Assembly (NCBI RefSeq): GCF_019264485.1
Contig: NZ_JAHVAA010000014.1
Span: 62,001-126,000, forward strand
From: Sediminibacterium sp.
GTDB taxonomy: Bacteria; Bacteroidota; Bacteroidia; Chitinophagales; Chitinophagaceae
Direction: 5' to 3'
DNA length: 64,000 nt
Of this stretch, positions 1 to 64,000 are shown piece by piece. How positions within the stretch are numbered: position 1 is the stretch's first letter; each line of letters starts with the position of its first letter. The notes under the pieces were generated by a model. That model made no database searches and had not been told where the DNA came from. It saw only the letters and a list, made by a program, of their open reading frames with translations. Position numbers and translations under genes: made by a program.

Positions 1-439
1 TACAGAGTTGAAAAGATGCTTTCCGCTTTGGGTACCAGGGGTATTTTGGTCCATTGAAATAAATCTCAATTTCGTCAGCAGATCTTACCTGCAAAAAATC
101 CAACCCAACCGATGCTGAAGTCTGGGTAAATAAAAAGACAGTTTGTTTCCATGCAAACAATCTGTCTTTTTCTTTTTCAGAAAAATCATCCAGAAGAAAT
201 ACCATGGAATACCTGTTCATTTCGTCGAAGCCTCCATCCTTTTCGGGCAGGTAGAGATCATCCTGTTTGACATAACCGCTTACTGATTTTTTTTCAGGCC
301 AACATAGCCAATCTCGACCATTTGTAAATATATGTTCTCCCTTTTCAAAGAGGCTGGCGTTTCTATATACTTGTACTACTTTTAGGGGTCGCTTTACATT
401 AATTACTTTATTCTTACTCATTGGTTCAATATTAGACAT
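1..439 (-). CDS. Hypothetical protein, cut by the left edge
   Basis: An open frame runs from ATG at 439 (second in-frame ATG at 421) to base 1 with no stop, so at least 146 codons are present and the C-terminus is outside the window. I do not recognise the family. The visible product is soluble-looking, without signal peptide or membrane segment, and rich in aromatic and charged residues (for example a GRDWLCWPEKK stretch near residue 37). It is transcribed away from the DUF3494 lipoprotein. The unbroken frame and ordinary amino-acid make-up support a real gene; function is unknown. Confidence 0.55.
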   Translation of the reverse strand, partial: MSNIEPMSKNKVINVKRPLKVVQVYRNASLFEKGEHIFTNGRDWLCWPEKKSVSGYVKQDDLYLPEKDGGFDEMNRYSMVFLLDDFSEKEKDRLFAWKQTVFLFTQTSASVGLDFLQVRSADEIEIYFNGPKYPWYPKRKASFQLC

Positions 440-894
440 TTTCTTAGTGAGACTATTAAGAAAATAGAAGTAAAAGTATTCGCTTATTTCTTTTCATATT
501 GAACTATACAAAAATACCTAGCTAAGCACTCTTTTGAACTATACTTTCGTACTAACGGATATTCGCCTGTAAAGAAATGAAGTTGAGTCTGAAACTATCA
601 CTATTTACTATACGAAAAATATATTCGCTCAATTGTGCATGAAGCATACACTAAAATAGCACTATGAGTACATTTTGAATTTTAAAGGTATCGTCGTTAC
701 AGATGAATGCACCAATAAGTACCTACTTTTTGACTAACAGTCTTCAACTCAATTATCTGTTTCATTTATTTTCACTTAGATAAGTGAAATATACAAATCA
801 TAGCTATTATCCTGTAACATAGGTGGCACAGTGTTAGTATAGTTTTGTATTGTCTCATTCTGCAAATTTTAAAGCAGCTATGATACAATATATT
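440..894. other. Intergenic stretch between divergent genes
   Basis: About 450 AT-rich bases between the left-edge gene (minus) and the Big_5/DUF3494 lipoprotein (plus). I see no convincing ORF or RNA gene. The only clear signal is a -7 type box at 840-847 for the plus-strand gene. Confidence 0.5.
840..847 (+). promoter_or_regulatory. Bacteroidota -7 promoter box (TAGTTTTG)
   Basis: Matches TAnnTTTG exactly. It would start transcription near 851-853, which excludes the TTG at 850 as start of the following gene and favours ATG 880 or 895. No clear -33 TTTG partner is seen. Confidence 0.45.
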
Positions 895-3384
895 ATGAGA
901 ATAACATTACACAAGCTTAGTAATAGACTAACAACTGTTGGAGATACTCTATTAAAACTTTTTAACTATAAATGGTGTACCGCATTGGTACTTATTTTTT
1001 TTGCAGCAGGTTGCAAAAAGGTAGTAGAAGAAGTTGGACTTTCAGGACTTTGCCCGGCAGTATTAACTACTACTCCTGCAAATAATGCTACAGGTGTTAA
1101 CTTGAATAGCAATATTACCGCAGGTTTTAATGAGGCATTAGATCCATCATCCGTCAATGTATCGACATTCCTAGTAACACAGGGCACAACTCCTATCGCT
1201 GGTGTAATAAGTTATAGTGGCGTAACTGCTACATTTACACCAACCAATAATCTTATGCCGAATACAGTGTATACCGGCAGACTTACAACAGGTATTAAAG
1301 ATCCGGCTAAAAATGCGATGATCGCGGATTTTACTTGGAGTTTTACCACAGGTGCGGGACCAGATATTGTACCGCCAACAATCACTTCAACTGATCCTGA
1401 GAATGCAGCTATCGGTGTATCACTCAACAAAAAAATTGCTGTAGCTTTTAGTGAACCCATGGATTCTCTGGCTGTTACAAAAAGTTTCACTTTAGCTAAT
1501 ACCACTTCAGGAGGTAGCGTTGTTGTTGGTTCTGTCTCTTATTCAGGCTTAACTGCCGTATTCTTCCCTACCAATGATTTGTTAGCAAATACAACTTATG
1601 CAGCTACTATCACAACTTCTGCAAAAGATCTTGCTGGCAATACTTTAGTTGCCAACTATGTTTTTAATTTTACAACAGGTGCCGCACCTGATGTAACAAG
1701 ACCCGTAGTAAATTCTACAACTCCAATAAATACTGCTACAAACGTTCCACTCAACTCAAAGTTAACGGCTACATTCAGTGAAGCGATGGATCCTGTTACT
1801 ATATCGAGTAGCAGTTTCAAATTAAACCAGGGTTCAACAAGTGTTCCGGGTACTGTTACCTATACAGGAATGATTGCTACTTTTGCACCCACAGCCACCC
1901 TGTTAGCAAATACTGTTTACACAGCAGTTATTACACAGGCCGCCACGGACCTTGCGGGAAATGCCTTACTTACTGATTATACCTGGTCATTTACAACCGG
2001 AGCAGCTCCGGATATAGTTCGTCCTACAGTTGTCAGTTCAGACCCTTTGAATGCGGCTACCGGAGTTGCACTTAATAAAAGAGTAACAGCCACATTCAGC
2101 GAAGTAATGGATCCGTTATCCATCAACACGCAGACATTTACTTTAAGAAATGGAACTATTACAGTTATAGGAACTGTAACTTATAATGGTCTTATAGCCA
2201 CATTTACACCGCAAACCAATCTTGCTGCATCTACCGTATACACAGCAACAATAACTACTGGTGCTAAAGATCTTGCAGGCAATACTATTGCAACAAATTA
2301 TACATGGTCTTTCACTACAGCTGCAGCTCCTGATGCTTTAAGACCTACAGTTGTTTCTACTGATCCTGTCAACAATGCAATAGGTGTAGCATTAAACAAA
2401 ATAATTACTGTAACATTCAGTGAGTCGATGAATCCTGCATCTATTAATGCTTCCTCATTCTTAGTTAGAAATGGTACTGTTCCTATCGCAGGAACAATCA
2501 CTTATTCTGGCTTAATAGCAACTTTTACTCCAGCTTCCAATCTGCTGGCAAACATAAATTATGTTGCCACAATTACTACAGCTGTTGCAGATCTGGCGGG
2601 TAATACGTTAGCAGCAAATTATGTTTGGAATTTCACAACACTCACACCTCCTCCTTCATTAGGATCTGCAGCTGCATTTGGTGCATTTGGTGGTAGTGCA
2701 GGAGTAACCAATCAGGGTTTAAATACGGTAATTAATAATGGTGGATTGGGCACTACAGCTGCTTCAACACTTGTTACCGGTTTCCATGATGGATTAACAG
2801 CGGATGTATACACAGAAACACCCCTGAATAAAGGAAATGTAACTGGTGGAATTTTTACAGCTCCTCCCGCTCCGGGAACATCAACTTCATTTACTAAAGC
2901 AACGCTGGCACTTTCGGATGCCACTACAGCTTATAACAGCATTTCTCCTGCTTCAAAACCGGGTGGAACAGATCCAGGTGCAGGTGAATTAGGCGGTCTT
3001 ACATTAGCACCAGGAATTTATAAATCTGCAAGCGGAACATTTAAAATAAGCAATGGTAATCTGGTTTTAGATGCCAAAGGCGATCCGAATGCAGTTTGGA
3101 TATTCCAAACAGATGCCGGATTAACAGTGGGTATAGCCGGCCCAGCAGGTGCTCGTAGTGTAACTATGATCAATGGAGGCCTCGCTAAAAATGTTTTCTG
3201 GTATGTAGGAAGTTCAGCTACCATTAATGGTGCTGGTGGTGGAATTATGTCTGGCAATATTATTGCCGCACAAGGTGTTACTTTCTCTACAGCAGGAAAT
3301 GCTGTACAAACAGTTTTAAATGGTCGGGCACTTTCTTTAAATGCTTCCGTAACCATGGTGAATACAACTATCAACGTTCAATAA
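895..3384 (+). CDS. Lipoprotein with five Big_5 Ig-like modules and ice-binding-like DUF3494 domain
   Basis: Surface-type lipoprotein of about 829 residues. From ATG 895 a signal peptide leads to a lipobox ending at Cys40 (FAAGC). Five Ig-like Big_5 modules of about 107 residues follow (DNA period about 321-328 bases, roughly 1057-2650), each opening with a PxxxxTxPxxxAxGV-type strand and closing with a W/NFTT motif. The C-terminal 240 residues (2658-3381) are a DUF3494 domain, the beta-helix fold of bacterial ice-binding proteins, which elsewhere also serves adhesion. In-frame ATG 880 and TTG 850 are other possible starts, but the promoter box argues against 850. The OmpA protein 76 bases downstream is probably co-transcribed. 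Binding to ice is not shown by sequence; an adhesive or surface-structural role is equally possible. Confidence 0.88.
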   Translation: MRITLHKLSNRLTTVGDTLLKLFNYKWCTALVLIFFAAGCKKVVEEVGLSGLCPAVLTTTPANNATGVNLNSNITAGFNEALDPSSVNVSTFLVTQGTTPIAGVISYSGVTATFTPTNNLMPNTVYTGRLTTGIKDPAKNAMIADFTWSFTTGAGPDIVPPTITSTDPENAAIGVSLNKKIAVAFSEPMDSLAVTKSFTLANTTSGGSVVVGSVSYSGLTAVFFPTNDLLANTTYAATITTSAKDLAGNTLVANYVFNFTTGAAPDVTRPVVNSTTPINTATNVPLNSKLTATFSEAMDPVTISSSSFKLNQGSTSVPGTVTYTGMIATFAPTATLLANTVYTAVITQAATDLAGNALLTDYTWSFTTGAAPDIVRPTVVSSDPLNAATGVALNKRVTATFSEVMDPLSINTQTFTLRNGTITVIGTVTYNGLIATFTPQTNLAASTVYTATITTGAKDLAGNTIATNYTWSFTTAAAPDALRPTVVSTDPVNNAIGVALNKIITVTFSESMNPASINASSFLVRNGTVPIAGTITYSGLIATFTPASNLLANINYVATITTAVADLAGNTLAANYVWNFTTLTPPPSLGSAAAFGAFGGSAGVTNQGLNTVINNGGLGTTAASTLVTGFHDGLTADVYTETPLNKGNVTGGIFTAPPAPGTSTSFTKATLALSDATTAYNSISPASKPGGTDPGAGELGGLTLAPGIYKSASGTFKISNGNLVLDAKGDPNAVWIFQTDAGLTVGIAGPAGARSVTMINGGLAKNVFWYVGSSATINGAGGGIMSGNIIAAQGVTFSTAGNAVQTVLNGRALSLNASVTMVNTTINVQ
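1057..2650 (+). repeat. Five tandem in-frame modules of about 321 bp (Big_5)
   Basis: Module boundaries recur at about 1351, 1679, 2000, 2321 and 2640, at the codons for the GAAPD-type linker. The repeats are diverged in DNA but clearly homologous in protein, so the array is an old internal duplication rather than a fresh expansion. Confidence 0.8.
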
Positions 3385-3460
3385 AATCTAAGTTACCCGC
3401 AGGATTAAATTAATTCTGCGGGCTAACGTTAACCAAACAGCAACTATTAAACAACGCATT

Positions 3461-5461
3461 ATGTCACACTTTTATAAATCTCTTCAGCAATTCATCGCAC
3501 TGATACTGATGGTAAGTTTTACAGGCTTAACAGCGGGTGCACAGAAACCAAATCGTGTACAACCTACCTGGTGGTTCGGACAATCAGGTGCCATTAATTT
3601 CAATCAATATCGCGGTACCACCCAAATGCTCAATAGTGGTTTGAGTGTTCCTACTGCCTTTCACAAAGGCAATAGTATTCGTCCGTATATTTCCATACTA
3701 ACAGAATATCGTCCTAATAAAACATTGGGTGGCATGTTAAATGTGGCATGGGATAATCGTGGTGGAGAATTTGAAACAGTTATGGCTCCATGTAATTGTC
3801 CAGCTGACCTGTCAACAGGTCTCAGTTATTTAGCCATTGAACCCAGCTTAAGAATCGCTCCATTTTCGTCTGCTTTTTATGTTTTTGTAGGCCCAACAGT
3901 TGGTATCAATTTATCAAAAGCATTTACTTATAAACAGGAAAAACAAACAGACGTCAGGGCTGACTGGAGTGATATCCGTAAGACTATAATCTCTGCTCAG
4001 GCTGGTTTAGGCATTGATATTCCAGTTTCGGCACGTAACAGTGAAACGCAAATGACTTTATCGCCTTTTGCTTCTTTTCAGACAGATCTGGGTAATTCAC
4101 CACGTTCTGTTGAAACATGGTCGATATATACTGTTCGCACGGGAGTTGCTTTAAAATTCGGGACCAAAAAAACGGCATTGAAAAAAGTTCCTGATGCAGT
4201 TATCGTTACTCCTAAAACAGTAGTAACAGAAAAAACAGTTGTTACCGTTGAAGAAAAAGAAATATTTTTTACTGTACGTGCACCTAAAATTATACCTGCA
4301 CAAAGACAAGTAAAAGAGACTTTCCCATTACGGAGTTCTGTATTCTTTGATATGGGGTCCAGTAATATTCCAGCCAGATATGTACAACTCAATAAAACAG
4401 AAGCCTCAAATTTCAAAGAAGAAGCATTACAACAAAACCAACCAGATAATCTGAACGCAGGTCGTTCAGCCAGACAAATGGCCGTATACTATAATATCCT
4501 TAATATCAAAGGAGATCGTTTAAGGAATAGTCCGAATAGCTCTATTACTTTAACCGGTGCTTCTGTCAATAACCCAGAAGAAGGAAAATTAATGGCGGAG
4601 AATATCAAAACCTATCTCGTTACTAATTTTGGTATTGACCCATCAAGAATTAATACTACCGGCAGAAGTAAACCTATGGTTCCATCTGAGCAACCCAATG
4701 CTACACAAGATCTCGACTTATTGCGCGAAGGAGACAGAAGAGTTGATATTGAAAGTAATTCAACTGAACTATTATTACAAGTAGGGGGAAGCAGTTCACC
4801 TTTTTTAAAACCCGTTCAATTCACTTCTTATCAGGTTGATCCGTTAGATAGTCATGTAATATTGAATACAGAAGGTGCCAGTACACTTATGAAATCATGG
4901 TCGGTGGAAGTCATTGATGAGAAAGGATTCTCTAAGTATTATGGCCCCTTTTATACAGACAGGGCATCTATTCCCGGTTCAACAATTTTGGGGGATAATG
5001 CATCTGGTAATTATAAGATTATCATGACTGGTGAAACTGTTAGCGGACGTTCAATTAAAAAGGAAAGTTCAGTAAGCTTAATGAAAACTGAAAAGGGTAA
5101 GGAAGAGGGCCTTCGCTATAGTATTTTATTTGATTTTGATAAAGCAGATGCTCTCTCCTCTTACGAAAAATTTCTGACCGATGTAGTTACACCATTGATC
5201 CCTGAGAATGGAACTGTGATCATTCACGGACACACAGATATTATTGGAGATGAAAAATATAATCATACACTGTCACATGAGAGAGCTATGGGCACACAAA
5301 AGATTATAGAAAATGCCTTAAACAGAGCTGGAAAAAGAAACGTGAAATTTGAAAGTTTTGGATTCGGCGAAGACCAAAATCTTGCCCCATTCAATAATAA
5401 ATTTCCAGAAGAAAGATTTTATAACAGATCAGTGATTATTGATATTATTCCAGGAAAGTAA
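3461..5461 (+). CDS. OmpA-family outer-membrane protein with two OmpA-like domains
   Basis: 666 residues. A Sec signal peptide (residues 1-27, ending AGAQ) is followed by a predicted outer-membrane beta-barrel-like region to about residue 240 and a linker rich in T/V/K. A first, divergent OmpA-like region lies at about 289-432 (VFFDMGSSNIP opening, INTTGRSKP and DRRVDIE closing features) and carries an insertion after its first strand. A second, more typical OmpA domain is at about 552-666 (LFDFDKADAL, HGHTDIIG, a C-terminal R-V-I motif), expected to bind peptidoglycan. It lies just downstream of the DUF3494 lipoprotein on the same strand and may anchor or assemble it at the cell surface; that partnership is inference from position. 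Confidence 0.85.
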   Translation: MSHFYKSLQQFIALILMVSFTGLTAGAQKPNRVQPTWWFGQSGAINFNQYRGTTQMLNSGLSVPTAFHKGNSIRPYISILTEYRPNKTLGGMLNVAWDNRGGEFETVMAPCNCPADLSTGLSYLAIEPSLRIAPFSSAFYVFVGPTVGINLSKAFTYKQEKQTDVRADWSDIRKTIISAQAGLGIDIPVSARNSETQMTLSPFASFQTDLGNSPRSVETWSIYTVRTGVALKFGTKKTALKKVPDAVIVTPKTVVTEKTVVTVEEKEIFFTVRAPKIIPAQRQVKETFPLRSSVFFDMGSSNIPARYVQLNKTEASNFKEEALQQNQPDNLNAGRSARQMAVYYNILNIKGDRLRNSPNSSITLTGASVNNPEEGKLMAENIKTYLVTNFGIDPSRINTTGRSKPMVPSEQPNATQDLDLLREGDRRVDIESNSTELLLQVGGSSSPFLKPVQFTSYQVDPLDSHVILNTEGASTLMKSWSVEVIDEKGFSKYYGPFYTDRASIPGSTILGDNASGNYKIIMTGETVSGRSIKKESSVSLMKTEKGKEEGLRYSILFDFDKADALSSYEKFLTDVVTPLIPENGTVIIHGHTDIIGDEKYNHTLSHERAMGTQKIIENALNRAGKRNVKFESFGFGEDQNLAPFNNKFPEERFYNRSVIIDIIPGK

Positions 5462-5478
5462 TAAATTGATGAACTCAT

Positions 5479-5518
5479 AAGGAGAGCTGGTTATATAAAA
5501 CTGGCTCTTCTTATTTTT
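5479..5518 (+). terminator. Rho-independent terminator after the OmpA gene
   Basis: A 14-bp stem with G-U pairs (5479-5492 with 5499-5512) and a 6-base loop is followed by an ATTTTTA tract. It lies 18 bases after the OmpA stop codon. Confidence 0.65.
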
Positions 5519-5610
5519 AGATTACCTGTAAAAGCTTAATATCAACTTACACTGTTTTAAAAGCTAGTTCACCTGTATTTCGGGACACTTGTTTTTTGAT
5601 TCAAGAAAAA

Positions 5611-5700
5611 CGAAGAATATCGAACAGAGAACCTTTAGATTCTCCATATCCAATTCAAAAATATTGGACGTTCGATACTCTTTGCCGGATATTGAATATT
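5611..5700. repeat. Degenerate inverted short-word region (TATCGAAC words)
   Basis: TATCGAAC at 5618-5625 is repeated inverted as GTTCGATA at 5670-5677, with related GAATAT/ATATTC words around. It lies between convergent genes (OmpA and galE). Resemblance to the better word arrays elsewhere in the window is suggestive only. Confidence 0.3.
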
Positions 5701-5713
5701 AAACCATCAGAAA

Positions 5714-6724
5714 CTATATACTATTTTCCCATTTCCAAGCTGACCTGATCATTTCATCCAACCCCAATTCAGCTTTCCATTTAAGTATTCTATTGGCTTT
5801 TGAAGCGTCGGCATAAATACATTCAATATCGCCTGCCCGCCTTCCTCCAATCTGATAATTGAGTGTTGTTCCTGTAACTCTTTGAAAAGCATTTATCAAC
5901 TGCATCACTGAAAATCCATTCCCGGTACCCAAATTGAATATTTCAAACGCTGATTCATATTTCCTATTGAGCAACCGTTCTGTAGCCAGCACATGGGCTT
6001 TTGCAAGGTCTACTACATGAATAAAATCGCGGATACAGGTGCCATCGGCTGTGTTGTAATCATCGCCAAATACGGTAAGTTTTTCTCTTTTCCCTACCCC
6101 CGTTTGTGTAATAAAAGGCATCAGGTTATTTGGTATTCCTCTGGGCAACTCGCCTATTAAAGCAGATTCATGTGCTCCTACCGGGTTGAAATACCGTAAT
6201 ACAATTATATCTGCAAAACCATTTGCAGCGGAACTCTCCAATATTTCCTCTCCCATCTGCTTGGTACTTCCATATGCAGATAAGGCTTTTTTAAAAGGAC
6301 TGTTTTCCGTTACCGGCAATTTATCTGGTTCTCCATAAACAGTAGCTGATGAAGAAAATACAATATTCCTGACCCTGTATTTTTTCATACTCAGCAAAAC
6401 GTTCATCAGCGACCCAAGGTTATTCTGGTAATAGAAAAGTGGATTTGCAACAGATTCAGATACTGATTTTAAGGCAGCGAAATGAATGACTGCATCAATT
6501 TTGTATTGCTGAAAAATAGTTTGAGTAGCTTCGTAATCACACAAATCAATCTCAAGAAATACAGGTTCCCTTTTCGTAATTTCCTGAATACGCGATAAAA
6601 TGAAGATATCAGCATTACTCAGGTTATCTGCTATAATTACATTAAACCCAGCTTGCAATAATTCAACTACTGTATGAGAACCTATATAGCCTAATCCACC
6701 GGTTACCAATATATTCTTTTCCAC
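5714..6724 (-). CDS. galE: UDP-glucose/UDP-GlcNAc 4-epimerase
   Basis: 336 residues, the usual GalE length; the start codon is GTG. It interconverts UDP-galactose and UDP-glucose (and often UDP-GalNAc and UDP-GlcNAc) with bound NAD in the cytoplasm. Visible: the Rossmann motif GGLGYIGSH (9-17), the FSSSATVYG segment and the catalytic YGSTK (Tyr151, Lys155). It is the last gene of the glycan locus, 87 bases after the NahK-like kinase, so a role in feeding GalNAc-derived sugars into UDP-GlcNAc or glycolysis fits. Whether it accepts N-acetylated sugars cannot be decided by eye. Confidence 0.93.
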   Translation of the reverse strand: MEKNILVTGGLGYIGSHTVVELLQAGFNVIIADNLSNADIFILSRIQEITKREPVFLEIDLCDYEATQTIFQQYKIDAVIHFAALKSVSESVANPLFYYQNNLGSLMNVLLSMKKYRVRNIVFSSSATVYGEPDKLPVTENSPFKKALSAYGSTKQMGEEILESSAANGFADIIVLRYFNPVGAHESALIGELPRGIPNNLMPFITQTGVGKREKLTVFGDDYNTADGTCIRDFIHVVDLAKAHVLATERLLNRKYESAFEIFNLGTGNGFSVMQLINAFQRVTGTTLNYQIGGRRAGDIECIYADASKANRILKWKAELGLDEMIRSAWKWENSI

Positions 6725-6811
6725 TTTTACAGAAATTATTAGCCTATTAAGTTGTTTTAACTATCCTCACTATCCAAAGACAGATATACTATCTACAGAC
6801 CACTTTATATT

Positions 6812-7867
6812 TTACAGGTATTTCCCAACAATCCGGGTAAAACACTCCTTCTCTTTTTGATAGGCCTGTAATAATGCAACCTGGTTTTGCGCACGAACTA
6901 AATTGTGTTTATCGTATCTGGCCTGGTAATAAATATCTCCATTGATATAATCAGTAAAAAAACGGATAGCCTGCATATATATCATGAACTCACCGGCATA
7001 TATGAAATGTTCTTTTTCATCGTTTGTCAATTCTTTCCCCATTTCACTAAGATATCCGGCCGTAATAGCCTCAAAAAAATCAGGCCTGACAATCACTTTT
7101 GAAAAATCTTTTTCATCTTCATTGCAGGGGGAAAGATAGGTTCTGAACATATCACCCAAATCGCTGATAAAATAGCCTGGCATTACCGTATCCAAATCAA
7201 TTACACATAAGCCTTTATCGAGTTTATCAAACAGTACATTGCTTATTTTAGTATCGTGATGGGTTACCCGCAATTTAAAAGTTGATTGCCTTTTTATTCG
7301 CTCGTAAACATCCACTATATATGACCAGTCTTTTAATTGTCTGATCAACTCAGCAGATTCTGCTAACCGTTTTTTATTTCCTGTTTCAATTATTGTTAAA
7401 AACTGGTTGTATCGTAAAGCAAGGTCGTGGAATGATGGAATAGTAATTTTAAGTTTTGTTACATCTATCCCTTTCAGTTTTTTTGTAAACCTACCAAACT
7501 GTGTGGCAGCTTCAAAAGCCTGCTCTGGTGTTTCAACAATATCTTTCGAATATGATCCCGGAACAAATGGGAAAGCCCTGTAAAAGTCTTCCTCATTTGC
7601 GTATACCATCGACTTACCATTAACAGCCTGCAACGGAGAAACAAATAAATAGTCTGGGTTATGTATTTTCAAAAAACCGGCGATTAAATCTATATTTTGC
7701 TCTATATCGCCCGGTTTTTTAAAAACATTTGTATTTATTTTCTGTACAATAAAAGCATTACCGTTTTCAGAAATTTTCCAGGTATTGTTAATCAATCCAC
7801 TACCAAAATTTTCTACTACCAATGACTTTTCTACAATTCCATACTGGTTTAATACTGATTCAAGCAT
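6812..7867 (-). CDS. Phosphotransferase-family sugar kinase, N-acetylhexosamine 1-kinase-like
   Basis: 351 residues of the APH/choline-kinase fold. The catalytic loop THHDTKISN (about residue 203) and the metal-binding IDLDT (about 224) match the HxDxxxxN and DxD pattern of N-acetylhexosamine 1-kinases such as bifidobacterial NahK, which phosphorylate GlcNAc and GalNAc at C1. No signal peptide, so it is cytoplasmic. It lies between the GH109 gene (23-base gap) and galE, the company expected for an enzyme that traps the GalNAc released by GH109. Assignment to NahK rests on motif plus context; another sugar or alcohol substrate is possible. Confidence 0.75.
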   Translation of the reverse strand: MLESVLNQYGIVEKSLVVENFGSGLINNTWKISENGNAFIVQKINTNVFKKPGDIEQNIDLIAGFLKIHNPDYLFVSPLQAVNGKSMVYANEEDFYRAFPFVPGSYSKDIVETPEQAFEAATQFGRFTKKLKGIDVTKLKITIPSFHDLALRYNQFLTIIETGNKKRLAESAELIRQLKDWSYIVDVYERIKRQSTFKLRVTHHDTKISNVLFDKLDKGLCVIDLDTVMPGYFISDLGDMFRTYLSPCNEDEKDFSKVIVRPDFFEAITAGYLSEMGKELTNDEKEHFIYAGEFMIYMQAIRFFTDYINGDIYYQARYDKHNLVRAQNQVALLQAYQKEKECFTRIVGKYL

Positions 7868-7890
7868 GAACGTTCTCTTAATTAGGCCTT

Positions 7891-9249
7891 TTAATATTCA
7901 TCATTTAATGCAAAAACGGGCTTTCTGTACATCCATTGTCCGCCAGTAAAATCAGGAAACTCAATTGTTTCATTTCCTTTTTCTATCGACATTTCACTTA
8001 ATGGTGTAATGGCACTCCAGGCTGCCGCATCATACACGTCCATTGGTGTTGGTGCATTTCTTTTTATTGATTCAACAAAAGAATGAATAACGTAAAAGTC
8101 CATGCCACCATGTCCGGAACCCTGAGCTTCCTTGCTCCATTTTGCCCATAATGGGTGATCATACTTATCCAGCCAAATCTTAGCCTCATCCCACTGGTGA
8201 GGCTTTGGAGATTTTCCTTCAATATAAATCCCTCTGTTTAAATCCATCCATATCCCCTCTGTTCCCTGCACACGGAAACCTAATGAGTAAGGTCGTGGCA
8301 AATTGGTATCATGCTGTAATAAAATTGTTTCCCCGTTTGCACAGCCAATTGATGTGGTTACTACATCGCCTAGCTTAAACTTAATCTTAGCATTAGGATG
8401 ATCAGGACCACAATTTTTTATCACATGTTCATGTAATCCTCTTGCCTTTGTTGAGAAAGATGAGATATTCACAAACCTGTTTCCACGATTAATATTTATA
8501 CAATGTGCAATAGGCCCAATTCCATGTGTTGGGTATAAATCTCCATTTCTGTGAATCGAATGATGTGTTCTCCAGCTTGCTTCGCTCCAGGCTTTATCAC
8601 CAATCTCACATCCTCCACCATACGCTTTCGTACCATTGTTAAATTTCACATCTCTCAAATCATGTTGATAGCCACCCTGAAGATGTATCATTTCGCCAAA
8701 TAAGCCCTGCCTTACCATATTCAGTATAGCCATTACATCTCTTCGATAGCATACGTTCTCGAGCATCATTACATGCGCTTTGTATTTTTCCGCTGCTTTT
8801 ACAACATCCCAATGATCCTGCAATGTGATACCGATCATTACTTCACTACCAATGTATTTAATTCCTGCTTCTATGGAACCAATAATCATCTCTTTATGCC
8901 ATTCCCATGGAGTTGCGATGATAATTCCGTCTATGCCTCCTTTCATTTCAAGCATTTTTTTCCATGCATAGAGATCGCCGGTAAAAATCTGAGGCATTTT
9001 TTTACCGCTCTTTACAACCATTTCTTTTGACCTCGTAAGCATTCTATCATCAATATCACAAATAGCAACCAACTCCACATCATTTCTTCTTAGTACCAGG
9101 TCAAGGTGGTTTTGCCCGCGGAGGCCAACACCAATCATGGCAATTTTAATTTTTGTATCCGCTGCTGAAGCAAATAATTTATCCGCTGGTAATATGGCCA
9201 GCGTTGCAGCAGCAAGTCCTGTATTTTTTACAAATTCTTTCCTGTTCAT
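7891..9249 (-). CDS. GH109 alpha-N-acetylgalactosaminidase (Gfo/Idh/MocA fold)
   Basis: About 452 residues from ATG 9249 (a TTG three codons upstream is also open). Exported: the N-terminus NRKEFVKNTGLAAATLAIL is Tat-like with RK instead of RR. The NAD-binding motif GVGLRG is at 40-45, and EVMIGITLQDHW, MLENVCYRRDVMA and the active-site YPTHGIGPIAH (about 237) follow closely the Elizabethkingia enzyme that cleaves terminal alpha-GalNAc (blood group A type) by an NAD-dependent elimination/hydration mechanism. The start of the DUF3472 gene's stop is only about 18 bases upstream. Within the locus it is the one clear glycosidase and sets the predicted substrate as GalNAc-capped glycan. Confidence 0.88.
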   Translation of the reverse strand: MNRKEFVKNTGLAAATLAILPADKLFASAADTKIKIAMIGVGLRGQNHLDLVLRRNDVELVAICDIDDRMLTRSKEMVVKSGKKMPQIFTGDLYAWKKMLEMKGGIDGIIIATPWEWHKEMIIGSIEAGIKYIGSEVMIGITLQDHWDVVKAAEKYKAHVMMLENVCYRRDVMAILNMVRQGLFGEMIHLQGGYQHDLRDVKFNNGTKAYGGGCEIGDKAWSEASWRTHHSIHRNGDLYPTHGIGPIAHCININRGNRFVNISSFSTKARGLHEHVIKNCGPDHPNAKIKFKLGDVVTTSIGCANGETILLQHDTNLPRPYSLGFRVQGTEGIWMDLNRGIYIEGKSPKPHQWDEAKIWLDKYDHPLWAKWSKEAQGSGHGGMDFYVIHSFVESIKRNAPTPMDVYDAAAWSAITPLSEMSIEKGNETIEFPDFTGGQWMYRKPVFALNDEY

Positions 9250-9267
9250 TGTGTTCAATTTTTATTG

Positions 9268-10581
9268 TTAAGGCAAACTGGTAAAATCAATTATTGGAGA
9301 AATACCTGTAGCTGTTCTGGTAAACATAGTGCCGGGTGTTATGTTATTGGCAAAGAAGCCGCCATTTTGTAAAAAGAATTTCCCATTCTCTACTCCACCT
9401 GCAAAATCCATTCGCTGTTTATTGTTACCTGTTGCATCTACAGTAAACTTAAAAGCTGTTACTTCATTCCATACACCTGCCGCAGTTCGTACCCATTGAT
9501 TGGTCCAGTGGGCTTTTCTTCCGAAATAACCATTGTAGTCATAGAAGTTTTCAAGGAACCCATGAAAATTTGTGAGATGTTTACTGGTATTAGGTCTTGT
9601 AAAAGTAGCGAGCAATGTCCAGCTGCCTGTTTCCGGTGTAAAAAACCAGGAGGTATAAATTGTATTCCCTGCTCCATCGGGTTTAGCATGTGTAAGAAAT
9701 TTATAAGTAGTACCAGCCTGCCAGTTAAAAATCATATAGCTCTGTCCACCAGTTCCTTCTCCCCCAAACCTTCCGGCGGTCACGTTGGTACCTTTTCTTA
9801 CCAATGTAGTTTGTCCTGCTGATGGATCCCATACAGAAAACAGCACCCTTCTTTCGCTGGGTGAATTTACCTGGATACCGAAATATCCTTCACCAAAACC
9901 ATTGGCCATAAAGTATGATCCGATTTTATCTTCCCCTACCGGAACAGTGAGTTCGCTGTAAAAATATTCCATATCACCAGTTGGTACTGTATAACTCAAA
10001 TGACATGATGGCCCCCTTCTTGACCAATAATAATTAGCAGCGTCATTTGCAAAAAAAAGGTTCGCTGTAGTAGCAGTGCCGCCAATCATTATATCCGATA
10101 CTTCTGCAAAAGAAGTACCTGTTTTACTGATACCCTGTAAATCTACTTTTACATATCCAGCAGTGGCAATATTTACTGTTCCTGCAAAATATGTTTTTGA
10201 AGAAGCTCCGCTAATATTAACAGTAAAAGGACTGCCATTTACCAAAACTTTTACCACACTGCTTCCGGCCGGATCTGTTTTTGCCTTGATAGCCAGGTCT
10301 AACTGACCAGTTTGTCCTGCTTTAAAGTAAACACTTATAGTGGTACTTGTAGCGATCCAATTTGTTAATCCACTTTCATTGATTTTTTCTGTAAAACCAC
10401 TTACCGATTGTGTAATATATGCGTTACCCCCAATTGGAACAGCAATATTAGTTGCCGGAGTAATAACGGAAGGCGCAGATGAACCAGGAGATGTTATTTT
10501 GTCTTTTTTACAAGCTGCGGTTAAGGTAAACAGCAGTAACAGGACATTCGCAGAAACAGAAAATATATTATTCGTTACCAT
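9268..10581 (-). CDS. DUF5077/DUF3472 exported lipoprotein
   Basis: 437 residues. A lipoprotein signal peptide ends at a Cys in LTAACKKD (about residue 24). An N-terminal beta-rich region (about 40-165) resembles DUF5077, and the rest (about 170-420) resembles DUF3472, with conserved GPSCHLSYTVP and WFTPE-like stretches. Members of both families are common in glycan-utilisation loci of Bacteroidota but have no firm activity; carbohydrate binding is a reasonable guess. It lies between the discoidin lipoprotein and GH109 on the same strand, so it is very likely co-expressed and located at the outer membrane. Confidence 0.72.
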   Translation of the reverse strand: MVTNNIFSVSANVLLLLFTLTAACKKDKITSPGSSAPSVITPATNIAVPIGGNAYITQSVSGFTEKINESGLTNWIATSTTISVYFKAGQTGQLDLAIKAKTDPAGSSVVKVLVNGSPFTVNISGASSKTYFAGTVNIATAGYVKVDLQGISKTGTSFAEVSDIMIGGTATTANLFFANDAANYYWSRRGPSCHLSYTVPTGDMEYFYSELTVPVGEDKIGSYFMANGFGEGYFGIQVNSPSERRVLFSVWDPSAGQTTLVRKGTNVTAGRFGGEGTGGQSYMIFNWQAGTTYKFLTHAKPDGAGNTIYTSWFFTPETGSWTLLATFTRPNTSKHLTNFHGFLENFYDYNGYFGRKAHWTNQWVRTAAGVWNEVTAFKFTVDATGNNKQRMDFAGGVENGKFFLQNGGFFANNITPGTMFTRTATGISPIIDFTSLP

Positions 10582-10712
10582 CGATGATTTTTTAATATTA
10601 AATACGGGTAAGAAAAACCCCGGCCAGATGGCCGGAGTTGTTTGCCTATAAACCTGTCGAACTTATGAGAGAAATTTTCAAGACCTTTTTATCAAGTCAC
10701 CCTTTACAACAA

Positions 10713-11270
10713 CTATTTTGTTGTAAACACATCAATTTCTGCCAGGAACGTATGATTGGTTCCGGCCACCTGTGGTGTTAATGCGGTTATTTTTAAATAG
10801 CGATACGCCTTTTCAGATGAAACAGGAAAACTTTGGAAGTCGTTTGTTATGGCAAAATTAAACTGCCCTAAACCTGTAAAACTCGTTCCATCTGTACTTC
10901 CCTCTATCTTAAATGTTTTCATTCCCACTGTATTGGGAGTACCTGCTCTTTGTCGGTTTGCAATATCGACAGAAACAATGTTCTTATTATTTTTCATATC
11001 AATCAATACCCAATGTGGATACGGAACTACCACCGAATAATCGGTATGCCAGTAGGTATTAATATTTCCATCAATCGTAGCAGATCCTTTTCCGGTATTC
11101 TCCCAGCCATCCGGCGTTTCACTATCTGCAGTTGCTGTCCAGCCAGTTTTATCGGCTTTTGCAACTGTTGATTTATCTGTAAAAAGTATTGCTTCCGATT
11201 TATTACAACCAACAATAGTTGCCAGACCTGAAACAAGCATTGCGATATATATTAATTGTTTCTTTTTCAT
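10713..11270 (-). CDS. Discoidin (F5/8 type C, CBM32-like) lipoprotein
   Basis: 185 residues. The signal peptide ends at the lipobox Cys of TIVGCNKSE (about residue 22). The remainder is one discoidin domain: WTATADSETPDG, IDGNINTYWHTDY, PHWVLIDM and a C-terminal RYLKITAL strand are family hallmarks. Such domains bind galactose, GalNAc or other terminal sugars, which agrees with the GH109 in the same operon. It follows susD by about 58 bases and probably acts as an accessory surface glycan-binding protein. There is no catalytic domain. Confidence 0.8.
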   Translation of the reverse strand: MKKKQLIYIAMLVSGLATIVGCNKSEAILFTDKSTVAKADKTGWTATADSETPDGWENTGKGSATIDGNINTYWHTDYSVVVPYPHWVLIDMKNNKNIVSVDIANRQRAGTPNTVGMKTFKIEGSTDGTSFTGLGQFNFAITNDFQSFPVSSEKAYRYLKITALTPQVAGTNHTFLAEIDVFTTK

Positions 11271-11328
11271 TTGTATTTTTTGTTAGGGATAATCACATTC
11301 TATTAATTAATATGAAACCAATAACTTA

Positions 11329-12834
11329 TTATGGATTTTGTGTAAGATTAGGGTTTTTTGCTCTTTCACTTTCAGGTATAAAGAAAACTACCCTGTTATC
11401 CGCTGCCGTAATTGTCTGGTTGATATTATTCGGTGTAACATTTAATGCATGTGTGCCAGGATAGTTACGTACTACCGATCTACCATTTCTGAATAAATCG
11501 TAAGCACGATGTCCTTCAAATGCCAATTCGAGCCATCTTTCTTCCAATACAACATCCAGTACAGACTTGCTGCTCAATGCAATACTTGCTACGGTGTGCA
11601 ATGCTGTTCCTGACAGACCTGATCTTTGCCTGATCAGATTAACATCATCCAAAGCAAGTTGTGCATTACCCAATTTAGCATTGGCTTCTGCTCTTATCAG
11701 GTACATTTCAGCCAGGCGTATGTATACCGGGGAACTAAGATTAATAATACCTTCCTGCAAGTTGTATTTGTTGATATAATACATAGGTGTATTGGGTGTG
11801 AGCCTTGTATTATACTGTAATACACCATTTATCCTGTATGGAGAAAGAAAAGACTGTCTTTTATCAGCGGGATTAGTGCTCAGAAAATCATAATACTTTT
11901 TCGATGCGTATATCTCTCCCCAACCACTTTGTGCCTGCCCAGCCGGGTTTCCATTTGCATCACCACTGTAATACATTGAGCCAATAGCTGAAAAATCCTG
12001 ATCTTCTGTTTTTGTATGCCGGATACAGAATATGGTTTCACTGTTTCCTTCCGGCGCCATTTTAAAATAATTAGGGAATTCACTTTGCGATAACAAGCTA
12101 TAATTACCTGAATTAATCACTTTATTGGCAAACTCAATGGCTTTGTCATTATTCTCCATATACAGATATATCCTTGCCAATAATGCATTTGCTACCTGCC
12201 TTGAGGCAAATGGATTGGCTTTGGGCAACGTCATCATATCTGCTGCATTGGTAAGGTCAGCAATAACAGATGCATATACGTCTTTTACTTTACTTCTCGA
12301 TATGGTGAGTTTTTGTTCTTCTGTGAGATCTTCCTTCAGAACAGGGATACCGGGATTGTCACCACTGTTTTGCGGGTATGGTCTTCCAAACACACGTACC
12401 AGATTAAAATGCATCATGGCACGTAAAAACAGATTTTCTCCTTTCAGTTGACGCAGATCTGCTGAGCTGTTATCAGGAATGGCTGCGATAATTTTATTAG
12501 CTGCACCTATTACGAAATAAGACTGTACCCAAAAATTGGTAGCATGTCCTGAGGTAGTAATATGGTTGTACCTGTATGCCCTGGAAAGGTCGTCGGATGA
12601 GTTCTGGCCTTGTGCAATTTCATCACCAGGGTATTCCATTAAAAAATGACTGCTTCTAACATATGCAGGATTTCTCAATACTGCATATGTTCCAATAGTA
12701 GCCGTTTCAATATCAGCAGCATTGGTTAATGCAGAGTTTTCATCAATTGCAGTTGATGGCTCAAAGTTTTTCTTGCAAGCGCTAAGCAACAGAACAAGAG
12801 TAACCGCAAGTATGATTGATTTATAATTATACAT
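11329..12834 (-). CDS. SusD/RagB-family nutrient-binding lipoprotein
   Basis: 501 residues. Signal peptide with lipobox LLSACKK (Cys at about residue 20), then an alpha-helical, TPR-like SusD fold. Recognisable parts are ENLFLRAMMHFNLVRVFG, the helical pairs in the middle and the C-terminal SSPVYIRLAEMYLIRAEANAKLGN followed by VLEERWLELAFEGHRAYDLFRNGR. It pairs with the SusC transporter 18 bases upstream to bind glycan fragments at the cell surface and pass them to the TonB-dependent channel. The substrate is inferred from the downstream genes. Confidence 0.95.
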   Translation of the reverse strand: MYNYKSIILAVTLVLLLSACKKNFEPSTAIDENSALTNAADIETATIGTYAVLRNPAYVRSSHFLMEYPGDEIAQGQNSSDDLSRAYRYNHITTSGHATNFWVQSYFVIGAANKIIAAIPDNSSADLRQLKGENLFLRAMMHFNLVRVFGRPYPQNSGDNPGIPVLKEDLTEEQKLTISRSKVKDVYASVIADLTNAADMMTLPKANPFASRQVANALLARIYLYMENNDKAIEFANKVINSGNYSLLSQSEFPNYFKMAPEGNSETIFCIRHTKTEDQDFSAIGSMYYSGDANGNPAGQAQSGWGEIYASKKYYDFLSTNPADKRQSFLSPYRINGVLQYNTRLTPNTPMYYINKYNLQEGIINLSSPVYIRLAEMYLIRAEANAKLGNAQLALDDVNLIRQRSGLSGTALHTVASIALSSKSVLDVVLEERWLELAFEGHRAYDLFRNGRSVVRNYPGTHALNVTPNNINQTITAADNRVVFFIPESERAKNPNLTQNP

Positions 12835-12852
12835 ATTAATCGCTTTTAGTAT

Positions 12853-15828
12853 TTAGAATGAAACGCTTAATCCAAACAAGATTTTTTTACTGGTTGGGTA
12901 CCTGAAGCTGGATACACCGGAACTTAACACCACTTCCGGATCTGGACCTGAAAAATTGGTACCGGTCCATAAATTATCACCGCTAATAAATACCCTGGCA
13001 CTTGAAATTTTCATCTTTTCTAAAAAGTTAGTGGGCAGGTTGTAACCGAGTGTAATATTTCTCAAACGGATATAACTTCCATCTTCCAGGTAACGTGATG
13101 AAGATGCATTTGAAAGTTTATTTCCTCCGGGTAATGCTCTGGGGTGCGTAGCTATATCACCAGCTTTCTGCCAGCGTGTCCACTCTTTTGGAAATACCAT
13201 TGAGTTGTATGAATCGTAGTTACCATCATTATCATAATAAAAACGGGTATCATTATACACATAGTTACCATACACAAAATTCATAAATGCCGATAGCGTA
13301 AAGCCTTTGTATGTAATGGTATTTGAAATACCACCTGAGAATTTCGGGGCTGATGATTTACCGAGGTATTGTCTTGAAGTAGCATTGGCTACTGAATTAT
13401 AGTTATTGGTATATGTAACATATTTTTTTCCATTGGCATCCATCACTACCTTTTCCCAAAGCGGATCACCATTTGAAGGATCTACACCTGCCCAAACCGG
13501 CAGGTTCCATGCATCCATATCATATCCTACCCCTATTGGCTGGGCCGCACCTGGATTGCTGTACAACGCTCCGGCATTTAATGACAGTACTTTGTTTCTG
13601 TTAAACGCCATATTGAGGTTTGTTTCCCAGGTAAAATCTCTTTTCATTATATTTTTAGTAGTAAGACTGAATTCTATTCCCCTGTTTCTAACACTACCAA
13701 CATTTTCAAAGATGAAACTGTAACCGGTTGTTGCAGGTAAAGGCTTTCTATATAACAGATCTTCTGCTGTTTTCTGGTATACATCAACACTCAATTCAAT
13801 TCTTTTCAAGAGCGTAATATCTATCCCGATATTGGCGGCTTTCTGTTTTTCCCAGGTAAGATTCGGGTTTGCTTTTTGTGATGGTGCTGCACCTGGCTGA
13901 CCGGCATAGCTCGATGATGTCGATAATGAGTATAAACCCAATGAAGCATAATCACCAATTTCAGCATTACCTGTTGTACCATAACTTATCCGAAGTTTCA
14001 GAAAATTAATTGCATTGATTCCTTTCATGAAATTCTCTGTTGTCGCTATCCAGGATGCTCCTAACTGATAAAAATTAGCGGCTGAATTATTATTCCCAAA
14101 GCGGGATGACCTGTCGCGGACAAATGAAGCAACTGCAAAATATTTATTAGCAAAATTATAATCAGCCTGCGCCAGGTATTTGTGGAAGCTGTATTCGTTT
14201 CTGCCTCCTGTTGGAACGTTTATTACTGCTGTGGCTGTTGATGCAAAGGGCCGGCCCGGAGGAAGTCCTTTTACTGAAGTTGACAATACATCATAAGCAG
14301 ACTGGGTGGCTTCACCTACAGCTAATACAGCGATGTTATGATTGCCAAAACTGTTCTCATATCTGAGTCTGTTTGAACTTACAAATGTTTTTGAAAAGGA
14401 TTCGCTATTGTATAATTCTCCACCATTTGTGGCACCTCCCTGCGATCTTTTATCATAGAATGACCTGCTGCTATAATCAAAAAATGATGCTCTATTATAA
14501 GTTGCAAAACTGAGGTGCCTGGTAATTGTATAATCAATATTAACATCACTGCTTAAATTAAAACTCCTCGCATTAGAAGAATTATACTGCATAGAATACA
14601 GATAATTGCTTTGATCTCTCCCATACCATTGTACATAGCGGGAATCGACAGGTCTACCATCTGTACCATAGGCTGCGTCGAAAGGCAGGTAAGTATATGC
14701 CTGGTATAATCCACCTTCAGGGTTATACTTATCTTTGGTATAAATGCCATTAAGTAATACACTCAACTTCAATTTATTGGAGAATCGATGAGTAAGGTTG
14801 GTGCGAAAATTGTGAGCGGTTTTATCGTTTTCAATTAATGTACCCTCTTCTTTATACAAATTTCCGGATATATAGTACTGCGTTTTGTCGTTTCCACCTG
14901 AAGCAGACAGTGTGTAGTTTTGTGTGAGACTCTGTCTGAAAGTTAAATCCCACCAGTTTGTATTGGTATTAACCATTGCAGGATCGGGGGTAGAAAAGCT
15001 GGAGAGATAATCGAACAGCTGACGTGAATTCATTAATTTAAAATTTCCGGTTGTGGCATTATTTAAACCAACAACAGAACTGAATTCAATTTTTGATTTT
15101 CCGGCTTTTCCACTCTTTGTTGTAATAATCATTACACCATTTCCTGCTCTTGAACCATACAGACCCGTTGCTGCTGCATCTTTCAATATAGTAACAGATT
15201 CCACATCAGAAGGATTATAGGTTCCTCCTATATTTCCATCAACTACTACCAGCGGCCCAGAGCCTGCAGAAATGGTACCGGCACCACGGATAAGAATATT
15301 GGATCCTGAAGTTGGGTCACCCGAAGCAGAAGATACCAATACACCCGGAGCTTTACCCTGTAACAAACTTGCAAGGTTGTTTGATGTAACATCTCTCAGC
15401 TTATCGCCGGAAACTGTAGATACTGCGCTGGAGAGATATTTTGCTTTTTTAGATGAATAGCCAACAATTACTACTTCTTCAAGTAGTTTATCCTGTGTCT
15501 GTAATTTAATTTCTATGGGTCCGCTTTTTTCAGCTACAATTTCTGCAGGTGTCATATTAACATAAGAAATGACTAATACATCTCCCTTGAATACGTCAAC
15601 TGAAAATTTTCCACCTGCATCGGTAACGGCCACTGTTTTTTTCCCTTTTATTGCAACGTTAGCTCCTGCGAGCGATTGGTTGTTGTTATCAGTTACTGTT
15701 CCACTGATAATAAGTTTTTCACTTTTTGCCTGTGCATTTGCTCTCTGCAGTACAATCGTTGTGAACACGAGAAAAAGTAGTACCAGATATGATGATACCC
15801 GATGAAAACTTTGTTTTGATTTTTTCAT
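12853..15828 (-). CDS. SusC/RagA-family TonB-dependent outer-membrane transporter
   Basis: 991 residues. Signal peptide (ending RANAQA, about 33), an N-terminal carboxypeptidase-regulatory-like domain (ISGTVTDNNNQSLAGANV), a plug domain with LASLLQGKAPGVLV and ILKDAAATGLYGSRAGNGV, then a beta-barrel ending in the aromatic ILFGLSVSF. The TonB-box-like stretch EEVVIVGYSS is present. It imports glycan oligomers captured by SusD. It is the first gene of a seven-gene run (susC to galE) and two LacI-type operators lie in the 237-base gap before it, so repression by the adjacent LacI protein is likely. Confidence 0.95.
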   Translation of the reverse strand: MKKSKQSFHRVSSYLVLLFLVFTTIVLQRANAQAKSEKLIISGTVTDNNNQSLAGANVAIKGKKTVAVTDAGGKFSVDVFKGDVLVISYVNMTPAEIVAEKSGPIEIKLQTQDKLLEEVVIVGYSSKKAKYLSSAVSTVSGDKLRDVTSNNLASLLQGKAPGVLVSSASGDPTSGSNILIRGAGTISAGSGPLVVVDGNIGGTYNPSDVESVTILKDAAATGLYGSRAGNGVMIITTKSGKAGKSKIEFSSVVGLNNATTGNFKLMNSRQLFDYLSSFSTPDPAMVNTNTNWWDLTFRQSLTQNYTLSASGGNDKTQYYISGNLYKEEGTLIENDKTAHNFRTNLTHRFSNKLKLSVLLNGIYTKDKYNPEGGLYQAYTYLPFDAAYGTDGRPVDSRYVQWYGRDQSNYLYSMQYNSSNARSFNLSSDVNIDYTITRHLSFATYNRASFFDYSSRSFYDKRSQGGATNGGELYNSESFSKTFVSSNRLRYENSFGNHNIAVLAVGEATQSAYDVLSTSVKGLPPGRPFASTATAVINVPTGGRNEYSFHKYLAQADYNFANKYFAVASFVRDRSSRFGNNNSAANFYQLGASWIATTENFMKGINAINFLKLRISYGTTGNAEIGDYASLGLYSLSTSSSYAGQPGAAPSQKANPNLTWEKQKAANIGIDITLLKRIELSVDVYQKTAEDLLYRKPLPATTGYSFIFENVGSVRNRGIEFSLTTKNIMKRDFTWETNLNMAFNRNKVLSLNAGALYSNPGAAQPIGVGYDMDAWNLPVWAGVDPSNGDPLWEKVVMDANGKKYVTYTNNYNSVANATSRQYLGKSSAPKFSGGISNTITYKGFTLSAFMNFVYGNYVYNDTRFYYDNDGNYDSYNSMVFPKEWTRWQKAGDIATHPRALPGGNKLSNASSSRYLEDGSYIRLRNITLGYNLPTNFLEKMKISSARVFISGDNLWTGTNFSGPDPEVVLSSGVSSFRYPTSKKILFGLSVSF

Positions 15829-15859
15829 GCAGCAACCGTTTTAGTTTTGAATTAATAAT

Positions 15860-15867
15860 CAAGTTTA
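15860..15867 (-). promoter_or_regulatory. Possible -7 box of the susC operon
   Basis: On the minus strand this reads TAAACTTG, 7 of 8 matches to TAnnTTTG, 31 bases before the susC ATG. The near operator (15890-15907) lies just upstream, where a repressor would block RNA polymerase. Confidence 0.3.
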
Positions 15868-15889
15868 GGTTGAATTATTAATAAAAAAC

Positions 15890-15907
15890 TGTGCAAACGG
15901 GTGCGCA
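15890..15907. promoter_or_regulatory. LacI-type operator, site 2 before susC
   Basis: TGTGCAAACGGGTGCGCA matches the stronger site at 15968-15985 at 16 of 18 positions and carries the AAACG core typical of LacI-family operators. Centre-to-centre distance to site 1 is 78 bases, close to seven helical turns. Confidence 0.65.
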
Positions 15908-15963
15908 AATTTTGAAAAAACAGTTTGCAGTTGTTATCAAATCATCAATTTATCTGCAGTCAT

Positions 15964-15989
15964 ATCATGCGCAAACGGTTGCGCATGAT
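15964..15989. promoter_or_regulatory. LacI-type operator, site 1 before susC (26-bp near-perfect palindrome)
   Basis: The core TGCGCAAACGGTTGCGCA lies inside a 26-base inverted repeat that mismatches at only one symmetric pair beside the central CG. It lies between lacI and susC, both minus, about 136 bases upstream of the susC ATG. The form (AAnCGnTT centre with dyad arms) is that of LacI/GalR-family sites. Confidence 0.78.
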
Positions 15990-16065
15990 GAAAAAAAAGA
16001 AGTCTTTTGTAGATGTAAGATTAAGATGTGTATGATAAAAAATTAATGATACAAACACTATAGAA

Positions 16066-17091
16066 CTACAGTTGCTTATATGCTACAAGAGAGGGGGCAA
16101 GCTCTTCGGTATAATAGGTATTCGGCAAAACTTCCTGTGTTTCTTTATTTTTCAGAATGGTCATCAAAATATCCATTGCTTTTTCACCCTGCCTGTAAGG
16201 ATGCTGTTCAATAGAAGCCAGTGGAGGAAAAGCTGTATAACTTGTGATAGGCAGGTTGGCAAAACTTACAAAAATAATATGTTTGTTCACTGCTATATTA
16301 TTTCTTGCTGCATACTGCGTAGCATCCATGTGAACATAATCGTTGAAAGTAATAATTGCCTGTGGAAGTTTTTTAAGCCCTAGTAGTTTTTTCATTGCCA
16401 TTTCGGTTCCTTCTTTCGACAAGTCGGTCGTTTCTACCAGTTGCATATCTACTTTTAACTGGTGTTTCGATACTCCGTCAATATATCCTTTTAGCCTTTC
16501 TTTACTGGCTCTTAATTTATCCGGACCATTAATGAATGCAATGTTTCTGTACCCATTGTTAAATAACCATCCTACCAATTCTATAGTACCTTTATATAAG
16601 TTACAAAATACTTTATGTGAATCTGTCATTGTTGGTACCCGATCAAAATAAACAACCGGTATATCATACTTTTTCAATGCTTCCAGGTGATTGTATTTGT
16701 TCGTTTCTTTAGATAAAGAAATGATTAACCCATCAACTCTTTGTTTTTTCATTGCCGAAACAGCTTTTATTTCCCGTTCCAGCTCATCGTAGCTCTGACC
16801 AAATAAAATGGTGTATTCGTGTTCAATAGCTGCAGATTCAATACCACTTATTGCCTGTGAAAAAAAGTCTTCCCTGATATAGGGAATGATCACACCAATA
16901 ACGTGTGTCTTTTTTTGTTTAAAAAAAATAGCCTGCGTATTTGGCTCATATCCTAATTCTTTAGCCAATTGCTGTACCCGCTGTTTGGTACCAAGGCCAA
17001 TTCGTGGATGGTTGCTTAATGCCCTTGATACTGTAGACACCGACACATTGAGTCGTACAGCAATTTCTTTAATAGTTGGCAGTTTATCCAC
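16066..17091 (-). CDS. LacI/GalR-family transcriptional regulator
   Basis: 341 residues from a GTG start. The N-terminal helix-turn-helix (TIKEIAVRLNVSVSTVSRALSNHP) and hinge region (LAKELGYEPN) are classical; the rest is a periplasmic-binding-protein-like effector domain (IGVIIPYIREDFFSQAISGIE, VDGLIISLSK). It lies 53 bases after nagB on the same strand and just before susC, so it is probably made with NagB and controls the glycan locus. The effector is likely a sugar or sugar phosphate from GalNAc/GlcNAc breakdown; the sequence cannot say which. Confidence 0.9.
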   Translation of the reverse strand: MDKLPTIKEIAVRLNVSVSTVSRALSNHPRIGLGTKQRVQQLAKELGYEPNTQAIFFKQKKTHVIGVIIPYIREDFFSQAISGIESAAIEHEYTILFGQSYDELEREIKAVSAMKKQRVDGLIISLSKETNKYNHLEALKKYDIPVVYFDRVPTMTDSHKVFCNLYKGTIELVGWLFNNGYRNIAFINGPDKLRASKERLKGYIDGVSKHQLKVDMQLVETTDLSKEGTEMAMKKLLGLKKLPQAIITFNDYVHMDATQYAARNNIAVNKHIIFVSFANLPITSYTAFPPLASIEQHPYRQGEKAMDILMTILKNKETQEVLPNTYYTEELAPSLVAYKQL

Positions 17092-17144
17092 GAATGCAGG
17101 TTATTAGTTTCAGGATATTAAAAGTAGGAAATAATTCAGGTTTG

Positions 17145-19076
17145 TTATGCAAAATGCCATCTTACGAATGCTTCCATTGCCTCATACTCAGCAAGTCCTA
17201 GTTTATTATACAAGCATGCAGTTTCCCTATTTCTGTCTTCTGCTCTTTGCCAGAATTCCCGGCTGTCGGCACCCTGAAAAACCACCCCATCTTTTTGTGA
17301 CTGGTGCTTAAATATACCATATCGCTTTTTAAGCACCTGATCGGGACTCATAGGAACAGCCATTTCAATTAAGTCAATATCCCATTCTGCCCAGGCTCCC
17401 TTATATAACCATACCCGGCAATCTTTCATAAAGTCGTTATACTTCAATCGATGTATTGCCTCAAAAATTCCATCTAAACATACTTTATGTGTGCCGTGAG
17501 GATCAGCCAGATCTCCGGCAGCATATATCTGATGAGGCTTTATTGATTCAATACAGTTTGCAATAATTCGATAGTCTTCTTCACCTATTGGTTTTTTTTC
17601 TATGGTTCCTGTTTCATAAAAGGGGAGGTTTAAAAAATGTATATTGTCCGTATGAACACCTACAAATCTGCAGGTGCTTTTTGCTTCCCCTTTTCTTATT
17701 AATCCCTTTATGTATCGCAATGACTGGATATCTTTTTTACCATTTTCTTTGGTTTTCAAAAATTCGAGTGCTTCACTAAATATATTTTCTGCTTCGGGGC
17801 TTTTAATAGCAAATTGATTGTTGAAGTCATATACAAATTCAGCAAACCGAAATGCCTCATCGTCTGCCACTGCAATATTTCCACTGGTCTGATAAGCTAC
17901 ATGAACTTCATGTCCCTGATCAACCAGACGCTGAAATGTTCCTCCCATTGAAATAATATCATCATCCGGATGCGGGCTAAATATCAGCACTCTTTTTTTC
18001 TCAGGCCATGCTCTTTCCGGTCGGTTTGTATCATCGGCACCAGGTTTGCCGCCTGGCCATCCTGTAATAGTTTGCTGGAGTTGATTAAATACGTCAATAT
18101 TCAGGTCATGTACCTGCTTATACAATGCAAGCAAATCACTTAACCCATTTTCATTATAATCATTAGCCGTTAATTTTAAAATGGGTTTGTTCAAAGTAAT
18201 TGCCAGGTGAGTTACCGCTTTCTTTATTGTCTTTACGTCCCAGTTTACATCATCTGTTAACCAGGGCGTTTTTATTCTGGTAAGCGCTGCTGCTGCTGAA
18301 TTGTCGAGTACAAACGTTGTATTATTATGTCCCTGTAAATACGAAGCAGGTATAAATTCTGTAACTGGCCCTTCAACTGCTTTTTTAACTATTTCAGCTT
18401 TTCTCTCTCCCATCGCTACCAGTACTATGCGTTTCGCCTTCATAATTGTGGCCACTCCCATCGTTATGGCTTTTCTGGGCACATTACTCTTTGTGCCAAA
18501 TTCACATGCAGCATCAGATCTTGTTGTAAAATCAAGTGTAATTAACCGGGTTACAGAATTTATATGAGAGCCGGGTTCGTTAAACCCAATATGCCCGTTT
18601 CTGCCAATACCCAGTAACTGAAAATCAAGACCACCAAACGCTGCTATTTTCTCTTCATATGCTTCACAATGCTTTTTTACATCCTGCTGTATTATGTCTG
18701 TGGCCGGGATAAAACATAAGCTCATATCCACATCTACATGATTAAATAAATTTTCTTTCATGTATTGCCTGTAAGACTGACATGCATTGGCTGGAAGTGC
18801 GTAATATTCGTCGAGGTTAAAGCATACAACATTTTTAAAACTCAAGCCTTCTTCCCTGTACATACGGATAAGTTCCTTATAAATTTCTTTAGGCGTTGAG
18901 CCGGTGGCAAGTCCGAGTACAGTTTTTTCACCGCGGCTTTGTTTTTCAGTGATAATGTCTGCTATTTCTGCCGCTATTGTTTTTGAAAGTATTTCAGCAG
19001 ACGAATAGATGACTGTGTGAATTTTTTCGAATAAAAATGTGTTTGTCTGATTTAACATTCCGTTCCCGATTACCAT
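17145..19076 (-). CDS. nagB: Glucosamine-6-phosphate deaminase fused to PIG-L-type deacetylase
   Basis: 643 residues, about 2.4 times the length of a single NagB. Residues about 15-290 are the deaminase/isomerase domain: TGSTPKEIYKELI, CFNLDEYYAL and the active-site GRNGHIGFNEPGS (about 156). The Asp of the enterobacterial enzyme in that motif is Asn here; I recall the same in some other bacterial NagB proteins. Residues about 365-600 are a PIG-L/LmbE-like deacetylase with SPHPDDD, a likely zinc site, and DPHGTHKVC. The same fusion is known in Bacteroides (a NagB-like protein of similar length). Predicted role: deamination of glucosamine-6-phosphate to fructose-6-phosphate, possibly coupled to deacetylation of an amino sugar. 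It leads an operon with lacI, and a weak operator lies upstream. Confidence 0.85.
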   Translation of the reverse strand: MVIGNGMLNQTNTFLFEKIHTVIYSSAEILSKTIAAEIADIITEKQSRGEKTVLGLATGSTPKEIYKELIRMYREEGLSFKNVVCFNLDEYYALPANACQSYRQYMKENLFNHVDVDMSLCFIPATDIIQQDVKKHCEAYEEKIAAFGGLDFQLLGIGRNGHIGFNEPGSHINSVTRLITLDFTTRSDAACEFGTKSNVPRKAITMGVATIMKAKRIVLVAMGERKAEIVKKAVEGPVTEFIPASYLQGHNNTTFVLDNSAAAALTRIKTPWLTDDVNWDVKTIKKAVTHLAITLNKPILKLTANDYNENGLSDLLALYKQVHDLNIDVFNQLQQTITGWPGGKPGADDTNRPERAWPEKKRVLIFSPHPDDDIISMGGTFQRLVDQGHEVHVAYQTSGNIAVADDEAFRFAEFVYDFNNQFAIKSPEAENIFSEALEFLKTKENGKKDIQSLRYIKGLIRKGEAKSTCRFVGVHTDNIHFLNLPFYETGTIEKKPIGEEDYRIIANCIESIKPHQIYAAGDLADPHGTHKVCLDGIFEAIHRLKYNDFMKDCRVWLYKGAWAEWDIDLIEMAVPMSPDQVLKKRYGIFKHQSQKDGVVFQGADSREFWQRAEDRNRETACLYNKLGLAEYEAMEAFVRWHFA

Positions 19077-19217
19077 ATCTGAATAGCTTTAAAAGAAAGC
19101 TTCTTTATGTAATAGTATTTATCTGTTTTATTGAATTCCTGCGTAGAATTTTATCGTGAATCAACCTACATAAAAGCTTTCTGGTCAAACCTAACCATTA
19201 ATACCATTTATTTGAAG

Positions 19218-19232
19218 TGCAAACGATTGTCC
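19218..19232. promoter_or_regulatory. Possible third LacI-type operator, before nagB
   Basis: GTGCAAACGATTGTC resembles the two susC operators (GTGCAAACG shared) and has a short CAA..TTG dyad around CG. It is about 142 bases upstream of the nagB ATG. Confidence 0.42.
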
Positions 19233-19357
19233 TATTTCAATGAGAGGGAATACTTAAGATCAATGACCAGATGTTGAATATAGAAGCAAAAGCCGGAATA
19301 TTATTTATTCTACTTTTCTTATATAGCAGGATCAGGAATTGAATAACGATGATTGAA

Positions 19358-20725
19358 TTAAATTTGATTTTTACTGATTGCTTCAGATTCTCTAACTATC
19401 TCACGCACAATATTGTCTAATTGAGTGGCTGATGTTAAGAGATAGGATATTTTTTGATTTAGCTCTACATTATCAGAATGTTGTAGAGAAATCAGTTTAC
19501 ACAAACCTAAAATACTTGATAATGGGGCTCTGAAAATGTGAGACTGATACCATGCCAAATCCCGCAGTTTCTCTGTTTGTTTTTCGATAATCAGGTTTTT
19601 CTGATTAATATCAGAAATATCCTCCACTGTAAAAATATAAAATAAGTCTCCTTTATTAAAAAAAGCACTGGAACTCAGTAGAACAGGAATAAGTTTTTCA
19701 TTTTTACTCTTTCCTACAAATTTCTCCTGAATAAATAATGGAGTATCGATGTCAGTATCCAGATCATCTACTTTAATATTATTATTACTATTTCCTATTG
19801 AAAAATTCTCTATCAATTCAATTAAATTCTGATTGTGAATTTCAGCTTCATCGAATTCAAAAATATCAGTAGCACAATGATTTGCATAATTAATCTGAAA
19901 TCCTTTATTAGTTATAATTATGCCAACAGGCGCTAAGGATATAATTTTTTGAAATCGTTTCTCGCTCTCTACTAATTTTTGCTCCAGTTTTTTTTGATTG
20001 GTTATATCCTTTGCAAATATCGACACCCCCATAAGCTTACATTCTGTATCATAAACAGGATTGAATACTGTTTGATACCATATCAATTCGTTATTGATAT
20101 TTTTATAAGAAATCTCTACGGAAGAAATCTCCCCCTCTAATGCTTTTGGATAATATTGATAAAATGAATTCTCTGTATCAGGTATATAATTTCTAAAATC
20201 AGCCCCAATAAAATCGCCCTTTTGAGTATTATTCTGAATTGTTTTTTCTGCAACCTGATTTAATGCTAAAATTTTATAATTTGTATCCAGTAAAGTAATA
20301 GAGTCCTCGGTATTATCCAGAATAGCCTTGAACTTTCTGGAAAGTTCAATGATCTTAATTTCAGCTTCTTTTTCGGTTGTAATGTCTTTAGCACTTAATG
20401 TTACCCCAATTAGCTCTTTATGGTCATAAACAGGAAGCATTCTATACTCAAACCAACGGCTTACATTTTCATTCTTTGTTAAATTCTGAACTATGAAAGG
20501 CTTTCCAGCTATTGCGGTTTTAAATGCAGTCAGGTATAAGTCCTGATTATCTTCAACTACAAAGTCGGGATAGTATAAATCTCCTTCTTTAAGTTCTTTA
20601 TTGTGGTATTTTAACAATACTTCTTTAATCGTTCTATTAAATGCTAATACCTCATGATTTTTTCCTATGAGGACGATACTTTCAGGGCTATTATCAATTA
20701 TAGCTGTTAGAAATTTTGATCGCAT
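19358..20725 (-). CDS. Triple-PAS sensor protein with phospho-acceptor-like helix, no ATPase domain
   Basis: 455 residues, soluble. Three PAS domains lie at about 1-115, 120-245 and 250-375 (repeated IDNSPESIVLI, LDNTEDSITLL and ISLAPVGIIIT openings; GVTLSAKDIT/GVSIFAKDIT PAC closings). The last 80 residues hold a coiled helix and WYQSHIFRAPLSSILGL (His at about 394), like the dimerisation/phospho-acceptor region of Bacteroidota PAS kinases, but the protein ends about 60 residues later without N, G1 or G2 boxes. It could be phosphorylated by, or dimerise with, another kinase, or be a decayed kinase. It sits alone between the glycan locus and the island. Confidence 0.82.
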   Translation of the reverse strand: MRSKFLTAIIDNSPESIVLIGKNHEVLAFNRTIKEVLLKYHNKELKEGDLYYPDFVVEDNQDLYLTAFKTAIAGKPFIVQNLTKNENVSRWFEYRMLPVYDHKELIGVTLSAKDITTEKEAEIKIIELSRKFKAILDNTEDSITLLDTNYKILALNQVAEKTIQNNTQKGDFIGADFRNYIPDTENSFYQYYPKALEGEISSVEISYKNINNELIWYQTVFNPVYDTECKLMGVSIFAKDITNQKKLEQKLVESEKRFQKIISLAPVGIIITNKGFQINYANHCATDIFEFDEAEIHNQNLIELIENFSIGNSNNNIKVDDLDTDIDTPLFIQEKFVGKSKNEKLIPVLLSSSAFFNKGDLFYIFTVEDISDINQKNLIIEKQTEKLRDLAWYQSHIFRAPLSSILGLCKLISLQHSDNVELNQKISYLLTSATQLDNIVREIVRESEAISKNQI

Positions 20726-20844
20726 AGTTGGTTATTAATGGCCCAATCATAAGTTTATTAAAAAAATAATTAATATATAAAAGTTAGATTGTGTTTGATT
20801 TTAAAGCTTTCTATCTCTACAATATAACCAAATAATTTAGAATT

Positions 20845-20973
20845 TTAATGAACTGAGCCGTCAGGCGTACAACCAGGGGCAAATGAAACAACGCACCTCA
20901 TATCGTGAAAATGGTGCCGTGCTATTCCCATTTCTGCACCTTGATTTTTGATAGTAGTGTATATCCGTTTCAT
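20845..20973 (-). CDS. Possible 42-residue ORF
   Basis: ATG at 20973 to TAA at 20845. The product has an IARHHFHDMRC stretch and no recognised domain. It lies in the 600-base gap between the PAS protein and the island cytochrome gene. It could be the remnant of a longer gene or chance; no promoter box is seen. Confidence 0.2.
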   Translation of the reverse strand: MKRIYTTIKNQGAEMGIARHHFHDMRCVVSFAPGCTPDGSVH

Positions 20974-21127
20974 TAAAAAAGGTATAAAAAATAGCTATGT
21001 AGTAGTTGAATTCATCTTATGTTTAATTATTGATTTTAAACGCATAGAAATTTCAGCATTCAGATGTCTAATACACCAATCTGAACCTTTTTTGCTAGCT
21101 GAATAAGTATTGGTAAAGACATAAAAA

Positions 21128-21166
21128 AAACCCACAGAATCAAGTTCTATGGGCTTTCGTTTTTAT
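21128..21166. terminator. Bidirectional hairpin terminator, probably the original tRNA-Met terminator
   Basis: CCCACAGAA (21131-21139) pairs with TTCTATGGG (21144-21152) in 8 of 9 positions; T tracts follow on both strands. It lies directly beyond the tRNA 3'-end copy at 21164-21183, the arrangement expected if the tRNA gene once ended here. Confidence 0.6.
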
Positions 21167-21183
21167 TCTGTAGCGGGATCGGG
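21164..21183. repeat. Direct repeat (putative att site, distal end), copy of tRNA-Met 3' end
   Basis: TATTCTGTAGCGGGATCGGG is identical, in the same orientation, to 32534-32553, which covers the last 13 bases of the tRNA-Met gene and 7 flanking bases. No other tRNA bases follow here, so this is a fragment and not a gene. Confidence 0.75.
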
Positions 21184-21328
21184 GTATTTATCGAATGAGA
21201 TTATTGAGGATTGGACTATGCTAATTGGTTGATTTTGTCAGACTTAGATCGGGACAAATAGAAATTTTAGGCCGTCAATCTTTGAGCCCAATAAAAAGTG
21301 GGTTAATTTAGACCAGCTTTTTACTTTT

Positions 21329-21976
21329 TTATTGTTTAGGTGCATATCCACCCTTTTCTATCCATGTATCCCACGCCTTAACAAATTCCTTATAAGTTAA
21401 TGGCGGTGGTTTACGGCCTTCGCCCATATTCCAGGCTGCTTTAACAAGTGTATCTCTGGCGTGTTCAATCAGCTGTGCTTTGTTCAGATGCCCGTTACGA
21501 TTGTAATCCATAATCTGTAAAGCTAACTCGCGCGGTTTCTTTCCTTCAAACACCATTTTCATATTTGATGGTGGCAAAGCCCATTTAGGATTTCCAGGAG
21601 GCATATGCAATCCTGGTGTATTTTCAGGTTGATGACAATTGCCACATTTCATAGCATAAATCCCATGACCGTCTTTACCCCGCTTTGGCGACATTGCGTG
21701 AGGATGACTGTCGTCTCCCTGTAGTGGCACATCTCCTGCAGGATGACAGTTCATACAACGAGGACTCATAAGAACACTATAAACATCCGCAAAAGCTTTT
21801 ACTGAGGCAACACTGTCCAAAGCTTTTTTCTGCTGCAATTCCAGATTTTCAGCATTACTAGTAGCCATAAAAGCGGAGTTCGCAACGCCAATGACAATAA
21901 TGATCACAAACATTACCATCAGCATTCTTCTCGGTAAAATGTAACTATGCTTATTAAAAAAGGATTTCATAATCAA
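21329..21976 (-). CDS. Exported di-haem c-type cytochrome-like protein
   Basis: 215 residues (start could be the ATG two codons later, 21970). An N-terminal membrane/signal segment (MLMVMFVIIIVIGVANSAF) is followed by two haem-binding motifs, CMNCH (about residue 72) and CGNCH (about 109), with Met-rich stretches (HMPPGNPKWALPPSNMKMVF) that may give axial ligands. It ends the minus-strand run headed by the molybdenum hydroxylase genes, 29 bases after the iron-sulfur subunit, so it likely takes electrons from that enzyme in the periplasm. Similar cytochromes sit next to isoquinoline-oxidoreductase-like genes in other Bacteroidota. Confidence 0.8.
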   Translation of the reverse strand: MIMKSFFNKHSYILPRRMLMVMFVIIIVIGVANSAFMATSNAENLELQQKKALDSVASVKAFADVYSVLMSPRCMNCHPAGDVPLQGDDSHPHAMSPKRGKDGHGIYAMKCGNCHQPENTPGLHMPPGNPKWALPPSNMKMVFEGKKPRELALQIMDYNRNGHLNKAQLIEHARDTLVKAAWNMGEGRKPPPLTYKEFVKAWDTWIEKGGYAPKQ

Positions 21977-22005
21977 AATGAGTTTACTGTTAGATAATGC
22001 CGTAT

Positions 22006-22473
22006 TTATTTCTTTTCTTTTCGCTGCATTTCAGCTGCAAGAAGAATAGCATCTCTTATTCTTAAATAAGTTCCACATCTACAGATATTGCCAGCCATTG
22101 CATTGTCAATATCCTGTTCTGTAGGATTTTTATTCTCTCTTAAAAGAACAGCAGCTGACATAATTTGACCGGCTTGGCAATAGCCACACTGAGAAACGTC
22201 ATTTTCTATCCAGGCTTTCTGTAAAGGATGATTTTCATTCTCTGATAACCCTTCAATGGTTACAACTTTTTGTCCGACTGCACGGCTTACTTTTGTAACG
22301 CAGGAACGAACTGCTTCTCCATTCAGATGCACTACACACGCACCACATTGAGCAACCCCACAACCAAATTTTGTTCCTACAAGATTGATATGTTCTCTAA
22401 GTACCCACAAGAGCGGAGTATTAGGATCTACATCTATATTGTAATTTTTTTTATTGATGTTTAAGGTGATCAT
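22006..22473 (-). CDS. iorA: [2Fe-2S] subunit of aldehyde/isoquinoline oxidoreductase-type molybdenum hydroxylase
   Basis: 155 residues, typical for the small subunit. Cys38, Cys43, Cys46 and Cys58 form the plant-type ferredoxin cluster; Cys96, Cys99, Cys131 and Cys133 (CGYC and CRC) form the second, XDH-type cluster. It passes electrons from the molybdopterin site to an external acceptor, here probably the adjacent cytochrome. No signal of its own, so it is likely carried to the periplasm with the Tat-targeted large subunit encoded 12 bases upstream. The substrate is not predictable. Confidence 0.9.
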
Positions 22474-22485
22474 AAATGAAATAGT

Positions 22486-24747
22486 TTATGCTTTATTAAG
22501 GCTATTGAATTCTTTAATAAGAGGAAAGTTATAAAAACGCTTCCCTGTTAGCTTGTACATAGCACTGGCTACGGAACCAAATACCGGGGGAAAAGGAGGT
22601 TCACCAAGCCCGGTAGGATCTATTTCATTCTGAACAAAATGGACGTCAATCTTTTTTGGCGCTTCATTGATTCTGATCATGCGATACTGGTGAAAGTTCT
22701 TTTGTTGAACCTCACCGTTCACCATTGTTAACCCACCATAAAAAGCATTTCCAATACCATCCACCACAGCACCTTCTATCATATTTATAGCAGCATCAGG
22801 ATTAATGACAATGCCACAATCGGCTGCACTGGTCACCCGTTCAACATAAGGCTGACCATCTCTCATAACCATATCTACCACATGTGCTACGTAGGAATTA
22901 TGGCAAAAATAAGCCGCTACTCCACGACTGTACTTTTTATTCTCCGAGTTGTTCCATCCAGATTTTTCTTTAACCAATTGTAGAACGCTCATGTAGCGGT
23001 CGGCGTTGTATTCGTTATTTCTACCGACTGGATTTTCCTTTGCCCTCTTTAAAAGTTCAAGCCTAAAATCGATCGGATCTTTGCCCATTGCTTCAGCAAG
23101 TTCATCCAGAAACATTTGTTCTGAAGCAGCAGCAAAATTCGAACCCGGTGCACGAAACGCACCTGTAGTAATATTGGAAGGAATTCGCCAACCTTCAGCC
23201 AGGTAATTATCAATGGTACCTGCCGGAAAACGATTCGCGTGAATAGCATGTTCTGGAATACCCCCACCTTTAACATGTAGAGCGATCAGATTTTTATTTG
23301 CGTCCAATGCTGCGCGGTAAGTGGTAGTGTATGTAGGACGATAGATACCGTAAGTCATATCATCTTCACGAGTATATACAAGTTTAACAGGTGCTTTTAT
23401 TCTTTTTGAGATTAGAGCTGCCTCATAGATGTAATGTCCGTAAGCCCTTAAACCAAAACCCCCACCCATTCGGGTCATTTGGATTTCAATTTTGTCGGCA
23501 GGGAGATTTATCAGTTTGGCGAGTGTTGGTTCAGACCAACCCGGTGCCTGCAAGGGACCGGCTACAATCGCCTTGTCATCCATTACATGAGCAAAGAAGT
23601 TCATCGGTTCCATGCAGTTATGTGCCAAAAACGGAGCATTATAAGTCCGCTCAATAACCTGAGCTGCATTCTTAAACGCCGTTTCTGGATCTCCATCTCT
23701 TCTTAGTTGTTGAGCTGGCTTCGCAGCATACTCCTTGAATTTTTCGAGTTGTTTTGTAGTGGTTTCAAGCTCTCCGGGAACAGTTATTTCAGTTTTCCCA
23801 TTTCTGCCACCCATTGTATTTTTAAGTGTATCTCCAATAGGCTCCCAGGTCACTTTTAACTTTTTGCGTGCATTCATTACTTCCCAGGTGGTTTTACCCA
23901 CTACTACAAGCAACTCATTGAAACTGCGAGTATCAAATCCACCTTGTTCAAAACCATCTTCATAGAGTGTTTGTCTGAATACATCTTTAATACCCGGCAT
24001 TTTCAAAGTTTCAGTCGCATCAAAATCTTTCAGCTTCATTCCGAATGCAGGCGGATGTTCTATCATAGCTATCAGCATCCCCTCGTACTTATAATCTAGT
24101 CCGAATAGGGGTTTACCAGAAATGATTTTTTCTCCTTCAACATTTTTCTTGGAGTTCCTTACGACATTGAAACTCTTTACCTCTTTTAGTTTCATTCCTT
24201 TAGGAACCGGTATTGTAGCAGCTTTTGAAGAGAACTGTCCGTAAGTTCCAGACCTGCCTGATTTTTCATGTAGAAGCATGCTCGCCTTCGTTGTTACTTC
24301 ATCTACAGGCACACCCCATGTTTGCGCTGCTGCTTCTTTTAACATCTGACGTGCTGCGGCACCTGCTTCACGTAATGGCCGCCAGTACATGCGCATAGAA
24401 TTACTTCCGCCCGTGAACTGTGGACCTAATTTTACATTATCATGAGGCCCCATTTCAACCACTACTTTCTGCCAATCAGCATCCAGTTCTTCTGCAACGA
24501 TCATTGGCAATGAAGTCATCACGTTTTGTCCAAACTCCGGATTTGGATTAATGAGCTTTATGATATTATCCGGAGTAATTTTTATATACCCAGTCAACTC
24601 ATACCAGTCTCCTGATGGGGCTTCGCCGACGGGTACAGCGGTGACGAATCCGGAAAGCCAGGTAAAACTTAAAAACAGGCCACCTCCTGCAACTGTGGAA
24701 GATTTCATAAATGTCCGCCTGCTCTGTTTATTCTCAATGTTTTCCAT
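22486..24747 (-). CDS. iorB: Molybdopterin-binding large subunit, IorB-like, Tat-exported
   Basis: 753 residues. The Tat motif SRRTFMK at 9-15 is followed by a hydrophobic stretch, so the folded holoenzyme goes to the periplasm. Family marks of the xanthine dehydrogenase superfamily are NPEFGQNVMTSLPMIVAEEL, GGSNSMR, QMTRMGGGFGLR, GAFRAPGSN and, near the end, GLGEPPFPPV with the Glu used as catalytic base. It oxidises an aldehyde or N-heterocycle by hydroxylation; the true substrate is unknown. The FAD subunit of the usual three-part enzymes is absent, as in IorAB-type enzymes. Confidence 0.88.
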   Translation of the reverse strand: MENIENKQSRRTFMKSSTVAGGGLFLSFTWLSGFVTAVPVGEAPSGDWYELTGYIKITPDNIIKLINPNPEFGQNVMTSLPMIVAEELDADWQKVVVEMGPHDNVKLGPQFTGGSNSMRMYWRPLREAGAAARQMLKEAAAQTWGVPVDEVTTKASMLLHEKSGRSGTYGQFSSKAATIPVPKGMKLKEVKSFNVVRNSKKNVEGEKIISGKPLFGLDYKYEGMLIAMIEHPPAFGMKLKDFDATETLKMPGIKDVFRQTLYEDGFEQGGFDTRSFNELLVVVGKTTWEVMNARKKLKVTWEPIGDTLKNTMGGRNGKTEITVPGELETTTKQLEKFKEYAAKPAQQLRRDGDPETAFKNAAQVIERTYNAPFLAHNCMEPMNFFAHVMDDKAIVAGPLQAPGWSEPTLAKLINLPADKIEIQMTRMGGGFGLRAYGHYIYEAALISKRIKAPVKLVYTREDDMTYGIYRPTYTTTYRAALDANKNLIALHVKGGGIPEHAIHANRFPAGTIDNYLAEGWRIPSNITTGAFRAPGSNFAAASEQMFLDELAEAMGKDPIDFRLELLKRAKENPVGRNNEYNADRYMSVLQLVKEKSGWNNSENKKYSRGVAAYFCHNSYVAHVVDMVMRDGQPYVERVTSAADCGIVINPDAAINMIEGAVVDGIGNAFYGGLTMVNGEVQQKNFHQYRMIRINEAPKKIDVHFVQNEIDPTGLGEPPFPPVFGSVASAMYKLTGKRFYNFPLIKEFNSLNKA

Positions 24748-24968
24748 GTGTAAACTTTATTGACTAGTTTAAAGGTATTGTGTCCCTTAAAGTTAATACC
24801 TTCATCTTGTATTTTACCCGTTTTAAACAGTACCAGTAAAATTGGTAAGTAATCCGTAATCTGGATAAGCAAGTCGTCTCGGGCAATGTGTTATCGGTGG
24901 ATTTTTTCTTTATGATATTAGTTCCAACACTATCAATCCTACTGATCGGGATAGGGACGCAGATATAC

Positions 24969-26021
24969 TTATAGCCCTGCATTCTTATATTCCTGTTCAG
25001 TTAAGGGTTCCATCCAGTTAACTCGCCCAATACGGCTTGTAATAGATATGTGTGTCATGCCGGTTGCGAAAGACGCACCATGCCAGTGAGGAACATTTGC
25101 CGGGCATTTGATTGTTTCACCGGTTCTGATGAGTCTGGCCGGTTTGCCTTTTTCTTGATAATATCCAGTTCCTTTCGTGACAATTAGTATCTGACCTGTT
25201 TCGTGGGAGTGCCAATACGATCGTGCCCCAGCCTCAAAGCTCACACTAGCCACAGATACATTTAATGCGCTATCTCCAGATGCCATCATTTTTACCGATA
25301 CGTTTCCTGTCATGTTAGGTGAAGATTGATTGGGAGTGGCTGGATTTGTTCCCAAGACTCTCTGAAGCACAGACAAAGCACTGTCGCCTTCTACCCTCCC
25401 TGCTTTTTCAGAAATAATAGAAACTGTTTCCTGCAATTGCGCAGCAGTTAAACCGTTGCGCATACCTACTCTATAATGAGACCGTAATTGACCCTCTGCT
25501 TTACCGATGGATGCCAAAGCTGATATGGTAGCCAGTTCTCTGGTTTTCCAATCAAGATTATCTCGCCCGAATATATCTGCAAAAAGATGTTCTTTCAGAA
25601 ATTGTTCAATGGTCGGTGCGAACTGACCACCCGCAGCCATAGAAGATCCAGTTAAACGGTTGAGGTTTTCTGTACCGAGTTCATATTTTGTTTTACTCGT
25701 GTTGATTGGGGTCGCTAAGTTTCCTTCAACATCCTTTATCCCTTTTTGTAACCTTTCCCGAATTAATGATTGAAATGTATTAATTGCGTTCAGACTACGG
25801 GGGAAGCCAGTATAAGCGTACAGTTGGTAAAGGGTCTCCTTAATTTCATTGATACTTAGCCCCGCATCTAACCCTTCACGTAGTGAGATTTTTAAAGATG
25901 CCTGGTCTCCATTTGCCGTAAATGCAGAAATCGCAACGATACTTTGTTGTTTTTCATCGAGCGTTTGTGCGAACGAACTCGCAGCTACAAAGACTGCAAA
26001 GAATACCAGTATCTTTTCCAT
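24969..26021 (-). CDS. Exported carboxymuconolactone decarboxylase-like/cupin fusion
   Basis: 350 residues. Signal peptide 1-19 (VAASSFAQ). Two CMD-type helical domains lie at about 25-100 and 135-220 (ETLYQLYAYTGFPRSLNAINTF and WKTRELATISALASI, GQLRSHYRVGMRNGL), lacking an obvious CxxC redox pair, and a cupin at about 250-335 holds the metal-type HSHETGQ and PHWHGA motifs. The periplasmic location is unusual for CMD proteins. The cupin half is a paralogue of the stand-alone cupin at 28261. It lies between iorB and the esterase; activity unknown. Confidence 0.82.
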   Translation of the reverse strand: MEKILVFFAVFVAASSFAQTLDEKQQSIVAISAFTANGDQASLKISLREGLDAGLSINEIKETLYQLYAYTGFPRSLNAINTFQSLIRERLQKGIKDVEGNLATPINTSKTKYELGTENLNRLTGSSMAAGGQFAPTIEQFLKEHLFADIFGRDNLDWKTRELATISALASIGKAEGQLRSHYRVGMRNGLTAAQLQETVSIISEKAGRVEGDSALSVLQRVLGTNPATPNQSSPNMTGNVSVKMMASGDSALNVSVASVSFEAGARSYWHSHETGQILIVTKGTGYYQEKGKPARLIRTGETIKCPANVPHWHGASFATGMTHISITSRIGRVNWMEPLTEQEYKNAGL

Positions 26022-26031
26022 AATTATTTAT

Positions 26032-27624
26032 TTAATGTAGGTTACCGCTCTTAACGGCTTTTTCAATAAGATCCAATCTCGCTTTTTTAGGATCAGGTTT
26101 TCCAACTGCTACACCATCAGATTGAATCTCGAGCAATTCATTCTTTCTTTCATTAAATATTGGCCAATGTGGTAACCCTTTTCCATTGGGATTGCCAGTC
26201 TTTGCAAAATTTACCCAGTAAGTGTTCAGCAACTTCGCAACCTGCTGATCTTTTACATCAACGGAACTACCATTGGGCGCCCTGAGATTATCAAATACAT
26301 AAGGAATTTCTGAAGCGTGAGCTGCTCCATAGCGCATTCTTTGCAGCATAGATGGTGAAACATAAGAAAACAAGTATATGTAGGCAGGGGAACTATTTTG
26401 CGTTATGGCTCTGGCTGTAAAGCGGGCAGGTTCTGCCCAGACTTTATCTGTGTTTACCATCGTCAACATTTTTGGAAATTCCGTCGTTCCATCAGGATCG
26501 TACACCACCCCTGCTTCGTTCTTCATCTTTCCGAATAAATTCAATAATGCTTCTTTGGAGTTCGCATTTACAAAACCCGCAGAAACTTCTGCACTGTTTG
26601 ATCCAATGATAACAGGAATCTCTGGAGCCCTGCCATTATTGTAAGCAGCTTGCGCTGTTTCAACAACCAATTTACCGTCAAGAATCGGCCCTGAATAAAT
26701 AGGAGCGCCGCCATTACTGTCGGTTTCCTGCCCACCGTCCAGTATTTTTGCTGCACTTAAACTACGCAATTGATCCAACGCTGTTGCATCAGCACCTTGA
26801 ATACCGTGTTTCTTAGCGAAATTAATCCCTATTGTTTCAGCAGAGACAGGGTAATATGAATCGTTTTTTTCTTTGTTGATGGGCCTGCCGGTCAATACCC
26901 CATCCCGACCTCCACCAGATTGAATGATTGCTTTTTGAAACAACCCCTGAGCACTTGGAATGGTAAGCAGTGACTGCACGGAAACACCACCTGCAGATTC
27001 GCCAAATATGGTGACGTTTTTAGGATCACCACCGAATGCAGAAATATTTTGCTGTATCCATTTTAGTGCTGCAATCTGGTCCATGTATCCGTAATTGCCT
27101 TTGAACTCATCAGGATGCTCATTGCTGAGTGCAGGAAAAGCAAAAAATCCAAAACGACCTAGCCTGTAATTGATGCTTACAAGAATCACACCCTTTTCGG
27201 TGAAGGGCAGGCCTTTGTAATCACCTTGTGAACCACTACCAAATACAAAAGCACCTCCGTGTATCCATACCATTACGGGTAGTTTTGCATTTGCCGTTGC
27301 ATTCACAGGTTTCCAGATATTTAGAAACAAACAGTCTTCGGATGAAGTTTTAGACAGGGAATCGGTTCTTGGAAAACCCATCTGCACGCAATCAGCGCAG
27401 TATTTGCTGGCATCACGTTCGCCTTGCCAAGCAATAGCAGGTTGCGGAGGCCTCCAACGGAAAGCCCCAACAGGTGGTGCTGCATAAGGTATCCCTTTAA
27501 AACTGGATACACCTGTTTCAGTAACTCCACGTACTAACCCTGAATTAGTACGTACCACTGGTCCTTCTTGGGCATAGATGGAGCAGGATAAAAGCAGTGT
27601 GAGGCTTGCGGTTAGTATTTTCAT
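26032..27624 (-). CDS. Exported carboxylesterase, type B family
   Basis: 530 residues, normal for the family. Signal peptide 1-18 (LLSCSIYAQ). Alpha/beta hydrolase with [31 protein letters not shown] and the nucleophile motif GESAGG (Ser at about 208); acid and His are in the C-terminal third (HASEIPYVF). It hydrolyses esters in the periplasm. It ends 11 bases before the CMD-cupin gene, so the two are surely co-transcribed. The natural ester is unknown; coupling with the downstream hydroxylase suggests stepwise breakdown or detoxification of an organic compound. Confidence 0.9.
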
Positions 27625-27661
27625 AATTGCATTTTGGGTTGAGGTTTATTTTTCTAGTATG

Positions 27662-28249
27662 TTAAAAGATCATTTTAATTTTTCGCAACCATTTTATAAC
27701 ATCCTTATTAACAGCAATTGCTTTTTCATTTCTAATCTCGAGCAATCTTCCTTCGTTTTCAAATCCACCCGTTGTTGAAAACCCTTCAGGTATAATGCAA
27801 CCAACGCATAGTTCTTTTACAGTTTCAAAACTGCTTCCCTTACCATAACCTCCATTAGTGTTGAAGAGAATTACTTTCTTATTATTCAGTTTATATTGTG
27901 TAAGAAAGGTTTTGACTGGTGGCGGCAATTTCATGCCCCATGTAGGGAAGCCAAGGAAAATTGTTTTATAGTTTTCAATATTATCGATCCTGTTCTTTAA
28001 AGGTGGCAAATATCCTGTTTCATTTTCCCGTACAACTTGCGCAACTGTAGAACGATAATTTTCAGGATAAGGAGTTACCAATTCAAGTGCCACTAATTTT
28101 CCCCCAACCTGTTTATGAATTATTTCTGCAACTGCTTTTGTGTTATTGGTTCTTGACAAGTACACAATTAAAATTTCATCAATAGAACTCTTCTGAGCTT
28201 GAGTGCAGCCTGACAATATGATCAGCAGCGAAACGAAAAAATATTTCAT
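27662..28249 (-). CDS. Flavodoxin-domain lipoprotein
   Basis: 195 residues. A lipoprotein signal (LLIILSGCTQAQ, Cys at about 15) precedes a flavodoxin fold with the FMN phosphate loop YLSRTNNTKAVAEII and FLGFPTWGMKLPP around the flavin, plus LFNTNGGYGKGS. Flavodoxins are normally cytoplasmic; here the sequence shows clear export. It is 12 bases after the cupin gene and 38 before the esterase. It may move electrons, or reduce small molecules, in the envelope. Confidence 0.82.
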   Translation of the reverse strand: MKYFFVSLLIILSGCTQAQKSSIDEILIVYLSRTNNTKAVAEIIHKQVGGKLVALELVTPYPENYRSTVAQVVRENETGYLPPLKNRIDNIENYKTIFLGFPTWGMKLPPPVKTFLTQYKLNNKKVILFNTNGGYGKGSSFETVKELCVGCIIPEGFSTTGGFENEGRLLEIRNEKAIAVNKDVIKWLRKIKMIF

Positions 28250-28260
28250 GAGGTAGAAAA

Positions 28261-28719
28261 TTAGAGTTTGGCCTCGCTGTTATATTCAGCATCAGTTACA
28301 GGCAGTAACCATATAGTAACTCCTTTTTGTGTTGAGTAGGTTGCCATATAACTTACGCCGGTTTCAGCAGAAGCTCCATGCCAATGTTCTACGCCTGGAA
28401 GACATTTGATTACTTCGCCTTTGCGTACTACCTGTTTGGGTTTGCCTCTTTCTTGGTAGTAGCCAACCCCTTCGGTGATCACCAAAATTTGTCCGCCGGG
28501 ATGAGAGTGCCATGCCAATTTTTGGCCTTTGGGAAATGTTGCAACGGCAATATTAAAATTGAAAATGCTGTCAGAACTGATCAATTCGATAAGTGTATTA
28601 GAGGGTGTAGTCCTAACTGGAATAGCTACGCCGTTTTTTGTATAAGTGGTGCTTTCCTGGGCAGATATCTGAGTGGCAAAAACTAATGCAAAAACGAGGA
28701 GCAAGTTGATTTTTCTCAT
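28261..28719 (-). CDS. Exported single-domain cupin
   Basis: 152 residues with a signal peptide (residues 1-20, FATQISAQ). One cupin barrel with WHSHPGGQILVITEGVG and HWHGASAETG metal-binding motifs. These match the C-terminal half of the CMD-cupin protein at 24969, including YYQE-GKP and the ending PVTDAEY versus PLTEQEY, so one arose by duplication from the other. Function unknown; perhaps a periplasmic metal-dependent isomerase or dioxygenase-like protein. Confidence 0.8.
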   Translation of the reverse strand: MRKINLLLVFALVFATQISAQESTTYTKNGVAIPVRTTPSNTLIELISSDSIFNFNIAVATFPKGQKLAWHSHPGGQILVITEGVGYYQERGKPKQVVRKGEVIKCLPGVEHWHGASAETGVSYMATYSTQKGVTIWLLPVTDAEYNSEAKL

Positions 28720-28793
28720 GGCTATTTTTTAGGTGAGATTTAATGATGATTATTCTATGATACGTTGATGATGATGACAGTTTGTAACTTATT

Positions 28794-29276
28794 TTATTTA
28801 TTCAATTTCACAGGTCGCGAAAGATGAGAAAAGGTGAGTGATCCCATTTTCCATTTTCCGTTTTCTTTAATGTACACTTCTGTTACCATAAAAGCATTGA
28901 CAACCTCATTTCCACCAACCGCTGCCACCAGGTCAATATCGTTTAACAGGATTGCAGTATTTCCGAAGAAATTCACAGAGGCGCTGTAGACCTCAGCTTT
29001 CTTATACCATATTCTACCGGCTTTGATCGTGCTCAATTCTTGTGTTTTACCCCAACTACCTCCCATATGGACGAAGACGGATTTTTCTCCAAACAACTCA
29101 TTTAACGCATCCACATTTTTATCTGCCATCCAAGCCCATTTATTTTTGGAAAGGTCGAGTATTTCCTGCTCCTCCTTTGAAACATCGGTCGCGGAAGAAG
29201 TAGGCAGCTTTGCCTGTGCATATACTATTTGCCCTGAAGCAAAACAAAAGAACAAAGCGATCATTACTTTTTTCAT
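28794..29276 (-). CDS. Exported NTF2-like (DUF4440) protein
   Basis: 160 residues. Signal peptide 1-21 (SGQIVYAQ) then one NTF2-like cone domain (EEQEILDLSKNKWAWMADKNVDALNELF, VFVHMGGSWGKTQEL, GKWKMGSLTFSHL). The fold serves as a small-molecule pocket or isomerase in other proteins. It stands 74 bases upstream of the cupin gene in the island run. No catalytic residues can be named with confidence. Confidence 0.75.
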   Translation of the reverse strand: MKKVMIALFFCFASGQIVYAQAKLPTSSATDVSKEEQEILDLSKNKWAWMADKNVDALNELFGEKSVFVHMGGSWGKTQELSTIKAGRIWYKKAEVYSASVNFFGNTAILLNDIDLVAAVGGNEVVNAFMVTEVYIKENGKWKMGSLTFSHLSRPVKLNK

Positions 29277-29304
29277 AGTTTGGAATTTGAGTTATAGAAT
29301 ATCG

Positions 29305-31162
<1,858 letters not shown>

Positions 31163-31283
31163 CTATTCTCTTTAAAGTACAAATATCTTACCATTACTAT
31201 CGATCAGGGAAGACATATTACGGTTTGTTCTACCATTATTACTGATCATGGGTAATTGAATAACAGGTAAGCAGATATCTTGA

Positions 31284-31291
31284 TAAGTTTG
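31284..31291 (+). promoter_or_regulatory. -7 promoter box (TAAGTTTG) of the araC-type gene
   Basis: Exact TAnnTTTG match, 18 bases before the TTG at 31310. It lies in the short divergent gap with the AKR operon, so regulator and operon promoters are adjacent. Confidence 0.45.
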
Positions 31292-31309
31292 TGTATTAAA
31301 CGCATTAAA

Positions 31310-32209
31310 TTGGAACAGATCATCAATTTTGACACTATTACGAAATACAACGATTTCAACAAAAATGAAACTAAGCACCCATTGGTAAGTATCGTTGATT
31401 TTTCAAAAGCGGCCCCCCGCCATGGCGGCTTTAAGGCTCTATTTGGGTTTTATACCGTTTTCCTGAAAGAAGTGAAGTGTGGGGATTTAGTCTATGGAAA
31501 AAATAATTATGACTACCAGGAAGGCACACTCGTTTTTTTGGGGCCTGGGCAGGTTTTAACAGCAACCTACAGCGAAGAAGCTTATCAGCCAAAAGGTTGG
31601 GGTTTAATTTTTCACCCAGACCTGATAGTGGGAACCTCTTTAGGTCGCCATATTCATGATTATTCCTTTTTTGGTTATGAAACAAGAGAAGCATTGCATT
31701 TATCGGAAAGGGAAAGAAATATTGTACTCGAAAGTTTTCAAAAGATCGATTATGAACTTGAACATGGTATCGATAAGCACAGCAAGAAACTTATCATTGC
31801 CAACATCATATTGTTCCTGGACTATTGTACCAGATTCTACGATCGCCAGTTCATTACCCGTGATAACGTTCACAAAGGAATTTTAGAAAGATTTGAAGAA
31901 TTGCTTGGCAGTTATTTCAATTCGGATAAGCCATTTACCCTTGGTCTGCCATCAGTAGCCTTCTGCGCAGAAGAATTAAATCTATCTCCCAATTATTTTG
32001 GCGACCTGATAAAGAAAGAAACCGGTATCACTGCACAGGAATTCATTCATACCAAAATCATCAATATCGCTAAAGAAAAAATTTTCGATATTAATAAATC
32101 AGTGAATCAGGTTGCATTCGAGATGGGTTTTAAATATCCACAACACTTTTCGAGGTTGTTTAAGAAAAAAGTAGGAGTTTCTCCTAATGAGTATCGATCG
32201 CTTAATTAG
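31310..32209 (+). CDS. AraC-family transcriptional regulator
   Basis: About 299 residues. The frame is open from a TTG at 31280, but that codon overlaps the -7 box, and family members begin at the EQIINFDTITKYNDFN segment, so the TTG at 31310 is preferred. The N-terminal part is a cupin-like sensor (EVKCGDLVYGKNNYDYQEGTLVFLGPGQV); the C-terminal 100 residues hold two helix-turn-helix motifs (VAFCAEELNLSPNYFGDLIKKETG and VNQVAFEMGFKYPQHFSRLFKKKVG). Divergent from the AKR operon, it probably activates the island genes in response to an unknown compound. Confidence 0.88.
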   Translation: MEQIINFDTITKYNDFNKNETKHPLVSIVDFSKAAPRHGGFKALFGFYTVFLKEVKCGDLVYGKNNYDYQEGTLVFLGPGQVLTATYSEEAYQPKGWGLIFHPDLIVGTSLGRHIHDYSFFGYETREALHLSERERNIVLESFQKIDYELEHGIDKHSKKLIIANIILFLDYCTRFYDRQFITRDNVHKGILERFEELLGSYFNSDKPFTLGLPSVAFCAEELNLSPNYFGDLIKKETGITAQEFIHTKIINIAKEKIFDINKSVNQVAFEMGFKYPQHFSRLFKKKVGVSPNEYRSLN

Positions 32210-32297
32210 CATATCCACTCAAGAAAAAAACTTGGACCTTGTACTAAACTGTTGCAAGTACACCAAGAAATGAATGGCGGAAAGAAGACAATATCTA

Positions 32298-32480
32298 ACT
32301 TGTAGGAACTGCTTGAAAAAGCTTGAAAAAATTAGTGAAATGTTGGTGTGAGGGAGCTTGGACGAAAAGAGAAGATTACACAAAACCTTATTTCCAGAGG
32401 GTATACTCTTTGATGCAGAAAATCACCAATATCTAACTCGCAAAATCAATTCCTATGTTGAGTTAGTAAATAGATCATAA
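32298..32480 (+). pseudogene. C-terminal remnant of a serine site-specific recombinase
   Basis: Reading from 32352 to the TAA at 32478-32480 gives 42 residues with GSLDEKRRLHKTLFPEGI and YLTRKINSYVELV, the conserved end of large serine recombinases of Bacteroidota. In the same frame, before an interrupting TGA at 32349-32351, lies LKKLEKISEMLV, which fits the helix expected just upstream. The catalytic N-terminal domain is missing. It sits 61 bases from the tRNA-Met 3' end, where an integrase is expected. Confidence 0.65.
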
Positions 32481-32499
32481 TGATTTGTGAAGGCAAAAA

Positions 32500-32537
32500 A
32501 ATAGGATTTTCCAATGAAACCATTGAAAAATCCTATT
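32500..32537 (-). terminator. Terminator downstream of tRNA-Met (island-borne)
   Basis: 17-base arms (32500-32516 and 32521-32537, one mismatch) with loop AAAC, followed on the minus strand by seven T. It lies directly after the tRNA 3' end and overlaps the first bases of the direct repeat. The island thus seems to have supplied a new terminator for the tRNA gene. Confidence 0.78.
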
Positions 32538-32553
32538 CTGTAGCGGGATCGGG
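32534..32553. repeat. Direct repeat (putative att site, tRNA end)
   Basis: TATTCTGTAGCGGGATCGGG, identical to 21164-21183. Bases 32541-32553 are the end of the tRNA-Met gene (discriminator, acceptor strand and start of the T stem). Confidence 0.75.
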
Positions 32554-32614
32554 AGTTGAACCCGAGACCTTTGGGTTATGAATCCAACGCTCTAACCACC
32601 TGAGCTACCCCGCC
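32541..32614 (-). tRNA. tRNA-Met (CAT)
   Basis: 74-base cloverleaf without encoded CCA. Acceptor GGCGGGG pairs with TCCCGCT (two G-U pairs), D stem GCTC/GAGC, anticodon loop TTCATAA, T loop TTCAACT between TCGGG and CCCGA. The anticodon is CAT; the anticodon stem lacks the three G-C pairs of initiator tRNA, so elongator Met is most likely and lysidine-modified Ile cannot be excluded. Confidence 0.93.
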
Positions 32615-32661
32615 GGGTATGTAAATTTTCATTTACGGGGTGCAAATATAGGGGTTCAGGC

Positions 32662-34725
32662 TTAGTATGCCAACAATTTTGCGATCCTATTCGCCACTGT
32701 ATTGGCATTGGGTAACATGGCTGCTTCCAGGGCCAGATTGATGGGCACCGCTGGCAGATTCAGAGATCCTGATACCTCTACCCGGGCATCCAGGAAATGA
32801 TAACAATGATTGCTGATTCGCAGGGCCAGGGCTTCTGCAAAAGAATTATTCTGCTGTTCTTCACTCAGCACCAGCACTTTGCCGTGTTTTTTTACCAACT
32901 GGTATATCTGCTCCTCATCCAAAGGATAGAGTGTACGCAGATCGAGCACTTCTACCTGCCCCGGGAAATTGGCCGCTGCGGCTTTTGCCCAGTAAACGCC
33001 CATGCCATAGGTAATCACACAAACAGTTTCTCCTCTTTTTATTTTTCCGGGATCGGCTGCCATTACAATATTGGCTTTGCCCAATGGCAATATATAGTCT
33101 TTGGACGGCTCGATGGTTTTGGCCTCTTCTGTACCAGGCACTTTACTCCAGTATAAGCCTTTATGCTCCAGCATTACTACGGGATTGGGATCATGATAAG
33201 CCGCTTTTAACAAGCCTTTCATATCTGCCGCATTCGATGGATATACAATTTTAATACCCTTTACTGTTAACAGGGTACTTTCTACGCTGCCACTATGGTA
33301 TGGGCCACCTCCTCCATAAGCGCCAATGGGCACCCTTAATACCATACCCACCGGAAATTTTCCGTTGGAGAGATAACAGGATTTAGACAGTTCAGTCACC
33401 AATTGATTAAATCCAGGATAGATATAATCTGCGAACTGCACTTCCACCATGGGTTTCATACCCAGAGCAGACAATCCGGCTGTTGAACCAACAATATAGG
33501 CTTCCTGTATAGCCGTATTAAATACCCTGTGCTCACCAAATTTATCGGCCAGCGTTGCTGCTTCACGAAATACACCCCCCAGGCGGGCACCTACGTCCTG
33601 CCCATATAAAACAGCTTCAGCATGATCTTCCATCAGCTCCTCAATGGCATGAAGAGCGGCATCTACCATCAATACTTTTTCAGCATTTTTTGGTGAACGC
33701 TGTCCTTTTTCTTCTTTTACCGGCGTTGGTGCAAATACATGGTCTTCCACCGTTTTCGGATCCGGTTCCGGCGATGCCTGTGCCCTTGTAAAATCTGCTA
33801 TTACCTTTTCCTCGGCTTCTTTTTCGATGGCACTGATCACATGTTCGGCTATACCCAGGTCTGCAAGTAATAACCTTAGTTTGGGCAAGGGATCATATGA
33901 GCCATGTTTTAAGAGGTCTTCCCTGCTTCTGTAAAACTCTTTTCGTACCCCACTTGTATGATGCCCTAACAGGGGAACTTTTGCATGTACAAGTGCGGGT
34001 TTTCTTTCCGTGCGGGTATATTCTATGGCTTCTGCCATGGTTTCATAGCTTCTGATAAAATCACTTCCATCACATTGCCATCTTTTTAATCCCTTAAACC
34101 CTGCTGCAAAATCATATGCATTCATGGCTCGCACTTCTTCTGCCGATGCACTAATGCTCCACTGGTTATCCTGTACGAGATAAATGATGGGTAATTGTTT
34201 GAGCACAGCAAACTGCATGGCTTCACTCACTTCTCCTTCGGTTACACTTCCATCACCCAGTGAACATACTACAATGGGTAATTGTCCGTTTATGGTGTGC
34301 AGTTTTTCGCTTTGAATTTTTTCGAGGTACTGTATCCCCTGTGCCAGTCCGGTAGTAGGTATGGTTTGCATACCGGTGGCACTGCTCTGGTGAATAATAT
34401 AAGGACGATTTACATCTCTGCTGCTGGGGTGACAATAATAGGATCTGCCGCCGGAGAAAGGGTCTTCCTTTTTTGCCAGCAATTGAAGCATCAGTTCATA
34501 TGGTTGAAAACCGATTGATAGCATGATGCTGTCGTCGCGGTAGTATGGGCTTACCCAATCGCAGGCTAATAACTGCATACCTGTAGCCAGTTGAATGGCT
34601 TCATGACCGCGCGATGTGGAGTGAACATATTTACATATCTGTCTGTTGGCATCATAAGTATCACACATGGCTTTGGCAGTGGCCATGTATTTATATGCCT
34701 GTATTAATATTTCCGGGGTAAGCAT
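32662..34725 (-). CDS. 2-oxoacid dehydrogenase E1, fused alpha and beta subunits
   Basis: 687 residues from ATG 34725 (an upstream ATG at 34773 would overlap the FAH-family gene). The N-terminal half is E1 alpha with the thiamine-diphosphate motif GDGSVTEGEVSEAMQF...QDNQ (about 156-190); the C-terminal half is E1 beta (VLYGQDVGARLGGVFREAATL, VGMVLRVPIGAYGGGGPYHS, VVMLEHKGLYW). The fusion is common in Bacteroidota and probably serves branched-chain 2-oxoacid (or related) oxidation with E2/E3 encoded elsewhere. The FAH-family gene directly upstream is likely in the same transcript. Confidence 0.92.
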   Translation of the reverse strand: MLTPEILIQAYKYMATAKAMCDTYDANRQICKYVHSTSRGHEAIQLATGMQLLACDWVSPYYRDDSIMLSIGFQPYELMLQLLAKKEDPFSGGRSYYCHPSSRDVNRPYIIHQSSATGMQTIPTTGLAQGIQYLEKIQSEKLHTINGQLPIVVCSLGDGSVTEGEVSEAMQFAVLKQLPIIYLVQDNQWSISASAEEVRAMNAYDFAAGFKGLKRWQCDGSDFIRSYETMAEAIEYTRTERKPALVHAKVPLLGHHTSGVRKEFYRSREDLLKHGSYDPLPKLRLLLADLGIAEHVISAIEKEAEEKVIADFTRAQASPEPDPKTVEDHVFAPTPVKEEKGQRSPKNAEKVLMVDAALHAIEELMEDHAEAVLYGQDVGARLGGVFREAATLADKFGEHRVFNTAIQEAYIVGSTAGLSALGMKPMVEVQFADYIYPGFNQLVTELSKSCYLSNGKFPVGMVLRVPIGAYGGGGPYHSGSVESTLLTVKGIKIVYPSNAADMKGLLKAAYHDPNPVVMLEHKGLYWSKVPGTEEAKTIEPSKDYILPLGKANIVMAADPGKIKRGETVCVITYGMGVYWAKAAAANFPGQVEVLDLRTLYPLDEEQIYQLVKKHGKVLVLSEEQQNNSFAEALALRISNHCYHFLDARVEVSGSLNLPAVPINLALEAAMLPNANTVANRIAKLLAY

Positions 34726-34753
34726 CAATCGTAATAACGATTTCTGGCTCTTT

Positions 34754-35371
34754 TTATTTGATCTCCAGCTCAAACATTTTTTCCTGTCCGAGGTAGCCCT
34801 CGAGTATGTCGCCTACAACGCATTCGCCTACGCCGGCGGGTGTACCGGTAAAAATCAAGTCCCCGATATTTAGTGAAAAATACTGCGTAATATGAGCTAT
34901 GATGTGATCGCAGGAAAAAATCATCTGTGAAGTATTTCCATCCTGTACCAGTTCTTTATTCTTCTGCATAGAGAACTGCAGGGGCGAACGCATGGTATCG
35001 GGTTGTAATGGCATCCATTTTCCTACTACTGCAGACTGATCCCATGCTTTTGCTTTTTCCCAGGGGAGGCCTTTTTTCTTGAGTTCAGCCTGAATATCTC
35101 TTGCTGTAAAATCAATGCCCACGGTTATAGCATCGTAATAGCGGTGCGCCTGGTGTTCCTGTATGTATTTACCGTTCTTACTTATACGCAATACCAGTTC
35201 TGCTTCATAATGCAGTTCATTGGTAAATTCGGGATAATAAAAGGGCGTATTGGGCTGTAGCAGGGCCGACTTAGGCTTCATGAATATTACCGGCTCTTCG
35301 GGTACCGCATTACCTAATTCCTTTGCATGGTCGACATAATTCCTGCCAACACAAAAAATTTTCATACACAT
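34754..35371 (-). CDS. Fumarylacetoacetate hydrolase-family protein (FAHD1-like)
   Basis: 205 residues (ATG 35371; a second ATG at 35365 gives the family start MKIFCVGRNYVDHAKEL). Metal ligands are seen in HYEAELVLRI (Glu-x-Glu) and GIDFTARD (Asp). Short single-domain members act as acylpyruvate hydrolases or oxaloacetate decarboxylases in the cytoplasm. It is 28 bases upstream of the E1 gene. Confidence 0.9.
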   Translation of the reverse strand: MCMKIFCVGRNYVDHAKELGNAVPEEPVIFMKPKSALLQPNTPFYYPEFTNELHYEAELVLRISKNGKYIQEHQAHRYYDAITVGIDFTARDIQAELKKKGLPWEKAKAWDQSAVVGKWMPLQPDTMRSPLQFSMQKNKELVQDGNTSQMIFSCDHIIAHITQYFSLNIGDLIFTGTPAGVGECVVGDILEGYLGQEKMFELEIK

Positions 35372-35486
35372 TGATTTAATATTAACCAGACATCTTTTCG
35401 ATCACCCGGCCTGAAAAGGGTTGGTGTTTTTCAAAGGATTGAAATGGATAATATTGATCTCTGATAACGTCTAAACACAGATTATA

Positions 35487-36062
35487 TTATAAAAAACTCA
35501 GGTTATTTACGGTATTCATTGTTTTTTCGAGCCCGATAGTGGCAAAAGACTCTATAATCTCTACCGATTTATTAATCTTCTCTTGTACCACCGGCTGTTC
35601 TTCGGGAAACCATTTACCCAATACAAAATCAACCTGCCTGCCTTTCGGATACTGATTGCCAATTCCGAAACGAAGTTTAGGATACTGGTCGGTACCCAAT
35701 GTAAGCTGAATATCTTTCAAACCATTATGACCCGCATCAGAACCCGATCCCCTTAACCTGAGTTTACTCAAGGGCAAAGCTAAATCATCTACAATGGTCA
35801 GCGTATTACCAATTTCAATTTTCTCCTTATCCATCCAGTATTTAAATGCCTTGCCACTCAGGTTCATATAAGTGGTGGGTTTAATACAGATAAAAGTCCT
35901 GCCCTTCCATTTTACTTCCGCAACTTCGGCGAGCCTGTCGAGTTTAAAAAAAGCATTGTGGTGTAACACAAAAGCAGTTACCACATCAAACCCGATATTA
36001 TGACGGGTATGCCTGTATTCATCACCAATATTGCCCAACCCGACTATCAGGAACTTATTCAT
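35487..36062 (-). CDS. pth: Peptidyl-tRNA hydrolase
   Basis: 191 residues from ATG 36062; the frame extends upstream to 36083, but the conserved start is MNKFLIVGLGN and the -7 box lies at 36071-36078. Asn11, His21 (catalytic, in RHTRHNIGFD) and the KPTTYMNLSGKA and GSGSDAGHNGLK segments identify Pth, which frees tRNA from stalled peptidyl-tRNA. It normally follows prs and rplY; here a histidine kinase gene on the other strand lies between. Confidence 0.95.
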   Translation of the reverse strand: MNKFLIVGLGNIGDEYRHTRHNIGFDVVTAFVLHHNAFFKLDRLAEVAEVKWKGRTFICIKPTTYMNLSGKAFKYWMDKEKIEIGNTLTIVDDLALPLSKLRLRGSGSDAGHNGLKDIQLTLGTDQYPKLRFGIGNQYPKGRQVDFVLGKWFPEEQPVVQEKINKSVEIIESFATIGLEKTMNTVNNLSFL

Positions 36063-36070
36063 AGATAGGA

Positions 36071-36078
36071 CAAAAATA
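36071..36078 (-). promoter_or_regulatory. -7 promoter box (TATTTTTG) of pth
   Basis: Exact TAnnTTTG on the minus strand, 8 bases before the pth ATG, giving a very short or absent leader. It also supports start 36062 over the upstream frame extension. Confidence 0.55.
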
Positions 36079-36165
36079 ATCAAGAGTTTTATGCAAGACA
36101 GAAATAAAAAATAGCGTTTTCGATAAATATCGTTTTAATTTCGGTTACTGTTATTGAACCCCCTG

Positions 36166-37455
36166 ATGAAAATCCCTTCTTTTTTTGATAAAGCCGTCAA
36201 TATTGGCATACACCCGTCTCTGGATGCTATAGAGCAAAAAAAGACAAGGGTATTGAATTTTCTGGTTTCACTTGGTTTGCTACACAGTGCTGTTTTTATC
36301 CTCATCAATTTAGCTGAAGGCCATTACTGGAACGTGGGGCTGCTCACACTCAATATAATGGGAAGCCTTGTTTTCCTGATGGTTAACTATTATAGTTATG
36401 TACAAACGGCCCGTATAATCCTGAGTATACTTTCTACTGCCAGTCTTTGTTTGAGTGCTGTTAAATTCCAGAATGGAAACGAATATTACCTCATTACCAA
36501 CCTTGTAGTCATTAGTTTGATTTTAAAAAGAACATCAGGTATTATATGGCTTTCCCTGTTAACCATTGCTTGCTTTATATTCATCAGGTTTACCGATACA
36601 ACACCCTGGATGCTGGAACGACTGCCTCATTCGAGGGTACTAATAAATATGACAAGTGCCATGGTACTGGCTTTTGCCGGATTAATCTATTACCGGTATG
36701 AGCAGACTCTTTTCGAGCGACAGTTACAACAAAGCCAGTTGACACTTGAGAAAAAGAACAGTGAACTGGAAGAATCAAACACTACCAAAGAAAAGCTCTT
36801 TTCTATTATTGCACATGATCTCAGGTCACCAGTTGCCCAACTTAAAAACACACTTGATCTGCTGAACCGGCATTTACTCAAACCCGAGGAATTCGATAAA
36901 CTGGTTGAACATATTTCATTGCATGTAAAACAATTGCAGGGCGGGTTAGACAACCTCTTACAATGGAGCAACAGCCAGTTGGGAGGTATTGAGGTAAATC
37001 AACAGAAGATAGATTTTACAACAATAATCGGACAGGTTATTTCTCTGATGCAGGCTGAGCTGGAAAATAAATCGGTACAAGTCAATATACGATCTGAAGG
37101 AGGGCTTATCTGGGTTGATCCAAATCATCTTCAACTGGTATTAAGGAATCTCTTGTCAAATGCGGCAAAGTATAGTTATAAAAACAGTGTGATTGAGATT
37201 CATCATTATACCCTGAACCATGAAGTAATGATTACCGTTACCGATGAAGGTGATGGTATGGATACAACTACCCGTGATGCACTGTTCTCTCCAGCTAATA
37301 TTATTTCGAGAAGAGGCACATTGAATGAAAAGGGAACCGGACTTGGATTAAAACTTTGCAAGGAATTTGTGGAGAAGAATAATGGCCGTATATGGGTAGA
37401 AGCCGGAAAACCAAAGGGTACGGTTTTCTTTGTATCCTTTCCTGCGACTATATAA
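36166..37455 (+). CDS. Membrane sensor histidine kinase
   Basis: 429 residues from ATG 36166 (TTG 36154 is also open). Roughly six hydrophobic segments (about 30-180) form an N-terminal membrane sensor, followed by a short coiled coil (QSQLTLEKKNSELEESNTTKEKLF). The H box is FSIIAHDLRSPVAQL (His217), the N box NHLQLVLRNLLSNAAKYS, and the G box GTGLGLKLCKEF, so the kinase is complete. No response regulator gene is adjacent. It stands alone between rplY and pth on the opposite strand. The signal is unknown. Confidence 0.92.
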   Translation: MKIPSFFDKAVNIGIHPSLDAIEQKKTRVLNFLVSLGLLHSAVFILINLAEGHYWNVGLLTLNIMGSLVFLMVNYYSYVQTARIILSILSTASLCLSAVKFQNGNEYYLITNLVVISLILKRTSGIIWLSLLTIACFIFIRFTDTTPWMLERLPHSRVLINMTSAMVLAFAGLIYYRYEQTLFERQLQQSQLTLEKKNSELEESNTTKEKLFSIIAHDLRSPVAQLKNTLDLLNRHLLKPEEFDKLVEHISLHVKQLQGGLDNLLQWSNSQLGGIEVNQQKIDFTTIIGQVISLMQAELENKSVQVNIRSEGGLIWVDPNHLQLVLRNLLSNAAKYSYKNSVIEIHHYTLNHEVMITVTDEGDGMDTTTRDALFSPANIISRRGTLNEKGTGLGLKLCKEFVEKNNGRIWVEAGKPKGTVFFVSFPATI

Positions 37456-37486
37456 AAAAACAGCCCCGGTAAAATACCGGGGCTGA
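37453..37486. terminator. Terminator between histidine kinase and rplY (convergent)
   Basis: CAGCCCCGGTA (37461-37471) pairs perfectly with TACCGGGGCTG (37475-37485) around an AAA loop. Seven T follow on the minus strand, so it mainly ends the rplY transcript; on the plus strand the T tract is weak. Confidence 0.85.
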
Positions 37487-37506
37487 TGAATTTGTTATGA
37501 AAGAAA

Positions 37507-38097
37507 TTATTTCTTCTTCTCATCTTTCGCAGCTGTAGCTTCTTCCTGCTTCAACTGACGCGTCATTACCACCGATGCGATGGGAATACGAGGTGAGTTC
37601 AGAATTTCCATATTATCTGCTTTCACATCTTCTACACGAATATTACCATTCAGTTCGAGTGTGGTAATATCTACTGTGATGAACTCTTTCAGGTCTTTTG
37701 GAAAGCTTTTCACTTTTAATGCCTTCATTTTAGTTACCAGTTTACCACCTTCTTTTACACCCACTGATACGCCGGTGAATTTAAGTGGTAATGTAGCTAC
37801 TACTTTTTTGTCGTCTACCAGTTCCAGCAGATCAACGTGGATCAATGCATCATCTACTTTATCAAACTGAAGATCCTTCAGGATGCATTTGTAGGTTTTA
37901 CCATCCACTTTTACCTCGGCCAACTGGAATTCACTTGTGTAAACCAAAGACTTGAAAGCCTTTGCAGGAGCAAAGAAATTGATCTCCTGTGCACCCCCGT
38001 AAATTACACCTGGCACGTTTTCCTGAGAGCGAATCTGGCGGGCGGCTTTTTTGCCATGCTCGGTCCTCAGTTGTCCTTCGATTGTAATCGTTTTCAT
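37507..38097 (-). CDS. rplY: 50S ribosomal protein L25 (CTC-type, long form)
   Basis: 196 residues from ATG 38097. The N-terminal half (MKTITIEGQLRTEHGKKAARQIRSQENVPGVIYGG) is the 5S rRNA-binding L25 domain; the C-terminal half is the TL5/CTC-type beta domain. The tail is Lys/Glu rich. The next gene upstream is prs, the usual neighbour. The upstream frame extension MPSKIFN is unlikely because a -7 box lies 18 bases before ATG 38097. Confidence 0.95.
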   Translation of the reverse strand: MKTITIEGQLRTEHGKKAARQIRSQENVPGVIYGGAQEINFFAPAKAFKSLVYTSEFQLAEVKVDGKTYKCILKDLQFDKVDDALIHVDLLELVDDKKVVATLPLKFTGVSVGVKEGGKLVTKMKALKVKSFPKDLKEFITVDITTLELNGNIRVEDVKADNMEILNSPRIPIASVVMTRQLKQEEATAAKDEKKK

Positions 38098-38115
38098 ATT
38101 AAAAATTTTGGACGG

Positions 38116-38123
38116 CAAAAGTA
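38116..38123 (-). promoter_or_regulatory. -7 promoter box (TACTTTTG) of rplY
   Basis: Exact TAnnTTTG on the minus strand, 18 bases before the rplY ATG; supports start 38097. Confidence 0.5.
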
Positions 38124-38143
38124 GGGGAAAATCTTCGATTTTT

Positions 38144-38178
38144 AGCTATGAGCTGCGAGCTTCTAGCTGCGAGCTATA
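38144..38178. repeat. Heptamer array, five AGCTNNN units
   Basis: AGCTATG, AGCTGCG, AGCTTCT, AGCTGCG and AGCTATA follow each other without gaps between prs and rplY. A looser relative (AGCTATT, TAGCTGC, TATAGCT) lies at 38263-38287 on the other side of the prs terminator, so the two could pair. Confidence 0.7.
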
Positions 38179-38181
38179 GAT

Positions 38182-38234
38182 AAAAAAACAAAATCGGCGT
38201 ATACTATTGATTATCAATAATATATACCGATTTT
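38182..38234 (-). terminator. Rho-independent terminator of prs
   Basis: AAAATCGG (38190-38197) and CCGATTTT (38227-38234) form a stem with further A/T pairs inside; on the minus strand the stem is followed by GTTTTTTTA. It lies about 57 bases after the prs stop. Confidence 0.7.
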
Positions 38235-38290
38235 ACTTTTAGTGTAATTATTCATATTTAGAAGCTATTAGCTAGCTGCTTATAGCTTTC

Positions 38291-39244
38291 TTACCCCCTG
38301 CCTTTCAACTGAGAGTGAATAAAGAGACTGGTTATACTTTTATTCTCGTAAGCATTCCGAATGGCTATGGCGAAAAGGTCGGCTACTGAAATAACTTTTA
38401 TTTTCGGCGCCTCATGTTTTAAGGGAATGGTATCGCAAACTACCAGTTCTTCAAGTACACTGTTTTCTATGTTCTCGTATGCTTTTCCGCTTAATACCGG
38501 GTGGGTAATCAGGGCCCGTACGCTTCTGGCACCTTTTTCTTTTAACAGGCCGGCTGCTTTGGCCAATGTTCCGCCGGTATCGCATATATCGTCTACTAAA
38601 ACAATATCTCTGTCGGCAACATCTCCGATTACCACCATGCTGGCTATTTCATTGGCTCTTTTCCTGTGTTTATCGCAGATCACCATTTCTGAGTTAAAAT
38701 AACTGGCAATTTCTCTTACGCGATTGGTACTTCCTACATCGGGTGCTGCAAAAGTGAGGTTCTGCAATTTCAGTTGTTCTATGTACGGAATAAAGATGGC
38801 TGAGCTATCGAGGTGATCTACCGGCACATCAAAAAACGCCTGTATTTGAGCGGCGTGGAGATCCATGGTTATAACCCTGTCCGCTCCGGCTGCTTCCAAC
38901 AGAGTTGCTATAAGTTTGGAGCCGATTGCAACCCTTGGTTTATCCTTTCTATCCTGACGGGCAAAGCCATAATAAGGTATTACTGCAATGATTTTATATG
39001 CGCTGGCACGTTTGGCTGCATCAATCATTAACAGTAGTTCCATCAGGTTATCGGTTGGCGCATAAGTGCTTTGAACCAGGAAAACATAATCGCCACGGAT
39101 ACTTTCCAGAAAGATAGGCTGGAACTCTCCGTCGCTGAATTTCTGGATATTGATTTTACCGATGGGTGCACCAAAACGTTGCGCGATTTTTTCTGCCAGC
39201 TTCTGAGAGCCAGTGCCGGAGAAAATCTTGACAGATGGATTCAT
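38291..39244 (-). CDS. prs: Ribose-phosphate pyrophosphokinase
   Basis: 317 residues, full length. It makes PRPP from ribose-5-phosphate and ATP. Visible are the N-terminal KIFSGTGSQKLAEKIA, the ATP loop DRKDKPRVAIGSK, the metal site VITMDLHAAQIQ and the PRPP-binding loop DIVLVDDICDTGGTLAKAA. Upstream of rplY in the classic prs-rplY-pth order. A near -7 box (TATCTTCG on the minus strand) lies about 20 bases before the ATG. Confidence 0.97.
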   Translation of the reverse strand: MNPSVKIFSGTGSQKLAEKIAQRFGAPIGKINIQKFSDGEFQPIFLESIRGDYVFLVQSTYAPTDNLMELLLMIDAAKRASAYKIIAVIPYYGFARQDRKDKPRVAIGSKLIATLLEAAGADRVITMDLHAAQIQAFFDVPVDHLDSSAIFIPYIEQLKLQNLTFAAPDVGSTNRVREIASYFNSEMVICDKHRKRANEIASMVVIGDVADRDIVLVDDICDTGGTLAKAAGLLKEKGARSVRALITHPVLSGKAYENIENSVLEELVVCDTIPLKHEAPKIKVISVADLFAIAIRNAYENKSITSLFIHSQLKGRG

Positions 39245-39317
39245 AATCGAGGGAATATGCGGCGAAGATAGAGATTAGGTTAAGAAATTATGATTTGAAA
39301 ATTTCAATTTTTTTACC

Positions 39318-40007
39318 ATGGAAAAAAATACCATCAAAGAATGGGCTTCTGATGATCAGCCCAGGCAAAAACTACTCACGAAAGGAGTGGAAAACCTTAG
39401 TGATTCTGAATTACTGGCCATCCTCATTAATCACGGTATTCCCGGAAAATCAGCACTTTCGCTGGCCAGGGAATTGCTCCTGCACTGCAAAAACGACCTG
39501 AATATCATGGGTAGTATGTCGGTACAGTCAATCTGCAAGCTGCGTATTAAAGGATTGGGTGAGGCAAAAGCCATTTCTATTACCGCTGCACTGGAGATTG
39601 GCCTAAGAAGGCACCAGTTAACGGTAAAAAAAGATATTATTAAAAGCAGCCAGGATATTGCCGAATTTCTGCGGGCCAAGCTGGTTCATAAAGCGCAGGA
39701 AATATTTGCCATTTTACTGCTTAATCGTGCCAACAGGGTAATTACAATGGAAACTGTAAGTGAAGGAGGTATAACGGGTACTGTGGTCGATATCCGTATT
39801 ATCCTGAAAAAAGCTGTTTTACATGATGCGGTATCTATTGTTTTATGTCATAATCATCCAAGCGGCAACCTGCAACCCAGCAGGGCTGATGAACTTATTA
39901 CCCAAAAAATAAAAGAAGCGGCGGCCCTTTTCGATATAGGCCTGCTCGATCATATTATCGTAAGTGTCGATGGCTACTTCAGTTTTGCCGACGAAGGCAG
40001 GTTGTAA
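39318..40007 (+). CDS. radC: RadC-family (UPF0758) JAB-domain protein
   Basis: 229 residues. The N-terminal helix-hairpin-helix-like region (SDSELLAILINHGIPGKSALSLARELL, LCKLRIKGLGEAKA) precedes a MPN/JAB domain with the metalloprotease-like motif HNHPSGNLQPSRAD (His at about 178). Named for DNA repair, but its biochemical role remains uncertain. It stands alone between prs (divergent) and the DUF3467 gene. Confidence 0.93.
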   Translation: MEKNTIKEWASDDQPRQKLLTKGVENLSDSELLAILINHGIPGKSALSLARELLLHCKNDLNIMGSMSVQSICKLRIKGLGEAKAISITAALEIGLRRHQLTVKKDIIKSSQDIAEFLRAKLVHKAQEIFAILLLNRANRVITMETVSEGGITGTVVDIRIILKKAVLHDAVSIVLCHNHPSGNLQPSRADELITQKIKEAAALFDIGLLDHIIVSVDGYFSFADEGRL

Positions 40008-40069
40008 TAGCAGGATAGAAATGAATGTGGTTCATCCCGTGCATACAAATCCATCATTACCATCCCGGA

Positions 40070-40378
40070 TTATGCCTGAGCGGTAGGGCCCCCAAAGTTC
40101 ATAGGAATCTCAATATGTTCAAGGTCTTGTATATCGCCATTGGCGGCTTCAAACCTTGCTATGTTTTCCTCCAGTGCTTTCATAAAACGTTTGGCGTGCA
40201 TGGGGGTAAAAATAATTCTTGATTTCACACGGCTCTTGGGTGTACCCGGCATTACGTTTACGAAATCAATCACAAATTCAGCGTTGCTGTGGGTTATAAT
40301 AGCCAGGTTAGCGTATTCCCCTTCTGCCATTTCTTCGCTGATTTCAATATTCAACTGGTTATTGGGTTGTTGTTCCAT
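40070..40378 (-). CDS. DUF3467 protein
   Basis: 102 residues from ATG 40378; the frame opens at 40399, but a -7 box at 40397-40404 rules the longer start out. The sequence is a single DUF3467 domain (EGEYANLAIITHSNAEFVIDFVNVMPGTPK, VKSRIIFTPMHAKRFMKALEENI). Small, cytoplasmic, widespread in Bacteroidota, function unknown. Confidence 0.88.
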   Translation of the reverse strand: MEQQPNNQLNIEISEEMAEGEYANLAIITHSNAEFVIDFVNVMPGTPKSRVKSRIIFTPMHAKRFMKALEENIARFEAANGDIQDLEHIEIPMNFGGPTAQA

Positions 40379-40396
40379 ATCATTATTTAAAGAAGA

Positions 40397-40404
40397 CAAA
40401 AATA
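40397..40404 (-). promoter_or_regulatory. -7 promoter box (TATTTTTG) of the DUF3467 gene
   Basis: Exact TAnnTTTG on the minus strand, 18 bases before ATG 40378. Confidence 0.5.
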
Positions 40405-40465
40405 GGAGAAAAAGGCTGTCAATCTATGTGGCCTGTTTTATATCAGCTGTCAAAAGAAGCTCCGT

Positions 40466-40507
40466 TTATTAAAAAGAGAAGGCCGGTAAGAATACCGGCC
40501 GTTCTCA
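40466..40507 (-). terminator. Terminator of the second susCD operon
   Basis: GAGAAGGCCGGTA (40476-40488) and TACCGGCC-G-TTCTC (40493-40506) form a 13-bp stem with one bulge and an AGAA loop; TTTTTAATAA follows on the minus strand. It lies about 85 bases after the susD stop. Confidence 0.8.
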
Positions 40508-40589
40508 TGTGCATGATAAACTATAAAAACTGAAAACGAGTGACTATTGATTCAATTTTGAATGTACAACATTTTCCGATTTTTCAGCA

Positions 40590-42032
40590 CTATTTATCCC
40601 ACCAAACTTTCGCACTCATTGAGTTTGAATTATACGTTGCAGCAGCACTTGCATAGTTGGTTGGATTGTATAATGGTTCATTAGAACCATAAGGAATCCT
40701 TCTTGGAACTGCAGTAGCAGAACCCGGAACAGGAGTCATAGCAGGGAAGCCTGTTCTGCGATATTCTGCCCATCCCTGGTTACCGTCAGGAAAGTAAGAC
40801 AACCATCTCTGTTCAGCAATTTTCTGTACATCTGAAGCCAGACCTGTTAAAGCAATATCGGTCTGGGCGAGATAAGTTGCAATTGTTGCAGTATTGGTAA
40901 TACCCCAACGGTTAAACTCTGCGGTAATACCATTGGCATACTGGGTAGCTGCTACTTCTGTTGTCCAACCCAATCTTGCGCCTTCTGCGCGAGCCAGGTA
41001 CACTTGTCCGGCTGTCATCAGGTACATAGGCAGGGTTTGAGGAGTTGCAGTAAACCCATACAGGAAACCAAATGTTGGATTAGCAGTTTGCCAGGCCAAC
41101 GCATCGGCACGTGTCATTCCATAAGGGAAGCCTTTTGCATTGCTTGTATACACATTGATGCGTGGATCGTTTTTAGCAGTCAGTTGATCTGTAACTGTTT
41201 TACTAACAGCAAAGTCAAAACGCTGCGTAACCACATAATAGTTATAGATAGGGTTACGATAGTTACCACCAGGATAAACGATGGCTGCATTATCGGCATT
41301 GTTATCAATTACACCAGCGGCAATGGCGGCTGCAAACTCGGCTTTACCCAAAGTAGCATTGGCCTTCGACATACGGAGTGCAATTGTAGCAATTAAAGAA
41401 TTGGCAAACTTCTTCCATTTGGTAGTATTACCACTGTACATGATATCGCCCTGAATGGTCAGGCCGCCATCAAATTGTGCAGCAGCTTCTTTCAGTTCTT
41501 TAATCAGGTCGGGATAAATCAGCTCTTGTTTATCATAAGCGATTGTTCCTTTACCTTTTAAAGCTTCAAAATAAGGAAGGTCACCATAAGCATCTGTAAG
41601 CATCCAGAAATTATATGCTTTCAGGATACGGGCAACGGCAATCTGGTTATTATTTGAACCAAACTGCGCTGCAGCTGCCTTGGTAGCAGGATCTGTATTT
41701 ACATTGATGATATTCTGAAGATCATAAAGGTCTCCGGAATAAATTCCATCCCAGTTAATAACGGGCTGTGCATACCTGGAGATATCCGTATACTGGGTTT
41801 CAGACATGTACTGACAGTACAGTCCGGCAGTGGTATTGATACCACCGCCCCATACGTTTCCACCTGCACCGGCCAGCACATTGGTGAGCAGTGCCGATGT
41901 AATAGGAATGGTGGTTGCATTCGGGTTACGGTTGATATTTCCGAAATCATCAATACCCTTACTACAACCCGTCAACAAGGTTGCAAAAACCCCTAATGCC
42001 ATTGCGGCTCTTTTAAAATTCACTTGTTTCAT
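40590..42032 (-). CDS. SusD/RagB-like nutrient-binding lipoprotein (second pair)
   Basis: 480 residues. Lipobox LLTGCSKG (Cys at about 23). SusD-like_2 type: NRNPNATTIPITSALLTNVLAG start, ARILKAYNFWMLTDAYGDLPYFEALKG, MTAGQVYLARAEGARLGW and the C-terminal IAEQRWLSYFPDGNQGWAEYRRTGFP. It partners the SusC protein encoded 20 bases upstream. This subfamily is often linked to peptide or non-starch substrates; with no enzyme genes nearby the substrate cannot be guessed. Confidence 0.93.
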   Translation of the reverse strand: MKQVNFKRAAMALGVFATLLTGCSKGIDDFGNINRNPNATTIPITSALLTNVLAGAGGNVWGGGINTTAGLYCQYMSETQYTDISRYAQPVINWDGIYSGDLYDLQNIINVNTDPATKAAAAQFGSNNNQIAVARILKAYNFWMLTDAYGDLPYFEALKGKGTIAYDKQELIYPDLIKELKEAAAQFDGGLTIQGDIMYSGNTTKWKKFANSLIATIALRMSKANATLGKAEFAAAIAAGVIDNNADNAAIVYPGGNYRNPIYNYYVVTQRFDFAVSKTVTDQLTAKNDPRINVYTSNAKGFPYGMTRADALAWQTANPTFGFLYGFTATPQTLPMYLMTAGQVYLARAEGARLGWTTEVAATQYANGITAEFNRWGITNTATIATYLAQTDIALTGLASDVQKIAEQRWLSYFPDGNQGWAEYRRTGFPAMTPVPGSATAVPRRIPYGSNEPLYNPTNYASAAATYNSNSMSAKVWWDK

Positions 42033-42052
42033 ATAAATGATATTTAAGGGTT

Positions 42053-45000
42053 TTAGAAATTAAGTTTTAAGTTAAATCCGATAGAACGTGAACCTGGCAG
42101 GTTACCATCTTCACCAAATACACCGCTGATTTCAGAAGGATCAAAGTTTTTGGTATCGCGGTAGATAAAGAACAGGTTACGTGCAATCACTGATACAGAT
42201 GCACCCTGGAACACTTTTCCAAATTTGCCCAGTTTCTGGGTTGGAATAGCATAACCAAGACTCAACTCACGGAGTTTCACAAAAGTGAGGTCATGTACAA
42301 ATGGTTCAGCAATTTGCTGATAGTAGAACTGGTGGAAATAATCGTAAGCATCTACATATACATCTACTGGTGTTTTACCATCAGCAGCATCAACACCTCT
42401 TACACGAACACCACCACCTGAAGCAACCGGGTCACGAACAGGATTTCCTTTATCATTTTTACCAGCAGTTGTATTCAACAAACCAGAGAAAGTACCCCAC
42501 TGCTCAGAGAGAGAGAAGAATTTACCACCCACCTGGTAATCAAATGTGAGACCCAGGTTCCAGTTTTTGTAGGTAATAAAGTTCTGCAACCCACCAGTAA
42601 GTCTGGGCACAACTGAACCCCAGTCTTTGGTTGCATCAGCCTGGTACCAGCCCAAACCGCCACTGAAACCGTTGGTAGTAATTAATGGCTGGCCATCAGC
42701 ATTACGCTTGATACCACCACCTCTTAACATACCCCATTGCTGACCCACAAAATGGAAGGCCCTGGCAAAACGTGTTCCGAATGAACCACCTGATAAAGTA
42801 AAGCTTGTTAAACCAGGAGCCAGTGCCTGTACTTTATTATCTAAGATATAAGCAACTGTTTTATTGATTTCCCAGCTCAGGTTTCTTGTTTTGAGAACGC
42901 TTACACCCAATTCAACTTCAAGACCTGAACGGGTAACACGGGCAGCGTTGATGGTTTGTGAAGTAAATCCACTCACACCACTTACAGTTACACCCAGTGG
43001 TTCATCTCTGTTATCTTCATTATAGTAAACGATATTCAGACGAACCTTGTTCTTGGCAAAACGTAAATCAACACCCGCTTCCCAGGTGGTTGTTAAAGCA
43101 CCACGCAGGTTTGGATCAGGTGAACCGTTTGGAGTTGACATCAGGAAGTTGCTTCCCCATAACAATGCATTTACTGAGTAGTTCAGGTTAAGTGCATATG
43201 GTCCGAGGGTTTTTGGTTTTTTACCCCATGAACCAAATACTTTACCAAAGCTCAACCAGGAAATTTTCTTGGTGAACTCACTAAATACAAACGAAGCACC
43301 TACAGACGGAGATAACAATGAGTTATTTCCTTTGGGCAGTGTAGAGAACCAGTCGTTACGGAATGCCCATGTTAAACTGAGGTATTTCTTATACTCTACA
43401 TCACCAAATGCAAACAATGAATTTGCCTGCTGATCTGATCTTGTATTGGTAATGGTAGGTGTTGTTTTCGAGTTGCTGATAGCATACAGGTCCGGTACAT
43501 TCAAACCGGTATTGGTATTGGCAGCTACAGCCCTGTTACGGATGTTCAAACGGTTGGCACCCACATTCGCAGTAATATCAAGGTCTCCAAATTTCTGCGT
43601 GTATGTAGCCACACCTTCAAAGTTCCACTCGTTGTTCACGGTATTGCTTGTACCATAGCTGGCGAGCAAACCTGTTTGTCCACCAGAAACTTCCAGTACA
43701 CTTGGTAGAATGTTCTCCACGTTTCCACCAAACTGATCTTTACGGATGGCTCCTTTGAATTTGAAGTGTTTAGAGAATTTAACAGTCAGGTTCAGATCAC
43801 CATATAACCTGTCTCTTCTCTGTGTGAGATCAATATTCTGGAAATAGGTGAATGGATTGTACCAGTAGTTAGCAGCATACACACTGTTTCTTGGCGCAGC
43901 AGCACTCCATGAACCCGGATTACGACGGAAGTTCCATGAGGCAAAAGTTCCGATAGGTGTTTTTAACCCTGATAGTTCACGCATGATATCAATATCAAGA
44001 TCGCGGTGGAACCACTGACTAAAATTACCTGCAGAGTTGTTGGCATATCCATCAGAGAAATCACCACTGATCTGCTGATTGGTATAGTTAAGGTTGGCAC
44101 CCAGGGTAATATACTGACCCATATCCATGCTGAAAGAAGTATTCAGTGTATGTCTGAGCGACTTACTGTTCTCCAGCATACCCTTGATGTTCTGGTTGGT
44201 ATAAGAAACACGAAGATTGGTTCCGGCACCATTACTATGTGTAAAACTTACATTCGTGTTAGATGTTACACCTGTGTTCCAGAAATCTTTGGCGTTATTG
44301 GGCTGAGCCGTAAAGCTGGCTGTTTTACCAGAACGTGCATGACCGGGTATAAAAGCATACCAGGGAATATATTCTGAGCCATCGATTTTCGGACCCCATG
44401 AAGCATCATCGGTAAAATCGCGATAACGTTTACCATTGAAGGCCTGCCATTCTGTTGGCATACCGGCTACGTAGTTAAATGTTAACCAGCCACCATCACC
44501 ACCACCATACTCATTCTGGTACTGTGGCATGAAAACAGCTTTATCAAAAGTAACCGACTGATTTACTTCTACACCCACACCTTTGGCTCTGGCGCCTTTT
44601 TTGGTACTGATGACAATAGCACCATTACCGGCACGGCTACCAAATAATGCTGTAGCGTTCGCACCTTTTAATACAGTGATATCTGCTACATCATCGGGGT
44701 TAATATCAAAAGAGTTGGTGATTGTACCATCTACAACATAGATAGCTCCCACATCACCCAGAGAACCACCACCACGAATACGCAGGAAACCCTGATCGTT
44801 CAGCTTGGCAGAAGACTGGCCCCTGAACTGTACACCGGCCACTTTACCAGCCATTGCATTGTTCAGGTTTGGCTGACGAATAACATTCAGTTTTTCATCG
44901 CTGATTACCTGTGAACTAAATGGCGTAGTGCGCTGTGATTTTTTTACACCGAAGGCACTGGTTACAAATACTTCTTCCAGTTCGCCAGCGAGTGTTTTGA

Positions 45001-45271
45001 TAACGATGTTCTGGTAAGTAGAGGAAGCAGTAAACTCATAGGTTTCGTGCCCAATGGCCGAAACCGTAACTTTTGCTCCCTGTTTTACTCTTAAACTGAA
45101 TTTACCGACATCATCGGCTTTAACGGCATTGGTACTGCCTTTTTCCTGAATAGTGGCATTTGGTATGGGGCCTCTGTCGTCAGACACTTGACCCTGTACC
45201 ACCACTGTTTGCGCAAAGCTGGATAGTGTCCACAGCAAAGCAGCAGCTAACAGTGTTAGACTTTTTCTCAT
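42053..45271 (-). CDS. SusC/RagA-like TonB-dependent transporter (second pair)
   Basis: 1072 residues from ATG 45271 (signal peptide MRKSLTLLAAALLWTLSSFA; an upstream in-frame extension to 45316 would spoil it). A carboxypeptidase-regulatory-like N-terminal domain, the plug (LNNAMAGKVAGVQFRG, VLKGANATALFGSRAGNGAIVI) and a long barrel ending IGFNLKLNF are clear. It imports a ligand held by the SusD partner. No operator palindrome, sigma/anti-sigma gene or hydrolase is near, so it looks like an orphan pair. Confidence 0.95.
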   Translation of the reverse strand: MRKSLTLLAAALLWTLSSFAQTVVVQGQVSDDRGPIPNATIQEKGSTNAVKADDVGKFSLRVKQGAKVTVSAIGHETYEFTASSTYQNIVIKTLAGELEEVFVTSAFGVKKSQRTTPFSSQVISDEKLNVIRQPNLNNAMAGKVAGVQFRGQSSAKLNDQGFLRIRGGGSLGDVGAIYVVDGTITNSFDINPDDVADITVLKGANATALFGSRAGNGAIVISTKKGARAKGVGVEVNQSVTFDKAVFMPQYQNEYGGGDGGWLTFNYVAGMPTEWQAFNGKRYRDFTDDASWGPKIDGSEYIPWYAFIPGHARSGKTASFTAQPNNAKDFWNTGVTSNTNVSFTHSNGAGTNLRVSYTNQNIKGMLENSKSLRHTLNTSFSMDMGQYITLGANLNYTNQQISGDFSDGYANNSAGNFSQWFHRDLDIDIMRELSGLKTPIGTFASWNFRRNPGSWSAAAPRNSVYAANYWYNPFTYFQNIDLTQRRDRLYGDLNLTVKFSKHFKFKGAIRKDQFGGNVENILPSVLEVSGGQTGLLASYGTSNTVNNEWNFEGVATYTQKFGDLDITANVGANRLNIRNRAVAANTNTGLNVPDLYAISNSKTTPTITNTRSDQQANSLFAFGDVEYKKYLSLTWAFRNDWFSTLPKGNNSLLSPSVGASFVFSEFTKKISWLSFGKVFGSWGKKPKTLGPYALNLNYSVNALLWGSNFLMSTPNGSPDPNLRGALTTTWEAGVDLRFAKNKVRLNIVYYNEDNRDEPLGVTVSGVSGFTSQTINAARVTRSGLEVELGVSVLKTRNLSWEINKTVAYILDNKVQALAPGLTSFTLSGGSFGTRFARAFHFVGQQWGMLRGGGIKRNADGQPLITTNGFSGGLGWYQADATKDWGSVVPRLTGGLQNFITYKNWNLGLTFDYQVGGKFFSLSEQWGTFSGLLNTTAGKNDKGNPVRDPVASGGGVRVRGVDAADGKTPVDVYVDAYDYFHQFYYQQIAEPFVHDLTFVKLRELSLGYAIPTQKLGKFGKVFQGASVSVIARNLFFIYRDTKNFDPSEISGVFGEDGNLPGSRSIGFNLKLNF

Positions 45272-45655
45272 GTGCGTTATTTTAGAATGAAGAATAATTG
45301 TTAAAAGCATTAACAATTTCTAAGTGTTAAGGTAGGAATCTTTTTGTTCAACCGTTCAAAATAATTCTGTTTTCTTTAACATTTATCCTAAAACTATTGA
45401 TTATTAGCTACTTGTGCGAAAAAAATGGTAATATGTAAAAAAAGGAAACTATATTTAAATATTTATAACATATAGTTAAACAGATCGCGTTTTACCAGAA
45501 AACCTGATTTTATTCAATCCGGCGAATTCTCCTTCTCTCCCTCATTCACCGATTAAACTGGTTATTTTTTTAGTAATATTCAAATACTTCTTCATACAAT
45601 CTTTCTTTTTATGGTTGAAAAAGGAAGTCCTGCTGTATTTAAATACTTTTGCAGC
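45272..45655. other. Intergenic region between divergent susC and folD
   Basis: About 380 AT-rich bases that must hold the promoter of the second susCD operon and that of folD. Apart from the folD -7 box at 45644-45651 I see no operator palindrome, RNA gene or ORF that I can support. Confidence 0.5.
45644..45651 (+). promoter_or_regulatory. -7 promoter box (TACTTTTG) of folD, 4 bases before ATG
   Basis: Exact TAnnTTTG. With transcription expected a few bases after the box, the mRNA would begin at or next to the ATG at 45656, so it is likely leaderless. It rules out the longer frame starting at 45611. Confidence 0.55.
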
Positions 45656-46540
45656 ATGTTAGTATTAGATGGCAAAATTGCAGCAGCAGCAGTAAAAGAA
45701 TCACTGAAAGTAAAAACGGCAGCTCTGGCCGCCAATGGTAAAAGAAAACCCCATTTAGCAGCCATTTTGGTAGGTAACAACGGCGCCAGTGAAACCTATG
45801 TGGCCAGTAAAGTAAAAAACTGCGAGGAAACCGGGCTTGAATCAACACTGATACGACTGGAAGAAAACATCAGTGAATCGGTATTGCTGCAAACTATTAC
45901 CAGTTTAAACCTTGATCCTGCCATCGATGGCATACTTGTACAGTTACCATTACCAAAACAAATCAGCGAACAAAAAGTAATTGAAACCATCGACCCCGCA
46001 AAAGATGTAGATGGCTTTCATCCGGTGAACGTAGGGAAACTGGTTCAGGGACTTTCTACCTTCATTCCAGCTACACCTTATGGTATCATGCTTATGCTGG
46101 AACATTTTAATATTCCAACCAAAGGCAAACATGCAGTAGTAATCGGCAGGAGCAATATTGTTGGCCGACCAATGAGTATTTTACTGAGCAGTAATCTTAA
46201 GCAGGGTAACTGCACGGTTACCATCTGTCATTCGCATACACCTAACCTGAAAGAACTTTGCCTGCAGGCCGACATTATTGTAGCTGCATTGGGCAAACCA
46301 GGTTTTGTTACTGCCGATATGGTAAAACAAGGAGCAGTAATTATTGATGTAGGTATTACGCGTGTAGAAGACAGTACCGCAAAAAAAGGATTTCGCATTA
46401 AAGGCGATGTAGCATATGAAGAAGTAGCCACCAAAGCATCTGCCATTACACCGGTACCCGGCGGTGTTGGATTAATGACGATTGCCGGCTTACTTAAAAA
46501 TACCATGCAGGCTTATGAAGAAAGAGTTGATAGACGATAG
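45656..46540 (+). CDS. folD: Methylenetetrahydrofolate dehydrogenase/cyclohydrolase
   Basis: 294 residues from ATG 45656 (the frame opens at 45611, upstream of the promoter box). Bifunctional one-carbon enzyme. Visible: LAAILVGNNGASETYVASKVKNCEETG with the catalytic Lys, VQLPLPKQI, PAKDVDGFHPVNVG, the NADP site VVIGRSNIVGRPM and the closing TPVPGGVGLMT. The last residues VDRR and the stop codon are encoded by the start of a heptamer-word array (46529-46573), so the C-terminus may have been reset by repeat insertion. Confidence 0.96.
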   Translation: MLVLDGKIAAAAVKESLKVKTAALAANGKRKPHLAAILVGNNGASETYVASKVKNCEETGLESTLIRLEENISESVLLQTITSLNLDPAIDGILVQLPLPKQISEQKVIETIDPAKDVDGFHPVNVGKLVQGLSTFIPATPYGIMLMLEHFNIPTKGKHAVVIGRSNIVGRPMSILLSSNLKQGNCTVTICHSHTPNLKELCLQADIIVAALGKPGFVTADMVKQGAVIIDVGITRVEDSTAKKGFRIKGDVAYEEVATKASAITPVPGGVGLMTIAGLLKNTMQAYEERVDRR

Positions 46541-46573
46541 ACCATGGTCCATAGTCCATGGACTATGGTCTCT
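46529..46573. repeat. Heptamer-word array (AGACCAT/AGTCCAT family) with inverted halves
   Basis: Units of the form RGTCCAT (GGTCCAT, AGTCCAT) run into their complements (GGACTAT, GGTCTCT), making a self-complementary stretch between folD and queE. The first units overlap the folD stop codon. The same words recur at 51091-51159 and 60751-60827. Confidence 0.75.
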
Positions 46574-46636
46574 TAATCCAAACTAAAACTTATACCAATC
46601 AGTACCCATCAACAACATACCACTACATTACCAGTT

Positions 46637-47218
46637 ATGGAAGCATTCTATACCCTGCAGGGTGAGGGCTTTCATCAGGGTCGGGCAGCTTATTTTATCA
46701 GGTTGGGCGGCTGCGACGTGGGTTGTGTGTGGTGCGATGTAAAAGAAAGCTGGGATGCGGCTAAACATCCGCTTATAACTATTGACGACATTGTAGCTGC
46801 TGCGGCTGCATTCCCGGGAAGACTGGCAGTAATTACCGGTGGCGAACCACTTATGCATCAGTTGGATGAACTGACTACAGCATTACACAAAGAAGGTTTT
46901 GAAACAAATATTGAAACATCGGGCTCTTCGCCGCTAAGTGGCCATTGGGACTGGATCTGTCTATCACCCAAAAAATTCAAAGCACCATTACCTGAAATAG
47001 TTCCGCTGGCAAATGAATTGAAAGTGGTGGTTTTTAACAAACATGATTTTGAATGGGCTGAAACATATGCAGCACTCGTACATCCCCAATGCAAGCTTTA
47101 CCTGCAGCCCGAATGGGATAAAGCATCGGTAGTAACACCTTTGATCATTGACTATATCAAAGCCCATCCGCAATGGGAACTCAGCCTGCAGGTACACAAA
47201 TACATCAACGTTCCATAA
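46637..47218 (+). CDS. queE: 7-carboxy-7-deazaguanine synthase-like radical SAM enzyme
   Basis: 193 residues. The radical SAM cluster is CX3CX2C (Cys26, Cys30, Cys33), as in QueE, preceded by the hallmark FYTLQGEGFHQGR. TGGEPLMH and ETSGSSPL are also family traits. It makes 7-carboxy-7-deazaguanine in queuosine synthesis. LPV codons just before the ATG resemble the family N-terminus, so translation may begin slightly upstream at a non-ATG codon; no candidate is certain. Confidence 0.9.
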   Translation: MEAFYTLQGEGFHQGRAAYFIRLGGCDVGCVWCDVKESWDAAKHPLITIDDIVAAAAAFPGRLAVITGGEPLMHQLDELTTALHKEGFETNIETSGSSPLSGHWDWICLSPKKFKAPLPEIVPLANELKVVVFNKHDFEWAETYAALVHPQCKLYLQPEWDKASVVTPLIIDYIKAHPQWELSLQVHKYINVP

Positions 47219-47267
47219 TAAAAGAATTTTAACAAGCTGCTCCATTGTTTTTTCCGAACTTTCAAAC

Positions 47268-49187
47268 GTGAAAAACCGGAATATCATCATCGGTCTGCTG
47301 ACCTTTTTTATTGCGCTCAACGTTACAGCACAGGGATATGATCCTGATAAAGTTAAACCCAATGCGCTTGCACGTTATGAAGAAGCTATCAGCTTACTAA
47401 AAGATGGCGACACGCGCAATGCAGTGCCTGTTTTACTGGATTGTATTACTATCGATTCCAATTTTATTGATGCCTATTTATCGCTTGCAGGGGCCATGGG
47501 CGAACTGAAACAATACCAACGTTCTGTTGGTCTGTATCAAAAAGCAAAATCAAAAGACCCGGTCTATTTCAATGTATATCATCTCCCCTATTCCATCAAC
47601 CTTGCCGGGTTGGGCATGTTTGAAGAAGCACTCTCTGCAGTAAATTCTTTTCTATCCATTCCCAACCTGAGCGAGCGTGGAATTAAAAGTGCCCAATACC
47701 GGAAAGCAACTTATCAGTTTGCCATTCAGTATGCAAAGCAGCATCCGGTAACCGATTACCAGTTTGCACCGATAAATTTAGGGGATAGTGTAAACGGACC
47801 ACGATCAGAATATTATCCATCTGTTACGGTAACCGATAGTTTACTTGTGTATACCCGGAGAACAGGTGACCAACGTGAAGATTTTATGCAAAGTTCCATC
47901 ACCAACAAAAGTTTTGGCAAAGCTTCACTTATTGAAGGTGACATAAATATTGAACCATTAAAAGGAGCCATTACAGTTTCGCAGGATGGTGAATGGTTAT
48001 TATTTGCGGGCAATTTATCGGGACCGGGTTTAGGAGGATATGATATCTATCTCTCACAATACACTCCACAGGGATGGAGTGAACCACAAAATTTAGGTAA
48101 TACAGTGAATACCGAATTCTGGGAAAGTTCACCTGCATTGAGCCCCGACAAAAGAGTACTTTATTTCAGTAGCAATCGTCCGGGAGGTTATGGTGGAAGA
48201 GATTTGTATATGTCTGTTCGCCAACCCAATGGTCGCTGGTCACAGGCTGTTAATATGGGCCCGTCTATAAATTCTGCCGGTGATGAACTGGCTCCTTTTA
48301 TTCATGCCGATAACCAGACGCTTTTTTATACATCCGATGGTTTGCCGGGATATGGTAATTCTGATCTTTTTGTACTTCGTAAAAATGAAAAAGGAGAATG
48401 GGGCGCGCCTGAAAACTTAGGTTACCCAATCAACACCATAGAGAATGAAGGAAGTTTGGCCGTATCGGCCGACGGCTTAACCGCATATTATGCCAGCGAC
48501 AGAAGTGATAGCCGTGGCAACCTTGATTTGTATAGTTTTCAGCTTCGTCCCAATATTAGACCCAATCGAACTTTATATGTGAAAGGAAAAGTAACAGACG
48601 CAAAAACCAAACAAGGCATTCCTTCCACTGTTGAGTTAACAAACAATAACAGTAACCTGGTATTGATGAAAGTGCAGACCGATGAACTGGGAGATTATCT
48701 TGTAACACTACCTACTGGAAAAGATTATACATTCACAGTAAACAGGAAAGGGTATTTATTTTATAGTGAAGTATATGCATTGAACCGGAAAGAAGCCGAC
48801 AGTACCTATAAAAAAGATATTGAACTAAACCCTGTTCAGATAAATGCCAGTTTTGTTTTCAACAATATTTTATTTGCTACCAACAGTTTTGAATTACCAG
48901 CAAACGGGTTGGTTGAGCTTCAGCAATTGGTACAGGTATTACAGGATAACCCTACGCTGAAAGTAGAAATCAGTGGTCATACCGATAATACCGGAAATCC
49001 GAAAGATAATCTTACACTTTCCACCAATCGCGCAAAAGCCATTGTTGATTATTTGATGGGTAAAGGAATTGATCATACACGTTTATCTTACAAGGGTTAT
49101 GGCGATACACAACCCATTGCCGATAACAATTCAGAAAGCGGGAGAGCGAAGAACAGAAGAACAAGTTTTACGGTTACAAGTTTGTAA
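47268..49187 (+). CDS. PorE-like protein: TPR, beta-propeller, CRD and OmpA domains
   Basis: 639 residues from GTG 47268, which gives a clean signal peptide (IIIGLLTFFIALNVTAQG); the frame open from 47148 overlaps queE. Domains in order: TPR-like helices (about 25-150), PD40/WD40-like propeller strands (about 170-420: ALSPDKRVLYFSSNRPGGYGGRDLY and three similar), a carboxypeptidase-regulatory-like domain (about 440-520) and a C-terminal OmpA domain (about 535-639: LFATNSFELPANG, ISGHTDNTG, NRAKAIVDYL, NRRTSF). This order is that of PorE, a periplasmic peptidoglycan-linked part of the type IX secretion system, but the architecture is widespread and orthology is not proven. Confidence 0.82.
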   Translation: MKNRNIIIGLLTFFIALNVTAQGYDPDKVKPNALARYEEAISLLKDGDTRNAVPVLLDCITIDSNFIDAYLSLAGAMGELKQYQRSVGLYQKAKSKDPVYFNVYHLPYSINLAGLGMFEEALSAVNSFLSIPNLSERGIKSAQYRKATYQFAIQYAKQHPVTDYQFAPINLGDSVNGPRSEYYPSVTVTDSLLVYTRRTGDQREDFMQSSITNKSFGKASLIEGDINIEPLKGAITVSQDGEWLLFAGNLSGPGLGGYDIYLSQYTPQGWSEPQNLGNTVNTEFWESSPALSPDKRVLYFSSNRPGGYGGRDLYMSVRQPNGRWSQAVNMGPSINSAGDELAPFIHADNQTLFYTSDGLPGYGNSDLFVLRKNEKGEWGAPENLGYPINTIENEGSLAVSADGLTAYYASDRSDSRGNLDLYSFQLRPNIRPNRTLYVKGKVTDAKTKQGIPSTVELTNNNSNLVLMKVQTDELGDYLVTLPTGKDYTFTVNRKGYLFYSEVYALNRKEADSTYKKDIELNPVQINASFVFNNILFATNSFELPANGLVELQQLVQVLQDNPTLKVEISGHTDNTGNPKDNLTLSTNRAKAIVDYLMGKGIDHTRLSYKGYGDTQPIADNNSESGRAKNRRTSFTVTSL

Positions 49188-49886
49188 TCAATATAAAGAC
49201 CTAAGATAAAAATTAGTTCTTAAGTCACTCAGTAATCGCTCAAATTCTAATGCTCCAATCGGTGTTCCTTTTTTGGGCTTAATTAGTTTTCTGGTTTCAG
49301 GTTCTATCCGTTCTGCAATGATTACCGATCTGATGTGGTGACTCCATGTTTCTTGCGCCAATACAAGGCCGGGCAAACCAGTAAATCCATACATAGACAC
49401 CGCATAAGGCAAGGCAGGTGCATACCAGAAATGTGTTTGTCCTGCTTGTGTCTTATTAACAGGCACCGCTTTATAACAGGTATAGCCTAAAATCACCATC
49501 GAATCTTTTAATAAATCAAATTGTTGTGCTCGATAGGTAGCTTCAACCTGGTACCTGCCTGCATTCCATGGCTGAGATTGCCTGAATTCTTTTTTTAACC
49601 TGAAATCGATATACAGGTTATGAGAGCGAAAAACAGAGCCAAGCGGGTTTTCATTCCTTTCCCTTTCTTTTTGATAAGCGTGAATATAGGCAGCTGTATC
49701 TGTAACCACCAACTCATAGTTTGGAGCGGGATGAAACCGATGCTTTTTTATAAACGAAGAAATTTGGAATGAATCATTATCTGTTAAGTAACCCGATATA
49801 TATCGTACAGCAAATGGTGGTTGCTGATTTTGCGCCTGAAGGCGGGCACAACCAACAATAAAAATTATTATAAACAAACAGCGCAT
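49188..49886 (-). CDS. GLPGLI-family exported protein
   Basis: 232 residues with a signal peptide (FIIIFIVGCARLQAQ). The family signature is present as TGLPGLVLAQE (about 160), together with YTCYKAVPVNKTQAGQTHFWYAPALPY. The family is Bacteroidota-specific and of unknown function. The stop codon is the base after the PorE-like stop, tail to tail, with no room for a terminator between. Confidence 0.88.
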   Translation of the reverse strand: MRCLFIIIFIVGCARLQAQNQQPPFAVRYISGYLTDNDSFQISSFIKKHRFHPAPNYELVVTDTAAYIHAYQKERERNENPLGSVFRSHNLYIDFRLKKEFRQSQPWNAGRYQVEATYRAQQFDLLKDSMVILGYTCYKAVPVNKTQAGQTHFWYAPALPYAVSMYGFTGLPGLVLAQETWSHHIRSVIIAERIEPETRKLIKPKKGTPIGALEFERLLSDLRTNFYLRSLY

Positions 49887-49983
49887 TGAAAATCGTATTA
49901 AGAATACAATAATATGATTTTAGCGTAAAAATCTACGTATAAATACCTGATTTCTGTATTGGTAAAATCAAGACATTGTCGGG

Positions 49984-51084
49984 ATGTATACACAGGAACA
50001 TATCTATCTGTTATCACTTACCAGAGTGCCCGATCTGGGAAATATCCTCTCCAGGTTATTACTGGAACATTTTGGTTCTGCCACTGCCATATTCAATGCC
50101 AGGTTAAAAGAACTGGCTGTAGTAGATGGTATTGGTGAATACAGAGCAGGGCAAATAAAAAAATTCAAAGACCACCATGGTTCTGAAACTGAATTAACGG
50201 CTATTGCTGATAAAAAAATACAGCTGCTTTTTATCACTGATGAGGAATACCCGAAAAGATTACGCAATTGTGCAGATGCCCCCTTATTATTGTTTTACCG
50301 GGGTCGCGCAAACCTTAATCATACCAGAACCATCAGCATTATTGGTACCCGACACCATACAGAATATGGTCGATGGGCTACAGAACAGCTTATACGAGAT
50401 TTATTGCCTTATCAGGTGATGATCATCAGCGGGCTCGCTTATGGCATAGACGCTATTGCACATAAAACTGCTTTACAACAACAAATTCCAACCATTGGTG
50501 TACTGGCACATGGTTTTCAGACCATCTATCCCAGGTTACACCGTTCGCTGGCGCAGGAGATGATTGAACAGGGTGGATTACTCACAGAATTTTTATACCA
50601 TGAGTTACCCGACAGACATCATTTTCCTCAACGAAACAGAATTGTAGCGGGAATGGCTGATGCTACCATTATTATAGAAACGGCCATCAAAGGAGGCAGT
50701 ATGATTACGGCCGATCTTGCCTTTCAATATAACCGCGATGTATTTGCTTTACCCGGTCGCATCAACGATTTTAGAAGCACCGGATGTCTGCAGTTGATAA
50801 CCGACAATAAAGCAACGGCATTCATTAACACTACACAGTTTCTGGAGACTATGGGATGGCTCGAAATAAAAAAGAAAAAAACTACAGAGAAAAAATTATT
50901 CTATGACTTGACCACGAATGAACAAATTATTTTATCACTCCTGCAAGAGCATGACAGTATGCATATAGATGAAATTTACCTCAAAAGCCGGCTCAGCAGT
51001 TCCGAATTAGCCGCCGCCATATTAAATCTTGAGCTACAGAATATTATTATTCCGCTTCCGGGGAAATATTACAGGGTGAGCTAA
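49984..51084 (+). CDS. dprA: DNA-processing protein DprA
   Basis: 366 residues. An N-terminal SAM-like region (GNILSRLLLEHFGSATAIF), then the Rossmann-like core with ISIIGTRHHTEYGRWATEQL, SGLAYGIDAIAHKTAL, GVLAHGFQTIYPRLHRSLA and FPQRNRIVAGMADATIIIE, and a C-terminal winged helix (LSLLQEHDSMHIDEIYLKSRLSSSELAAAILNLEL). It loads RecA onto incoming single-stranded DNA during transformation. It stands just upstream of a 27-bp inverted repeat and guaB. Confidence 0.95.
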   Translation: MYTQEHIYLLSLTRVPDLGNILSRLLLEHFGSATAIFNARLKELAVVDGIGEYRAGQIKKFKDHHGSETELTAIADKKIQLLFITDEEYPKRLRNCADAPLLLFYRGRANLNHTRTISIIGTRHHTEYGRWATEQLIRDLLPYQVMIISGLAYGIDAIAHKTALQQQIPTIGVLAHGFQTIYPRLHRSLAQEMIEQGGLLTEFLYHELPDRHHFPQRNRIVAGMADATIIIETAIKGGSMITADLAFQYNRDVFALPGRINDFRSTGCLQLITDNKATAFINTTQFLETMGWLEIKKKKTTEKKLFYDLTTNEQIILSLLQEHDSMHIDEIYLKSRLSSSELAAAILNLELQNIIIPLPGKYYRVS

Positions 51085-51090
51085 TAGTTG

Positions 51091-51159
51091 ATGGTTAATA
51101 GTCCATGGTCCATAGTCAATGGAGTTACTATGGACTATGGACCATGGACTATTAACCAT
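51091..51159. repeat. 27-bp perfect inverted repeat built of heptamer words
   Basis: Arms at 51091-51117 and 51133-51159 are exact reverse complements around a 15-base spacer. Each arm contains AGTCCAT, GGTCCAT and AGTC words in 7-base steps. It lies between the dprA stop and the guaB promoter, so it would form a very stable hairpin in a dprA transcript; no T tract follows. Confidence 0.92.
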
Positions 51160-51173
51160 ACCCCAAATCATTT

Positions 51174-51206
51174 TTTGGACTCAATATACCTGCCACACTA
51201 TCTTTG
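51174..51206 (+). promoter_or_regulatory. guaB promoter: TTTG, 21-base spacer, TATCTTTG, 3 bases before ATG
   Basis: The -33 TTTG (51174-51177) and -7 TATCTTTG (51199-51206) match the Bacteroidota consensus in both sequence and spacing. With ATG at 51210 the transcript should start at or near the first codon. Confidence 0.7.
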
Positions 51207-51209
51207 CAC

Positions 51210-52709
51210 ATGGCAACAAGAAAATCTTCTCCCCGTAACACCGCTGCCGCTTCCAGGCTATTTGGCGAAGGGCTCACCTTCGATGACGTACTGCTGATGC
51301 CGGCTTACAGCGAAATACTTCCCCGCGAAGTTGATATCCGTTCCCAGTTAACAAAAGCTATTACGCTCAATGTACCCATTCTGTCCGCGGCTATGGATAC
51401 CGTTACAGAAGCCGGTTTGGCCATTGCGCTGGCACGTGAAGGCGGACTTGGCATTCTGCACAAAAACATGAGTATTGAAAAACAGGCAGACCAGGTTCGT
51501 AAGGTAAAAAGGAGTGAAAGTGGCATGATCATCGATCCGGTTACACTGCTGGTAGATGCCACCATCGGCGATGCATTAAAGCTGATGAAAGAAAATAAAA
51601 TTGGTGGTATTCCTATTGTAGATGCGGGGCAGAAACTGGTGGGTATTCTCACCAATCGCGACCTGCGTTTTGAAACAGATAAAAAAAGAAAGGTAAAAGA
51701 AGTGATGACGAAAGAAAACCTCATCACTGCACCTGAGGGTACCGATCTGAAAAAAGCTGAGAAAATATTACGCTCTTATAAAATTGAGAAATTACCTGTT
51801 GTGAATAAACAGGGTAAACTGATTGGACTGATTACTTACCGCGATATTCTTCAGTTGCGCAATTTCCCCAATGCGGTAAAAGATAATCTGGGTCGCTTAT
51901 TGGTAGGTGCTGCATTAGGCATTACCCGCGACTTAATGGATCGTGCCGCCGCTTTACAACATGTAGGCGTAGATGTGGTAACACTCGATAGTGCTCACGG
52001 ACATAGCAAAGGCGTTATGGAAGCTTTGAAAGCTTTGAGAAAGAATTTTAAAAGCCTACAGATCATTGCAGGAAATGTAGGAACGGCAGAGGGTGCCAAA
52101 GCATTGGCAGAAGCAGGTGCCGATTGCGTGAAAGTAGGTATTGGTCCTGGTTCCATTTGTACTACCCGTATTGTTGCGGGCGCAGGTGTACCACAGTTAA
52201 CCGCCATCATGGAAGCCACCCATGCATTAAAGACAAAAGGTATCCCCGTAATTGCCGATGGTGGCATTCGTTATACAGGCGATATGGTAAAAGCGCTTGC
52301 AGCAGGGGCCAATATGGTCATGATGGGAAGTGTATTTGCAGGTGTTCAGGAAAGTCCGGGTGATACCATTATTTATGAAGGCAGAAAATTCAAGGAGTAC
52401 CGCGGCATGGGTAGCCTGGGAGCTATGAGCCAGGGCAGTGGCGACCGTTATTTTCAGGATGTGGAAGATGATATCAAAAAATTTGTACCTGAAGGAATTG
52501 AAGGTCGCGTAGCCTATAAAGGCAACCTCAGTGAAATTATTTACCAGTATGTAGGTGGACTCAGAGCAGGTATGGGTTATTGTGGAGCCAGAAATATCAA
52601 GGCATTACAGCAAGCCACTTTTGTAAAAATTACAAATGCGGGTATGAAAGAAAGCCATGCACATGATATTGATATCACAAAAGAAGCGCCGAACTACAGT
52701 CGTAAGTAA
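51210..52709 (+). CDS. guaB: IMP dehydrogenase
   Basis: 499 residues from ATG 51210 (a TTG two codons upstream lies inside the promoter box). The barrel begins with [16 protein letters not shown]; two CBS domains sit at about 95-215; the active-site loop GPGSICTTR holds the catalytic Cys317. [10 protein letters not shown] and the C-terminal [12 protein letters not shown] are also typical. It oxidises IMP to XMP in GTP synthesis. A strong terminator follows. Confidence 0.97.
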
Positions 52710-52727
52710 AAAATAATACAGCCATAA

Positions 52728-52766
52728 AAAGAGCGTCCCTTTTATAAGACGCTCTTTTCTTTTTTA
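52728..52766 (+). terminator. Rho-independent terminator of guaB
   Basis: AAAAGAGCGTC (52728-52738) pairs with GACGCTCTTTT (52748-52758) and is followed by a T-rich tract. Confidence 0.9.
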
Positions 52767-52795
52767 TTCCGAACTTAGGCTCTAAAATTTCCGGT

Positions 52796-54355
52796 TTGAA
52801 AAAATCAGTCCTCTTATTAAGCATCACAAGCGGGTTATTGTTATTTGCCGCATGGCCTGTATCGCCATTACTGCCTTTGATTTTTATTGCATGGATACCT
52901 TTACTGATGGTTGCTGAACGCGCCCGTACCGCTTCTGGTTTTTTTGGCCTTTCCTTTCTTGCATTGCTGATCTGGAATAGTGGCACTACCTGGTGGATGT
53001 GGAACTCAACCGATATAGGTACCATCGCCGCCATTATGTTCAACAGCATGCTGATGACTTTTCCATGGTGGGGTTATTTTCATATAAAAAAGAAAGGAAA
53101 AAATGCAGGTTATATTTCACTTATTGCTTTCTGGATGTGTTTCGAATATATTCATCACAACTGGCAACTCAGCTGGCCATGGCTCACATTGGGTAATGTG
53201 TTTGCATCTTATCCCGACAGCATTCAATGGTATGAATACACAGGTGTACAGGGGGGAACTTTATGGGTGATACTCGTTAATATTTTATTGTATGAATTAT
53301 GGCTGTCGTATCAACAGAAATCCTTCAATAAAAAAATGGCATTGAGTGTATTATTCTTACTGGCTTCTCCTTTACTGATCGCTTATTTATTGAAACCAAC
53401 ACTATCAAAAGAAACGGGCACTGATAATATAGTAATCGTTCAGCCAGATATAGACCCCTACGGTAAATTCAATGCTGGTACAGGCGCAGAACAAATTCAA
53501 TCGCTACTCAACTTAACCAAAGAAGCCATCGACAGTAATACAAAAATGGTTATCTGGCCCGAAACAGCCATGAGTATTGCAGACTGGCAAAGCAATATCG
53601 GTAACAACCTCTATTATCAGGCAGTGTTTGAATTCAGCAGACAAAATCCATCGCTCAGTCTTGTTACCGGTATTGAAACATTTAAAAACTATGGCACAGA
53701 AAAAATAACAGCTACTGCCAGAGAAGCCGGTGACGGCACTTACTATGATGCATTCAATGCTGCAGTACATATTCGTAACGGGCAGGCTCTTTCTTTTTAT
53801 AATAAAAGCAAGCTGGTGCCTGGTGTAGAATCATTACCTACATTTCTCAATTTCCTGGCACCTGTTTTTGAACAGTTTGGTGGTACAACGGGTGGGTATG
53901 GAAGATCTGAATCGGCTGCCACATTTTCAGCAACAGGAAATAACTATATCGCCGCTCCCATTATTTGTTATGAAAGTGTATATGGTGAATATGTTGGAGA
54001 ATATGTTAAGAAAGGGGCGAACATACTCACCATTATGACCAATGATGGATGGTGGGGTAATACACCGGGGCATAAACAACATTTACAATATGCCCGGTTA
54101 AGAGCCATTGAAACAAGAAAGTGGGTAGCCAGAAGTGCGAATACAGGCATATCAGCTGTAATAGATCCAACTGGTTCTATCCGTGACAGTAAACCCTGGC
54201 ATAAAATGAGTACCATTAAATATGCGGTACCGGTGGTAAGCGGAGAAACTTTTTATGTACGATGGGGTGATTATTTATACAAACTGGCATCACTCATCAG
54301 TATTTTATTTATTCTTTGGAAAATAAAAGACCGTTTCACAAACAATAAAAAATGA
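52796..54355 (+). CDS. lnt: Apolipoprotein N-acyltransferase
   Basis: 519 residues from a TTG start (no ATG nearby fits; TTGAAAAAATCA gives the expected basic start before the first membrane helix). Several membrane helices cover about 1-190, and the nitrilase domain holds the triad Glu256 (WPETAMS), Lys337 (YNKSKLVPG) and Cys391 (IICYESVYGE). A last helix lies near the C-terminus. It adds the third acyl chain to lipoproteins, in keeping with the many lipoproteins in this window. The stop overlaps the next start by ATGA. Confidence 0.95.
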   Translation: MKKSVLLLSITSGLLLFAAWPVSPLLPLIFIAWIPLLMVAERARTASGFFGLSFLALLIWNSGTTWWMWNSTDIGTIAAIMFNSMLMTFPWWGYFHIKKKGKNAGYISLIAFWMCFEYIHHNWQLSWPWLTLGNVFASYPDSIQWYEYTGVQGGTLWVILVNILLYELWLSYQQKSFNKKMALSVLFLLASPLLIAYLLKPTLSKETGTDNIVIVQPDIDPYGKFNAGTGAEQIQSLLNLTKEAIDSNTKMVIWPETAMSIADWQSNIGNNLYYQAVFEFSRQNPSLSLVTGIETFKNYGTEKITATAREAGDGTYYDAFNAAVHIRNGQALSFYNKSKLVPGVESLPTFLNFLAPVFEQFGGTTGGYGRSESAATFSATGNNYIAAPIICYESVYGEYVGEYVKKGANILTIMTNDGWWGNTPGHKQHLQYARLRAIETRKWVARSANTGISAVIDPTGSIRDSKPWHKMSTIKYAVPVVSGETFYVRWGDYLYKLASLISILFILWKIKDRFTNNKK

Positions 54356-55239
54356 TTCAGAAAAGCTGCAACTGGTCTGGTGGTACACTGCATTATAAAA
54401 TATATGGTGAAGGCCAGCCCCTGGTTTTATTACATGGCTTTGGCGAAGACAGTAGTATCTGGAACAGGCAGGTTGCCCTTTTACAGCATCATTGCCAATT
54501 AATTATTCCTGATTTACCCGGAACGGGGAACTCATTGTGGTCAATAGTGAAAGGTGAATGGTTAATGCCCAAAGGACTCCGGTTGGAGGCGAATGAAGAG
54601 CAGCAAACCAATTCACGCCTCACGTCTCACGTTTCACCTGTCACGCCTTCTATTGATGATCTCGCCGACTCCATTTACCACTTACTAATACAAGAAAACA
54701 TTTCTTCCTGCTATCTACTCGGTCATAGTATGGGGGGATATATTACACTGGCATTTGCAGAAAAATATCCCAGATTGCTCAGAGGTTTCGGGTTGATTCA
54801 TTCTACTGCATTTGCAGACAGTGAGGAGAAGAAAAAAAACCGCATGAGAGGTATTGAACTCATGGAACAATATGGTGGATATTCATTTCTCAAAACAACC
54901 ATTCCCAACCTTTTCGGTGAAGCATTCAAAAAAAATAATCCTGAAGCTGTTGAACAATTGATTAAACAGGCCGCCGGTTTGTCTACCCCATCATTACAGG
55001 CTTACTATTATGCCATGATGAACCGCCCCGACAGAACAGAGGTATTAAAAAGCAACCCCTTGCCTGTTTTATTCGTTATGGGTACTGAAGATGTAGCAGC
55101 ACCATTGAATGATGTATTACAGCAAACGCATCTTCCATTAATATCGTATATTCATATACTGGACGGTGTAGGACATATGGGCATGTGGGAATCAACTGAA
55201 AGGCTCAATGAATTACTTATTTCATTTATTCATCAATAG
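54352..55239 (+). CDS. Alpha/beta hydrolase with an in-frame repeat insertion
   Basis: 295 residues, overlapping lnt by four bases. Fold marks: LVLLHGFGEDSSIW, the nucleophile GHSMGG (Ser126), GTEDVA (acid) and GVGHMGMWE (His). Between the conserved PDLPGTGNS and SIDDLADSIYHLL lies an unusual stretch at about residues 62-99 encoded by heptamer words (three GTGAATG-like units at 54547-54567 and five TCACGYY units at 54613-54647). The insert is in frame and free of stops, so the enzyme may tolerate it as a loop. Substrate unknown. Confidence 0.9.
   Translation: MIQKSCNWSGGTLHYKIYGEGQPLVLLHGFGEDSSIWNRQVALLQHHCQLIIPDLPGTGNSLWSIVKGEWLMPKGLRLEANEEQQTNSRLTSHVSPVTPSIDDLADSIYHLLIQENISSCYLLGHSMGGYITLAFAEKYPRLLRGFGLIHSTAFADSEEKKKNRMRGIELMEQYGGYSFLKTTIPNLFGEAFKKNNPEAVEQLIKQAAGLSTPSLQAYYYAMMNRPDRTEVLKSNPLPVLFVMGTEDVAAPLNDVLQQTHLPLISYIHILDGVGHMGMWESTERLNELLISFIHQ
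54547..54647. repeat. Inverted heptamer-word element inside the hydrolase gene
   Basis: GTGAAAG, GTGAATG and GTTAATG at 54547-54567; TCACGCC, TCACGTC, TCACGTT, TCACCTG and TCACGCC at 54613-54647. The two halves are partly complementary (AGGTGAA at 54552-54558 with TTCACCT at 54631-54637). Same build as the intergenic arrays but within codons. Confidence 0.75.
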
Positions 55240-55253
55240 TTCACCTCTTCTTT

Positions 55254-57875
55254 ATGAAGAAACTTTTCTTCATAATGTTTTTGCTGCTGATTACATTACC
55301 AGCTATAGCCCGTCACGTAGCTGGTGGTGAATTGTATTACGAATACCTGGGCACTGGTTCTTCTCCCAATACAAGTAGTTATCGTATTACCCTTCGCCTG
55401 TTTCGTGAATGCTCTTCTCCTGGTCCTTTACTCGAAAACGAAAGAGTGAATGTGGGCATATACGACAACAGTGTTCTCGCATATGAATTATCACTACCCA
55501 TGCAAGGCAGTGTAAGCAGACTGCGTTTAAAAACTGAATTGTTTCAATGTTTGGTTGGAAACCCCGAAGTATGTTATGAAGTAGCTATTTATACCAATGT
55601 TATTTCACTTGCCAATAACCAGAATGGTTATGTATTGTCAAGACTGGGTTGTTGCAGGATAGATCGTATTTCCAATCTTGCCACTCCACTCAGTGTTGGC
55701 AGTAATTATATTACACGTATTCCCGGAACAGCGTCATTACCTGAAGGACAACACAACAGCAGTCCACAGTTTCGTGTTCGGGATACGGCACTAGTTTGCA
55801 CCAATAAAAAATTCGTACTCGATTTTGGTGCCACTGATGCCGATAAAGATGAACTTACTTATTCTTTCTGTGAAGGTTTTACTGCTGCGAGTGGCAGTAA
55901 TAATACTGCAGTACCGCGTTCACTTTCGCTGGAACCACTCTCCTATGCCTCTCCATTTAATGGAAGTCAGCCGCTGGGCGATAAAGTAAGTATTGACCCA
56001 ATTACAGGAATCATCTCCGGTACGGCTCCGCCAGGTGGACAATATGTAGTAAGTGTATGTATTACTGAATGGCGCAATGGCAATGCCATTGCAGAACACC
56101 GTAAAGATTTTATCCTGAAAGTAGATGACTGCGATTTAATTGAAGCTGATCTTCCTGACAAAATCATTAAATGTGATGATAATACGGTGTTATTTCAGAA
56201 TGGTTCTACTTCATCTGCCATTACTTCTTATGCGTGGGAATTTGGTGTTCCATCTTCGCCCAATAATTTCTCTACACAGGCAACGCCCACATTTGTTTAT
56301 GCCGACACCGGAAAATACATGGCCCGTTTAACGGTAACAGGACCTGAAGGTTGTATCGGCACAGATAGTACAGAGGTATTGGTATATCCCGGTTTTAACA
56401 CTGATTTCAACAGTGCCGGTAATTGTTTTCAAAACCCTTACCTTTTTCTCGATGCTACTACCACCGTATATGGCGTTGTCAATAAATGGAAATGGAATTT
56501 TGGTGTTGATACTTCTTTAGCAGATACGTCTTCCCTCAAAAACCCTTCTTACAAATATGCACGGGGAGGGATGAGTGTGTTCGTAACACTCGTATCTGAG
56601 AGTAGTAAAGGATGTATCGACAGCGCCCGTAAAGCTATTACGATCAGAGATAGACCCCTGATAGCATTACCTTTTAGAGATACTGTTATTTGCAGTGTCG
56701 ACAGTTTACTGATTCCTGTTAGCGGAGCCGGTACATTTAGCTGGTTACCCAATTCTAATATACTCGCCCCCAATACCAACCGACCGATTGTTTTTCCTAA
56801 AGACACTACGAGATATATTGTAACCATGGTGGAAAATGGTTGCGTCAATACAGATACAGTTACCGTAAATGTGGTTGATTTCATTACCGTACAATTAGAC
56901 CCCGATACCAGTATTTGCCAGACCGATGCCATTGTATTGCGACCGAATACAATTGCCAGTTCTTTTGCCTGGACACCGGCTGCTTCACTCAGCGATCCTG
57001 CCAGCAGGAATCCGCTTGCCAGACCATTAACCAATACAACTTATACCGTTACAGGAAACCTTGGAAGATGTCAGGCCACTGACCAGATAACGATTCGGGT
57101 AGCACCATATCCCAGGGTAGATATTCTCACAAGAGATACCATTATTTGTTATGGCAGCCGCGTACAATTGAATGGAACTTTTACAGGTACACAATACCGT
57201 TGGTCGCCTACAACATCTTTATTCAATACATCATCACTTAATCCACTTGCCGGACCATCACAAAGCACCTTGTACACATTATCGGTAAGAGATACACTTT
57301 CCGGTTGTCCGAAAACTGTTACCGACTCTGTTCGCGTCAATGTAATTCCCCTTATACAGGTTAATGCAGGAAGAGATACAACCATTGTTGCAGATCAACC
57401 ATTACAGTTACAGGCCATTGCTTCATCGGGAAATCAGTACAGATGGTCGCCGGGTTTGGGATTGAGCAGTACCAGCATATTAAACCCCATTGTTCAATTG
57501 GGCGATGATGTGGATTCTATCATTTATCGGCTTCGTGTAAGCGATCTCGGTGGTTGTTATGGTGAGGATGATATAAAAGTAAGGATATACAAAGGAAGAC
57601 CTGATATTCTTGTACCAAACGCATTTACACCCAATGGCGATGGTACAAATGATATTTTCAAACCTATAACCATTGGTATTACCCAACTACAGTATTTCAG
57701 GATATATAACCGCTGGGGACAACTCCTCTATACCACGAGTGAACAGGGAGAGGGTTGGGATGGCTCGTTTAAGGGGCTGAAACAGGGGTCGGGAACATAT
57801 GTTTATATGGTACAGGGTACAGATTTCGCTGGCAAAACTGTGTTTAAGAAAGGAACAGTGGTATTAATCCGTTAA
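55254..57875 (+). CDS. Type IX-secreted PKD-repeat protein, gliding-motility-type C-terminal domain (copy 1)
   Basis: 873 residues. Signal peptide (FFIMFLLLITLPAIA), an N-terminal domain with HVAGGELYYEYLGTG, several PKD/Ig-like repeats (TSYAWEFG, VNKWKWNFG) and linker repeats with NGCVNTDTVTVNV. The last about 85 residues (VPNAFTPNGDGTNDIFKP, FRIYNRWGQLLY, GWDGSFKG, YVYMVQGTD, KGTVVLIR) are the type B sorting signal of the type IX secretion system, so the protein is exported and attached or released at the surface. A paralogue follows. Likely adhesin or matrix protein. Confidence 0.92.
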   Translation: MKKLFFIMFLLLITLPAIARHVAGGELYYEYLGTGSSPNTSSYRITLRLFRECSSPGPLLENERVNVGIYDNSVLAYELSLPMQGSVSRLRLKTELFQCLVGNPEVCYEVAIYTNVISLANNQNGYVLSRLGCCRIDRISNLATPLSVGSNYITRIPGTASLPEGQHNSSPQFRVRDTALVCTNKKFVLDFGATDADKDELTYSFCEGFTAASGSNNTAVPRSLSLEPLSYASPFNGSQPLGDKVSIDPITGIISGTAPPGGQYVVSVCITEWRNGNAIAEHRKDFILKVDDCDLIEADLPDKIIKCDDNTVLFQNGSTSSAITSYAWEFGVPSSPNNFSTQATPTFVYADTGKYMARLTVTGPEGCIGTDSTEVLVYPGFNTDFNSAGNCFQNPYLFLDATTTVYGVVNKWKWNFGVDTSLADTSSLKNPSYKYARGGMSVFVTLVSESSKGCIDSARKAITIRDRPLIALPFRDTVICSVDSLLIPVSGAGTFSWLPNSNILAPNTNRPIVFPKDTTRYIVTMVENGCVNTDTVTVNVVDFITVQLDPDTSICQTDAIVLRPNTIASSFAWTPAASLSDPASRNPLARPLTNTTYTVTGNLGRCQATDQITIRVAPYPRVDILTRDTIICYGSRVQLNGTFTGTQYRWSPTTSLFNTSSLNPLAGPSQSTLYTLSVRDTLSGCPKTVTDSVRVNVIPLIQVNAGRDTTIVADQPLQLQAIASSGNQYRWSPGLGLSSTSILNPIVQLGDDVDSIIYRLRVSDLGGCYGEDDIKVRIYKGRPDILVPNAFTPNGDGTNDIFKPITIGITQLQYFRIYNRWGQLLYTTSEQGEGWDGSFKGLKQGSGTYVYMVQGTDFAGKTVFKKGTVVLIR

Positions 57876-58108
57876 CAGTCAACTCATTCTTTGTAACGAT
57901 CGGAAGCAACGATCCCGGTAAATTGTATGTCAAAACCCATCATCGGTTGATTATTTGACAAACAAAGCAGCAAAATTCTCCCGGTTCTTATCTTGTTCAG
58001 GTGTTGTAAACCCGTTAAAAACAGATATTAGCGATTTTGCATGTGAGATGGGTTGTATTTTCACGGCTCAATCAACAAACGTCTAACTGGTATTGCCCGG
58101 ATCAATTC

Positions 58109-60739
58109 ATGAAGAAATTAGTCATTTTATTATTCATTTGTTTTATTGCAGGCTCTGCTGAAGCTGCTCACCTGAAAGGGGGATGGATTCAATATGAATA
58201 CCTGGGTCCAGGTCAAAGTGCCAATTCATCACGATATCAAATCACTGTTAGGCAATACCTTGATTTTAATTCAACTTCGGGACAGGTTGATGCATTTGTT
58301 GCAATCGGAATATTCAATGGATTAACCAATGCTACAGTACAAACAATAAATGTGAATCTTACGAGCACTGATTTTCCTTCTAAAACAGATTATGATTTAT
58401 GTCTAAACCCAAGACCACCAAATCCACTTGTCAGATTCAGAATTGATAATTATGTAACAACAGTTGAGCTACCTAATATTAATGGCGGCTATACACTTGC
58501 AATACAAAGATGCTGTCGTATTAATGGCATAGCCAACGTAAGTAACTCAGGGTCTGTAGGTGTTACATATACAACCAAAATTGCAGGTATCATCAATGGA
58601 GTAGACTATTCAGCGAATAGTAACCCTGTTTTTGTTCAGAGAGATACCGCGCTGATATGTTTCAACGCCCCCTTTACTTTTGACTTTGGTGCCTCAGATG
58701 CAGACGGTGACAGCCTTGCATATTCCTTTTGTGACGGTGTAAATACACCTACAACTGAAGCCAAGCCTGTAACACCCAGTAATCCGCCATATCCGAGTGT
58801 TCCATATTTTTCCAATTACTCAGGAAACAGTCCGATGGGTCCAACAGTAACTATTAATCGGAACACAGGACTTATCACCGGTATTGCCCCTTCAATCGTA
58901 GGTGATTATGTTGTAGCAGTATGCGTTGAAGAATACAGAAATGGTGAATTGATTGGCTCAACACGAAAAGAAATTCATATTACTGTTGGCAACTGTACTT
59001 TAGCAGGAGCCAGTCTTAAACCAAACTATATCACGTGCGATGGTTTCACCATGAATTTTCAGAATGAATCTACCAGTTCTAATATCACCGGCTATCTCTG
59101 GGATTTTGGTGAAAACAATGCGCCTGTTTCTTCCAGTCCAACTCCTACACATACTTATTCAGATACGGGTACCTATACTTTAAAACTAAAAGTAACGAGC
59201 TCAGGTGGTTGTCAGGATTCCACTACTGCACAGGTACGTGTTTATCCGGGTTTTACGCCTGATTTCAATGTACAGGGTACCTGCTATATCAATAGCTATA
59301 ATTTTATTGATGCCACCACCACCGCATACGGCGTAGTAAATAGCTGGCGTTGGGATCTCGGTGATTTAACAAGTACTGCCGATACCTCTACCAGAAAAGA
59401 TACTGCCTGGAGATACAGTAGCCCCCAAAGCGTTCAGGTAAGACTGATTACCAGTAACAGCAAGGGCTGTGTAGATACCATTGTAAAGACAGTTACTATT
59501 TTAGACCGACCTATTGTTAACCTGGCATTCAGAGATACCTTAATCTGCAGTATCGATACCCTCCGGCTCAATGCCACTGTGGGCAACGGTTCTGTAGCGT
59601 GGGTGCCCGACCGATCAGCCAGTATTGCCCGAATGTCGGGCAGCAACACACCCAATCCATTGGTGTACCCTGTTGATACTACAAGGTATGTGGTAACAGT
59701 AAATGATAATGGCTGTATCAATACAGATACCGTCACCGTTAACGTACTCGATTTTATTGATGTTGAATTAGGGCTGGATACTTCCATCTGCCGAACCGAT
59801 CAGTTTACACTAAGCCCGGTAAGTGATGCACTCAGTTATCAATGGACCACTTCTACAGGTGTAACTATTACAGCCAACACAAAATATCCATTGGTACAGC
59901 CTTTAACCAATACCATGTATTATGTTACGGCTAACCTGGGCAGGTGTCAGGACAGGGATTCTGTTTTTGTATTGGTAGCACCTTACCCAGAGGCCAGGGT
60001 AAATAATGATACCATTATTTGTTTCGGCGACAGGGTTCAATTATCAGGCAGCATTGTAGGTGCCGGTTTTGCCTGGTCGCCCACCAGTTCAATGATCAAT
60101 GCCAATACCCTGTTTCCGATTGCCGGACCTTCAAGAACCACACAGTATGTGTTAACAGCCATAGATACCATTGGCTGCGACCGTCCTGTTTCCGATACTG
60201 TTACTATTATCGTTACGCCTCCTGTAAATGCTTATGCAGGCCGGGATACTTTTGTAGTAGCGGGAAGACCCATACAATTAGCTGCAACGGGCGGCACCAG
60301 TTATTTGTGGCGTCCCACAACCGGTTTAGATGACCCAACAACCGATGCGCCTATTGCTACTTTACCTGCAACAGTAGACTCTATTCGCTATATCGCACGT
60401 GTAAGTGGAACAGGTGGTTGTTTTGCGGAGGATGATGTGATTGTGCGTGTTTTCAAAAACGGACCAGACCTCTACGTACCTTCTGCATTCACGCCAAACG
60501 GTGATGGACGAAATGATGTTATCCGACCTGTTGGTGTAGGTATTGCGCAACTGCAACATTTCAGGGTATTTAACCGCTGGGGACAACTACTGTTTGCTAC
60601 TTCACAGTTTGGCAAGGGCTGGGACGGCAGTTACAGTGGTGTACAGCAACCTGCAGGCACTTACGTATTCGAAGCCATTGGAACCGATCAGTTAGGTAAC
60701 CGTATTTATAAGAAAGGAACTTTGGTACTGATAAGGTAG
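58109..60739 (+). CDS. Type IX-secreted PKD-repeat protein (copy 2, paralogue)
   Basis: 876 residues from ATG 58109 (signal peptide VILLFICFIAGSAEAA; the frame upstream to 58037 would bury it). Domain order matches the preceding gene: HLKGGWIQYEYLGPG, PKD-like WDFGENNAP and WRWDLGD, NGCINTDTVTVNV, and the type B sorting domain (VPSAFTPNGDGRNDVIRP, FRVFNRWGQLLFA, GWDGSYSG, KGTLVLIR). Length and order are nearly equal, so the two arose by tandem duplication, now well diverged. They may be alternative surface adhesins. Confidence 0.92.
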   Translation: MKKLVILLFICFIAGSAEAAHLKGGWIQYEYLGPGQSANSSRYQITVRQYLDFNSTSGQVDAFVAIGIFNGLTNATVQTINVNLTSTDFPSKTDYDLCLNPRPPNPLVRFRIDNYVTTVELPNINGGYTLAIQRCCRINGIANVSNSGSVGVTYTTKIAGIINGVDYSANSNPVFVQRDTALICFNAPFTFDFGASDADGDSLAYSFCDGVNTPTTEAKPVTPSNPPYPSVPYFSNYSGNSPMGPTVTINRNTGLITGIAPSIVGDYVVAVCVEEYRNGELIGSTRKEIHITVGNCTLAGASLKPNYITCDGFTMNFQNESTSSNITGYLWDFGENNAPVSSSPTPTHTYSDTGTYTLKLKVTSSGGCQDSTTAQVRVYPGFTPDFNVQGTCYINSYNFIDATTTAYGVVNSWRWDLGDLTSTADTSTRKDTAWRYSSPQSVQVRLITSNSKGCVDTIVKTVTILDRPIVNLAFRDTLICSIDTLRLNATVGNGSVAWVPDRSASIARMSGSNTPNPLVYPVDTTRYVVTVNDNGCINTDTVTVNVLDFIDVELGLDTSICRTDQFTLSPVSDALSYQWTTSTGVTITANTKYPLVQPLTNTMYYVTANLGRCQDRDSVFVLVAPYPEARVNNDTIICFGDRVQLSGSIVGAGFAWSPTSSMINANTLFPIAGPSRTTQYVLTAIDTIGCDRPVSDTVTIIVTPPVNAYAGRDTFVVAGRPIQLAATGGTSYLWRPTTGLDDPTTDAPIATLPATVDSIRYIARVSGTGGCFAEDDVIVRVFKNGPDLYVPSAFTPNGDGRNDVIRPVGVGIAQLQHFRVFNRWGQLLFATSQFGKGWDGSYSGVQQPAGTYVFEAIGTDQLGNRIYKKGTLVLIR

Positions 60740-60750
60740 TGAGGTTCGGG

Positions 60751-60827
60751 GCATAGACTATAGACCATAGTCCATAGTAATAAACAATTAATTCCCTGCT
60801 ATGGTCTATGGACCATGGACTATTAAC
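60751..60827. repeat. Heptamer-word array with inverted halves (AGACCAT/AGTCCAT family)
   Basis: AGACTAT, AGACCAT and AGTCCAT words at 60755-60778 are answered by CTATGGTCTATGGACCATGG at 60799-60818; the exact inner pair is ATAGACCATAG (60760-60770) with CTATGGTCTAT (60799-60809). It lies between the second PKD protein and the SDR promoter, like the guaB element. Confidence 0.75.
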
Positions 60828-60832
60828 TCCCT

Positions 60833-60840
60833 TATCTTTG
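60833..60840 (+). promoter_or_regulatory. -7 promoter box (TATCTTTG) of the SDR gene, 4 bases before ATG
   Basis: Exact TAnnTTTG and the same 8-mer as the guaB box. The short distance suggests a leaderless transcript. No -33 TTTG is seen at the usual spacing. Confidence 0.5.
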
Positions 60841-60844
60841 CTTC

Positions 60845-61600
60845 ATGAACAATATCATTCTCATCACCGGTGCCAGTTCCGGTTTTGGAAAAGCCATTGC
60901 CTACAAATTTGCCGCCGCAGGATGGAACTGCATCATCACGGGCAGAAGAGCTGATCGTTTACATGAAATTGCTGCTGACCTTGAAAAGAACAATCCCATT
61001 AAAGTATTACCGCTGGTATTTGATGTACAGGATCGGGTAACAGTAACAAAAACCCTTCAGGCATTACCACAAGAATGGAAAAATATTGATGTACTGGTAA
61101 ATAATGCCGGGCTTGCATTGGGAAGAGACAGTTTTGAACAGGCAAATCTCGATGACTGGGATACAATGATTGATACCAATGTTAAAGGTTTGATGTATGT
61201 AACAAAAGCTGTTTTACCCTTTATGACAGAGCGCAAAAAAGGACATATCATCAATATCGGGTCAACAGCAGGTAAGGAAGTGTATAAAGATGGTAATGCC
61301 TATTGTGCCAGCAAACATGCCGTAGATGCCATCAGCAAAGCAATGCGTATTGATCTTTTACCTTACCGTATTAAAGTAACTGCCATTCACCCGGGTGCAG
61401 CCGAAACAGAATTTTCTATTGTACGATTCAAAGGTGATGATGCTAAAGCCGATGCTGTTTATGATGGCTATAAAGCACTACAGGCAGCAGATATTGCTGA
61501 TATCACTTACTATACTGCCACCTTGCCAGAACATGTATGTATCAATGATCTGGTTGTAACCTGTTTATCGCAGGCTAATTCTCTTTACTTACACAAATAA
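60845..61600 (+). CDS. Short-chain dehydrogenase/reductase (YdfG-like)
   Basis: 251 residues, classical SDR. The cofactor motif TGASSGFGKAIA (8-19), NNAG (about 90), a catalytic Ser in INIGSTAGK and YCASKHAVDAIS (Tyr, Lys). Basic residues after the second strand (TGRRADRL) point to NADPH. The closest known type is 3-hydroxy acid/allo-threonine dehydrogenase, though substrate is a guess. The DinB gene follows by 7 bases and is co-transcribed. Confidence 0.93.
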   Translation: MNNIILITGASSGFGKAIAYKFAAAGWNCIITGRRADRLHEIAADLEKNNPIKVLPLVFDVQDRVTVTKTLQALPQEWKNIDVLVNNAGLALGRDSFEQANLDDWDTMIDTNVKGLMYVTKAVLPFMTERKKGHIINIGSTAGKEVYKDGNAYCASKHAVDAISKAMRIDLLPYRIKVTAIHPGAAETEFSIVRFKGDDAKADAVYDGYKALQAADIADITYYTATLPEHVCINDLVVTCLSQANSLYLHK

Positions 61601-61607
61601 TTTTACG

Positions 61608-62096
61608 ATGTTTTCCAGTATCAATCATTTTAAAGAAGTATGGACATCCGAATCTGATGCTACACTACAGTGTCTGAAAATGTTCACAGATGAAAGTTTA
61701 CAGACTAGTTCATTTGGCGACTATCGCAACATCAAAAGAATAGCGAACCACATTATCGCCTGTGCAGATGGTATTCCATTTGAAGCGGGTCTGCCGGTTG
61801 ATTTTAAAAAACAGGAATATCATACTGTTCAGGAAATGATTGATGCTTATACGAGTGCTGTCAATCAGGTACAAACAGCCATCAATCAATGGAATGATCA
61901 GACTTTACTGGAAGAAACACCCATGTATGGTGAAACCTGGAAAAAGGGTTTTGCCTTATGGGTAACAGTAGTACATCAAATACACCACAGAGGACAACTA
62001 ACCGTTTTAATGAGAATGGCAGGTCTGAAAGTTCCCGGTATTTATGGTCCTAATGCTGAAGAATGGGAGGCTTATAATTTACCAGCAGCAGATTAA
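61608..62096 (+). CDS. DinB-family metal-binding protein
   Basis: 162 residues forming a four-helix bundle. Putative metal ligands are His in RIANHIIACADG and HQIHHRGQL near the C-terminus. Members include thiol-dependent S-transferases and many of unknown role. It is second in an operon with the SDR gene. Confidence 0.85.
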   Translation: MFSSINHFKEVWTSESDATLQCLKMFTDESLQTSSFGDYRNIKRIANHIIACADGIPFEAGLPVDFKKQEYHTVQEMIDAYTSAVNQVQTAINQWNDQTLLEETPMYGETWKKGFALWVTVVHQIHHRGQLTVLMRMAGLKVPGIYGPNAEEWEAYNLPAAD

Positions 62097-62223
62097 ATAA
62101 TTTGGAAATTTGGAGATGACAGGAGTATGAACTTAGCTCTAAATATAGGCATATGAAGATATAATAAATAGTCTCTTATTAAAACGAATTTCCAAATTTC
62201 CAAATTTCCAAATTTCCAAATTC
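62096..62223. repeat. Octamer-word arrays (CCAAATTT family) in inverted pair
   Basis: A short TTTGGAAATTTGGA run at 62101-62114 faces four CCAAATTT units at 62188-62222. The second array includes the stop codon and final codons of the convergent nitronate monooxygenase-like gene. Confidence 0.75.
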
Positions 62224-63123
62224 TTTAATTATTTCCTCAACAATCTCCCCCGCAGGTTTAATTTCATGTATCAACGCACTCACCTGTCCTATTTCGAGTT
62301 CGCCTTCATTCATATCTCCTTCAAACATTCCTTTTTTGGCGCGGGCACGGCCCAGTATATTTTTTAGCTCTTCTTCTGAAGCACCACGTAATTCAGCTTC
62401 TTTAATTTCTTCTGCAAACCTGTTCTTTAACAACCGTACAGGCACTACTTTTTTCATGGCCAATTGTGTATCGCCTTCCTGTGCTTTCACAATTGCTTCC
62501 TTAAAAGCCAAATGAGATGAGGCTTCCGGTGTACATACAAAACGACTACCCACCTGAACACCATCGGCACCCAAAACCATTGCTGCGAGCATTTGCCGCC
62601 CGGTAGCAATACCACCTGCCGCTATAACAGGAATTGTAACGGCTGCACATACAGCAGGAACAAGTACCATTGTTGTGGTTTCTTCTCTTCCATTATGTCC
62701 GCCGGCTTCAAACCCTTCAGCTACCACTGCATCACATCCGGCTTCTTCGGCTTTTTTGGCAAACCTGCTGCTACTCACTACATGCACCACTTTAATACCA
62801 TTCTCTTTTAAAAAACCAGTCCATGTTTTAGGATTACCTGCACTGGTAAAAACGATGGGTACTTTTTCGTCCACAATAATCTGCATCAACTGTTCAATAT
62901 CCGCATAAAGTAATGGCACATTTACCCCAAAGGGTTTGTCAGTGGCTGCCTTACATTTTTGAATATGTTCACGTAATACTTCAGGATACATACTTCCCGC
63001 TCCCAATAAACCCAATCCGCCTGCATTACTCACAGCACTGGCCAGTCTCCACCCACTTGCCCATATCATGCCGGCTTGAATCAGGGGGTAGCGGATTCCG
63101 AATAGAGTTGTGATGCGGTTCAT
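62179..63123 (-). CDS. Nitronate monooxygenase-family flavoprotein
   Basis: 314 residues. FMN-dependent TIM barrel: RYPLIQAGMIWASG start, VAEGFEAGGHNG, VIAAGGIATGRQMLAAMVLGADGVQVGSRF. Such enzymes oxidise alkyl nitronates or act as enoyl-ACP reductase-like proteins. The last 11 residues (NLEIWKFGNSF) are encoded by the octamer array at 62188-62222, so the native C-terminus probably ended near IIKEFG and was extended by the repeat. Confidence 0.9.
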   Translation of the reverse strand: MNRITTLFGIRYPLIQAGMIWASGWRLASAVSNAGGLGLLGAGSMYPEVLREHIQKCKAATDKPFGVNVPLLYADIEQLMQIIVDEKVPIVFTSAGNPKTWTGFLKENGIKVVHVVSSSRFAKKAEEAGCDAVVAEGFEAGGHNGREETTTMVLVPAVCAAVTIPVIAAGGIATGRQMLAAMVLGADGVQVGSRFVCTPEASSHLAFKEAIVKAQEGDTQLAMKKVVPVRLLKNRFAEEIKEAELRGASEEELKNILGRARAKKGMFEGDMNEGELEIGQVSALIHEIKPAGEIVEEIIKEFGNLEIWKFGNSF

Positions 63124-63265
63124 TTAATTTGGAAATTTGTGAATTTGGAAATTTGGAAATGGAGGCATCTGCTGATTTTTAACCTACAAATTAGACAATT
63201 TTATTTTCACCCAGCCATGTTAAAACACTGGCATTTTCAAATTTCCAAATTCTCAAATTCTCAAA
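63124..63265. repeat. Octamer-word arrays flanking the gap before the nucleotidyltransferase
   Basis: GAATTTGG/AAATTTGG units at about 63128-63160 face CAAATTTCC/CAAATTCT units at about 63237-63263, again an inverted pair. The pair fills most of the gap between two minus-strand genes and lies at the start codon of one and the stop codon of the other. Confidence 0.65.
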
Positions 63266-64000
63266 TTACCCAAAATCAATCTCTGTATTATCACCAATAT
63301 TCAGGCTTCTGCTCAAACCTTTTACGGAAGCGTCGCTGCCGATGAGGGAATTGTCGAGCACTACTTCGTACAAATTGGTATAGGAACCAATGATGCTGTC
63401 TCGAACGATAGAGTGTTTGATGGTAGTATTGGCACCAATTGCCACATGCGGACCAATGATTGAATTAGAAATATCGCAGCCAGGAGCAATGCTTACGGGC
63501 GGAATAATAATAGTGTCTTTAAATTCATGCTGGCCAATAATATTACCTCCAAATTTTTTGAGTAATGTGGCATTACTTTCCAACAATGTTTCTTTCTTAC
63601 CGCAGTCGAACCAGTTCTTTACTTTAAAAGACTGGAATTTGGCACCACGCTTAATCATGCAGTCCAATGCATCAGTAAGATTGTATTCGCCATAGGTTTT
63701 AATATCCTGCATAAAAATATGGTGCAGACATTCAAACAGAAAATCAGTTTCCTTGATTTTATATAAACCTACCAATGCCATATTACTTTTTGGAATGGAT
63801 GGTTTCTCTACAACCTGTTCAATAAATCCATCATCTCCAACAGAAGCCACACCAAAATTTCTTGGGTCGTCTACTTTTTTAATACCCAACATACTATACG
63901 GGCTGTTCACTACTTCTTTTACATCATACTCACAGATTGTATCACCCAAGGCAACAAACACTTCATCGTTACCTACAATATTTTTTGTGAGTTCTATTGC
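63266..64000 (-). CDS. Sugar nucleotidyltransferase, cut by the right edge
   Basis: The frame is open from base 64000, so the N-terminal part with the nucleotide-binding loop lies outside. The visible part holds VALGDTICEY (metal Asp), NFGVASVGDDGFIEQVVEKP, WFDCGKKETLLESN and a C-terminal left-handed beta-helix of hexapeptide repeats (ISNSIIGPHVAIGANTTIKHSIVRDSIIG). This is the long type of glucose-1-phosphate thymidylyl/uridylyltransferase-like proteins; the sugar and nucleotide cannot be fixed. The GTG at 63961 should not be taken as start because the frame continues upstream. Confidence 0.85.
   Translation of the reverse strand, partial: AIELTKNIVGNDEVFVALGDTICEYDVKEVVNSPYSMLGIKKVDDPRNFGVASVGDDGFIEQVVEKPSIPKSNMALVGLYKIKETDFLFECLHHIFMQDIKTYGEYNLTDALDCMIKRGAKFQSFKVKNWFDCGKKETLLESNATLLKKFGGNIIGQHEFKDTIIIPPVSIAPGCDISNSIIGPHVAIGANTTIKHSIVRDSIIGSYTNLYEVVLDNSLIGSDASVKGLSRSLNIGDNTEIDFG

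Follow-up and report, generated by a model that had tools for sequence, protein, structure and literature searches.

How repeat DNA comes to lie in frame inside the gene of a conserved enzyme is the question raised by a 64-kb stretch of a Sediminibacterium genome, here denoted the window (G000:C15:62001-126000; the genome, G000, comprises 3.64 Mb in 15 contigs). The gene, on the plus strand at 54352..55239, is an ORF of 295 amino acids with a match to PF12697 (7.2e-18). Directly upstream is an apolipoprotein N-acyltransferase gene (52796..54355, plus strand), which overlaps the start of the ORF by 4 bases. The motifs GHSMGGY, GTED and GHMGMWE are all found in the protein, and the profile, the catalytic motifs and a confident structure model place it in the alpha/beta hydrolase family.

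Alignment and motif position locate the conserved PDLPGTGNS at 54508..54534, and motif position and the structure model place SIDDLADS, the start of a helix, at 54649..54672. Between them, at 54535..54648, lies a variable loop of 38 residues (LWSIVKGEWLMPKGLRLEANEEQQTNSRLTSHVSPVTP), defined by homologue alignment, periodicity and low pLDDT (all plus strand). Its anatomy can be read directly. The left arm (54540..54567, plus strand; 28 bases) consists of the GTGA-type words GTCAATA, GTGAAAG, GTGAATG and GTTAATG, and the right arm (54613..54647, plus strand; 35 bases) of five TCACNNN words in which NNN is GCC, GTC, GTT, CTG and GCC. The left arm runs into a small repeat, GCCCAAAGGACTCC-GGTT-GGAG (54567..54588, plus strand; GCCCAAAGGACTCCGGTTGGAG), which is genome-specific, differs from the heptamers and is translated as (M)PKGLRLE; the following bases, 54589-54612, are neither heptameric nor part of the small repeat. 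The first-pass annotation had described a 38-residue insert encoded by heptamers of both orientations, in frame and without a stop. Orientation, frame and absence of stops are borne out, but the heptameric share is 28 + 35 of 114 bases and only about 21 residues are word-encoded.

Compared with itself at lag 7, the loop DNA has an identity of 0.47 with p=0.0005, the lowest value obtainable from 2000 shuffles; chance periodicity was thereby ruled out. Neither arm was reported by Tandem Repeats Finder or by a direct and inverted repeat finder. Within the window, the hydrolase chain is the only one of at least four TCAC words; GTGA chains of this length were not found. The loop words shift frame at every step. 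Neither of the left-arm words whose bases 2-4 form a codon is GTGA (they are GTCA and GTTA instead), and GTGA occupies only the two phases in which TGA is no codon. The homologues L062 (GTGA, GTGA, GTCA, GTGA) and L061 (GTGA, GTCT) obey the same rule as the window, because an open frame demands it. The TCAC words observed are, by inspection, stop-free in any frame.

In the structure model, built from 36 sequences (mean pLDDT 92.7), residues 61-100 score 77, 56, 52 and 68 by tens, and every other ten 95-99. A strand (49-53) precedes the loop, a helix (101-114) follows it, and the nucleophile strand spans 120-125. The loop is thus a low-confidence, presumably exposed excursion between strand and helix; its earlier placement between a strand and the nucleophile elbow passes over the helix 101-114, which sits between loop and nucleophile strand. 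The best sequence match among solved structures, 7dq9, has about 7 residues at this site in an alignment read by eye, so the window loop is about 30 residues longer.

We compared the loop in 78 homologue rows (30 + 48, five proteins occurring twice). Of these, 74 were measurable, L064, L104, L106 and L107 being left out for want of an anchor; 24 rows with loops shorter than 10 residues were excluded from the period test, leaving 50. All seven rows with loops of at least 27 residues, representing six distinct proteins (L071, L031, which is the window, L032 and L065, which are one protein, L061, L062 and L067), had 7 as their best lag (p=0.0005). Among loops of 18-22 residues, one row in 13 showed period 7 (L063, p 0.001-0.002), and among the 50 tested the 12-residue loop of L059 also reached p 0.004. 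All 19 rows titled Chitinophaga (L081-L096, L098-L100) have 8-residue loops. Judged by the hydrolase, Sediminibacterium goheungense (L062; 73% identity in the best segment) is the closest relative with a name; its MnmE is 94% identical to that of the window's genome. The insert had been expected to be unique; the homologue alignment contradicts this, since homologues 80% and 73% identical have heptamer loops at the same place, and other lineages have heptamer loops there with other words. This recurrence with different words is a direct observation: TCAC words are found in the window, L061, L062 and L063, ACTCCNN words in L071 and, by eye, CCCAAAC-like words in L032 and GATGACA-like words in L067.

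These comparisons bear on whether the loop was selected as a peptide, the periodicity of its DNA being incidental. A VNSQWSMVNERTWVNPHSL-like stretch is kept in the NadR-like loops of several relatives (by eye), as such selection would have it. Different words, however, give different peptides at the same place, and lag 7, no codon multiple, tops all lags in every hydrolase loop of at least 27 residues; we regard peptide selection as very improbable.

The words in a loop may be compared with those of its genome. ACTCCNN triples number 143 in G105, the genome of L071 (control 0), and none in the window's genome or in G100-G103. In G050, ACTCC words are equally common (142), yet the hydrolase loop is short. 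GATGA triples were counted 4 times in the genome of L067, 4 times in the window's genome (three of them at one place), once in G047 and not at all in the remaining 11 genomes counted, so the word-genome link for the L067 loop is weak. Short hydrolase loops also occur in the array-rich genomes G027, G047, G050 and G106. A tree of 65 rows built without the loop, which left out the five duplicate proteins, L054 (broken frame) and L047, L048 and L051 (script anchor), requires at least four changes of loop state, and a single clade of the seven heptamer rows was rejected (p-AU 0.027, from a quick tree).

Folding of the loops was scored as z against dinucleotide shuffles. The hydrolase loops of L062 (-7.9), L071 (-7.3), L061 (-2.8) and L067 (-1.8) are followed by the window (-1.0), L032 (-0.8) and L063 (-0.3), the window's own loop folding barely better than its shuffles. 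Short loops without period 7 score as well (L035/L108, which are one protein, -3.8/-3.6; L077 -2.4; L068 -2.2). The hairpin z was for this reason dropped as a stand-alone proof.

Array-centred stretches showed further in-frame arrays inside MnmE, HemC, a NadR-like ATPase, the editing domain of LeuRS and a YggS-like protein, in keeping with the earlier claim that arrays in genes add peptide loops, both in the hydrolase and in further core genes of this genome. Eleven in-ORF arrays were translated, cases at ORF starts or ends (L125, L128:12995-14080, L132) being set aside; gene names beyond Pfam are our own. In-ORF arrays were also seen in a BNR-repeat protein and in methylmalonyl-CoA mutase.

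In 15 genomes, HemC has long period-7 loops in seven (G000, G100, G101, G102, G105, G047 and G050; p 0.0005), with z of -7.0, -6.8, -5.5, -4.2, -3.2, -2.2 and -1.2 among them. A short period-7 loop is found in G104, long loops without period 7 in G103 (z -2.2) and G033 (z -2.4), and short, non-significant loops in five genomes. The HemC loop of L178 (from G010, where four TCACNNN words have no match) contains a different palindromic-looking stretch (TCATCCCGAGCGCAGCCGAG...), and the site may take other repeats as well.

LeuRS has period-7 loops of AGCT words in G000, G101 and G102 and of CTCAC words in G047 and G105, with z of -4.6, -3.2, -3.2, -3.1 and -2.0. Seven other genomes have shorter loops; none of the five tested was significant, and those of G103 and G104 are below testable length. 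Left out were G100 and G033 (L210 and L211, loop unreadable) and G050 (L212, match to a different synthetase). A second stretch of about 60 residues (residues ~669-727) where matches to most relatives break was noticed in the LeuRS of L134:12768-15782 (minus strand).

The NadR-like gene was found in 14 of the 15 genomes. Judged by eye, its hairpin looks good in G104 and weaker in several genomes; G010 and G103 have an ordinary-looking stretch, and the site is short in G027, G039 and G035. MnmE, aligned from 14 genomes (G033 had no true match), is nearly constant in length. Before its ISAK motif (L183-L186), CCAT occurs four times, spaced by 7 bases, in G000, G100, G101 and G102; compared by eye with G101 and with G102, G000 differs at all ten non-CCAT bases of this 26-base stretch.

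Most arrays lie outside genes. In the window's genome, matches to four TCACNNN words number 43 and to three words 93, against 10 and 31 for the reversed pattern, a control that is not neutral, as it catches other word families (in G027; for GATGA also in G101, G103 and G000). TCACGTY words are found at 8 other places in this genome. In a systematic 400-kb sample of it we found 66 period-7 arrays, 1-5 for each of the periods 6 and 8-12, at most 5 for any other period from 5 to 13, and 42 at the harmonic period 14; the 7-base unit is thus over-represented against other unit lengths. By a longest-ORF rule rather than a gene finder, 57 of the 66 fall between called genes and 7 at the ends of genes, none lies well inside one, and 2 were unassigned. 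G101 has 41 arrays (other periods up to 8), of which 28 lie in gaps, 6 at ends, 2 inside genes and 5 unassigned; the two in-gene arrays are doubtful, and each lies close to where an ORF call begins. In G027, long ACTCCTC arrays fit the pattern and the reversed control alike, some of them at contig starts, which suggests that long heptamer tracts are unresolved in that assembly.

An inverted partner, defined as a match of 16 or more out of 20 bases no further than 150 bases away, was found for 42 of 66 arrays in G000, 27 of 41 in G101 and 16 of 32 in G105; with the surroundings of another array as control, these numbers fell to 4/66, 3/41 and 2/32. The pairing of array arms between genes is thus observed to be local and word-matched. 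The arrays have inverted partners and their words vary outside the core, so they are not one word repeated head to tail. Mismatches cluster by word position (in four samples, none of 2000 random placings each attained the observed value), but duplicated variants do likewise, and the fixed core was rejected as a proof of selection.

If the hairpin were kept for a role in mRNA, as a terminator, RNase site or pausing site, the peptide would be a by-product. The gene gaps lean this way: in the systematic samples (G000 and G101 together) arrays are densest in convergent gaps (20 arrays in 9.3 kb), followed by tandem gaps (54 in 51.8 kb), and rarest in divergent ones (11 in 15.5 kb), and in the array-centred sample, which includes the window, divergent gaps are again the poorest (0.7 arrays per kb, against 2.2 in convergent and 2.6 in tandem gaps). 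The local pairing of arms and the CCAT cores of MnmE, kept while ten other bases differ between G000 and G101 or G102, point in the same direction. At the hydrolase site, however, most homologues are without the hairpin and the window copy folds poorly, and a terminator in mid-gene would be harmful. An mRNA role is accordingly improbable in our estimation.

The middle of the loop probably has a different history. Its small repeat takes the form GTCCAAAGGACTCC, three or four bases, then usually GGAG, and matches the core with one mismatch in the loop. The 14-base core, with up to 2 mismatches, has 1 + 8 + 7 = 16 matches in 860 kb of the window's genome, where shuffled cores give means of 0.3, 1.2 and 0.9 (about 2.4 expected in total). 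Samples of G101, G105 and G104 hold 1, 0 and 1 matches (means 1.8, 0.8 and 0.3), that is, 2 in the 791 kb of these three relatives against about 2.9 expected. With up to 1 mismatch, 12 matches lie at 11 places in the 860-kb sample, window included. Altogether the core was seen at 15 other places in the genome, including L288-L291 and L293 (L288-L293 are weak BLAST matches to the middle of the insert, and L292 was already among the 11 places). Within 4 mismatches, the repeat is absent from the other hydrolase, HemC and LeuRS loops compared. A period-7 flank accompanies 3 of the 12 matches, against 111 of 820 random non-coding points, and since it is not regularly heptamer-flanked we take it for a separate repeat. 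The palindromic GTCCAAAGGACTCC-NNN-GGAG recurs at L120, L124, L235, L246, L247, L250 and L288-L293, in several places set into other simple repeats, e.g. AATAAGA, and may be an element of its own.

In two genes the repeat stands in frame beside heptamers: the hydrolase (GEWLMPKGLRLE) and HldD (AMSKGLPSEVHGPWSIG), an ADP-heptose epimerase (TIGR02197) at L294:1085-2104 (minus strand) in the same genome. In HldD it is read as MSKGLPSE and adjoins GGTCCAT heptamers (MSKGLPSEVHGPWS); the solved structure 1eq2, which we take to be HldD of E. coli, shows a gap of 15 residues at this stretch. The hydrolase loops compared are 120 bases long in the window, 99 in L061 and 93 in L062, lengths that would fit a later insertion of about the size of the repeat.

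A repeat in frame in two unrelated genes, at 15 other places and missing with its 15 residues from HldD of E. coli is what one would expect if the hairpins, or hairpin and middle repeat together, were non-autonomous MITE- or RPE-like elements moved whole by a transposase acting in trans. The same kind of hairpin does occur between genes and inside several genes, several genomes show a short loop at the same place, and Rickettsia elements behave in this way (PMC2229807, PMC3767692). On the other hand, BLAST of the insert against its genome gave only pieces of 14-34 bases, with no full-length second copy and no shared ends seen, the middle repeat is not regularly heptamer-flanked, and the words of MnmE differ at constant length. 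A Y1 transposase as driver found no support in 18 genomes, 14 of them with array counts: for this one type of transposase, presence fails to track the arrays. It is missing from the array-rich G027 and G103 and from G104; one copy each was found in G010, a genome devoid of TCAC arrays, and in the window's genome. We consider transposition of whole elements unlikely, though the most serious of the alternatives. The earlier statement that the arrays spread into genes had assumed movement; what recurs elsewhere is the middle repeat, not the insert.

We favour, and hold to be probable, the reading that a hairpin of heptamer words decayed within a permissive loop, which a small genome-specific repeat enlarged at a later time. 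The loop would belong to a class of Chitinophagaceae hairpins, here carried in frame and partly decayed, with two inverted arms of 7-base words (a core of 4-5 bases and 2-3 variable ones) around a short middle. Such hairpins would lie mostly between genes and, in frame, in a few tolerant surface loops (hydrolase, hemC, leuS, nadR-like), where read-through would be possible because TCAC words are stop-free and GTCA, GTTA or GTCT stand where TGA would be a codon. The arrays would grow in place, by 7-base slippage, arm-to-arm copying and exchange of words between arrays, rather than jump whole; growth in place is favoured for the heptamer part because words differ at one place and there is no second full copy, and also because Y1 transposases do not track the arrays and MnmE words changed without length. 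According to PMC4679880, it was Mrazek who proposed to connect 7-base units with polymerase slippage. Growth in place is less likely than insertion for the 22-base middle, because pieces of shared sequence do enter these loops; this second repeat probably came into the middle of the hairpin in the window's lineage after the hairpin itself. Over time, words at one place would be swapped for others or decay to ordinary coding DNA, and the loop peptide is presumably neutral.

By analogy, the hairpins would work like the Rickettsia palindromic elements RPE-4/6/7 (extended RPE-4) while being built from heptamer-array blocks and without a shared full-length sequence. Those palindromic repeats are likewise found between genes and in frame in conserved genes, with orthologues carrying different element groups at one site; in Rickettsia they lie at solvent-exposed sites, and the short motif ATGAC is over-represented (PMC3767692, PMC2229807). 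An in-frame palindromic insert of this kind is present in the hydrolases of L061, L062 and L071, in HemC and in LeuRS, and the window pairs weakly. RPE families, about 100-150 bases long, are recognised by a profile. The present insert as a whole is without a second copy and has no such shared sequence beyond the 14-34 base pieces; its arms consist of period-7 words, which vary from genome to genome, and the 22-base middle alone is observed to be shared, within one genome. Nematomorpha mitochondrial genes also have coding palindromes, inverted repeats in working protein genes as here, but these are long perfect repeats whose arms encode conserved regions (PMC6649704), whereas our words lie in a variable loop.

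The arms also resemble known heptamer arrays. The cyanobacterial STRR sequences are simple-sequence arrays of heptamers. Others are Mrazek's long SSRs, TAACTGA of Beggiatoaceae and GGGAATC of Xanthomonas (PMC4679880, PMC4692102), with an over-represented 7-base unit and a mostly intergenic location as here (PMC4679880). TAACTGA has stops in all frames of one strand, and most in-gene copies run opposite (PMC4679880); at a given gene pair, the arrays of relatives differ in length and sequence, and inverted arrangements are also known (PMC4692102). These reports centre on one word in direct arrays, whereas we find mixed words with a common core, in inverted pairs, also inside conserved protein domains. 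A literature search thin on subscription journals found no description of heptamer hairpins inside Chitinophagaceae genes, which is a weak negative.

Relatives have used different words to rebuild the loops of the hydrolase and of other core enzymes, and repeat DNA may thus be able to remodel working proteins time and again. Arrays usually taken as intergenic noise would then recurrently build new loops of core enzymes. Orthologous series running from a good hairpin through a decayed one to ordinary coding DNA and a short site let the origin of protein segments be followed, and the loops are also a natural setting in which to test how inverted arms and 7-base arrays come about. More speculatively, and with appreciable doubt, the Chitinophagaceae hairpin might be sequence-agnostic and self-propagating: structure and spacing would be inherited while copying from arm to arm and array to array overwrites the words with the genome's vocabulary, small repeats nest inside, and loops of essential enzymes follow the genome's dialect.

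Two further stretches of the window were noticed. At 28841-28871, a weak period-7 stretch in a small ORF (28794-29276, minus strand) looks like chance. At 62187-62222 and 63126-63160 lie period-8 arrays, AATTTCCA and AATTTGGA, each the reverse complement of the other, at a distance of about 900 bases.
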